A program made the translations under genes and the position numbers. Shown one piece after another: positions 1 to 38,219 of a DNA stretch of 38,219 nt. The first letter of the stretch is position 1. Each line of letters starts with the position of its first letter. Below the pieces are notes generated by a model that ran no database searches, was not told the DNA's origin, and worked only from the letters and a program-made list of their open reading frames with translations. This DNA is from an uncultured Lachnospiraceae bacterium (lineage in GTDB: Bacteria > Bacillota > Clostridia > Lachnospirales > Lachnospiraceae): contig CAMWGV010000028.1 of assembly GCA_947173945.1 (NCBI GenBank), forward strand, positions 1-38,219, written 5' to 3'.

Positions 1-54
1 TATAAAGGTGTAGCCGGTAAGTATACATGGGAAGGATATCGTTCTAACTATTAG
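1..54 (+). CDS. FN3-family secreted protein, 3' end only
   Basis: Only the last 17 codons and the stop lie in the window; the start is outside. The 54 bases are identical to the 3' end of the complete FN3 gene ending at 1915, and the following 45 bases differ from that copy at only three positions, two of them in its terminator stem. The gene is therefore a close paralogue of the 611-1915 protein, at least at its C-terminus, through recent duplication or gene conversion. The tail is aromatic-rich (Y, W, Y, Y). Function is inferred only from the paralogue: a secreted FN3-repeat protein. Confidence 0.85.
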   Translation, partial: YKGVAGKYTWEGYRSNY

Positions 55-61
55 CCAGCAG

Positions 62-100
62 AACCACCCAATAGCAAAGCTTTTGGGTGGTTTGTTTTTT
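62..100 (+). terminator. Rho-independent terminator of upstream FN3 gene
   Basis: AACCACCCAA (62-71) pairs perfectly with TTGGGTGGTT (83-92), with a small inner AGC/GCT stem, followed by a T-rich tail to 100. It starts 7 bases after the stop codon. The same hairpin follows the other two FN3 genes, at 1923 and 3436. Confidence 0.93.
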
Positions 101-105
101 TCTAG

Positions 106-534
106 AAGCTCAAGAAAGAAATTTTAGATATGATGGAAAATCTGCCGGGTGTTCATTTGCATACCAGTAGAGTTAAATTGATTGAAAGTCTTATTGAAAA
201 AATAATAACAAAATGTTACCAGCGTATGTTTGATAAAGATAGCGGTTATGCGGATATAAGTGCTGAAACATACAAAAGTGTTGTAACTGATTTGGTTGGA
301 TTAAGAATAATCATTAATTATCGTGGACATTGGCTAGAAATGCATAAACAGATTTTAGAACGATTTCCATATGATGAAACCCAACAATATAAAAAACATG
401 TTTTAATACCTGTGATGAAAGAGGAATATTATGGCAAATTATGCGTATTTAAAATAATTTTAACTGCTAAATTGATACAAAAATATATTAATTTGACGAA
501 TTTGCCCTACATTAATTATGTTGTGGGAATGTAA
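106..534 (+). pseudogene. RelA/SpoT synthetase-domain remnant
   Basis: The reading frame is open from 106; the first ATGs are at 130 and 133. It encodes about 134-142 residues that begin inside a RelA/SpoT-type (p)ppGpp synthetase domain: a serine-arginine-valine-lysine segment (SRVKxIES-like), an amphipathic helix, then DLVGLRIIINYRGHW, which matches the conserved D-L-x-G-x-R-I strand. From about residue 95 the similarity decays; the conserved GY-x-S-I-H catalytic strand is not recognisable and only a weak INYVV echo remains. There is no ribosome binding site, and the frame starts directly after the preceding terminator. The N-terminus looks cut away, perhaps when the FN3 cassette duplicated. 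I read it as a decayed gene fragment; a diverged small protein is possible but less likely. Confidence 0.6.
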
Positions 535-548
535 AAAAAATGATAAAA

Positions 549-577
549 TTGTGATATCATTATGGGTACTTTAAATT
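549..577 (+). promoter_or_regulatory. Candidate sigma-A promoter for FN3 gene 611-1915
   Basis: TTGTGA (549-554), a 17-base spacer and TAAATT (572-577) sit about 33 bases before the start codon. The match is moderate, and no better candidate was seen between 535 and 610. Confidence 0.45.
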
Positions 578-610
578 ATTTTTATTTATTATTGAAAAGG
601 AGAGTGAGCT

Positions 611-1915
611 ATGAAAGCAAAAACGAAGAAGCGTGTGATACTCACACTTGCACTTGCAATCATTATGACATGTGCAATGTCTATCACGGCATTTGCGTCG
701 GGTGCCCCTACAGGGCTAAGACAGACGGAAAGCACAACCACAAGTTTTACTGTTGAATGGAATGCGGTGCCGGGTGCGGATGGATATTTCGTTTACAAAT
801 CAAAGGATAACGTAAATTGGGTCCCGATTTGGAATAAATGGGAGGATGCAAATGATAATGGCTTACCTGAATGTGATGCAAACGTCACAAATTGTAAGAC
901 GAGTCTCTATCTTCAGCCGGGAACTACATATTACGTCAGGGTCGTGCCGGCATATTCTTTGGGACCTTTCAGCTACAGTAAAGGAACACCATCGGCGTCG
1001 ATTGCTGTTGTAACTACACCAAATGATGTTAACAAAGTTACACAGACAAAGGCATCCTCAAAGGGTGTAACGATAAAGTGGTCTCCGGTAGCCGGAGCAA
1101 CTTCCTATAATATTTACTGCTCGGACGATAACGATAAAAAGGTGGCTTCCACGAAAAATACATCTGTTACAATAAAGCAGACTGCGGGAACAAAGAAAAA
1201 GTATCTTGTATGTCCTGTCAGAACATCAGGTACATTTTCAGCAGAAGGAAGTAAGACTACTGCAAGCCTGTATGGCGGTGGTGCTGTACAAGCGAAGTCT
1301 GTTCCACGGCAGCCTGTATATGTAGCGAACAGTAAAAAAGAGAACCTTGCTTGGGATTTAAAAACTAACAAAGTAACGCTTTCAGCAGATAAACATAATA
1401 AGGATATGACATGCGATGGATTTCAGTATGTAATTTATTCCGCAAACGGAAAGAAGAAGCTTAAAACAACTGTAAAAGACAGATGGACAGATGTTACTTT
1501 TAAGCTTAAGGCAGTGAAAAATGCGGGATTTCAGGTAATGGCAAGAGGCTATACAACAATAAATGGCAAAAAGTACTATGGTGCATGGTCAGCCAAGCAG
1601 GTTGTTATTCCACAGCCTGTTGTGAAGGTACCTGATGGTATTCATACATCCACAGCTACAATAAAGTGGAGTAAGATATCAGGTGCAACTAAGTACTATG
1701 TATATGTTGCTAAGAATTACTCGTCACCTTTTGCTACAAAGAACTATAAGAGGGTTGCTACGGTAAACGCTAAAAAAACCTCTTACAAAATAAGTGGTCT
1801 TAAAAAGGGAAGATATTATTCTGTTTATGTAGTGCCTGTAGTTAAAATTGGCAAGAAATCATATAAAGGTGTAGCCGGTAAGTATACATGGGAAGGATAT
1901 CGTTCTAACTATTAG
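611..1915 (+). CDS. Secreted fibronectin type III repeat protein (434 aa)
   Basis: The ATG follows AAAGGAGAG at good spacing. Residues 1-29 form a Sec signal peptide: KAKTKKR, a hydrophobic core, and an AFA-type cleavage site. The rest is a chain of FN3-like beta-sandwich modules, roughly residues 32-136, 139-222, 230-335 and 337-425, recognised by repeated V-x-W-x-x-V-x-G-A-x-x-Y-x-V-Y and TYYVRVVP/YSVYVVP strands. There is no LPxTG sorting signal, SLH domain or catalytic motif; the tail is aromatic. A role as an extracellular or cell-surface binding or structural protein is inferred. It is a close paralogue of 2119-3378 and of the gene ending at 54. A GTGTGA/TCACAC hairpin at the start of the coding region (633-647) is kept in both complete copies. 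Confidence 0.88.
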   Translation: MKAKTKKRVILTLALAIIMTCAMSITAFASGAPTGLRQTESTTTSFTVEWNAVPGADGYFVYKSKDNVNWVPIWNKWEDANDNGLPECDANVTNCKTSLYLQPGTTYYVRVVPAYSLGPFSYSKGTPSASIAVVTTPNDVNKVTQTKASSKGVTIKWSPVAGATSYNIYCSDDNDKKVASTKNTSVTIKQTAGTKKKYLVCPVRTSGTFSAEGSKTTASLYGGGAVQAKSVPRQPVYVANSKKENLAWDLKTNKVTLSADKHNKDMTCDGFQYVIYSANGKKKLKTTVKDRWTDVTFKLKAVKNAGFQVMARGYTTINGKKYYGAWSAKQVVIPQPVVKVPDGIHTSTATIKWSKISGATKYYVYVAKNYSSPFATKNYKRVATVNAKKTSYKISGLKKGRYYSVYVVPVVKIGKKSYKGVAGKYTWEGYRSNY

Positions 1916-1922
1916 CTAGCAG

Positions 1923-1963
1923 AACCCCCCAATAGCAAAGCTTTTGGGGGGTTTGTTTTTTTT
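1923..1963 (+). terminator. Rho-independent terminator after FN3 gene
   Basis: AACCCCCCAA (1923-1932) pairs with TTGGGGGGTT (1944-1953), then a T-rich tail to 1963. Compared with the copy at 62-92, an A:T pair has become C:G on both sides of the stem, a compensatory double change. Confidence 0.93.
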
Positions 1964-1974
1964 AACATTTAATA

Positions 1975-2003
1975 TTGCAAAATTTTCATAAAAATGTTAA
2001 TAT
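1975..2003 (+). promoter_or_regulatory. Sigma-A promoter for FN3 gene 2119-3378
   Basis: TTGCAA (1975-1980), a 17-base spacer and TAATAT (1998-2003) lie just after the previous terminator. Transcription from here would give a leader of about 110 nt that carries the hairpins at 2051-2093. Confidence 0.6.
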
Positions 2004-2050
2004 TTAATTTACTAGCACTAGAAGTTACAAAAATAAAAAACTAAGTTTAA

Positions 2051-2093
2051 GTCTTATTATGCTACATAAGACGAGCAGGTAGGGAAGACCCTA
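2051..2093 (+). promoter_or_regulatory. Two tandem hairpins in the 5' leader of FN3 gene
   Basis: GTCTTAT (2051-2057) pairs with ATAAGAC (2066-2072) around an 8-base loop. Seven bases later TAGGG (2080-2084) pairs with CCCTA (2089-2093) around AAGA. The ribosome binding site AAGAAGGAGA starts about 8 bases after the second hairpin. The other FN3 gene (611) has no such leader. I do not recognise a known riboswitch class. Confidence 0.5.
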
Positions 2094-2118
2094 TCAATAT
2101 TAAGAAGGAGAGTGAGTT

Positions 2119-3378
2119 ATGAAAACAAAAACAAAAAAACGTGTGATGCTCACACTTGCACTTGCTATCATTATGACATGTGCAATGTCCATCACAGCAC
2201 TGGCCGCTACTAAGGTGACCGGCTTGAAGCAGACAAAAGCTTCCGAATACAGCGTTTCTTTTTCTTGGGCTGCAGATACTAGTGCAAATGGATATTATAT
2301 CTATGTATCCACTGACAATGTAAATTATACAAGAAAGGGAAATACTACATCTACATATCCGGATGTTTACGAGCCAAATGGTATCGTAACAAACCTTTCA
2401 CCTGGAACTACGTATTACATAAAGGTTCAGTCTGCAACTAAAAATGCAAGTGGTGTGTATGTTCCTGGACCTATGTCTGATGCACTTGCTGTTACAACTG
2501 CACCAACTAAGGTGACTACTTTTAAGCAGTTAAAGGCAACAACAAAGGGTGTTACTTTAAAGTGGTCTAAGGTAGCAGGTGCAACTTCATACAAAATATA
2601 TAGAGACAACAAGGTAGTAGCAACTACTACAGCAACAAATGCCACAATAAAGCAGACAGTTGGAACAAACAAGTATTATAAGGTAGTAGCAGTAAGAAAG
2701 GTTGGCAATTTCTCTGTTGAAGGAAATTATGCATCTACATATGCGGATGCAGTTCCGGCAAAGCCTGTATATGTTGCAAACTCAGCAAAATCAAACCTTA
2801 GATGGAATCCTAATACGAATGAGGTTACTCTTTATGCTGATAAGAACACTAAGGATACTACTGTTGATGGTTTCCAGTTTGTAGTTTATTCAGTAGACGG
2901 AAAGAAGAAACTTAAAACTTATACTACTACTGCCACATATAATCCTATGAAGTTTACGTTAAAAGCCGTTAAAAACAAGGGCTTCCAGGTAATGGCAAGA
3001 GGATATGCAAATATAAATGGCAAGAAGTGCTGGGGCGCATGGTCAGCAAAGCAGGTTATTATTCCACAGCCTAAGGTAGCTGCTGAACTTGATGGTTCAC
3101 ATGCAGCAAAGATTAGATGGGCTAAGGTATCAGGAGCAACTAAGTATTATATTTATGTTGCTAAGAACCAGAGTTCAACCTATAACTTAGCTTCATCAAA
3201 GTTTAAGAGAGTTGCTACAGTAAACAGCAAGACAACTTCTTACAAGATAACTGGTCTTCAGACAGGTAAATATCTTTGTGTTTATGTTGTTCCGCAAGTT
3301 AAGGTTGGTAAGAAGGCATATAACGGCTTGAAGGATTACTTCTGGAGCTGGTATTATTACACTTACTATACTTATTAA
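2119..3378 (+). CDS. Secreted fibronectin type III repeat protein (419 aa)
   Basis: Paralogue of 611-1915 with the same signal peptide design (residues 1-30, cleavage near ALA-A) and the same four-module order: FN3 modules near 31-128, 130-210, a third module near 216-325, and a final one near 328-405. Repeated V-x-W-x-x-V-x-G-A-x-x-Y-x-I-Y strands identify the fold. The protein ends in a strikingly aromatic tail (FWSWYYYTYYTY) and has no LPxTG or SLH anchor. The start is fixed by AAGAAGGAGA upstream. It has its own promoter and terminator, so it is monocistronic. Secretion and a surface role are inferred from the signal peptide and FN3 fold; the ligand is unknown. Confidence 0.88.
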   Translation: MKTKTKKRVMLTLALAIIMTCAMSITALAATKVTGLKQTKASEYSVSFSWAADTSANGYYIYVSTDNVNYTRKGNTTSTYPDVYEPNGIVTNLSPGTTYYIKVQSATKNASGVYVPGPMSDALAVTTAPTKVTTFKQLKATTKGVTLKWSKVAGATSYKIYRDNKVVATTTATNATIKQTVGTNKYYKVVAVRKVGNFSVEGNYASTYADAVPAKPVYVANSAKSNLRWNPNTNEVTLYADKNTKDTTVDGFQFVVYSVDGKKKLKTYTTTATYNPMKFTLKAVKNKGFQVMARGYANINGKKCWGAWSAKQVIIPQPKVAAELDGSHAAKIRWAKVSGATKYYIYVAKNQSSTYNLASSKFKRVATVNSKTTSYKITGLQTGKYLCVYVVPQVKVGKKAYNGLKDYFWSWYYYTYYTY

Positions 3379-3404
3379 AAAAATGCGTTAAAACAAGCAT
3401 GTGA

Positions 3405-3426
3405 TTGTTATTCATTGTAATAACAA
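3405..3426 (+). other. Perfect 8-bp hairpin downstream of FN3 gene
   Basis: TTGTTATT (3405-3412) pairs with AATAACAA (3419-3426) around a 6-base loop, 26 bases after the stop codon and just before the real terminator. It may protect the 3' end of the mRNA; no function is proven. Confidence 0.5.
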
Positions 3427-3435
3427 TTTAAAACG

Positions 3436-3475
3436 AACCACCCAAGAGTGAAAAGCTTTTGGGTGGTTTATTTTT
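3436..3475 (+). terminator. Rho-independent terminator after FN3 gene
   Basis: AACCACCCAA (3436-3445) pairs with TTGGGTGGTT (3459-3468), followed by a T-rich tail. It is the third member of the terminator family at 62 and 1923. Confidence 0.92.
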
Positions 3476-3567
3476 CCTAAAACTTTTAAATAAATCCAGT
3501 TTATAAAGTATGACATTGACCATTATCGTGAATATTATTAAAGTACCCCAAAGGGATAGAAGGCACT

Positions 3568-3597
3568 TTGTTCTTGAATAATGACAAATGGTATAAT
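3568..3597 (+). promoter_or_regulatory. Promoter for the polysaccharide export operon
   Basis: TTGTTC (3568-3573), an 18-base spacer and a perfect TATAAT (3592-3597) preceded by TGG (extended -10) sit about 48 bases before rfbC. No terminator was seen between rfbC and 11329, so this promoter could serve rfbC through the degenerate MBL gene. Confidence 0.6.
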
Positions 3598-3644
3598 ATA
3601 ATGTCTTAAAGTGGCTGTATTTATTTAATTGTGGAGGTTTTACT

Positions 3645-4229
3645 ATGAAAGAAGTTTTCGGTAAAATAACAGTTGAGACTTGTGATATAGATGGATTAAA
3701 GGTAATCAGTCCGTCTGTGTTTGGGGATGACAGGGGATACTTTATGGAGACCTATCAAAAACAGGATTTTCAGGCGGCAGGTATAGATGTGGAATTTGTG
3801 CAGGACAATCAGTCAAGCTCAAAAAAAGGTGTTTTAAGAGGTCTGCATTTTCAGATAAACTATCCGCAGGACAAGCTTGTCAGGGTTGTCAGCGGTGAAG
3901 TATTTGATGTGGCGGTGGATCTTAGAAAGGATTCCAAAACATTTGGAAAATGGTATGGAGTCCTTTTATCAGCAGAAAATAAAAAACAATTTTTTATACC
4001 GAAGGACTTTGCACATGGATTTATTGTCCTTTCTGATAGTGCGGAGTTTACGTATAAATGTTCGGATTTTTACCATCCAAATGACGAAGGCGGATTGTAT
4101 TTTGACGATTCGGATATAGGAGTACAGTGGCCGCTTCCGGATGGATTTACAAAAGAAAATCTTATTATTTCAGACAAGGATAAAAAGTGGTCAGGAATCA
4201 AAGAATACAGACGTGAAAGAGGATTATAG
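3645..4229 (+). CDS. rfbC: dTDP-4-dehydrorhamnose 3,5-epimerase
   Basis: RmlC/RfbC cupin enzyme that epimerises dTDP-4-keto-6-deoxyglucose at C3 and C5 on the way to dTDP-L-rhamnose. Its 194 residues are close to the family's usual length. Visible hallmarks are the QDNQSSS segment, RGLHFQ with the catalytic histidine (about residue 68), the FDVAVDLRKDS strand, and DFAHGFIVLSD near residues 121-131. GGAGG lies at normal spacing before the ATG. rmlA, rmlB and rmlD are not in the window, so rhamnose precursor synthesis must be completed elsewhere. As first gene of an export locus, it points to a rhamnose-type sugar in the exported glycan (inference). Confidence 0.93.
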   Translation: MKEVFGKITVETCDIDGLKVISPSVFGDDRGYFMETYQKQDFQAAGIDVEFVQDNQSSSKKGVLRGLHFQINYPQDKLVRVVSGEVFDVAVDLRKDSKTFGKWYGVLLSAENKKQFFIPKDFAHGFIVLSDSAEFTYKCSDFYHPNDEGGLYFDDSDIGVQWPLPDGFTKENLIISDKDKKWSGIKEYRRERGL

Positions 4230-4253
4230 GCAGAAAGGAAAAACAGTTAGAAC

Positions 4254-5216
4254 ATGGATAAGAAATATACCGGTATCTCGGCACTGGTTAGTCTGGGAGT
4301 TTTCGGTTTAGCATTACTGTGGGCACCGAAAGACAAGGGAATGCACGAGGCTTTCATTGCTGCGGCAGCATCATTTGTCATACTTTTTATATTGCTTACA
4401 CTAAATAAAGAGCCTATTATGGGCATGATAAATGGAACAATAAAAAGCAAAAAGCAGGTGACTGCTCTTGCGAAAAGTGATTTCAGAGGCAGATATTCAG
4501 GCTCGTATTTTGGAGCCTTCTGGGGCATCGCACAGCCTACAATGACTATTTTGCTGTTCTGGTTTGTATTTCAGGTGGGATTTAGAAGCCAGCCTGTTTC
4601 CAATGCACCGTTCCTTCTGTGGCTCGTGGCAGGAATGATGCCATGGAATTTTTTTCAGGATGCATGGACATCCAGCAACCGTGCATTTGTCGGATATGAT
4701 TATATTGTAAAAAAAATAGTTTTTAATGTAGATATTCTTCCGATGGTTAAGATACTGGCATCCTGTATCATGAATATCATTTATAATCTTATTATACTCG
4801 TTGTGTTTTTGTTGTATGGATGGTTTCCGGGGCTGCACATTATAGATATGTTGTATTTTTCTTTATGCCTTACAATGTTTGCATGGGGACTCTCAATGAT
4901 AACGGCAACCATGACGGTTTTCGTCAAGGATATAAGTCAGCTCCTTACAATTGTAATGCAGTTTGTAATGTGGCTTACCCCTATTATGTGGGACTATCAT
5001 ATGCTTGATGCAGTTTCAACAAAGCTCAGATGGGTATATTTGCTCAATCCTCTGTTTTATGTTGTAAATGGTTATAGAGAGGCACTCATAGACGGTAAAT
5101 GGTTCTTCAATCATTTTTATATGATGGCGTGGTTCTGGCTGGTGACTATAGTGATAGACATAGTTGGAATCAGGCTTATGAGAACATTCAAACCACATTT
5201 TGCAGATATATTGTAG
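4254..5216 (+). CDS. wzm: ABC-2 type polysaccharide export permease (Wzm/TagG-like)
   Basis: Membrane subunit of a polysaccharide ABC exporter. The ABC-2 core starts near residue 60 with an amphipathic interface segment (TALAKSDFRGRYSGSYFGAFWGI), then six hydrophobic segments; the WLTPIMWDYHM and LLNPLFYVVNGYREAL motifs near the C-terminal half are typical of O-antigen and teichoic-acid permeases. The 320 residues exceed the usual 260 or so because of an extra N-terminal pair of hydrophobic segments (about 5-22 and 38-54). It sits 24 bases upstream of its ATPase and 24 after rfbC, in the same operon. Lipid-linked glycan is the expected substrate; its identity cannot be read from the sequence. 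Confidence 0.9.
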   Translation: MDKKYTGISALVSLGVFGLALLWAPKDKGMHEAFIAAAASFVILFILLTLNKEPIMGMINGTIKSKKQVTALAKSDFRGRYSGSYFGAFWGIAQPTMTILLFWFVFQVGFRSQPVSNAPFLLWLVAGMMPWNFFQDAWTSSNRAFVGYDYIVKKIVFNVDILPMVKILASCIMNIIYNLIILVVFLLYGWFPGLHIIDMLYFSLCLTMFAWGLSMITATMTVFVKDISQLLTIVMQFVMWLTPIMWDYHMLDAVSTKLRWVYLLNPLFYVVNGYREALIDGKWFFNHFYMMAWFWLVTIVIDIVGIRLMRTFKPHFADIL

Positions 5217-5240
5217 AACGACAGGAATTGGTGGGAAAAG

Positions 5241-6551
5241 ATGGGGAAAGACGTAGTAACGGTAAAAAATTTATCAAAGATGTACAAGCTGTATGCTAAC
5301 GGAAAAGACAGAATCAGGGATGCCCTTTCGCCGGGAGGTAAGAAACGGTATAAGGAGCACTATGCCTTAAGGGATGTAAACTTTACCATTGGTCAGGGAG
5401 AAACTGTCGGCATTATCGGAACAAATGGTTCGGGAAAATCCACTATTTTAAAGCTCATTACAGGTCTTTTGACACCGACAGAGGGTGAGATTAAGGTGGA
5501 TGGAAGAATTTCCGCACTTCTTGAGCTGGGTGCAGGCTTTAATCCTGAATATACGGGAATCGAAAATATATATTTAAACGGAACTCTGCTTGGATATTCC
5601 AAGGAGGAAATGAAATCAAAAATTGACTCGATTGTGGAGTTTGCTGATATAGGAGATTATGTAAACCAACCTGTCAAAACGTATTCATCCGGTATGTTTG
5701 TAAGACTGGCATTTGCTGTTGCGATTAACATTGACCCTGAGGTGCTTATAATCGATGAGGCTCTTTCTGTGGGAGATATATTTTTTCAGTCGAAATGCTT
5801 CCGGAAGTTTGAGGAGTTCAAGAACAATGGTAAAACTATTTTGTTCGTAAGCCATGACCTGGGAAGCATTATGCGGTATTGCGATAAGGTTGTTCTTCTG
5901 AATAAGGGGCATATGGTGAAGATGGGTGAACCAAAGGAAATTATTGATATATATAAGAAAATCCTTGTAAACCAGTATGATGAGGACGATGACGATTATG
6001 GCAATGCAGAGGGAACAAGCTTAGAGCAGCTTGCGGCTATGGCAAAGGATGACGGCATTGTTCTTTGGCGGGACAATTTTGGAGTGAATCCTACGGTTCT
6101 TGATTATGGTGACAGGAGGGCGGAAATATTTGATTTCTGCGTTACTGATTCAAAAGGCATTATAACAAACAGTGTGGAGAAAAATGGAATATTTAATATT
6201 AAAGTAAGAGTGCGGTTCCATGAAGCGGCAGATGACCCTATCTTTGCATATTCCTTTAAGGATCGTATGGGAAACGAGCTTACCGGAACAAACACATTGT
6301 TTGAAAAATCTGACGTGGGTCACGTCGAGGCGGGGGAAGTTGTTGAGGTTACGTTTACGCAGAGAATGACACTGTGCTCCGGGGAGTATCTTGTATCTCT
6401 CGGATGTACAAACTATGAAGGTGTTGATTTTGTGGTTTACCACAGACTTTATGATGCATTTAACGTAACGGTTGTTTCGCACAAGGATAGTGTTGGATTT
6501 TTCGACCTGAACAGTGAGATTGAGGTAAAGCGGATTGTGAAATCCAATTGA
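5241..6551 (+). CDS. wzt: Polysaccharide ABC exporter ATPase with C-terminal carbohydrate-binding-type domain
   Basis: The nucleotide-binding domain covers about residues 1-245: Walker A GTNGSGKST (60-68), a Wzt/TagH-type signature YSSGM (148-152) instead of LSGGQ, Walker B EVLIID with catalytic E173, and switch H205. After a DE-rich linker (about 245-260), residues 275-432 form a beta-rich Wzt_C-like domain. In E. coli O8/O9a that domain binds the modified non-reducing end of the glycan and licenses export. This two-domain form (436 aa) implies that polymer is capped before export, which fits the next gene. The ORF begins 24 bases after the permease. Confidence 0.92.
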   Translation: MGKDVVTVKNLSKMYKLYANGKDRIRDALSPGGKKRYKEHYALRDVNFTIGQGETVGIIGTNGSGKSTILKLITGLLTPTEGEIKVDGRISALLELGAGFNPEYTGIENIYLNGTLLGYSKEEMKSKIDSIVEFADIGDYVNQPVKTYSSGMFVRLAFAVAINIDPEVLIIDEALSVGDIFFQSKCFRKFEEFKNNGKTILFVSHDLGSIMRYCDKVVLLNKGHMVKMGEPKEIIDIYKKILVNQYDEDDDDYGNAEGTSLEQLAAMAKDDGIVLWRDNFGVNPTVLDYGDRRAEIFDFCVTDSKGIITNSVEKNGIFNIKVRVRFHEAADDPIFAYSFKDRMGNELTGTNTLFEKSDVGHVEAGEVVEVTFTQRMTLCSGEYLVSLGCTNYEGVDFVVYHRLYDAFNVTVVSHKDSVGFFDLNSEIEVKRIVKSN

Positions 6552-6565
6552 ATGGTGGAGAATGA

Positions 6566-8713
6566 ATGACAAATAGTATAGGCAAGGTAAAAATTAACGA
6601 TGACTGCTATATGGGATATGACGAGGAGCATGGCAAAGATACGGATGATATGCTCCTTGACATTTTTAATGGGCACATGGAGGATGAAGCAGATAATGGC
6701 TGGCGGGAACGTGAGATTGAGAAACAAAAATCATGGGATGCCTTGTATGCTCTTTCCTATATGCGTAAAAATATTATAGATTGGCTTCCGATAAAGCAGG
6801 GAATGAATGTTTTGGAAATTGGCTCTGACACAGGCGCCATAACAGAGTTGCTTGCCCAAAGAGGTTGTCATATAACATGTATTGAACCATCTAAAAAACG
6901 TTCACTGATGAATGCTGCAAGAAACAGCAAAAAAGAAAACATTTCTATTATGGTTGGTGATTTTGAGTCGGTTGAGCATATGCTTAGTGATAAGTATGAC
7001 TTGATACTGTTGCTGGGTGCTCTGGACAATGCTTTGGTTACCGGCTATTTATTTGATGAGCATGACGAACTCATGAATCATCTTAAAAAATATATGAAGA
7101 AAAATACAGCCGTCGTTATAGCGGCTGATAACAAGTATGGGCTGAAATATTTATCCGGTTGCAGAGAATATTATACAGGAAGATATTATGAGGGAATAGA
7201 GGGCTTTAACAGCACGGATAAAATAAGAACCTATACAAGAAAAGGGTTGGAAAAAAGACTTCACACATGGGGATTTGAAAGTATTGCATTTTATTATCCG
7301 TACCCTGATTTCAGAATGCCTGTTGACATTTTTTCAACGGAGTATCTGCCGACGAAAGGAAGTCTTGACAAGAACGGATTTTTCTTCGATGGAGACAGAA
7401 TAAAAACCTTTCATGAATCAAAGGTATATGATTGTCTTATAGAGGACGGTATGTATGAGGATATGGCAAATTCCTTTCTGGTCATTGCATGGCAGGAACC
7501 GGAAAAATATCTGAAGGACATATATACAAGATATTCGGTGGAGAGAAGAAGAGATAAGCAAATCAGGACAAGCATAACAAAAGAAGATGGAAAAAGCTGT
7601 GTAGCAAAGTATCCTTATACGGAGGCTTCTGGTGCATATATTACAAGAATACATGAGGTTTACATGAAGCTGAAGGAAGAGATTAAGCAGGATGTATTCG
7701 AAATAAATAAATGCATCTTATGCAGTCCTGGAGTGATATTTGAATATGTTTCAGGAAGTACCCTTGAGGCTCTTTTAGATGAAGCATGGGCAAAGGACAG
7801 GCAATGCTTTTATGGTCTTTTAGATGAATATAAGAAACGGGTTTATGGTGCATTTCCGATAAAAAACTTTGAGATAACGGAGAAATTTAAGACCGTGTTC
7901 GGTGATGCTTTGTTTGCTCAGGAGCTTCAGGCAGCATATTTAGCGGATGTTGACCTTATTTTTGGAAACATAATCATAAATGATAAATGGACCATCATTG
8001 ATTATGAATGGACGTTTGATTTCCCTGTTCCCTTGAATTATATATTATACAGAGCTATATTTGATTTCGCTTATAAGAATGACAGGAGAAACTATCTGTG
8101 GGATGAGAATTTGTATGGCTACATGGGTATCTCGGATGATGAACTGGAACAATACAGGTGGATGGATGAACATTTTCACAAATATGTAAGTGGAAATCAG
8201 GCTTCGCTGGGGGTTATAAATGAGAGCATAGGGAATGACTGCTTTGATGCAGTTGCCTTTGCAACTTCAAAAAATCCGGGAGTGATTCAGGTTTATATGG
8301 ACAAAGGAGAGGGCTTTTCTGAGGAACACTCAATGCTTATTAAAACGTCCATTGACAATAATGGAGACAGACATGCACTTATAACAAATATAAAAGGATG
8401 CAAACATTTAAGAATTGATCCTGCATCCGAGCCATGTGTTGTAAAAATTAAGTCACTGACGGGAAAAAGCAAAGACGGAAAAACAACACAGCTTAAATAT
8501 TATGCAAATTTTGTATCGTCAAAAGATGGCTATGATACATATAATACGGATGACCCACAGATGTTTGTAAAAAATCTGCCGGGGGACATTGAGAGTATCG
8601 AAATGATATTTGAAGTAAATGCAGTATCATATGCTTATGCGGCAACACATGAGAGCAGAATGTCAACAGTAAAATTTAAAATAAATAACAGGATATATGG
8701 AGGCACAAAGTAA
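6566..8713 (+). CDS. SAM methyltransferase / kinase-like fusion, candidate glycan chain terminator
   Basis: This 715-residue protein has three parts. Residues 55-250 hold a class I SAM methyltransferase with motif I VLEIGSDTG (82-90), an acidic IEPSK loop after strand 2, and YDLILLLGALDN. Residues 318-540 look like a degenerate aminoglycoside-phosphotransferase/lipopolysaccharide-kinase fold: a possible ATP lysine K348, a hinge FEYVSGSTLEALL (392-404), a catalytic loop DVDLIFGNIII (461-471), and IIDYEW with a metal-site aspartate D479. Residues 560-715 are a beta-rich domain (LRIDPASEP) of a type I associate with Firmicutes glycan-synthesis proteins. The methyltransferase-kinase order and overall length resemble E. 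coli WbdD, which caps O-antigen with phosphate and methyl. It follows wzt by 14 bases, supporting that role; the kinase assignment is by motif only. Confidence 0.75.
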   Translation: MTNSIGKVKINDDCYMGYDEEHGKDTDDMLLDIFNGHMEDEADNGWREREIEKQKSWDALYALSYMRKNIIDWLPIKQGMNVLEIGSDTGAITELLAQRGCHITCIEPSKKRSLMNAARNSKKENISIMVGDFESVEHMLSDKYDLILLLGALDNALVTGYLFDEHDELMNHLKKYMKKNTAVVIAADNKYGLKYLSGCREYYTGRYYEGIEGFNSTDKIRTYTRKGLEKRLHTWGFESIAFYYPYPDFRMPVDIFSTEYLPTKGSLDKNGFFFDGDRIKTFHESKVYDCLIEDGMYEDMANSFLVIAWQEPEKYLKDIYTRYSVERRRDKQIRTSITKEDGKSCVAKYPYTEASGAYITRIHEVYMKLKEEIKQDVFEINKCILCSPGVIFEYVSGSTLEALLDEAWAKDRQCFYGLLDEYKKRVYGAFPIKNFEITEKFKTVFGDALFAQELQAAYLADVDLIFGNIIINDKWTIIDYEWTFDFPVPLNYILYRAIFDFAYKNDRRNYLWDENLYGYMGISDDELEQYRWMDEHFHKYVSGNQASLGVINESIGNDCFDAVAFATSKNPGVIQVYMDKGEGFSEEHSMLIKTSIDNNGDRHALITNIKGCKHLRIDPASEPCVVKIKSLTGKSKDGKTTQLKYYANFVSSKDGYDTYNTDDPQMFVKNLPGDIESIEMIFEVNAVSYAYAATHESRMSTVKFKINNRIYGGTK

Positions 8714-9750
8714 TGTCCCTTACATTTACAAATATAATATTGGCAGCGGTTGTATTGGGTGTAGTGCCTGTACTTGTGGGAAATACTGTCTGTCTTCTGT
8801 GCGACGAGGAGCTTTTGTGGGGTAAAAGCTATGTGATAGGAATGATGGCAATGTGGGCTGTATGTCAGCTTATTTCCGTTCCCATCATACTGGCAAAAGG
8901 TTCATTTTTAATAGTGGTTGCCATGCTTTCGGGAATTTTTGTTATCATATCAAGCTATGGTCTGGTCCGGAAAAAATATCCTGCATTTTCATATGATACG
9001 CAGAATATATGGGATAAGCTTGGTTTTGTTGCGATGCTCATTTTTATTATTGCTGTGGTGGTGCTTGGAGTTTTATTGCAGCATACGGATCATGATGATT
9101 CAAGGTTTGTTGTAAATGCAGTAGACATATGTAGGACAAACCGTATGTTCCTGACCAATCCTGCATCAGGAGAAATGCTTGGTATATGGCGTGGGGAGCT
9201 TGTAAAGGATGTAACATCTCCGTGGGCAGTGTTTATTGCATGGGTAGCGACACTTACGGGTATACATGCAACTGTCGTTGCACACGTTATCCTGCCTGTT
9301 TTCATTTATATCATGATAGGCTGTATCTATTTTATACTGTCAAAGGAAATTGTCGGGGACAGGCTGGTATACCGTTCTATGTTTGTATGCTTTGCCATAT
9401 TAGTGCTTGTATTTGGCTTTTACAGCAACGCAAGTGCAGAAGCTTACACGATGCTCCGGATATGGCAGGGAAAAGCAATTGTGGCAGGAGCAGGGGTACC
9501 TTTAGTGTTTTTGTTATGTATGAGGATCTACAGGGAATGTGAAAAAAAATCACTTTATGTGCTGCTGCTTATATGTGAAATGTCACTGTGTCTTTTGTCA
9601 GGCATGGGAATCATATTAGGAACTGTCATGGTGGGCTGTCTGGGACTTGTGTATGGTATTATAAAGAGAAATATCAGGGTATGTCTTGGAATGTGGCTTA
9701 CTGCATTTCCGTGTGTAGTTTTTTATGCAGTTAATTCCCTGTTGGGATAG
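8713..9750 (+). CDS. Polytopic membrane protein, DUF6077-like
   Basis: A 345-residue protein with about nine hydrophobic segments. The start ATG overlaps the last base of the previous stop (TAATG), so the two genes are translationally coupled. After the third or fourth helix comes an acidic loop HTDHDDSRFV, then TNPASGE and a conserved RIWQGKAI segment; this pattern matches the DUF6077 type of membrane proteins seen in Lachnospiraceae surface-glycan loci. The layout (early acidic loop, many helices) suggests a GT-C-like glycosyltransferase or glycan-modifying protein, but that is inference. It is shorter than I would expect for a complete protein of this type, and the next gene begins with more helices; the two may be halves of one functional unit. 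Confidence 0.65.
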   Translation: MSLTFTNIILAAVVLGVVPVLVGNTVCLLCDEELLWGKSYVIGMMAMWAVCQLISVPIILAKGSFLIVVAMLSGIFVIISSYGLVRKKYPAFSYDTQNIWDKLGFVAMLIFIIAVVVLGVLLQHTDHDDSRFVVNAVDICRTNRMFLTNPASGEMLGIWRGELVKDVTSPWAVFIAWVATLTGIHATVVAHVILPVFIYIMIGCIYFILSKEIVGDRLVYRSMFVCFAILVLVFGFYSNASAEAYTMLRIWQGKAIVAGAGVPLVFLLCMRIYRECEKKSLYVLLLICEMSLCLLSGMGIILGTVMVGCLGLVYGIIKRNIRVCLGMWLTAFPCVVFYAVNSLLG

Positions 9751-9766
9751 GTTTAAAGGTGAAAAA

Positions 9767-11329
9767 ATGAGTGGATTGATAGAGTTATTGAAAAATCCCA
9801 TACAAGAAACGATGAGCAGCTATTATGGCGACAAAAGATTTTTGTTGCTTATGGCTGTCTGTTGTATATATCTGCTTTTGGCATCAAAGGAGCTTCGAAG
9901 GAAGCTTATTTATCCGGTTATATTGATGGCAGCAGTCATTGTAAATCCCATTTTATACAAATATATATTCAGCAAGGTTGTGTATAAGAGAATGTTCTGG
10001 GTTATCGCAGATGTCATTCTTATACCGGCGGTGGCAGTTAAGCTGATACAGGATTGCAGGAAAAAATGGCAGAAGGCAATTGCTTTCGCGGTGTCGGTTT
10101 TTGCCATAATATTTACAGGAAATATTGTTTACAGCCATGACAATTATGTGAAAATACAAAACTTAGAGAAGCTTTCCGATACAACCAAGGGTGTGTGCGA
10201 CATTATGCTTCAGTATGATGATGCACCAAGATGTATCATGCCTATTGAAATTGCTGTTGAAGCAAGAGTTTACAATGGAAACATTGAGCCGATGTTTGGA
10301 AGGGACTGCTACGGATTTATCATGAGTGCAGGTACAAGAGAGCGGGCATTGGCAAAAAGCCTTGACGGGGCATCCCCTGATTATGAAAAAATAATGTTTT
10401 ATGCAAAAGCAGATGAACGAAGATTTCTTGTTACAGAAGATACCAAACCCGTAAATACAGCATTACTGGAAAAATACAACTACAGACATATAGGCTCTTA
10501 TAAGCAATACAACGTATATTACAGTGCCCCTGAAGATGATACGGATATGGGATGGATGGTTACACAGCTTGCTGCCTATAAGGTAGGGAACAGACTTATG
10601 TACAGGTATGTCATAGAGGACAGTGATGGGCATTTGATTGTCATTGACGGAGGCGGCGAGAGGGGAGAAACCGGACTTATACGGTATATACAAGAACATG
10701 ATGGTTATGTTGATGCATGGATTATAACAAGCTATGCACCCCAAAGTGCAGGGGCATTTTATGACTTGGCGAATGAGCAGGATATTCACATCAATAACCT
10801 GTATATACCTGATTTTGTGGAGGACGACTACAAGGCAGTGGCGACAGAAGCTCAATGGAGTTTGTATGAGAAATGCAAATCCGCATTTTCAAAGGCGGAA
10901 ACGGTTCACCGGCTCAAGAAGGGGGACAGGTTGGATATCTATGGACTTAAGGTTGATGTTCTTGAAGATCTGGTGCAAAAGAACGGCGAAAAGCAAAGCA
11001 GGGGTGCAATGGTATTAGCACTTACAGGCAGGGAACAAACAATGCTGTATTGTTCTGTTGCAGGAAAACAGATTCAGAGTACTTTGTCCGGGCTTTCTAC
11101 TGCTTATGATTACAATGTGAAATATATTCAGCTTGCAAACAGCGGAAGAGTGCTGAACGGAGAATTATATAATGAATTAAAACCAGAGGCTGTTTTTATT
11201 GATGCATCAATCAGCTATATGGAGACAACCAGAGGACAAAATGCATATGCTATCAAGTCATATTTAGAGGAACAGGGTGTGACTGTATATAATTTTGATA
11301 CATGGCCGAATTCCGTGTATATAAGGTGA
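9767..11329 (+). CDS. Membrane-anchored protein with degenerate metallo-beta-lactamase fold
   Basis: The start is the ATG at 9767, preceded by AAAGGTG at 6 bases; the open frame extends back to 9719 without a better site. The protein has 520 residues. Residues 1-125 hold about four hydrophobic segments that read like the missing C-terminal helices of the previous DUF6077-like protein. Residues 290-520 resemble an MBL/ComEC-type fold: YVIEDSDGHLIVIDGGG, a helix, then DAWIITSYAPQSAGAF. In active members this last segment carries T-H-x-H-x-D-H; here all metal ligands are replaced, so hydrolase activity is unlikely. It may bind or scaffold rather than cleave (inference). It lies 16 bases after the previous stop, in the same operon. 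Confidence 0.65.
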   Translation: MSGLIELLKNPIQETMSSYYGDKRFLLLMAVCCIYLLLASKELRRKLIYPVILMAAVIVNPILYKYIFSKVVYKRMFWVIADVILIPAVAVKLIQDCRKKWQKAIAFAVSVFAIIFTGNIVYSHDNYVKIQNLEKLSDTTKGVCDIMLQYDDAPRCIMPIEIAVEARVYNGNIEPMFGRDCYGFIMSAGTRERALAKSLDGASPDYEKIMFYAKADERRFLVTEDTKPVNTALLEKYNYRHIGSYKQYNVYYSAPEDDTDMGWMVTQLAAYKVGNRLMYRYVIEDSDGHLIVIDGGGERGETGLIRYIQEHDGYVDAWIITSYAPQSAGAFYDLANEQDIHINNLYIPDFVEDDYKAVATEAQWSLYEKCKSAFSKAETVHRLKKGDRLDIYGLKVDVLEDLVQKNGEKQSRGAMVLALTGREQTMLYCSVAGKQIQSTLSGLSTAYDYNVKYIQLANSGRVLNGELYNELKPEAVFIDASISYMETTRGQNAYAIKSYLEEQGVTVYNFDTWPNSVYIR

Positions 11330-11373
11330 AATTTTGTTGCACCTGCCATGTTTTGGGTTTATAATGTGTTTAT

Positions 11374-11417
11374 TATAATAACAACGCATTTTGGATGCTA
11401 AAGCCATCTCAAAATGC
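11374..11417 (+). promoter_or_regulatory. Candidate -10 and 5'-UTR hairpin before the FN3 pair
   Basis: Two TATAAT boxes (11360-11365 and 11374-11379) lie between the MBL gene and the next FN3 gene, without a convincing -35. Directly after them GCATTTTGGATG (11386-11397) pairs with CATCTCAAAATGC (11405-11417) with one bulged T and a 7-base loop. The ribosome binding site GGAGGA begins about 16 bases further on. The hairpin may be a leader control element, or an mRNA-stabilising structure if the gene is read from upstream. Confidence 0.45.
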
Positions 11418-11442
11418 AGATACAAAAATGAGGAGGAAATGT

Positions 11443-13617
11443 ATGAGAAAGATTAAAAAGGCAATTTTAAGCTTATCTCTTGTTGCAGCCATGGTTATGG
11501 GGGAGGCAGGGGTTGCTCTTGCAGCCGGGCCAAATGAGACGGCGGAGGTTATAACTGAAAATACTAATTTGGACAAGGCAACCGCTACTACAATCAGCAA
11601 TCTTGAGGCTACCGTATCTCGAAATGAGTATTTGCACATCTTTTTTAGTGGATGCGGATGTAAGTTTGACGTAAATATAAACGGCAAGCTTTTTAAGACA
11701 ATTGATAATTCGGATGGTGTAAACGAGAACAACACGGCACCGGTAACTTATTATACGCAGGCGGATTTTGATGACATACTGTATGGGGGCACCTATAAAG
11801 TAGAGGTGATTCCATATTTGTATACTGAAAACGGACCGGTTGCAGGAGAGGCTAGGTCAACGACTGTTTCCGTGCCGGCACTTGCAATATCAAATGTATG
11901 GTATCGTTCATGTAGTGAGGCAAAGCAAAACGGATATCAAAAGGCGGCAGGTATCCAGGTAAACTGGAATGCTGATGCGATTGCAGGAACCCAATATGAA
12001 TTACAGCGAAAAGAAGGAAAAGGTGCATGGAAAACCATTGCTAAAACGACTGAAAAAAGCTATCAGGACAAAACTGCCGTGATTGGAAAGAAGTATCAGT
12101 ACAGGGTAAGATATGCCGGTGGAAAAAATGACTATGGTCAGGCTCCGGCTGGTAAGTGGGCGTCCGCAAAGAATGTAGCAGTAAATGTTACTGCGGTAGC
12201 TATGTCTGCAACTTATGAAGGAGTTGGTGATGGTGTCGCAATAGAGGTGCGTTGGGCGGAAGATATATGCTCAGGTTATGAAATTTACCGTTCCACAAAA
12301 AAGACAAAGGGCTACAAAAAGATTGCAAGAATTACAGGCACTTCATATGAAGATAAAAAGGTTAAGAGTGGTACCTATTATTACAAGGCAAGAGCCTACT
12401 ATTATGACGAGGAAACAGGCAAGGTATATTATGGTGAATTTACAGAACCAAAGTGTGTCAAACTGATATTAGGTGGTATTAATGCATGGGTAAAGCAGAC
12501 AGGTAAGAATCAGGCTACCCTTGAGTGGGATCCGGTTAAGGGTGTATCAAGTTATGAGGTTTGGTATAAAACAGAAATACCCGGAGATGCTTATAAGTTT
12601 TATAAAACTACAACGGGAACAAAGCTGAAGCTATCAGGGCTTTCTAGTGATACAGGTTATTATTTTATGGTAAGAGCAAAAAAGAACGGCAGTTCCTATT
12701 ATACAAGTACTCGGGACTACTGCTATATGGGATTTCATGCACCATCACCAACAATTGCCAAAGCAAAGGTTACTTCAAATAAGGCAAAGACTGCACTTAC
12801 CATTAAGACTACCATTAAATGGGACAGGATATATGGTGCCCAAAAGATACGTATTGTCGGTATAAAATATGGCTATGACAGCAACGGAAATTACGGCAGA
12901 ACAGAAAAGGTATTAAAAACCTTGAAGGGAACCGCTACAAGCTATACGCTTACAAGTAAAATAACTACAAAAAATAAGGGCTATGATGACATCCGGGTAG
13001 TTGCTGTTAGGGGGAAAGATGAAAGAACCGGCTATTTGGAGAGTTATAAAAGTCTGCTTGCGACGAAAAAGCTTAATGTAAAGAGAGCGGGCAACGCAGG
13101 AAGCGTTGTTTCGTGGAAGGCAGTTGCAGGAGCTACGGAATATGATGTATATAGAACCTCACCTTATGGCTACAGCATGTATGTCGGAAGCACGACTAAG
13201 TGTACATATAAGGATTTAAATGTTACACCGGGAGTACAGTATACATACGAAATTGTGGCAAGAAACAGTAAGTTGAATATATCATCATCATATATCAACT
13301 CGATTGTTAAGACTTATACACACAAGCTTGGCAAGACAAAGATAAAAAGTGCAACAAATTCCGCGGCAAAGAAAGCAACCATAACATGGGGTAAGGTTAG
13401 CTATGCAAGTAATTACATTGTGTATCGTGCTACAAGCAAAAATGGAAAATATAAGAAGGTTGCTACCGTAAAGAACGGAAAGACTACATACACGGACAAG
13501 AAGCTTAAGAAGGGTACAACCTATTACTATAAGGTGAAGGCAACAGGAAAAAATGCAGCAGGTCTTACTGTTTCATCTGTTTTGTCAGTCAGTAAGTCGG
13601 TAAAGATTAAGAAGTAA
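11443..13617 (+). CDS. Large secreted FN3-repeat protein (724 aa)
   Basis: The start is the ATG at 11443, 5 bases after AGGAGGAAA; an upstream in-frame ATG at 11395 falls inside a 5'-UTR hairpin and would spoil the signal peptide. Residues 1-26 are a Sec signal peptide (MRKIKKAILS..., cleavage near ALA-A). After a unique N-terminal region there are about five or six FN3 modules, seen as repeated W-x-x-V-x-G-x-x-x-Y-E-V-Y and Y-Y-Y-K-V-K/R-A strands. No sortase, SLH or catalytic motif is visible; the C-terminus is lysine-rich. Tandem paralogue of the next gene, 16 bases away, so co-transcribed. A surface or matrix role related to the adjacent glycan locus is inferred from position. Confidence 0.87.
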   Translation: MRKIKKAILSLSLVAAMVMGEAGVALAAGPNETAEVITENTNLDKATATTISNLEATVSRNEYLHIFFSGCGCKFDVNINGKLFKTIDNSDGVNENNTAPVTYYTQADFDDILYGGTYKVEVIPYLYTENGPVAGEARSTTVSVPALAISNVWYRSCSEAKQNGYQKAAGIQVNWNADAIAGTQYELQRKEGKGAWKTIAKTTEKSYQDKTAVIGKKYQYRVRYAGGKNDYGQAPAGKWASAKNVAVNVTAVAMSATYEGVGDGVAIEVRWAEDICSGYEIYRSTKKTKGYKKIARITGTSYEDKKVKSGTYYYKARAYYYDEETGKVYYGEFTEPKCVKLILGGINAWVKQTGKNQATLEWDPVKGVSSYEVWYKTEIPGDAYKFYKTTTGTKLKLSGLSSDTGYYFMVRAKKNGSSYYTSTRDYCYMGFHAPSPTIAKAKVTSNKAKTALTIKTTIKWDRIYGAQKIRIVGIKYGYDSNGNYGRTEKVLKTLKGTATSYTLTSKITTKNKGYDDIRVVAVRGKDERTGYLESYKSLLATKKLNVKRAGNAGSVVSWKAVAGATEYDVYRTSPYGYSMYVGSTTKCTYKDLNVTPGVQYTYEIVARNSKLNISSSYINSIVKTYTHKLGKTKIKSATNSAAKKATITWGKVSYASNYIVYRATSKNGKYKKVATVKNGKTTYTDKKLKKGTTYYYKVKATGKNAAGLTVSSVLSVSKSVKIKK

Positions 13618-13633
13618 TGAAGGGAGGATATAT

Positions 13634-15799
13634 ATGAGACGAATTAAGAAAACAATTTTAAGCTTATCTCTTGTTGCAGCCATGGTTATGGGCGAAGCAG
13701 GCATAGCACTTGCTGCAGAACCTACAGCAACAGATATAGAACCAGGTTATGAGATTACGGATCCTGCCCTTAACGGAGCAACGACTGCATCCGTGGATAG
13801 CCTTAATGTAAGTGTATCTGAATGGAGTAATAACATAAGTATAAGTTTTTCAGGCAATGGTTCAAAATTCAAGGTTTATGTAAATGATAAATTATATACA
13901 ACTTATGAAAATACATATAGCACTGCAAATGCTGAAAATCCGGCACCAGCTATGTATTATGCGTCTGTAACCTTTGATGAGGCTATCAAAGGTGGCAGTT
14001 ATACAATCAAGGTTGTGCCATGTAGCTATTCGGCAAGCGGAGATGTGGATGGAATCCCTGTATCAAAGACTGTTGTGTCGTCTGAAAGCAAGCTCTCGAA
14101 TTTATATGTGTACACATATCAGAGCACAAAGGATAATGGTTATAGTGCTCCATGCGGATATGTATCATGGAGAGTGGAATCTGGTAACAGTAAGGTCGAG
14201 ATATGGCGAAAAGAAGGAAAGAGCGCATGGAAGAAGATTGCAGAAACAGAGGATTGGAGTTATAGAGATTATTCGGTTGTTCCGGGTAAAAAGTACCAGT
14301 ACCGGATTCGTACGGCAGCAAATAAAAATGCCTATGCTACAGTGCCGGCAGGAAAATGGCTCACATCAAAAGCGACGGAAAAGGTTACAGTTTCAGACGT
14401 TGATGTCTACCTTGGATATATGGACGGCGTTTCCATAGTGCTCTCGAAAGGATATGAAGGAATTCTCTCAGGCTATGAGATTTACCGCTCAACCCAAAAG
14501 GCAAAGGGCTACAAGAAAATAGCAACAATTGCAGATGCAGAATATACCGATAATGTTAAGAGTGGTACATACTATTACAAGGTAAGAGGCTATTATTATG
14601 ATGCCAATACAGGTAAGAAGTATTATGGTAAATTAAGTGAAGCTAAGCCAATCAAGCTGATTATGGGCTATCTTGATGTGACGGTAAAGCAAGTTGGGAA
14701 AAATGCAGCAAAGGTTGAGTGGAATAAGGTAAGCGGGGCTCAAAAATACGAGGTGTGGTACACATCTAATGCATCGGGTGATGCATGGAGGCTTTATAAA
14801 ACTACAACGGGCTTAAGCTGCAAGGTAACAAAGCTTTCCAATGATACCTACTATTACTTTAAAGTAAGGGCAATAAAGGGAACAGGCTCCAACACTTATA
14901 TTACAGACTATACGAAAGGATGTTCTATCGGCTTTACTTCCCCATCCCTTTATATAGCCAAGAGAAAGGCTACTACAACAAATGCTACAAAGAAGGTTAC
15001 TATTAAGTCCACTATTAAATGGGACCGAATCTATGGCGCAAGCAAAATACGCATTATCGGTGTAAAGGACGGAAAGGAAAAGGTATTAAAAACCTTAAAG
15101 GGAACAGCGACAAGCTATACGGTTGCTACAGCGATTACGGCAAGCAATAGTGGCTATGACTCTATACGTGTCGTTGCTGTTAAGGGAAAACAGCAGGAAT
15201 CTTCAACAATAAATTATGGTAACCACAAGCTGCTTGACACTGTAAAAAAAGTAACTGTTAAGAGTAGTGGCACAGGTGCAAAGATAACCTGGAATGCCGT
15301 GCCGGGAGCAACAAGTTATACCGTATATAGAGTCAGCCCATATGAAGATAAACAATATGGTGGGAATTACCTTGCATCGACTGATAAAAATTATTATGTA
15401 GACGAAACGATTGAGCCGGGTGTAAATTATGTTTATTATGTCAGTGCATACAATGGTGATTTAAATATTTCGTCTGCATTATATGAGCAATCGCGTGTTA
15501 CTTTTAACAGAAAGCTCAGTACAACAAAAATTACATCAATAAAGAATTCAGCTGCAAAGAAAGCAACGATTACATGGAAGAGTGTTGCAAGTGCTCCAAA
15601 GTATATCGTTTACCGTTCTACAAGCAAGAACGGCAAGTATACGAAGGTGGGAACTACTACAAAGACGACCTTCACTGACAGTAAGCTTTTAAAAGGTAAG
15701 ACCTACTACTATAAGATTAAGACGACAGGAAAAAATGCAGCAGGATTTACACTTACATCAGCATTTTCAGGTGTAAAATATGTAAAAATTACAAAGTAA
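13634..15799 (+). CDS. Large secreted FN3-repeat protein (721 aa), tandem paralogue
   Basis: The ATG follows AGGGAGGA with normal spacing. The signal peptide (residues 1-27) matches that of the previous gene, and 40 bases of its coding sequence (13653-13692) are identical to 11462-11501 although the rest has diverged. The body repeats the same order of FN3 modules, with matching landmarks such as GYEIYRSTQKAKGYKK, IKWDRIYGA-KIRI and a final module ending YYYKIKTTGKNAAG. No anchor motif is seen. The gene ends the locus; a hairpin terminator follows at 15833. Confidence 0.87.
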   Translation: MRRIKKTILSLSLVAAMVMGEAGIALAAEPTATDIEPGYEITDPALNGATTASVDSLNVSVSEWSNNISISFSGNGSKFKVYVNDKLYTTYENTYSTANAENPAPAMYYASVTFDEAIKGGSYTIKVVPCSYSASGDVDGIPVSKTVVSSESKLSNLYVYTYQSTKDNGYSAPCGYVSWRVESGNSKVEIWRKEGKSAWKKIAETEDWSYRDYSVVPGKKYQYRIRTAANKNAYATVPAGKWLTSKATEKVTVSDVDVYLGYMDGVSIVLSKGYEGILSGYEIYRSTQKAKGYKKIATIADAEYTDNVKSGTYYYKVRGYYYDANTGKKYYGKLSEAKPIKLIMGYLDVTVKQVGKNAAKVEWNKVSGAQKYEVWYTSNASGDAWRLYKTTTGLSCKVTKLSNDTYYYFKVRAIKGTGSNTYITDYTKGCSIGFTSPSLYIAKRKATTTNATKKVTIKSTIKWDRIYGASKIRIIGVKDGKEKVLKTLKGTATSYTVATAITASNSGYDSIRVVAVKGKQQESSTINYGNHKLLDTVKKVTVKSSGTGAKITWNAVPGATSYTVYRVSPYEDKQYGGNYLASTDKNYYVDETIEPGVNYVYYVSAYNGDLNISSALYEQSRVTFNRKLSTTKITSIKNSAAKKATITWKSVASAPKYIVYRSTSKNGKYTKVGTTTKTTFTDSKLLKGKTYYYKIKTTGKNAAGFTLTSAFSGVKYVKITK

Positions 15800-15832
15800 A
15801 TATATAGAGAAGCGAGGCTTCTTAGCTAAGAA

Positions 15833-15862
15833 AAAGGAGAGTGTCATGGGGCACTCTCCTTT
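15833..15862 (+). terminator. Terminator after the FN3 pair
   Basis: AAAGGAGAGTG (15833-15843) pairs perfectly with CACTCTCCTTT (15852-15862). The stem is A-rich on its 5' side and ends in TTT on its 3' side, so it could act in both directions. A smaller hairpin, AGAAGC-GAG-GCTTCT, lies at 15808-15822. Confidence 0.75.
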
Positions 15863-15883
15863 CATATGGAATAGTGCAATATA

Positions 15884-15897
15884 TGCCGATATCGGCA
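15884..15897. promoter_or_regulatory. 14-bp perfect palindrome, possible operator
   Basis: TGCCGAT joined directly to ATCGGCA with no spacer. It lies about 60 bases upstream of the -35 box of the suf-like operon and 22 bases after the preceding terminator. No T tract follows, so it is more likely a protein-binding site than a terminator. Confidence 0.4.
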
Positions 15898-15939
15898 AAC
15901 TGGACTCTATAATTGATAAAATTTCTCTATAGTAATTAA

Positions 15940-15985
15940 ATTGGGTATATACTTCATTGACTTACCCAATAATCTTTTATAAAAT
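15940..15985 (+). promoter_or_regulatory. Sigma-A promoter with overlapping inverted repeat, suf-like operon
   Basis: TTGACT (15957-15962), a 17-base spacer and TAAAAT (15980-15985) form a strong promoter. A perfect inverted repeat, ATTGGGTA (15940-15947) and TACCCAAT (15963-15970), brackets the -35 box. A repressor or redox regulator binding there could control the operon; the regulator is not identifiable here. Confidence 0.65.
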
Positions 15986-16029
15986 ATAGTAGGCATTTGA
16001 AAATTATATACACAAGGAGATATGCAAAG

Positions 16030-16749
16030 ATGCTTGAACTTAAGAATATCAGCTTCGAGGCTGAGGATGGTAAGCAAATTTTAAAGAATATTAGTCTGAA
16101 AATAGATAATCGGTTTGTCGCTGTTACAGGACCCAATGGTGGTGGTAAGTCTACACTGGCAAAAATTATCGTGGGAATATATAAGCCCACAAGTGGAAGT
16201 ATTTTACTTGATGGAAAGGATATAACAGACTGTTCCATAACAGAGCGTGCAAATATGGGAATGAGTTATGCGTTTCAGCAACCGGTGCGTTTTAAAGGTC
16301 TTCGGGTGAGGGATTTGTTAAAAATGGCATCCGGCAACAATGCATCTCTTGATGATTGCTGTGAGATGCTTTCAGAGGTGGGACTTTGTGCCAGGGAATA
16401 TGTTGACAGGGAACTAAATGACAGCCTTTCCGGAGGCGAGATGAAAAGAATAGAGATTGCAATGGTTCTGGCAAGAAAAACGGTCATAAATGTATTTGAT
16501 GAACCTGAGGCAGGAATCGATTTATGGAGCTTCCAGAACCTTATACGCGTGTTTGAAAAAATGTATGCGGAGACGAAAGGGAGCATATTAATTATAAGCC
16601 ATCAAGAGCGGATTCTTGATATAGCAGACAAGATTATATATCTTAAGGATGGGGTTGTTGAGCAGTACGGAGCCAAAAATGAGGTTCTTCCGAATCTGCT
16701 TAATGGGACAAGCGGATTTTGTCCGGCACTTACGAACAACAATAAATAA
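16030..16749 (+). CDS. sufC: SufC-like Fe-S assembly ATPase (SmsC type)
   Basis: The start is the ATG at 16030, 9 bases after AAGGAGA; an in-frame ATG at 15997 lacks a site and lies close behind the -10 box. The ABC ATPase of the Fe-S scaffold complex has 239 residues: Walker A GPNGGGKST (34-42), signature LSGGEMKR (133-140), and Walker B VINVFDEPE with AGIDLWSF (152-168). The DEPEAGIDLWS string is typical of the short SufBC systems of anaerobes, now called SMS (SmsCB). No sufS, sufU or sufD lies nearby. The partner scaffold starts 21 bases downstream. Confidence 0.9.
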   Translation: MLELKNISFEAEDGKQILKNISLKIDNRFVAVTGPNGGGKSTLAKIIVGIYKPTSGSILLDGKDITDCSITERANMGMSYAFQQPVRFKGLRVRDLLKMASGNNASLDDCCEMLSEVGLCAREYVDRELNDSLSGGEMKRIEIAMVLARKTVINVFDEPEAGIDLWSFQNLIRVFEKMYAETKGSILIISHQERILDIADKIIYLKDGVVEQYGAKNEVLPNLLNGTSGFCPALTNNNK

Positions 16750-16770
16750 TATAGTTTAGGAGTGATAGAT

Positions 16771-17688
16771 ATGGATACATTGCAGATGCATCTTTTAAAG
16801 GAGGTCGCAGAGCTTGACGCACTTCCTGTCGGGGCATACAACATCCGGGCAAACGGAGAGAGTGCTGCCAGAAATACAACAGCAAATATAGATATTGTAA
16901 CGAAAACGGACAAGCCGGGTATAGATATTATAATAAAGCCGGGAACAAAAAATGAAAGCGTACACATTCCTGTGGTGTTGTCACAGACAGGGCTTAAGGA
17001 AAGTGTTTATAATGACTTTTACATTGGTGAGGACAGTGATGTTGTCATAATAGCAGGCTGCGGTATACACAATTGTGGCGGTGTTGACAGTGAACATGAC
17101 GGCATCCATTCCTTTCATGTTGGTAAAAACGCGAAAGTAAAATATATTGAAAAACATTATGGTGAGGGCGAGGGACGTGGTAAGCGTCTTATGAATCCAA
17201 CGACAGAGGTATTCCTTGAGGAAGGAGCCACGATGGAGATGGAGGCTACGCAGATTTCAGGAATTGATGATACATTGCGAAAAACAACGGCAAGCCTTGA
17301 TAAGGATGCAAGCCTTGTCATACATGAAAAGGTTTTGACGGATGGAGAACAAAGTGCGGTATCAGATTTTTCTGCCGACTTAAACGGAGAGGGAAGCAGT
17401 TGTAATATTGTAAGCAGGACTGTTGCAAAGGGAAACAGCAAACAGCACTTTATCAGTGTTTTAAATGGCAATGCTGCCTGTGCCGGACACAGTGAATGTG
17501 ATTCCATTATCATGGACAACGCAAATGTTCTGGCAAGTCCGCAGCTTTCAGCATCATGTACGGACGCAGGTCTTATCCACGAGGCGGCAATCGGAAAGAT
17601 AGCAGGAGAACAGCTCATGAAGCTTATGACACTGGGACTTACTGAGGCAGAGGCGGAAGAACAGATTGTAAATGGATTTTTAAGATAA
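16771..17688 (+). CDS. sufB: SufB/SufD-like Fe-S scaffold (SmsB type)
   Basis: The start is the ATG at 16771, 8 bases after TAGGAG; the in-frame GTG at 16762 overlaps that site. It is a beta-helix scaffold that builds Fe-S clusters with SufC. At 305 residues it is much shorter than E. coli SufB (about 495), lacking the N-terminal region, as in SmsB. The C-terminal motif is intact: GHSECDSIIM with Cys243 and LIHEAAIGKI with His270/Glu271, equivalent to the functional Cys405 and Glu434 region of E. coli SufB. One protein would form the scaffold as a homodimer, since no sufD is present (inference). It is followed after 25 bases by the Fe-S enzyme gene iorA. Confidence 0.88.
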   Translation: MDTLQMHLLKEVAELDALPVGAYNIRANGESAARNTTANIDIVTKTDKPGIDIIIKPGTKNESVHIPVVLSQTGLKESVYNDFYIGEDSDVVIIAGCGIHNCGGVDSEHDGIHSFHVGKNAKVKYIEKHYGEGEGRGKRLMNPTTEVFLEEGATMEMEATQISGIDDTLRKTTASLDKDASLVIHEKVLTDGEQSAVSDFSADLNGEGSSCNIVSRTVAKGNSKQHFISVLNGNAACAGHSECDSIIMDNANVLASPQLSASCTDAGLIHEAAIGKIAGEQLMKLMTLGLTEAEAEEQIVNGFLR

Positions 17689-17713
17689 AAATAAGCTCAC
17701 AAAAGGAGTAACA

Positions 17714-19510
17714 ATGAGAAAAGAATATGTAATGGGAAATGGTGCGATTGCGTTTGGTGCCATTGCAGCAGGAGCAGGACTTGTGTCGGGGTATCCGGGG
17801 ACACCGTCTTCAGAGATAATTGAAACGATTGAAAGGTATAATGACGGAAGCATACATTTAGAGTGGTCTGTAAATGAGAAAGCAGCTTTGGAGGTGGCAG
17901 CAGGGGCAGCATATGCAGGAATGAGAACGATGGTTACGATGAAGCAGGTCGGACTTAATGTTGCATCAGACCCTCTTATGTCCCTTGCATATATAGGTGT
18001 TAAGGGAGGCATGGTTATAGTTGTTGCTGACGATCCGGGTCCTATTTCATCCCAGACGGAGCAGGATACAAGAAGATTTGCAGGTTATGCAAGAATACCT
18101 GTATTTGACCCTGTTTCACCTGAGGATGCTTATATTATGATACAGGAGGCATTTGACTACTCAGAAAAGTATGGAACTCCTGTACTGTTTCGACCGACAA
18201 CAAGGATATGTCATGGGTATGCATCAATCAATGTGCCTGAGAAAATCGCAACAAGACCTTATGAGGGTTTTATCAAGGATTCAAAGAAGTGGGTTATATT
18301 TCCCCGTTTATCGTATCTGAATCATGCTATGATTGAGAAGAGAAATCCAACAATAGGAAAAGACTTTTCAACCTATAGGGCAAACACCTGTGAAGGAAGT
18401 GGCAAAACAGCAATATTTACAGGTGGGATAAGCTATGCATACGTGAAAGATGTAATTAAGAACCAAGATGATATTAAGCTTTGTAAAATCGGAACACCGT
18501 TTCCGTTTCCTGAGGATTTTGCGCTTGAATGTCTTTCGGGCGTAGAACGAGTGCTTTGTATAGAAGAATTAAGTCCTGTTATAGAGGAGGAGCTTCAAAA
18601 GCTTGTCGGCATACACGGTCTTAATGTTGAAATATGTGGTAAAAGAACCGGTGACGGTATTTTATCAGGGGAATACAGCGCTGACACGGCAGGACAGGTT
18701 ATACATAACTTTATGGGGGAAGCTGACACAAAAAAGGGTATAGATGTTACGGACGCACCGAAGCTTCCAATGCGACCTCCCGTTCTATGTGCAGGTTGTC
18801 CTCACAGAGCCAGCTTTTATGCAGTTAAAAAGGCTATGGAGGGAAGAAAAGCGTATTTTTGCGGAGATATCGGATGCTATACATTGGGAAATGCGATGCC
18901 TCTTGATATGGTGGATACATGTCTTTGTATGGGTGCAGGCATTACCATGGCACAGGGACTTCATTGGACAGATGCCGATGCGGTGAGCTTTGCATTTGTA
19001 GGTGATTCTACATTTTTTGCGTCGGGAATGACCGGAGTTGCCAACGCAATATATAATGAGGCGGATATGATACTCTGCGTTTTAGATAATTCCACAACTG
19101 CTATGACAGGGCACCAGCCGCATCCCGGAACAGGCAGAAATATGATGGGAGATATGGTTGAAAAGCTTAATATAGAAAAAATACTTTCGGCAATGGGCGT
19201 AGCTGCCATAGAGACCGTTAATCCGTTTGAGTTGGAAACGTCAATAAAAACAGTCAGGGACATGGCTGACATGAAGGGTGTAAAAGTAATTATATTCAAA
19301 GCACCATGTATTGCACTGGAGAAAAAATTTAAGAAGATGCACATTTCGGAGCGATGCATTTTCTGTAAAAAATGTATTAGGGAAATCGGATGTCCAGCAA
19401 TTAGCATTATAGATGAAAAAGTGGTTATCGATGAGGGGCTTTGTACAGGCTGTGGACTTTGTGCAACAGTCTGTCCAGTGGATGCTATTGGAGGTGACGT
19501 CAGTGAATAA
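17714..19510 (+). CDS. iorA: Indolepyruvate ferredoxin oxidoreductase, alpha subunit
   Basis: Large subunit (598 aa) of the thiamine-diphosphate enzyme that converts aryl-pyruvates (from Trp, Phe, Tyr) to aryl-acetyl-CoA and reduced ferredoxin. The N-terminal pyrimidine-binding domain begins with GNGAIAFGAIAAGAGLVSGYPGTP-type sequence; the TPP pyrophosphate region is CAGCPHR...GDIGCYTLG and GDSTFF...DNSTTAMTG. The C-terminus (about 545-598) carries two [4Fe-4S] motifs: CxxCxxCx5CP (first cysteine in ERCIFC) and CxxCxxCxxxCP. AAAGGAG sits 7 bases before the ATG. It overlaps iorB by 8 bases. Confidence 0.95.
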   Translation: MRKEYVMGNGAIAFGAIAAGAGLVSGYPGTPSSEIIETIERYNDGSIHLEWSVNEKAALEVAAGAAYAGMRTMVTMKQVGLNVASDPLMSLAYIGVKGGMVIVVADDPGPISSQTEQDTRRFAGYARIPVFDPVSPEDAYIMIQEAFDYSEKYGTPVLFRPTTRICHGYASINVPEKIATRPYEGFIKDSKKWVIFPRLSYLNHAMIEKRNPTIGKDFSTYRANTCEGSGKTAIFTGGISYAYVKDVIKNQDDIKLCKIGTPFPFPEDFALECLSGVERVLCIEELSPVIEEELQKLVGIHGLNVEICGKRTGDGILSGEYSADTAGQVIHNFMGEADTKKGIDVTDAPKLPMRPPVLCAGCPHRASFYAVKKAMEGRKAYFCGDIGCYTLGNAMPLDMVDTCLCMGAGITMAQGLHWTDADAVSFAFVGDSTFFASGMTGVANAIYNEADMILCVLDNSTTAMTGHQPHPGTGRNMMGDMVEKLNIEKILSAMGVAAIETVNPFELETSIKTVRDMADMKGVKVIIFKAPCIALEKKFKKMHISERCIFCKKCIREIGCPAISIIDEKVVIDEGLCTGCGLCATVCPVDAIGGDVSE

Positions 19511-20087
19511 AGATATGTTATTATGCGGCGTGGGAGGACAAGGGACAGTTCTTGCATCAAAGCTTATAGCGGCAGCAGCCATGGCGATGGGTGAGACCGT
19601 TCATTCTGCGGAAACGATAGGAATGGCACAAAGAGGCGGTTCTGTAACGAGCCATGTAAGAATAGGTGAGTCAGGTGCCCCACTCATACCAAAAGGGGAA
19701 GCCTCTGTTATGCTTGCATTTGAGCCTGCCGAGGCAGTCAGAAATCTTTCTTATATGAGGGAAGACGGTGTGGTAATTGTCAACAGAATTCCGGTAAAGC
19801 CTGTTACAGACTCAGACTATGACGGTGAGGTAATGATTGATTATCTGAAATCCAAATGCAAAAATTTGATAGTAGTTGATGCTGAAGAATTATGTAAACC
19901 ATTTGGAAGCAGTAAGTTTTTTAATGTGGCCATATTAGGTGTTGCAGTCGGTTCGGGCAGTACGGGACTGGATAAGGATAAGATTATCCTGGAGATAGAA
20001 AGAACAGTGCCTGAGAGGTTTAAGGAAGCCAACAGACAGGCATTTTTAAAAGGAATTGATATAGGAGGTAATTATGGAACTAAATAA
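19503..20087 (+). CDS. iorB: Indolepyruvate ferredoxin oxidoreductase, beta subunit
   Basis: The start is the GTG at 19503: GGAGGTGA (19490-19497) lies at ideal distance inside the end of iorA, and the protein then begins VNKDMLLCGVGGQGTVLASK, matching the family's N-terminal GxGGQG motif. A start 90 bases upstream, inside the iorA ferredoxin domain, is not credible. The 194 residues match the usual small subunit, including the conserved ETIGMAQRGGSVTSHVRIG block. It completes the IorAB enzyme. The 3' end overlaps the next gene by 14 bases. Confidence 0.95.
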   Translation: MNKDMLLCGVGGQGTVLASKLIAAAAMAMGETVHSAETIGMAQRGGSVTSHVRIGESGAPLIPKGEASVMLAFEPAEAVRNLSYMREDGVVIVNRIPVKPVTDSDYDGEVMIDYLKSKCKNLIVVDAEELCKPFGSSKFFNVAILGVAVGSGSTGLDKDKIILEIERTVPERFKEANRQAFLKGIDIGGNYGTK

Positions 20088-21315
20088 GACACAGCTTGCC
20101 CAGGTGGACTCTCAGATAAAAAGAATGACAGCAGGGGATAGCTATTATGGTAAGAAATATCGGGATATGGGGATAACCCAGATAGCAAGCAATGAGGATT
20201 TTAAAAAGCTTCCGTTTTCCAGCAAGGATGATTTGAGAAATGCTTATCCGCTTGGAATTATGGTGGCACCTGAGGAGGATATTGTAAGAATTCATTCATC
20301 ATCAGGAACTACAGGTATGCCTGTTATTATACCTTATACCGCAAAGGATGTAGATGATTGGGCAATTATGTTTTCCAGATGCTACGAGATGGCAGGGATA
20401 ACAAACAAGGACAGAATTCAGGTTACACCGGGATATGGTCTTTGGACAGCAGGAATCGGATTTCAAAATGGATGTGAGAAGCTGGGAGCTATGTGTATTC
20501 CTATGGGACCGGGAAACACGGAAAAGCAGATTAAGATGATGATAGATTTAGAAACCACAGTTATTACTGCCACATCATCCTATGCACTGCTGCTTGCCGA
20601 GGAAATTGAAAAGCGTGGACTGAAGGATAAAATACGTCTTACAAAGGGTATTATCGGTTCAGAGCGCTGGGGCGATAAAATGCGTAAGCGTATAAGGGAC
20701 GGACTTGGAATTGAGCTTTACGATGTTTACGGACTGACTGAAATTTACGGACCGGGCATAGGCATTAACTGTCAGAATGAGGAAGGCATACATTATTGGG
20801 ATGATTATATATACATAGAGATAATAGACCCTGTTACAGGTGAGGTTCTGCCTGACGGTGAGGAAGGTGAAATTGTAATTACAACCCTCGTTAAGGAAGG
20901 TGCTCCTCTTATCAGGTTTAGGACACATGACATTTCAAGGATAATTCCTGAAAAGTGCTCCTGTGGAAGTTCTTATCCGCGTATAGATATTATCAAGGGA
21001 AGAAGCGATGATATGTTTAAGGTTCGCGGTGTTAATATGTTCCCAAGTCAGGTGGAAGAAATTCTGCGTGACGTGGATGGTGCGTCAAGTGAGTACACTG
21101 TCACGATTGCCCATGATGAGGACATAAACAAGGATGTAATGCTGCTTACTGTTGAGGGTGAAGGCAGAGTGAGCTTTGAGGAGATGGCTAAGGAGATACG
21201 CGGAATATTTAAATCCCGTATAGGTATGACACCAAAGGTAATTATTGTACCGATTGGAACGCTGCCAAGAAGTGAAAAGAAGACAAAGAGAGTGACGGAT
21301 TACAGGGTTCAATAA
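20074..21315 (+). CDS. paaK: Phenylacetate-CoA ligase (first copy)
   Basis: AMP-forming aryl-acetate ligase of the PaaK group, 413 residues. The P-loop is SSSGTTGMPVIIPYT (about 72-86); YGLTEIYGPG and the C-terminal GRSDDMFKVRGVNMFPSQVEE hinge are typical. A CSCG pair sits in the linker (EKCSCGSSYPRID). Compared with the second copy its N-terminus is about 20 residues shorter, lacking the helix before MTAGDSYY. AGGAGG precedes the ATG, which lies inside iorB. In this setting it interconverts aryl-acetates and aryl-acetyl-CoA with IorAB, conserving or using energy. Confidence 0.93.
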   Translation: MELNKTQLAQVDSQIKRMTAGDSYYGKKYRDMGITQIASNEDFKKLPFSSKDDLRNAYPLGIMVAPEEDIVRIHSSSGTTGMPVIIPYTAKDVDDWAIMFSRCYEMAGITNKDRIQVTPGYGLWTAGIGFQNGCEKLGAMCIPMGPGNTEKQIKMMIDLETTVITATSSYALLLAEEIEKRGLKDKIRLTKGIIGSERWGDKMRKRIRDGLGIELYDVYGLTEIYGPGIGINCQNEEGIHYWDDYIYIEIIDPVTGEVLPDGEEGEIVITTLVKEGAPLIRFRTHDISRIIPEKCSCGSSYPRIDIIKGRSDDMFKVRGVNMFPSQVEEILRDVDGASSEYTVTIAHDEDINKDVMLLTVEGEGRVSFEEMAKEIRGIFKSRIGMTPKVIIVPIGTLPRSEKKTKRVTDYRVQ

Positions 21316-21343
21316 TCTGATAGCAAGTGGCTATTGATTATTG

Positions 21344-21372
21344 TTGAAGAATATCTTGGGAAATGTTATTCT
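21344..21372 (+). promoter_or_regulatory. Weak candidate internal promoter before second paaK
   Basis: TTGAAG (21344-21349), a 17-base spacer and TATTCT (21367-21372) lie in the 93-base gap between the two ligase genes. The match is modest; read-through from upstream is equally likely. Confidence 0.25.
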
Positions 21373-21408
21373 ATAGGTACGACAAAAATATTGGAGGAGT
21401 TTAAATTT

Positions 21409-22716
21409 ATGGGTAATTATTTTCAGCCTGAGATAGAAACTGCATCTCAGGAGCAGATTAAGGCATGGCAGGATGAGAGACTTGTAAAGCAGGTGAAGCA
21501 TGTGTACGACAATGTTGCCATGTATCGCGAACGTATGGATGAAATGGGGATTAAGCCTGAGGATATAAAGGGGGTTGAAGATTTACATAAGCTACCTTTT
21601 ACAACGAAGGATGACCTTAGAGACCAGTATCCGTATGGGTTGCTTGCGAAGCCTCTTAGTGAGTGCGTCAGAATTCAGTCAACAAGTGGAACTACAGGAC
21701 GTCGTGTGGTTGCGTTTTACACCCAGCATGATATTGATTTGTGGGATGAGTGCTGCGCAAGAGCTATTGTTGCGGCAGGCGGTACCAATGAGGATGTAGT
21801 ACATGTATGCTATGGATATGGACTGTTTACGGGAGGACCGGGTCTTAACGGAGGTTCGCACAAGGTAGGTTCTCTCACACTTCCTATGTCGTCGGGAAAC
21901 ACGGAGAGACAGATACAGTTTATGACAGATTTAGAGTCTACAATTCTTTGCTGTACACCTTCCTATGCGGCATATCTTGCAGAGTCTGTTATTGAGAGGG
22001 GTGTCAGGGACAAAATCAAGCTTAAGGCAGGTATTTTTGGTGCAGAAGCCTGGACAGAAGAAATGAGACATGACATTGAGGACAAGCTTGGTATAAAGGC
22101 ATATGATATATATGGTCTTACAGAAATATCAGGACCGGGAGTTTCCTTTGAGTGTTCAGAGCAGACAGGTATGCATGTAAATGAAGATCATTTTATTGCA
22201 GAGGTAATCAATCCGAAGACAGGTGAGGTTCTGCCTGACGGCGAGAAGGGTGAGCTTGTATTTACAAGTATTACAAAGGAAGCATTTCCACTGCTCAGAT
22301 ACAGGACAAGGGATATATGTATTCTCAGCCACAAAAAATGCTCCTGTGGAAGAACACATGTAAAGATGACGAAGCCTCTTGGAAGAAGTGATGATATGCT
22401 TATTGTTAAGGGTGTAAACGTATTCCCATCACAGATAGAAACCGTTCTTCTGAACAAGGGCTACGCTGCCAACTATCAGATAATTGTAACGAGGGTGAAC
22501 AACAGCGATAATCTTGAGGTACAGGTTGAAATGACACCTGAGATGTTCTCAGATTCGGTTGCAGAAATAGAAAAGCATGAAAAAGAGCTTGTGGGGGCTC
22601 TTAAGGCAATGCTTGGAATATATGCAGATGTAAAGCTTGTTGCACCTAAGTCTATTACAAGAAGTGAAGGTAAGGCAGTAAGAGTAATTGATAAGAGAAA
22701 TCTTTATCAGAATTAA
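21409..22716 (+). CDS. paaK: Phenylacetate-CoA ligase (second copy)
   Basis: The start is the ATG at 21409 with GGAGGAG 11 bases upstream; the TTG at 21334 has no site. The 435 residues have full PaaK features: N-terminal IETASQEQIKAWQ helix, P-loop STSGTTGRRVVAFYT, YGLTEISGPGV, the HKKCSCGRTH cysteines, and GRSDDMLIVKGVNVFPSQIE. It is a paralogue of the preceding ligase rather than a fresh duplicate, since the acyl-pocket region (CYGYGLFTGGPGLNGG versus TPGYGLWTAGIGFQNG) has diverged. Two ligases beside one IorAB suggest different aryl-acetate preferences (inference). Confidence 0.93.
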   Translation: MGNYFQPEIETASQEQIKAWQDERLVKQVKHVYDNVAMYRERMDEMGIKPEDIKGVEDLHKLPFTTKDDLRDQYPYGLLAKPLSECVRIQSTSGTTGRRVVAFYTQHDIDLWDECCARAIVAAGGTNEDVVHVCYGYGLFTGGPGLNGGSHKVGSLTLPMSSGNTERQIQFMTDLESTILCCTPSYAAYLAESVIERGVRDKIKLKAGIFGAEAWTEEMRHDIEDKLGIKAYDIYGLTEISGPGVSFECSEQTGMHVNEDHFIAEVINPKTGEVLPDGEKGELVFTSITKEAFPLLRYRTRDICILSHKKCSCGRTHVKMTKPLGRSDDMLIVKGVNVFPSQIETVLLNKGYAANYQIIVTRVNNSDNLEVQVEMTPEMFSDSVAEIEKHEKELVGALKAMLGIYADVKLVAPKSITRSEGKAVRVIDKRNLYQN

Positions 22717-22750
22717 CAGGTAATTGTGAAGTTTAAGTTTTTGCGGACGG

Positions 22751-22815
22751 CCGTTATACAACTAGGTTTTCAAAATAAGGAACTTCGCAAATACCTAATT
22801 ATTTGAAAATAAGGA
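22751..22815. repeat. Diverged intergenic repeat copy (108-bp gap before ACT gene)
   Basis: From CCGTTATACAAC (22751-22762) through TTTTCAAAATAAGG to CTTCGCAA (22783-22790) this resembles the reverse complement of 24561-24600 (most positions agree). CTTCGCAA-ATA-CCTAATT (22783-22800) recurs at 23830 as CTTCGCAA-TCG-CCTAATT. The end (22805-22815) also carries an inverted copy of TTTTCAAAATAA. No gene is present in the gap. Confidence 0.5.
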
Positions 22816-22824
22816 GGGTTACGT

Positions 22825-23253
22825 ATGGAAGTGAAACAAATATCAGTTTTTGTTGAAAACAAGGTGGGAAATCTTGCTGGGGTTGCAAAGGTAATGTCTG
22901 ATGCAGGCATAAGTCTGCATGCTATTTCATTGGCAGACACAAGAGATTTTGGTGTGCTCCGTATGTTGGTGGATGACACTTACAATGCTGTAAACGTGCT
23001 TCGGGATAAGGGATATATATTTTCATTGACTCCTGTTATTGCTGTAGCTACATCGGACGAGCCGGGAAGCCTTTATGACATACTTACCATTTTTGATGAG
23101 GCGGACATAAATCTTGAGTATCTTTATGATGTAAATACAGGTAAAAAGGGAGAGGTCTACATTATATTTAAGGTAAGCGACAATGCATTGGCACAGGACG
23201 TTCTCAAGAAAAAAGGAGTAAGACTTGTAACTCCAGAGGAGTTAAGCGAGTAA
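22825..23253 (+). CDS. Tandem ACT-domain protein
   Basis: 142 residues built of two ACT domains, about 3-68 (KQISVFVENKVGNLAGVAKV) and 70-142 (VIAVATSDEPGSLYDILTIF). Each has the beta-alpha-beta start and the glycine turn at which ACT domains bind amino acids. There is no enzyme or DNA-binding domain. Such small proteins commonly accompany iorAB and paaK; a role as an amino-acid sensor tuning aryl-amino-acid catabolism is inferred. AAGGAGG lies 7 bases before the ATG. Last gene of the likely suf-ior-paaK cluster, 108 bases after paaK; no clear terminator follows. Confidence 0.88.
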   Translation: MEVKQISVFVENKVGNLAGVAKVMSDAGISLHAISLADTRDFGVLRMLVDDTYNAVNVLRDKGYIFSLTPVIAVATSDEPGSLYDILTIFDEADINLEYLYDVNTGKKGEVYIIFKVSDNALAQDVLKKKGVRLVTPEELSE

Positions 23254-23302
23254 AAATCCAAGATACTGGTAGGTAATTGTGAAACTCTGTTTCTATTATC
23301 AT

Positions 23303-23337
23303 CCGTTGTACAGTATAGACAAGTCATTGCAGGGGTA
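23303..23337 (+). repeat. Repeat terminus, plus orientation
   Basis: CCGTTGTACAGTATAGACAA followed by GTCATTGCAGGGGTA. It matches the left end of the element at 24591 and, inverted, its right end at 24731-24766. With that right end it would bracket a 1.46-kb segment containing both copies of the small membrane protein. Confidence 0.55.
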
Positions 23338-23343
23338 TGTTTT

Positions 23344-23664
23344 ATGTTTTCTAAATTTTTTAGTTGCTGTATAAATTTTATATTTGGATTAACATTGTTA
23401 TGGACAACAGCATTTATTATTCTTTTAATTGATGAACCATTCAGCGGTTCATTGGAAGATATTATATATTTTACCGTGGTCACATTAATCTGGGGCTCTG
23501 CATGTCTAAAGTATAACTTTGTGAGATATCAGAAATTAAAGAGTGGATTATTAAATTATAATATGCGAGTGTATGTTTTAACTCTATTGTTGCCATTATT
23601 TTCATGGTGTATTATTCTGTTACTTCTGTACATATGGATGAATGTGATGCTTCTGAAGTTATAA
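23344..23664 (+). CDS. Small three-helix membrane protein, copy A (106 aa)
   Basis: I do not recognise the family. Three hydrophobic segments are seen: residues 8-29 (CCINFIFGLTLLWTTAFIILL), 38-56 and 76-100; a basic stretch (YNFVRYQKLKSG) lies between the second and third. Two adjacent cysteines sit at the start of helix 1. The ribosome binding site is poor (GGGG about 9 bases upstream). The duplicate at 24148 is identical over the first 85 or so residues, so the reading frame looks real and recently duplicated; the C-terminus differs because of an indel. A strong terminator follows. Function unknown. Confidence 0.6.
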   Translation: MFSKFFSCCINFIFGLTLLWTTAFIILLIDEPFSGSLEDIIYFTVVTLIWGSACLKYNFVRYQKLKSGLLNYNMRVYVLTLLLPLFSWCIILLLLYIWMNVMLLKL

Positions 23665-23747
23665 TCATATTAATCTGAGTCTGTGCATGTGGATGTAATA
23701 GTAGAATTAAAAGAACATAATTAGATAAGACAATATGTTTTATAAAA

Positions 23748-23795
23748 GAGGTTGCCATACTAAGGAACGATTCATAGTAGGGCAACCTCCTTTTT
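23748..23795 (+). terminator. Terminator of small membrane protein, copy A
   Basis: GAGGTTGCC (23748-23756) pairs with GGCAACCTC (23781-23789); a second TACTA/TAGTA pair extends the stem; CTTTTT follows. The identical structure follows copy B. Confidence 0.9.
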
Positions 23796-23825
23796 ATTTC
23801 ATTTGTTAAGCAATTGCAAAAAATT

Positions 23826-23886
23826 AAGCTTCGCAATCGCCTAATTTTCTTCGAATTTCCTATAGGCAACGGTCCTTACGGACCCT
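23826..23886. repeat. Intergenic repeat fragment and small hairpin
   Basis: AGCTTCGCAATCGCCTAATT (about 23828-23847) resembles 22782-22800. Just after it GGTCC-TTAC-GGACC forms a short perfect hairpin near 23870-23884. No open frame of note lies between 23822 and 24112. Confidence 0.4.
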
Positions 23887-23942
23887 GCTAAAATACGAAC
23901 TGTAGCATCAAAGACGCTTTATTCTTATATAATTTTTGCAAA

Positions 23943-23972
23943 TTGTATTCCAAACAATGTAACTGGTACAAT
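23943..23972 (+). promoter_or_regulatory. Candidate promoter for small membrane protein copy B
   Basis: TTGTAT (23943-23948), an 18-base spacer and TACAAT (23967-23972) with an upstream TGG. It lies about 175 bases before the gene. A perfect 12-base palindrome TGATAATTATCA at 24087-24098 lies in the leader and could be an operator. Confidence 0.4.
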
Positions 23973-24147
23973 ACACTTATTGATTAGGACAATGAGTGGG
24001 GATGACAGTCATACTAAATTAAATTATAATAAACATAGGAAGTTAGATAAAATTAAGTGTTAAAAATGTCTGAACAGATTAGATTGTGATAATTATCATA
24101 AAGAAAGGAAATATGATGTTTTCATTTGACAGACATCATACAGGGGT

Positions 24148-24447
24148 ATGTTTTCTAAATTTTTTAGTTGCTGTATAAATTTTATATTTGGATTAACATT
24201 GTTATGGACAACAGCATTTATTATTCTTTTAATTGATGAACCATTCAGCGGTTCATTGGAAGATATTATATATTTTACCGTGGTCACATTAATCTGGGGC
24301 TCTGCATGTCTAAAGTATAACTTTGTGAGATATCAGAAATTAAAGAGTGGATTATTAAATTATAATATGCGAGTGTATGTTTTAACTCTTTTGTTGCCAC
24401 TATTTTCATGGTATATTATTTTTCTATTTGTGTGCATGTGGATGTAG
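24148..24447 (+). CDS. Small three-helix membrane protein, copy B (99 aa)
   Basis: Near-identical twin of 23344-23664, with the same first 85 or so residues and three hydrophobic segments; the C-terminus ends FLFVCMWM because about 55 bases are missing compared with copy A. The start ATG has only a weak GGGG site. A 21-codon frame with a better site (AAAGGAA, ATG at 24113, stop at 24178) overlaps its start in another frame and could couple translation; copy A lacks it. Function unknown. Confidence 0.6.
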   Translation: MFSKFFSCCINFIFGLTLLWTTAFIILLIDEPFSGSLEDIIYFTVVTLIWGSACLKYNFVRYQKLKSGLLNYNMRVYVLTLLLPLFSWYIIFLFVCMWM

Positions 24448-24496
24448 TAGTAGAATTAAAAGAACATAATTAGATAAGACAATATGTTTTATAAAA

Positions 24497-24544
24497 GAGG
24501 TTGCCATACTAAGGAACGATTCATAGTAGGGCAACCTCCTTTTT
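24497..24544 (+). terminator. Terminator of small membrane protein, copy B
   Basis: GAGGTTGCC (24497-24505) pairs with GGCAACCTC (24530-24538), extended by TACTA/TAGTA, then CTTTTT. Same hairpin as at 23748. Confidence 0.9.
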
Positions 24545-24590
24545 ATTTCACTTGTTAAACGATTGCAAAACTTCTTATTTTCAAAACTTA

Positions 24591-24764
24591 GTTGTGCAAT
24601 ATAGGCAATATCATAAGCAGGTACTTTGGAGCCGCCGGTGCTTAGCGAGGCATGTCCTGAGGTGTCTGCGAAGCAGACGGAGTCCTGAGGACAAGCTACT
24701 TTCTACCGCTGCGAGCGACAAGTAGCGAAAGCGTGCCTGCGGTGATTTGTCTATATTGTACAAC
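24591..24764. mobile_element. 174-bp element with terminal inverted repeats and folded GC-rich core (MITE-like)
   Basis: The left end GTTGTGCAATATAGGCAA (24591-24608) is matched inverted by TTTGTCTATATTGTACAAC at 24746-24764; with a few gaps the similarity runs about 33 bases inwards and ends in a closing stem GCAGGTAC (24617-24624) with GTGCCTGC (24733-24740). The core is much richer in GC than its surroundings and folds into branches: TGTCCT (24653-24658) with AGGACA (24688-24693) around the perfect hairpin GTCTGC-GAA-GCAGAC (24664-24678), and GCTACTT (24695-24701) with AAGTAGC (24720-24726) around CGCT-GCG-AGCG. There is no coding frame. It could be a non-autonomous element or a structured RNA. 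The rest of the 24448-24810 gap holds the terminator and repeat fragments only. Confidence 0.6.
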
Positions 24765-24810
24765 GGACGTTTGCAAAAAATCAAACAATTTCATTTGTGT
24801 AAATTATCTG

Positions 24811-27800
24811 TTAATTTATACTGCTGTGATGCTCCTGAAGTGATGCAATTTCTCCGTCACCATTTTCATTTACATAGTGAATTCCCTTTGCTGTAGCTCT
24901 TGCAGCAGCAGTAGTTGTCATGTAAGGAACCTTTGCTTTTATGGCTGCCTTACGGAGATAACTATCGTCGTTTACGCTGTCCTTACCAACCGGAGAGTTG
25001 ATAATAAGGTCAATCTGTCCATTTGTAATAGCATCAAGTATATTTGGACGACCCTCATAAAGCTTCTTGATTTTCTCTGCTTCAATGCCGGCTTCAGTAA
25101 TCACCTCATAGGTATTTCCGGTAGCAAGAATTTTAAAGCCGTCATCTTTCAGGTATTTTGCTATTTCAACGATTTCAGCCTTGTCCTTACGGTTTACGGA
25201 TAAAAGTGCAGTTCCACCAAGCGGAAGTGGAGACTGTGCTGCCTCCTGTGCTTTGTAAAATGCTTCTCCATAATAGGTTGAAAGTCCCAGAACCTCACCT
25301 GTAGAACGCATCTCAGGTCCGAGAATCGGGTCAACCTCAGGGAACATATTGAATGGGAATACAGCTTCTTTTACACCGTAGTACGGAATCGTCTGTTCCT
25401 TTAGCTGTGGAACAGGTGAAGGGCGGCCTGTGATTTCTGATGTTATTATATCTGTTGCAATAGGCACCATTCTTACGTTACATACCTTTGATACAAGAGG
25501 TACGGTACGTGATGCACGAGGATTTGCCTCAAGCACATATACTTTTCCATTTTCAATTGCATATTGCATGTTCATAAGACCCTTAACATGCATTTCCTCT
25601 GCAATTTTTCTTGTGTATTCTTTAATTGTTTCAACATTTTCTTTCGTAATGTGTACGGATGGTATGATACATGCTGAGTCGCCTGAGTGTACTCCGGCAA
25701 GCTCTATATGCTCCATAACTGCTGGAACAAATGCATGAGAACCGTCGCTTATTGCGTCTGCTTCACATTCCAGTGCATGGTTAAGGAAGCGGTCTATCAG
25801 GATTGGTCTGTCAGGGGTAACACCTACGGCAGCATTCATGTATTCAACCATGCTGTCATCATCGTAAACGACCTCCATTCCACGTCCTCCCAGAACGTAT
25901 GACGGACGCACCATAACAGGGTATCCTATTTTCTTTGCAATAGCAAGAGCCTCATCCACGGTAGTTGCCATGCCTGATTCCGGCATTGGGATTTCAAGCT
26001 TGTCCATCATTTCACGGAATAAATCCCTGTCCTCGGCTAAATCAATAACGGATGGAGAGGTTCCCAGTATTTTGACTCCGTTTTTCTCAAGCTCAGCAGC
26101 AAGATTAAGAGGAGTCTGTCCGCCGAACTGTGCAATAACACCAACCGGATTTTCCTTGTGGTATATGCTGAGTACATCCTCAAGTGTAAGTGGTTCAAAA
26201 TAAAGCTTATCAGATGTATCGTAATCGGTGGAAACAGTTTCCGGATTACAGTTTACTATAATCGTTTCAAAACCAAGCTTCTTTAATGCAAGTGCAGCAT
26301 GGACACAGCAATAATCAAACTCAATACCCTGACCGATACGGTTTGGTCCACCACCCAAAATCATAACCTTTGGTCTGTCATTATTTACAGGATTCTTATC
26401 TGCACCATTGTAGGTAGAATAGTAGTAGGCACTGTTCTCGGTTCCGCTTACATGTACACCTTCCCACGTTTCCAAAATACCAAGCTCATTGCGCTTATTT
26501 CTGATGGTATCCTCTGAAATTTCAAGAATCTGGCTTAAGTACTTGTCTGAGAAACCATCCTTCTTTGCCTGAATAAGCTTGTCATCAGCAGGGAGACTGC
26601 CCTTACCTGCAAGCAATGTCTCCTCCTCATCGACTAACTCTTTCATCTGCTCTATAAAGTAATGCTTAACACTTGTAAGCTCATGTATTTCATCAATTGT
26701 AGCACCCTTGCGGAGTGCCTCATACATGACGAAGTGACGTTCACTGGAAGGTGTAATGAGAAGCTTAAGCAATTCTTCCTTTGAAAGTGAATCAAAGTCT
26801 TTTGCATGACCAAGACCATAGCGTCCTGTTTCAAGACTTCTGATAGCTTTCTGGAATGCTTCCTTGTAGGTTTTACCGATACTCATAACCTCACCTACAG
26901 CACGCATCTGAGTGCCCAGCTTGTCCTCAACGCCCTTGAACTTTTCAAATGCCCAGCGGGCAAATTTGATAACAATGTAGTCTCCGTCAGGAACATATTT
27001 ATCAAGTGTACCGTATTTTCCACATGGAATATCTTTCAGGGTAAGTCCACAGGCAAGCATTGCTGAAACAAGCGCAATAGGGAAGCCTGTTGCCTTTGAG
27101 GCAAGTGCAGAAGAACGGGATGTTCTTGGGTTAATCTCTATAACAATAATTCGTCCTGTTTTTGGATTGCGGGCAAACTGTACGTTTGTTCCACCCACTA
27201 CCTGTACGGAGTCAACGATTCTGTATGCCTGTTCCTGAAGTTCCTTTTGAACATCCTCAGATATGGTAAGCATAGGAGCAGAGCAGAATGAGTCACCTGT
27301 ATGGACACCGATTGGGTCAATGTTTTCAATGAAGCATACGGTAATCATGTTGCCCTCTGCATCACGCACAACTTCCAGCTCCAGCTCCTCCCATCCGAGA
27401 ACGGATTCCTCTACAAGAACCTGTCCCACAGGGCTTGCCTGAAGTCCTCTGGCGCATACAACCTTTAATTCCTCCTTGTTGTAAACAAGTCCACCACCTG
27501 TACCACCCATCGTGTAGGCAGGACGAAGAACAACAGGGTAGCCGAGCTCATCAGCAATGCCAAGAGCCTCGTCAACACTATATGCTACGTCGCTTCTTGC
27601 CATGTCAATGTTTATTGCATTCATGGACTTTTTGAATTCTATACGATCCTCGCCGCGCTCAATTGCGTCTATCTGAACGCCTATTACCTGTACATTATAT
27701 TTTTCAAGTATGCCCTTGCTTGCAAGCTCAGAACAAAGATTAAGCCCCGATTGACCTCCGAGATTAGGAAGTACCGCATCAGGACGCTCCTTAGCAATAA

Positions 27801-28029
27801 TCTGCTCCAATCTTTTTGCATTGAGTGGCTCAATATAAGTAACATCAGCCATTTCAGGGTCTGTCATAATAGTTGCAGGGTTGGAGTTTACCAACACTAT
27901 TTCATAACCTAATTTATGAAGAGCTTTACAAGCCTGAGTGCCTGAATAATCAAACTCACAAGCCTGACCTATAATAATAGGACCTGAACCAATAATAAGA
28001 ATTTTATTAATGTCTGTTCGCTTTGCCAT
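24811..28029 (-). CDS. carB: Carbamoyl phosphate synthase, large subunit
   Basis: Full-length CarB (1072 aa), which makes carbamoyl phosphate from ammonia, bicarbonate and two ATP for pyrimidine and arginine synthesis. Domains in order: carboxyphosphate ATP-grasp (about 1-400, starting IGSGPIIIGQACEFDYSGTQ and with GGQSGLNL), oligomerisation region (400-550), carbamoyl-phosphate ATP-grasp (550-935, GGGPNRIGQGIEFDYCCVH), and the MGS-like allosteric domain (935-1072, ILATGNTYE). AGGAGG sits before the ATG at 28029. The glutaminase partner carA is not adjacent, and the gene stands alone between a divergent gene and a repeat-rich gap, so CarA must come from another locus. Confidence 0.98.
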   Translation of the reverse strand: MAKRTDINKILIIGSGPIIIGQACEFDYSGTQACKALHKLGYEIVLVNSNPATIMTDPEMADVTYIEPLNAKRLEQIIAKERPDAVLPNLGGQSGLNLCSELASKGILEKYNVQVIGVQIDAIERGEDRIEFKKSMNAINIDMARSDVAYSVDEALGIADELGYPVVLRPAYTMGGTGGGLVYNKEELKVVCARGLQASPVGQVLVEESVLGWEELELEVVRDAEGNMITVCFIENIDPIGVHTGDSFCSAPMLTISEDVQKELQEQAYRIVDSVQVVGGTNVQFARNPKTGRIIVIEINPRTSRSSALASKATGFPIALVSAMLACGLTLKDIPCGKYGTLDKYVPDGDYIVIKFARWAFEKFKGVEDKLGTQMRAVGEVMSIGKTYKEAFQKAIRSLETGRYGLGHAKDFDSLSKEELLKLLITPSSERHFVMYEALRKGATIDEIHELTSVKHYFIEQMKELVDEEETLLAGKGSLPADDKLIQAKKDGFSDKYLSQILEISEDTIRNKRNELGILETWEGVHVSGTENSAYYYSTYNGADKNPVNNDRPKVMILGGGPNRIGQGIEFDYCCVHAALALKKLGFETIIVNCNPETVSTDYDTSDKLYFEPLTLEDVLSIYHKENPVGVIAQFGGQTPLNLAAELEKNGVKILGTSPSVIDLAEDRDLFREMMDKLEIPMPESGMATTVDEALAIAKKIGYPVMVRPSYVLGGRGMEVVYDDDSMVEYMNAAVGVTPDRPILIDRFLNHALECEADAISDGSHAFVPAVMEHIELAGVHSGDSACIIPSVHITKENVETIKEYTRKIAEEMHVKGLMNMQYAIENGKVYVLEANPRASRTVPLVSKVCNVRMVPIATDIITSEITGRPSPVPQLKEQTIPYYGVKEAVFPFNMFPEVDPILGPEMRSTGEVLGLSTYYGEAFYKAQEAAQSPLPLGGTALLSVNRKDKAEIVEIAKYLKDDGFKILATGNTYEVITEAGIEAEKIKKLYEGRPNILDAITNGQIDLIINSPVGKDSVNDDSYLRKAAIKAKVPYMTTTAAARATAKGIHYVNENGDGEIASLQEHHSSIN

Positions 28030-28060
28030 TTTTGTCCTCCTGGTATTTATTCATCACCCT

Positions 28061-28089
28061 ATTGTATAACATAAACATAAAAAGTGAAA
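28061..28089 (-). promoter_or_regulatory. Promoter for carB
   Basis: On the minus strand TTTCAC (28084-28089), a 17-base spacer and TACAAT (28061-28066) lie about 30 bases before the start codon. No attenuator or riboswitch was recognised in this short leader. Confidence 0.5.
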
Positions 28090-28169
28090 GAGAATAATTG
28101 TAATTTTTTAACCTTTTTTTGCCTTTTGTTCGACGAAGGAAAATAGAGATTCCTGTTAATTTAAAAATA

Positions 28170-28178
28170 TGGTATACT
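28170..28178 (+). promoter_or_regulatory. Extended -10 promoter for acetyltransferase gene
   Basis: TGG followed by TATACT (28173-28178), with a poor -35 region. It is divergent from the carB promoter in the 226-base intergenic region 28030-28255. Confidence 0.4.
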
Positions 28179-28255
28179 TTTTAAGTAATATCAGACCTTA
28201 TGATAATAAGTAAAAAGAAGAATAATTCCAAGGGACACAGGGTGAGGAGGAAATG

Positions 28256-28864
28256 ATGACAGAGAGAGAAAGAATGATAAATGCAAAGCTCTATTGTTGT
28301 GATGAGGAATTAGGCCGTTTAAATAAAAGATGCCGTGAAATTATGGCAAAGTTTAATAAAACAAGATATGAGCAGGGCGATGACAGAATGAAATATATAC
28401 GGGAGCTGTTTGCACATGTAGGCCAAAAGGCATATATAGAGCCGGAGGTATATTTTGACTATGGATGCAACATATCTGTCGGGGATAACTTTTATGCAAA
28501 TACAGGTCTTATAATACTTGATCAATGCAATGTAACAATCGGTGACAATGTATTTTTCGGACCGAGGGTAAATATATATTGTGCAGGTCATCCGATTGAT
28601 GCGGGTGTGCGAAATAAAAATCTGGAATATGGCAAGCCTGTCACAATCGGAAACGATGTCTGGGTAGGGGGAAATACAATCTTTAATCCGGGTGTCATTG
28701 TGGGTGACGATGTTGTAATAGGAAGTGGCTCCATTGTAACAAAAGATATACCATCACACGTCATTGCGGCAGGCAATCCGTGTAGGGTGATAAGGAAAAT
28801 AACAGATGAGGACAGGTTGTACTGGGAGAAACAGGAAGCGGAATACAGGAAAAGTAAGGAGTAA
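28256..28864 (+). CDS. Sugar O-acetyltransferase (maltose/galactoside acetyltransferase type)
   Basis: Left-handed beta-helix acetyltransferase of about 202 residues. An N-terminal helical Mac domain (about 1-55) precedes hexapeptide repeats (about 70-180) with NISVGDN, VTIGDNVFFGP, VTIGNDVWVGGN and GDDVVIGSGSIVTKDIP. The catalytic histidine is in YCAGHP (near residue 117), and the segment after GNPCRVIRKI is the usual C-terminal end. Two ATGs are adjacent (28253, 28256); AGGAGG is only 2 bases from the first and 5 from the second, so the second is preferred. It transfers acetyl from acetyl-CoA to a small sugar. The next gene begins 9 bases downstream. Confidence 0.9.
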   Translation: MTERERMINAKLYCCDEELGRLNKRCREIMAKFNKTRYEQGDDRMKYIRELFAHVGQKAYIEPEVYFDYGCNISVGDNFYANTGLIILDQCNVTIGDNVFFGPRVNIYCAGHPIDAGVRNKNLEYGKPVTIGNDVWVGGNTIFNPGVIVGDDVVIGSGSIVTKDIPSHVIAAGNPCRVIRKITDEDRLYWEKQEAEYRKSKE

Positions 28865-28873
28865 GGAAAGTAT

Positions 28874-29599
28874 ATGAAAGACATAACAAAATACATACAG
28901 GACAGTCTGCTTGAATTGCAGGATGAGGAATACAAACGCTTTCATTGCAGACTTATGCCTACTGTCGAGGCAGAAGCTGTAATAGGTGTGAGAACGCCTG
29001 AACTTAGAAAGCTAGGAAAAAAGCTGTGGAAGGAATGTAAGTCATCGGATAAAAATTCAACTGAAATACCGTATGACATACAATGCTTTATGGAAAAGCT
29101 GCCACACAAATATTATGAAGAAAATAATATTCATGCTGTTTTCATAGAACAGATAAAAGATTACAAAACATGTATTCATGCACTTGATGAGTTTTTACCA
29201 TATGTAGATAATTGGGCGACATGTGATATAATGTCACCTAAAATACTTGGTAAGCATACGGATGAGCTTCTGGATAAGATTCAGGAGTGGCTTGGCTCTG
29301 ATGAGACTTATGTTGTAAGATATGCAATCGGCTGTCTCATGCGGTATTATCTTGACGAAAAATTTAAACCTGAATATCTTGAGCTTGTTATATCCGTCAA
29401 ATCGGAAGAGTATTATGTAAACATGATGATTGCATGGTATATGGCAACGGCACTGGCTAAGCAGTATCCGGATACAGTGAAGGTGTTGGAGGAAAAACGT
29501 TTATCGACATGGATTCATAACAAAGCAATTCAAAAGGCTGTGGAAAGCAATCGGATATCTGCTGAGACGAAGACGTATTTGAGAACTATGCGTATTTGA
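28874..29599 (+). CDS. DNA alkylation repair protein, AlkD-like
   Basis: HEAT-like-repeat DNA glycosylase family that removes 3- and 7-alkylpurines without base flipping. The 241 residues are helical throughout; landmarks are GVRTPELRKLGKKLWKE (about 36-52), the FLPYVDNWATCDIMSP segment (about 110-125), where the AlkD active-site tryptophan and aspartate sit, and VRYAIGCLMRYYLD. AAGGAAAG precedes the ATG. Nine bases separate it from the acetyltransferase gene, so the two are co-transcribed although functionally unrelated. The 87-base gap after it holds a 7-bp inverted repeat, ATGTCAG (29605-29611) with CTGACAT (29625-29631). Confidence 0.87.
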   Translation: MKDITKYIQDSLLELQDEEYKRFHCRLMPTVEAEAVIGVRTPELRKLGKKLWKECKSSDKNSTEIPYDIQCFMEKLPHKYYEENNIHAVFIEQIKDYKTCIHALDEFLPYVDNWATCDIMSPKILGKHTDELLDKIQEWLGSDETYVVRYAIGCLMRYYLDEKFKPEYLELVISVKSEEYYVNMMIAWYMATALAKQYPDTVKVLEEKRLSTWIHNKAIQKAVESNRISAETKTYLRTMRI

Positions 29600-29686
29600 G
29601 TTGTATGTCAGGTTGTGGGATGGACTGACATGGCAATATAGATAGAAAATTTATTGGCTGGGATTTAATATGCAGGAGGTACGGAA

Positions 29687-30337
29687 ATGAAATTTGACGC
29701 AGTAGTTTTTGACATGGATGGAGTTATATTTGACTCGGAAAAAAAGGTTGTAGAGTGCTGGCAGGAAATAGCGGCAAAACACAATATAGAAGAAATTGAG
29801 GAAGCGTGCAGTGCCTGTCTCGGATTGAACAGAGAGGCAACGAAGGTGTATTTTTTCAGTAAATATGGAGAAGATTTCCCATATGAAGAATATAAAACGG
29901 AAATGTCAGATTTATTTCATACAAGATACGGAAACGGGAAAATTCCTGTAAAACAGGGGGTAAGAGAGATACTTGACAGCCTGAAAGGGCATGGGAAGAA
30001 AATTGCACTTGCCACGTCAACAAGAGAAGCTATCGTAGTAGATGAGCTTAAGGCGGCAGGACTTTATGACTATTTTGATGCCATAGTGTGTGGAAACATG
30101 GTGGAGAAAAGTAAACCGGAACCTGATATATTTTTGATGGCATGTGAGAAGCTTGCCGTTGTTCCTAAGGATGCATTTGCTATCGAGGATTCATATAATG
30201 GGGTGCGTTCTGCAAGCAGTGCAGGGATACGGACAATTATGGTTCCTGATCTGGCACCGGCGACGGAGGAGATGCGTGAACTTGCAGAGGTCATATTGCC
30301 GAGTCTGTATGAGGTTATGGAATACTGCGGATTATGA
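29687..30337 (+). CDS. HAD-superfamily phosphatase, beta-phosphoglucomutase-like
   Basis: 216 residues with all four HAD motifs: nucleophile and acid/base DMDGVIFD (residues 9-16), motif II serine in ATSTRE (near 107-112), lysine in KSKPEPD (near 141-147), and metal-binding EDSYNGVRSA (near 166-175). The helical cap between motifs I and II (about 18-90) places it with phosphoglycolate phosphatases and beta-phosphoglucomutases. The substrate cannot be told from the sequence. CAGGAGG lies 6 bases upstream. The next gene has its own promoter. Confidence 0.9.
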   Translation: MKFDAVVFDMDGVIFDSEKKVVECWQEIAAKHNIEEIEEACSACLGLNREATKVYFFSKYGEDFPYEEYKTEMSDLFHTRYGNGKIPVKQGVREILDSLKGHGKKIALATSTREAIVVDELKAAGLYDYFDAIVCGNMVEKSKPEPDIFLMACEKLAVVPKDAFAIEDSYNGVRSASSAGIRTIMVPDLAPATEEMRELAEVILPSLYEVMEYCGL

Positions 30338-30370
30338 TAAATCTGATTTGATAAAAAATGTGTTTTATTC

Positions 30371-30399
30371 TTGACACATATTGTTCATTAAGCGATAAT
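30371..30399 (+). promoter_or_regulatory. Strong sigma-A promoter for trpB2
   Basis: Perfect TTGACA (30371-30376), a 17-base spacer and GATAAT (30394-30399), about 33 bases before the ATG. No T-box or trp leader features are seen. Confidence 0.75.
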
Positions 30400-30432
30400 T
30401 GACATGGATTTTATTTAGGAGGAAGTCGAAAA

Positions 30433-31803
30433 ATGAGTGATAAAACAATACCATATAAAATTTATCTTGAGGAGAGTGAGATTCCGAAGCAGTGGTATAA
30501 CGTGCGCGCTGATATGAAAAATAAGCCGGCACCATTGCTTAATCCGGCTACACATCAACCGCTTAAGCCAGAGGAACTTTCACCTGTATTCTGTGATGAG
30601 CTTATTGCACAGGAATTCAATAACACAGATGCATATATCGATATTCCGGAGGAAATACAGGCATATTACAAGACATATCGTCCATCACCTACCATGAGGG
30701 CATATCATCTTGAAAAGGCACTTGGTACTCCGGCTAAAATTTATTATAAGTTTGAGGGAAACAACACAAGTGGAAGTCATAAGCTTAACTCTGCAATTGC
30801 GCAGGCATACTATGCAAAAAAGCAGGGGCTTAAGGGTGTTACAACTGAAACAGGAGCAGGTCAGTGGGGTACTGCACTTTCTATGGCATGTGCATATTTT
30901 GATTTGGAATGTAAGGTTTATATGGTTAAGGTGTCATATGAACAGAAGCCGTTCAGACGTGAGGTTATGAGAACATATGGTGCGAGTGTTACACCATCAC
31001 CATCCATGGAAACGCAGGTTGGACGTAAAATACTGGAGCAGCATCCGGGTACAACAGGAAGTCTTGGCTGTGCCATTTCTGAAGCTGTAGAGGTTGCAAC
31101 AACAACCGAGGGATACAGATATGTTCTCGGCAGTGTGTTAAATCAGGTGCTTCTTCACCAATCAGTGATAGGACTTGAAGCAAAGACTGCCCTTGATAAA
31201 TATAATGTAAAGCCAGATATTATAATAGGATGTGCAGGTGGAGGTTCCAATTTAGGAGGACTTATATCACCGTTTATGGGCGAGAAGCTGAGAGGAGAGG
31301 CAGACTACAGGTTTATAGCAGTGGAGCCGGCATCATGCCCATCATTTACAAGAGGAAAATTTGCTTACGATTTTTGTGATACAGGAATGGTATGTCCTCT
31401 TGCAAAAATGTACACACTTGGAAGTGGATTTATACCATCGGCAAACCATGCAGGCGGACTCAGATATCATGGAATGAGCTCTATACTTTCACAGCTTTAC
31501 CATGATGGATATATGGAGGCTGTTGCAGTTGAGCAGACATCTGTGTTTGAGGCAGCAGAAATGTTTGCGAGAACAGAGGGAATTCTTCCTGCACCGGAAA
31601 GCAGCCATGCAATAAGAGCAACCATTGACGAGGCATTAAAGTGTAAAGAAACAGGTGAGGAAAAAACGATTTTATTCGGACTTACAGGAACAGGATATTT
31701 TGACATGGTTGCATATGAGAAATTCCATGATGGACAAATGTCAGATTATATTCCTACCGATGAGGATTTAAAACCTGGATTTGAGGGAATACCGAAGATA
31801 TGA
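30433..31803 (+). CDS. trpB: Tryptophan synthase beta-like protein, TrpB2 type
   Basis: PLP enzyme joining indole and serine (or phosphoserine) to give tryptophan. At 456 residues it is the long TrpB2 form rather than the usual 400-residue TrpB1. Landmarks: N-terminal extension with PLLNPATHQPLKPEEL, PLP lysine in NNTSGSHKLNSA (about 112-123), ETGAGQWGTALS, and the phosphate-binding GCAGGGSNLGG. TrpB2 proteins lack the tight TrpA contact surface, and no trpA lies nearby; a stand-alone role such as indole salvage is likely (family knowledge plus inference). TTAGGAGGAA precedes the ATG. Confidence 0.92.
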   Translation: MSDKTIPYKIYLEESEIPKQWYNVRADMKNKPAPLLNPATHQPLKPEELSPVFCDELIAQEFNNTDAYIDIPEEIQAYYKTYRPSPTMRAYHLEKALGTPAKIYYKFEGNNTSGSHKLNSAIAQAYYAKKQGLKGVTTETGAGQWGTALSMACAYFDLECKVYMVKVSYEQKPFRREVMRTYGASVTPSPSMETQVGRKILEQHPGTTGSLGCAISEAVEVATTTEGYRYVLGSVLNQVLLHQSVIGLEAKTALDKYNVKPDIIIGCAGGGSNLGGLISPFMGEKLRGEADYRFIAVEPASCPSFTRGKFAYDFCDTGMVCPLAKMYTLGSGFIPSANHAGGLRYHGMSSILSQLYHDGYMEAVAVEQTSVFEAAEMFARTEGILPAPESSHAIRATIDEALKCKETGEEKTILFGLTGTGYFDMVAYEKFHDGQMSDYIPTDEDLKPGFEGIPKI

Positions 31804-31806
31804 TAT

Positions 31807-31850
31807 GACCTAAGGAGGGACCCGGCGAAGCCGGGAGGATTCCTTAGGTC
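31807..31850 (+). other. Nested hairpin between trpB2 and the thioesterase gene
   Basis: GACCTAAGGA (31807-31816) pairs perfectly with TCCTTAGGTC (31841-31850); inside, CCCGGC (31821-31826) pairs with GCCGGG (31830-31835) around GAA. It begins 3 bases after the trpB2 stop. No T tract follows, so it is probably not a full terminator; it may block 3' exonucleases or modulate downstream expression. An AGGAGGG anti-SD-like string lies in the stem. Confidence 0.7.
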
Positions 31851-31879
31851 AAGACCAACAGAGTGAAGGGAAGCTTTAT

Positions 31880-32272
31880 ATGAACTACGATGAAATAAAA
31901 GAGAGTGCAAAAAAATCAGGACTTATACCTACACTCGGAATGGAGATAACAGAGCTTGACGATGGGTATTGCAGGGGTGAAATGCCCTTAAATGAAAAGA
32001 CGTGCAATCCTTATGGAACCGTGCATGGAGGATGCATATATGCTTTTGCAGATACCATAGGAGGAAGTGCAGCACTTACAAAAAGTCAAAAGGTTGTCAC
32101 GCTTGACAGTCATATGAACTTTCTTAAAGCAGCTTCCAATGAAGGAAAGCTTATTGCTGAGGGAAAAGTAGTAAGACATGGAAATAAAGTTGCCGTATAT
32201 CATGTAGATGTTATGACAACAGCAGGGGTGCATGTAGCAGAGGCAACCTATTCATTCTACGTGTTGGAATAA
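31880..32272 (+). CDS. PaaI-type acyl-CoA thioesterase (hotdog fold)
   Basis: 130 residues forming a single hotdog domain. The signature CNPYGTVHGGCIYAFADTIGG (about residues 39-59) has the HGG turn and the acidic residue on the long helix used in PaaI-like thioesterases; the last strands are KVAVYHVDVMT and ATYSFYVL. It would hydrolyse aryl- or acyl-CoA esters, so it could return CoA in aryl-acetate metabolism encoded at 17714-22716, though it is 9 kb away (inference). The ribosome binding site is modest (GAAGGGA). It ends 3 bases before the scrambled palindrome. Confidence 0.88.
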   Translation: MNYDEIKESAKKSGLIPTLGMEITELDDGYCRGEMPLNEKTCNPYGTVHGGCIYAFADTIGGSAALTKSQKVVTLDSHMNFLKAASNEGKLIAEGKVVRHGNKVAVYHVDVMTTAGVHVAEATYSFYVLE

Positions 32273-32275
32273 AAT

Positions 32276-32611
32276 GAATTTGCTGTCGTACTAAGCAGAG
32301 GCATACACTATTATAACGAAAACCGTTTGAAGACGTCGGCACTTGAGTTGCCAATTTAGAATGCCTATACAGGTGACAAAAAACACGCTTTCGCTCGTCT
32401 CAGACGTAACGGTACTAAAAATTGCCGGTTTAAGACCATCCTATATTAAGGATATCTTAGACCGGCAATTTAAGTGCCGACGTCTTCAAACGGTTTTTGT
32501 CACCTGTATAGGCGTTCTAAATTGGCAACTCTTAGTACCGTTACGTCTGAGACGAGCGAAAGCATGTTTTCGTTATAATAGTGTATGCCTGCTTAGCGGG
32601 ATAGCAAATTC
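32276..32611. repeat. 336-bp scrambled palindrome with crossing arm pairs
   Basis: Five inverted-repeat pairs fill the gap between two convergent genes. A: 32276-32323 with 32566-32611 (inner 30 bases perfect apart from a 2-base insertion, outer part imperfect). B: 32319-32344 with 32472-32497, 26 of 26. C: 32345-32382 with 32494-32531, 37 of 38, the exception a G-U pair. D: 32384-32417 with 32533-32566, 33 of 34. E: 32419-32435 with 32455-32471, 16 of 17 plus G-U, capped by ATCCT/AGGAT (32438-32442, 32449-32453). The order is A B C D E, E' B' C' D' A'. A normal palindrome would end E' D' C' B' A'. B, C and D therefore cross. No credible gene lies inside. Confidence 0.95.
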
Positions 32612-32618
32612 GTTCCAT

Positions 32619-34889
32619 CTACATCTGGTAGAATAATATGTTGTCCTTCAAATCCTGAGTTGATTCTCCGCCTGCTTTTACATATTTATCGTACACTGCC
32701 TGATACCGACGCAGAGTCTTTGCCGTCTGGATTTCAAACTTTGATATGGAAGCCTGATAGATAGGATTTTCCTTAAGTTCGTTCCTGACTGCCTTTTCAA
32801 AAGGACAATACCGCACAAGAATGTCTCTTGATATTTTGTTCAGACGGAAGCTTCCTTTTGACTCGTAGTTTATCCAGTTAATGTAATCGCCGATAAATAC
32901 TTCTTTATAATTATTTTTTGCTTTTGCGAGTGCACTCTTGATTTTTTCCTTTGCATCAGAGGAGAGCTCGTTGTTTTTACGGTAAAACTGAATATAGGAG
33001 CAATATTCTGCTGTTAAGGATTTGTCTCTTATATCGTTCCAGTGTACACCTTGAAGCTTGCGGCACATCTCCCATCGGAAGGCACCCATAACTTGCAGCA
33101 TCAAATCGTTTACATCAGCCATAGTGAAAATCGGGAACATAAATCTTCCCGGAGTGTCACTTTTGATTCCTGAGGTTTCCTGCCACATCGTGCTTCGGAT
33201 TCCTGTATTCGGCATTAAAATAATATCAGGAAGTACTTCCTTCATTATCTTCTCACATTGGATACCCTTATCAGGGTCCGAAAACATTACTTCTCTGTAA
33301 AATACGGAATAATCGACTTTACGTATTGCATTCAGCGACTCCTCAAGCTTGTCGGCAGTAACAAGCATTTTATCAACGGCATTCATCAAATCATTCTCAC
33401 AGAGGATAGGACAAAATGTTGTTACACGACCATATGTCTGTTTGCCCACAGAGCTGAACATGTTCTTGATTTCAAAATCGACCATGCGCTCCCTGTCATC
33501 CTTGTACTCTTCAAACTCTTCCTTTGTAATTTTATGCCGTTTTAACATTTCAGTTATGTCAGAAATGTAATCCATGTCAAACTCATTTTTTGATGTATTT
33601 TTTTCGCCTTTATAAATACATTTTAGCCATTCATAAATCGTATATATATGAGTGGAGTGGCATATATCAAGATGAGCCGACAGCTCATAAAGCTTCAGGG
33701 CATTTTCTTCACCTACAAAGGCAACGTCCATGAAACCGAAATTTAAAAACATCTGCAAAACAGGAGTCAGTGATGCTTCGTCTTTCACACCCCGCATAAA
33801 TACCTTATGGTATATGTCGTAGAATGTTGTAGTCAGGTTGCGCCTTAACGCATGAACCTCCTTGTCAGTGGAATATTTGTCAGGGAGCTTGAGATAAGAT
33901 TCAATAAGCTCTATTGTCTTATCCATATCAACATCATTTAAGCCCGCATAGGATAAAATATGAGCAAGGCAGTCTTCGGTCATAATGTCAATTTCTTTCC
34001 TTGTATTGTCAGATATTGCCTCGCTATCAGACTGGGTCGCAGCATAGTTATAATTTTTAGCTTCATTTATGCGTCTGGTAAGTATGTTATTATTGTAAAT
34101 ACCCAACTTGACTGCGACGTTTGCAATCAGGTCAAGATCCTTCGTTATCGGCTCGATGTCATATTTTTTTGCATGTGTCTTAATTGACAAATCAAAGAAA
34201 AGAGCAAACAGGTCATTTCTGGTGTCGCTTATTAAAATATCCTTGTTATAGGACAGGTATGTATCCATTTCACCGATACCAAGGGCAAATCTGCGCATCT
34301 GGGCAGCAGTCTCCATGATAACGCCAACAGTCATACTGTCATCCTTTCCCATAAGCTGTAGATAGTCCTGCATATATTTTGTTGCAATACTTGTGCTGTT
34401 GTTAATTTCCCATACTTCCGCCTTATGTCTCATTTCAAGGGAATTAAACAGAGTTATTCTCGGAAATGGATTCATTTCAATTTTGAATTTAGCACATAAT
34501 GTTTTATAATCATTATAAAGAGATTCTACAAACATATGAAACTGACGGGTTTTATTATCTAAATCCGAGTATAGCTTAAGCATCTGATGTCTTTGCCAGA
34601 TTGCAGTTCTCAAAAATACATTTCGGATTTTTTCCTGTCGGGTAAGTAAATTCTTTAAATCCGTGTCATTTCTGCAAACGAAAGCAGCCAGTACAGTATC
34701 CTCACCGGCTATGTAATCGCATAAAAACATGTCCTTTTCAAGAATTCCGATAATTGCATTTTTTTCTAATTTAATAGATGAAGAACCGAGTTTTTGTATT
34801 ACGGTACCTTCCTGTATCAGATACCAATAAACCACTTTGTCATTTTTTTCGGCAATAACTTCATCTGGTTTGAATTTCATTATTTCCAC
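32619..34889 (-). CDS. Large protein with cyclic-nucleotide-binding-like N-terminus (756 aa)
   Basis: Function not known. The start is the GTG at 34889, 7 bases after AAAGGAGG; the in-frame ATG three codons later is 16 bases away. Residues 5-75 look like a cNMP-binding/cupin-type beta-roll (YLIQEGTVIQKLG, IIGILEKDMFLCDYIAGED), but the phosphate-binding cassette of true cAMP receptors is not evident. The remaining 680 residues are mostly helical and acidic, without helix-turn-helix, kinase or transmembrane segments. A region near 565-650 (PDIILMPNTGIRSTMWQE, then FPIFTMADVNDLMLQVMGAFRWEMCRK) looks most conserved-like. The gene is divergent from a diguanylate cyclase, sharing a promoter region, which hints at a signalling role (inference). 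Confidence 0.75.
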   Translation of the reverse strand: MEIMKFKPDEVIAEKNDKVVYWYLIQEGTVIQKLGSSSIKLEKNAIIGILEKDMFLCDYIAGEDTVLAAFVCRNDTDLKNLLTRQEKIRNVFLRTAIWQRHQMLKLYSDLDNKTRQFHMFVESLYNDYKTLCAKFKIEMNPFPRITLFNSLEMRHKAEVWEINNSTSIATKYMQDYLQLMGKDDSMTVGVIMETAAQMRRFALGIGEMDTYLSYNKDILISDTRNDLFALFFDLSIKTHAKKYDIEPITKDLDLIANVAVKLGIYNNNILTRRINEAKNYNYAATQSDSEAISDNTRKEIDIMTEDCLAHILSYAGLNDVDMDKTIELIESYLKLPDKYSTDKEVHALRRNLTTTFYDIYHKVFMRGVKDEASLTPVLQMFLNFGFMDVAFVGEENALKLYELSAHLDICHSTHIYTIYEWLKCIYKGEKNTSKNEFDMDYISDITEMLKRHKITKEEFEEYKDDRERMVDFEIKNMFSSVGKQTYGRVTTFCPILCENDLMNAVDKMLVTADKLEESLNAIRKVDYSVFYREVMFSDPDKGIQCEKIMKEVLPDIILMPNTGIRSTMWQETSGIKSDTPGRFMFPIFTMADVNDLMLQVMGAFRWEMCRKLQGVHWNDIRDKSLTAEYCSYIQFYRKNNELSSDAKEKIKSALAKAKNNYKEVFIGDYINWINYESKGSFRLNKISRDILVRYCPFEKAVRNELKENPIYQASISKFEIQTAKTLRRYQAVYDKYVKAGGESTQDLKDNILFYQM

Positions 34890-34923
34890 AATAACACCTC
34901 CTTTGGTGTATTTACTCTTGTAT

Positions 34924-34951
34924 AGTATAACAAAAAACCCTTGCTTTTCAA
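34924..34951 (-). promoter_or_regulatory. Promoter for the 756-aa protein gene
   Basis: On the minus strand TTGAAA (34946-34951), a 16-base spacer and TATACT (34924-34929), about 35 bases before the GTG start. Its -35 overlaps the -35 of the divergent promoter at 34941. Confidence 0.55.
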
Positions 34952-34969
34952 TAGTAAAGTTTTTATAAT
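34941..34969 (+). promoter_or_regulatory. Promoter for the GGDEF gene
   Basis: TTGCTT (34941-34946), a 17-base spacer and perfect TATAAT (34964-34969). The leader to the start codon is about 85 nt. The overlap with the opposing promoter suggests the two genes compete for, or are jointly controlled through, this site. Confidence 0.6.
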
Positions 34970-35059
34970 TAATTAAAGTTTTTTATTAGAATAAAAGAAA
35001 TTTTGTGCCAGCTTCTGGACAACTCAATCAAATATACTGATATCGAAGGAAATAGATGA

Positions 35060-36802
35060 ATGGATAAGAGAAGTAAACTATATAATTTGATGTATGCATT
35101 TATGGCAATTACACTTATTATTTTTGTTGTTAATATAGCAGTTAAATATGATGGAATGTCACCTGCGGATGAAATGTCTGATGAAGTGGTGGCGTTTGAC
35201 ACCGGATGGACACTTGAAAATGGAGAAGAGGCAGACCTGGCTCATTTGAACGAAAACAGTGGTGTCCAATTAGGAACACAGTTCAGTATATATAATGTTC
35301 TGCCTGAAAATCTTTCAGAGGGTAAATCGCTGTGCTTCCGGACAAAAAATATTTATTATAAGGTTTATGTGGACGGGAAGCTCAGGTATGAGCCGGAGAT
35401 TGCAGAAAATAGTGGGTACAATAAGTCCTCCGGTAACAGACATAACTATGTACCGCTTAACAGTGATGATGCCGGAAAAACGGTCCAGATAAAGATTACA
35501 ACTGTTTATGAAAATGCAAAAAGTCGGATTGATGATGTATACATAGAAAGCGAAGGTGGAGCTGCCCTTTCCTTTATTGAGTCAAGACTTGTTGCAGTGA
35601 TTACAAGTATGTTCCTTCTTTTTATAGGAATTCTGCTTATGGTTGCTGATATTCCGCTCAATATCCGCAAAGAAAAAAATCATGAGCTTATGTATCTGGG
35701 ATTTTGTTCTATGAGCATAGCCATATGGTGTCTGCTCGAAACAGGTTTGTTCCAGTTATTTTTTGGAGACAGCCGCCTGATACAGACTATGTCATGCTGT
35801 ACGCTTATGCTTATTAATATTCCTATGGTGCTTTATTTTGACAAGGCATTTGGTCTCGGGTTTAAGCATGTCAAGGGAATACTATGTGGGCTTTCATTCA
35901 TTGAATTTATAGTATGCTTTGGACTTCACATGCTGCGGATTTACGATTTTCATGAGACTTTGATTGCAACACATGTAATACTTGTCATATCCGCAATTTC
36001 AATGATTGCATCAATCATAAAGAGAAGCAGGGCAGGCGAAAAAAAGGAATCCAATAAAATATTTAAAGTTTTCAGATTTATTGGACTTGTTTCTATTTTG
36101 GTATCTGCGGGTCTGGATACTGTAAGATATTACATGAACGCATCCGATGATAATGCACTATGTGTCAGAATCGGACTGATTATATTTATGATATGTTTTG
36201 GTGCTTCCAGTTTGGAGAAGACTATAAATGTTGTAAAGCTTGGAGCACGTTCAGAGATGATAAGCCAGCTTGCATATAAGGACGGTCTTACGGGAGTGGG
36301 TAACAGAACTCTGTTTAAAGAGAGGATTGCAGAACTGGAGGAAAATAAAAATTACGTTAACGAAATATTATTTATTATGTTTGATGTAAATGATCTGAAA
36401 TATATAAATGACAAGATGGGGCATAAAGTTGGTGATGAGCTTATCGTAAAGAGTGCAAACATAATAAATGAGTCATTTTCCAATTTTGGCGGAGCCTGCT
36501 TTAGAATCGGTGGAGACGAGTTTGTTGTCATCATAACAGGAGATATGCCTATGGCACAGTATAAAGAGGGCATGAAGCTGTTTGAATCTGCCATTGCAGA
36601 GCATAATGCGAATCCGGACAAGAAATTCAGAATTAGTATTGCATCAGGATTTGCTACATATAATGAATCCAGCAGAGCACAAACAATGTCAGAAATATGG
36701 CATCTTGCGGATTCGTATATGTATAAAAATAAAAAGGACATGAAGGCACGAATGATTCAGGCAAACGAATATTATACAGGTAAGCTGTACGGTTCAAGAT
36801 AA
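35060..36802 (+). CDS. Membrane diguanylate cyclase (GGDEF)
   Basis: 580 residues. An N-terminal hydrophobic segment (about 10-28) is followed by an extracytoplasmic beta-rich domain (about 30-175), about seven hydrophobic segments (about 180-395), and a C-terminal GGDEF domain (about 410-570). The order resembles 7TMR-DISM sensors. The catalytic motif RIGGDEF is intact (GGDEF at 484-488), as are DGLTGVGNR and MFDVNDLKYIND, so synthesis of c-di-GMP is expected. The RxxD inhibitory site five residues before GGDEF is absent, so product inhibition may be weak. GAAGGAA precedes the ATG. There is no EAL domain. Confidence 0.92.
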   Translation: MDKRSKLYNLMYAFMAITLIIFVVNIAVKYDGMSPADEMSDEVVAFDTGWTLENGEEADLAHLNENSGVQLGTQFSIYNVLPENLSEGKSLCFRTKNIYYKVYVDGKLRYEPEIAENSGYNKSSGNRHNYVPLNSDDAGKTVQIKITTVYENAKSRIDDVYIESEGGAALSFIESRLVAVITSMFLLFIGILLMVADIPLNIRKEKNHELMYLGFCSMSIAIWCLLETGLFQLFFGDSRLIQTMSCCTLMLINIPMVLYFDKAFGLGFKHVKGILCGLSFIEFIVCFGLHMLRIYDFHETLIATHVILVISAISMIASIIKRSRAGEKKESNKIFKVFRFIGLVSILVSAGLDTVRYYMNASDDNALCVRIGLIIFMICFGASSLEKTINVVKLGARSEMISQLAYKDGLTGVGNRTLFKERIAELEENKNYVNEILFIMFDVNDLKYINDKMGHKVGDELIVKSANIINESFSNFGGACFRIGGDEFVVIITGDMPMAQYKEGMKLFESAIAEHNANPDKKFRISIASGFATYNESSRAQTMSEIWHLADSYMYKNKKDMKARMIQANEYYTGKLYGSR

Positions 36803-36809
36803 TGGTCAT

Positions 36810-36828
36810 ATGGAACAAAATGTTCCAT
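36810..36828. other. Short palindromic hairpin between GGDEF and ZIP genes
   Basis: ATGGAACA (36810-36817) pairs with TGTTCCAT (36821-36828) around AAA. There is no T tract. It could be a weak terminator or an operator for the metal transporter. Confidence 0.4.
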
Positions 36829-36859
36829 GTTGAATACATTATCTGTAGGGAGGAGAATT

Positions 36860-37645
36860 ATGAGAGATACGATGCTTGCACTTTGGATTCCGTTTCTCGG
36901 TACAGCCTTAGGTTCCTGTACAGTTCTGTTTATGAAGAATAAATTGAACGAGAAAGTGCAAAAGGCTCTGTCGGGCTTTGCAGGCGGAATTATGATTGCT
37001 GCCTCAGTTTGGTCACTCCTCATACCGGCAATAGAAATGTCAGAGGAAAATGGAATGAAAAAGCTGGCATTTATACCTGCCGCTGTAGGTTTTATGCTTG
37101 GAGTGCTGTTTATTTTACTTCTTGATATGGTTATACCACACTTACATGTGAATGCAGATAGGTCAGAGGGACCGAAAACATCCCTTTCAAAATCTGCAAT
37201 GCTTATTTTTGCTGTTACGCTTCACAATATACCGGAGGGTATGGCAGTAGGAATTACCTTTGCAGGTGTGGCTACACAGGATAGCAATATTACTTTTATG
37301 GGGGCTATGGCCCTTACAATAGGAATTGCAGTTCAAAATTTCCCTGAGGGGGCTATAGTATCAATGCCCCTTTGTGCATCCGGTGCCGGAAAAAGAAAAG
37401 CACTTCTTTATGGTGTGCTTTCAGGAATAGTTGAGCCTATAGGTGCTATGATTACTCTATGGCTCTCCCACTATTTTCTAAATGTAATGCCGTATCTGCT
37501 TGCGTTTGCAGCCGGTGCAATGATATATGTGGTGGTGGAGGAGCTTATACCTGAGTCCGCTGAGGGTGAACATTCAAACATAGGAACTATAGGCTTTGCT
37601 GTTGGTTTTGTCATTATGATGATTTTGGATGTGGCACTTGGATGA
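36860..37645 (+). CDS. ZIP-family metal transporter
   Basis: The start is the ATG at 36860, 6 bases after GGGAGGAG; an ATG 33 bases upstream lies within a palindrome. The 261-residue protein has about eight hydrophobic segments. The ZIP metal-site motifs are HNIPEGMAVG in helix 4 and QNFPEGAIVS in helix 5, with a histidine pair in the IPHLHVN loop. It belongs with the GufA/ZupT type and should import zinc, iron or manganese. It converges with a DtxR/MntR-type regulator gene only 9 bases away, a pairing that suggests metal-responsive control (inference). Confidence 0.92.
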   Translation: MRDTMLALWIPFLGTALGSCTVLFMKNKLNEKVQKALSGFAGGIMIAASVWSLLIPAIEMSEENGMKKLAFIPAAVGFMLGVLFILLLDMVIPHLHVNADRSEGPKTSLSKSAMLIFAVTLHNIPEGMAVGITFAGVATQDSNITFMGAMALTIGIAVQNFPEGAIVSMPLCASGAGKRKALLYGVLSGIVEPIGAMITLWLSHYFLNVMPYLLAFAAGAMIYVVVEELIPESAEGEHSNIGTIGFAVGFVIMMILDVALG

Positions 37646-37654
37646 TAGAAGAAA

Positions 37655-38029
37655 TTATTTTGGGTTACTCTCAAAAAAATGCTTTTTAAGAGCAGCAAAA
37701 CACTCATCGCTTAAATCATGCTCGACTCTGCATGCGTCTCTGTATGCAGTGTCGTGCTCAACACCAATCGAAATAAAAAATTCTGCAATCGTGTTGTGAC
37801 GTTCGTAAATTTTGTTGGCGATTTCTGCACCTGTTTCAGTTAGTGACAAATGCCCGTTTTCACTTATATTGATATATCCGTTTGCCTTTAAGTTTTTCAG
37901 ATAAACACTTACGCTTGGCTTGGAAATGCCAAGATGATGTACTACGTCTATGGCACGGACATAATCTTTTGTCTGACTGATGTGTAAAATTGCTTCAAGA
38001 TAATCTTCTGCTGATTCTTGTATTTTCAT
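37655..38029 (-). CDS. DtxR/MntR-family metal-dependent regulator
   Basis: 124 residues. An N-terminal winged helix (about 5-62: EDYLEAILHI, SKPSVSVYLKNLKANGYI, LSLTETG) is followed by a helical dimerisation and metal-binding region; E/H/D/C ligands typical of the family are visible in FFISIGVEHDTAYRDACRVEHDLSDECF. It is slightly shorter than MntR (about 140) and lacks the SH3-like domain of DtxR/IdeR. GAGGT lies before the ATG at 38029. It probably represses metal-uptake genes, including the promoter at 38159 whose boxes face it (inference). Confidence 0.92.
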   Translation of the reverse strand: MKIQESAEDYLEAILHISQTKDYVRAIDVVHHLGISKPSVSVYLKNLKANGYINISENGHLSLTETGAEIANKIYERHNTIAEFFISIGVEHDTAYRDACRVEHDLSDECFAALKKHFFESNPK

Positions 38030-38111
38030 ATTTTTACCTCAATACGTTTCATTTATTTTTTAAGTGCTACATTTAAAATCGTTTCCATTCAATTTAAAAT
38101 TATTAATGTTC

Positions 38112-38140
38112 ATTTTAGCATATGTAAATAGGAAATTCAA
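38112..38140 (-). promoter_or_regulatory. Promoter for the DtxR-family gene
   Basis: On the minus strand TTGAAT (38135-38140), a 17-base spacer and TAAAAT (38112-38117). The 5' leader would be about 75 nt. Confidence 0.5.
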
Positions 38141-38158
38141 ATTTTTTCAAATTCCTAC

Positions 38159-38218
38159 TTGACAAGTTAGTTAAACTAAACTAATATACTGATAAAGAAA
38201 TTAGTTTTATTTAACTAA
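38159..38218 (+). promoter_or_regulatory. Outward promoter with DtxR-like operator boxes
   Basis: TTGACA (38159-38164), a 17-base spacer and TAATAT (38182-38187) drive a gene beyond the right edge. A perfect palindrome TTAGTTAAACTAA (38167-38179) fills the spacer, and a second pair, TTAGTT (38201-38206) and AACTAA (38213-38218), follows the start site. TTAG...CTAA palindromes are the general form of DtxR-family operators. The downstream gene may be a metal-uptake gene (inference). Confidence 0.65.
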
Positions 38219-38219
38219 C

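Follow-up and report, generated by a model that had tools for sequence, protein, structure and literature searches.

MITEs and the BOX, RUP, ERIC and NEMIS sequences are short, dispersed, non-coding repeats able to fold into stem-loops. REP, BIME and REPIN sequences are multicopy, extragenic, imperfect palindromes that form hairpins and carry modules in opposite orientation, and it has been suggested that they act in termination and are non-autonomous mobile DNA (PMC2817692; PMC3116915). Mitochondrial palindromic GC clusters, or double-hairpin elements, are described as mobile, merging into larger clusters and constrained in their hairpin (PMC4478555). The element considered here lies in a 38,219-nucleotide stretch of contig CAMWGV010000028.1 from an uncultured Lachnospiraceae bacterium, hereafter the window. 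It shares the form, the module orientation and the suggested roles just listed for REP/BIME/REPIN sequences, but its module is about 109 nt long with a three-way junction, and its modules are nested inside one another whereas REP modules lie side by side. Like MITEs it is dispersed in near-identical non-coding copies; in contrast to MITEs, BOX, RUP, ERIC and NEMIS it has a conserved unequal box and up to three concentric levels, and no parent transposon or target-site duplication was recognised for it. The GC clusters are mitochondrial and 42 bp long in the example given, and the likeness to them is drawn without a comparison of homology or box architecture. A search of the literature, chiefly open-access, returned no description of a nested hairpin family, and passages of two surveys of hairpins and REPs do not mention Lachnospiraceae. 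Rfam gave no match in the window at gathering threshold; a permissive setting, applied to four loci, yielded a single weak match, which lies outside the modules. These searches agree with the statement of a sequence-only reading of this DNA that no named element with this order was known to it.

That reading had described a scrambled palindrome in which arms A, B, C, D and E are followed by E', B', C', D' and A', filling the gap between two convergent genes. The order and the near-perfect arms were recovered when the element was compared with the window by blastn, and the arms even reach slightly beyond the limits first claimed, to 32273 and 32614. The parts of the element, in window coordinates, are:

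32273..32614, no strand assigned: whole two-level hairpin element, 342 bp
32273..32318, + strand: outer stem A, left arm; holds TGCTGTCGTACTAAG, near the GGCTGTCGCACTAAG stem of related copies
32319..32344, + strand: outer box, short strand B; faces D' in the nested fold
32345..32379, + strand: variable stem C, left arm
32380..32418, + strand: inner box, long strand D; faces B' in the nested fold
32419..32435, + strand: inner stem E, left arm
32455..32471, + strand: inner stem E', right arm
32472..32497, + strand: inner box, short strand B'; followed by GGTTTTTG
32498..32531, + strand: variable stem C', right arm
32532..32570, + strand: outer box, long strand D', with the side mini-hairpin GCGAAAGC
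32571..32614, + strand: outer stem A', right arm
32367..32508, - strand: inner module, match to covariance model R1, 84.9 bits
32454-32582, + strand: outer module, partial R1 match only, 25.5 bits

In the blastn comparison B (32319-32344) and B' (32472-32497) are paired at 26/26 positions, C (32345-32382) and C' (32494-32531) over 38 bp with one mismatch, D (32380-32418) and D' (32532-32570) over 39 bp with one mismatch, E (32419-32435) and E' (32455-32471) at 16/17 positions, and a section of A (32299-32323) with 32566-32590 at 25/25. A goes further out at 81% (32273-32298 with 32589-32614). The left edge (32273) immediately follows a stop codon (32270-32272), the left neighbour being a thioesterase gene (PF03061), and the right edge (32614) is 4 bases short of the end (32619) of the other gene, which encodes a 756-aa protein (window 32619-34889, - strand) without a Pfam match at 0.001. 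High-scoring matches to this protein, at 64% identity or more, are present in 7/37 genomes of the genus, itself counted. A clean empty site at this locus was not obtained because in the two genomes with close thioesterase relatives (G021 and G028) other genes lie between the thioesterase and the right-hand gene. In G021 the relative of the right-hand gene has a plain GGCTGTCGCACTAAG-like hairpin beyond its end, and in G028 the thioesterase gene has beside it a palindrome of another kind, about 530 bp long and bounded by GGGCTGTCGCAGTAAGG ends (L157, 961-1500).

Comparison with other genomic copies demonstrates that a single sequence exists in two versions, B (AAAAC-CGTTTG-AAGACGT-CGGTACTT) and D (AAAACACGCTTTCGCTCGTCTCAGACGTAACGGTACTAA), which form the short and the long strand of an unequal box. 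The partner of B is therefore D' and that of D is B', while each of A, C and E is matched to its own primed arm, and the complementarity of B to B' and of D to D' exists because two copies of one box sit in opposite orientation. In the present copy a second module in opposite orientation occupies the loop of the first, and this results in the apparently crossed arm order; a simple rule accounts for a seemingly impossible palindrome. The sequence-only reading missed the likeness of B and D and was wrong in concluding that no nested fold is possible and that DNA could not extrude one clean cruciform. As RNA the element folds into a single concentric hairpin at -201.2 kcal/mol (z -20.8), a fully nested fold was also found as DNA (-123.4, z -23.1), and 0/100 shuffles folded as well as the element in either case. 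An RNA with several states or a pseudoknot, built on the crossed helices B-B', C-C' and D-D', could draw on the long complementary arms, which do exist, but is very improbable on grounds of both energy and anatomy. Relative to the best fold, the energy penalty is 41 kcal/mol when B-B' is imposed and 22 kcal/mol when D-D' is, whereas part of C-C' can be forced at zero cost because it is already present in that fold; the crossed helices are not required by an anatomy in which the B-B' and D-D' complementarity follows from two opposite copies of one box. An assembly error, also suggested at the outset, is contradicted by the arm order, which is that of the present element in 44/44 four-box copies tabulated, from several assemblies and many loci.

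The building block of the family is a module of about 109 nt in which an unequal box is set in a stem. The box has a short strand B and a long strand D', the latter carrying a bulge of two bases and, to the side, a mini-hairpin whose loop is of the GNRA type, and the module includes a three-way junction. Seven hairpins measuring 157-160 bp between the outer-stem ends contain one box pair each. An alignment of one-box-pair elements was restricted to loops <=22, which retained 30 of 37; compensatory, i.e., two-sided, changes were found at 21/32 consensus pairs. In the long-strand reading the mini-hairpin loop is GNRA in 137/140 boxes, and the two-base bulge is conserved as well. A wider alignment (54 distinct sequences of 74 matches) has C-G in 48 and T-A in 5 at the second pair of the mini-hairpin, an exchange which supports its interpretation as a stem. 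The sequence GCGAAAGC is a very stable DNA mini-hairpin, and the mini-hairpin alone therefore decides neither for RNA nor for DNA. The wider alignment also contains 39 G.T against 21 A.C pairs (p=0.027 if independent, which the sequences are not), an excess that leans weakly towards RNA. Module alignments further show that the structure is conserved across genera. The unequal box is probably a feature that a protein recognises.

The tabulation covered 90 elements, each with two or more boxes and a core of its own; 21 loci were left out as duplicates by name, and identical cores were counted once even at different loci. They comprise 44 four-box copies, 37 elements with one box pair, one read as three-level and eight that are partial or odd. 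The bulged side switches between levels in 44/44 four-box copies. A re-scan of the 49 elements with at least three boxes gave 33 clean two-level copies, six clean three-level alternating copies, the highest number of concentric levels in the family, and ten that were not cleanly resolved; a same-side box order was found in none of the 49. One locus (L116) first read as an exception to the alternation (BDdb) resolves to a three-level alternating copy. The left boxes are spaced by 34-46 bases, and by 38-44 in 36/44 four-box copies. Much of this uniform order and spacing could reflect descent from one two-level founder, because the C stems of two-level copies retain a weak likeness to each other (median identity 0.62 vs 0.47 when shuffled).

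The structured family exposed in this way has 16 to 84 copies in six genomes, is present in 15/15 tested genomes of the genus (R1 matches, 2 to 64 copies each), and is patchy in a major gut family, with no Rfam match. The window's genome (G000) has 19 other places that match at least 250 of 348 bases, plus many partial ones. With 150 candidates scored per genome, R1 gave 43 matches in the window's genome and 40, 41, 16, 17, and 84 in five others. In an order-wide sample with stricter filters and 13 candidates scored per genome, matches were obtained in 30/295 genomes, i.e., in 13/129 genera, and all 30 belong to one family. A blastn search with a two-level copy matched 18/61 genomes, all of one genus. 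Contigs with exact box matches are titled as Lachnospiraceae, Clostridium sp. or Bacteroides sp. assemblies, together with single matches in Caballeronia and Hydrogenophaga. A phage or plasmid origin was considered and rejected, as blastn gave no match in either collection and no viral contig had an exact box 19-mer.

The genomic positions of the elements point to the 3' ends of genes. Using a crude ORF caller, 73 of the 90 elements could be placed (one had a gap >700 and 16 were without an ORF on one side), of which 43 lie between convergent, 29 between tandem and 1 between divergent ORFs, compared to 23 convergent, 124 tandem and 39 divergent among 186 background gaps (Fisher p 1e-13 for convergent and 1e-5 for divergent; both near 1e-6 against background gaps >=200). 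Orientation relative to tandem genes is even (13 vs 16). A/T tracts adjoin related outer stems, and among 33 hairpins with GGCTGTCGCACTAAG-like ends, of sizes 31-64 (12), 157-160 (7), 364-388 (8), 444-448 (4), and two others, 16 have at least five T in the 8 bases past the stem, vs 7.1% of random 8-mers (p 1.5e-10). Intrinsic (Rho-independent) bidirectional terminators likewise are hairpins that stand at gene ends, in many cases where two genes converge, and are flanked by A and T tracts. The Lachnospiraceae element differs from these in its arms, which are about 170 bp long and enclose box modules, and the copy described here fails a simple terminator scan (no match in 32150-32750); its outer end is without a T tract, and its inner box is followed by GGTTTTTG. 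One of the explanations offered by the sequence-only reading, a device for bidirectional termination or against collision, is supported indirectly by the convergent context and by the A/T tracts of related outer stems.

The element is a copy of a Lachnospiraceae hairpin family, and we consider it probable, at roughly 0.6, that it is REP/MITE-like and would act as a bidirectional 3'-end hairpin; the family looks like one that is both mobile and terminator-like. Its spread would be that of a non-autonomous mobile hairpin, in many cases inside hairpins of the terminator type (outer stem GGCTGTCGCACTAAG), and between genes it would act on transcripts from both sides, either as a terminator or as a barrier to 3' exonucleases and convergent read-through. 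A more doubtful explanation is that of a selfish MITE-like hairpin without a host role, for which the pile-up at 3' ends would result from loss elsewhere or from targeting of terminator hairpins. It agrees with the near-identical dispersed copies, the presence and absence at matching loci (see below), the varied functions of neighbour genes and the lack of orientation bias, but the convergent excess (43/73 vs 23/186) is more than promoter avoidance alone would easily give, and the conservation of structure across genera also argues against it. Further R1 modules, mostly from other genera, were tandem in 26, convergent in 9 and divergent in 5 cases (n=40, no background count), and the convergent bias may therefore be special to the genus. 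This count used 49/74 matches, duplicates and most window-genome copies being left out; 8 of the 49 were without an ORF on one side and 1 was too far away. Regulation of one pathway was rejected after Pfam searches with 20 proteins (17 neighbours of other modules and 3 from the window) gave varied functions. At two loci (L077, about 1400-1540 and 2700-2780; L092, about 1500-1575 and 2640-2720) modules lie between trp-like or arg-like operon genes; the neighbours trpG and trpD, and argJ and argC, were named from reading translations.

Mobility is indicated by three copies of 444-448 bp in the window's genome, which are 90-96% alike over about 450 bp, lie at unrelated loci and have no coding capacity; the matches between them stop at the element ends. 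In addition, presence and absence are reciprocal at two sites in L048 and L139, and L110 has no hairpin at the position corresponding to that of L009. Visual inspection of a set of flanks revealed no target-site duplication. The family is set apart from the REPIN/RAYT system by the lack of a Y1 (RAYT) transposase match (PF01797) in the window's genome and in seven related genomes with two-level copies (G001, G014, G021, G028, G033, G034, and G036), and RAYT is not supported as the mover; PF01797 matches 8/37 genomes of the genus. IS110 is not supported either. Full-profile PF01548 (IS110) matches were found in 4/18 genomes (G028, G032, G036, and G177), and none in the window's genome, where only 66 of 155 PF01548 positions were matched in a 1424-aa frame that from its size is presumably Cas9. 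It is tempting to speculate, if only tentatively, that the family is an undescribed class of mobile hairpin with a three-way-junction module and a machinery that is neither Y1 nor IS110, which inserts at palindrome apices (those of terminators and of its own copies) and builds concentric hairpins in which the bulged strand alternates sides and the stems turn over yet stay complementary. If the nesting rule is true, the family would provide a natural system for the building, complementarity upkeep and tolerance of long bacterial palindromes, for hairpin spread without a Y1 transposase and for the insulation of convergent genes.

The C arms of the 44 two-level copies contain 1626 Watson-Crick, 28 G.T, 29 A.C and 18 other pairs, as well as 121 gaps, many at the fixed AAAAAC end. 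As G.T and A.C pairs are about equally frequent and orientation is even (13/16), these data do not clearly point to selection acting on a single RNA strand. At matching loci in related species the boxes are kept while the A and C stems are often unalignable, and in one pair (L011/L071) the element is also found in opposite orientation. At another matched locus (L010/L133) 111 pairs are unchanged, 11 changed on one side, 4 changed on both and 33 lost, the last owing to A and C arms that cannot be aligned; this one pair counted weakens an account in which the A and C stems evolve in place by compensatory mutations. Template switching in replication is proposed to create and repair RNA stems (PMC8794818), and it is likely to contribute to the stem complementarity observed here. 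The stems may be kept complementary by selection, by template-switch repair between arms, or by both. Loci L037-L040 carry four terminator-like D.D' hairpins, all perfect and about 43 bp long, which are possibly template-switch (fold-back) products. It has also to be considered that the elements are older host terminators whose long stems were made and kept by replication template switching, without transposition. The stems that differ wholesale between matching loci and yet remain complementary, the resemblance of the perfect D.D' hairpins to fold-back products and the mechanism outlined for RNA stems (PMC8794818) would fit this, but we regard it as unlikely in view of the whole 450-bp copies dispersed at 90-96% identity and of the unequal boxes, which persist although template switching should equalise them; equalisation is therefore opposed.

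It had also been suggested that the palindrome was rearranged so as to escape SbcCD cleavage. Full-length SbcD scored above cut-off in 6/18 genomes examined and was not detected in 12/18, among them the window's genome and six of the eight genomes with two-level copies, and copy number did not differ significantly with SbcD status (p=0.064, 12 vs 5 genomes; G033, without a copy count, was left out); the suggestion is not supported.

The window holds a second module copy with one box pair (24606-24751, + strand, 54.4 bits), the loop of which contains another small palindrome, TGTCCTGAGG...CCTGAGGACA. At L142 (5600-5881, reverse strand) the long box strand of a module is apparently interrupted by a TGTCCTGAGG-type palindrome, and from these two cases it seems that more than one hairpin family nests in the elements. 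In other genera, two loci (L199 in G269, 1501-1806; L188 in G177, 1501-1825) each carry a pair of neighbouring modules that are oppositely oriented and separated by 76-85 bases.
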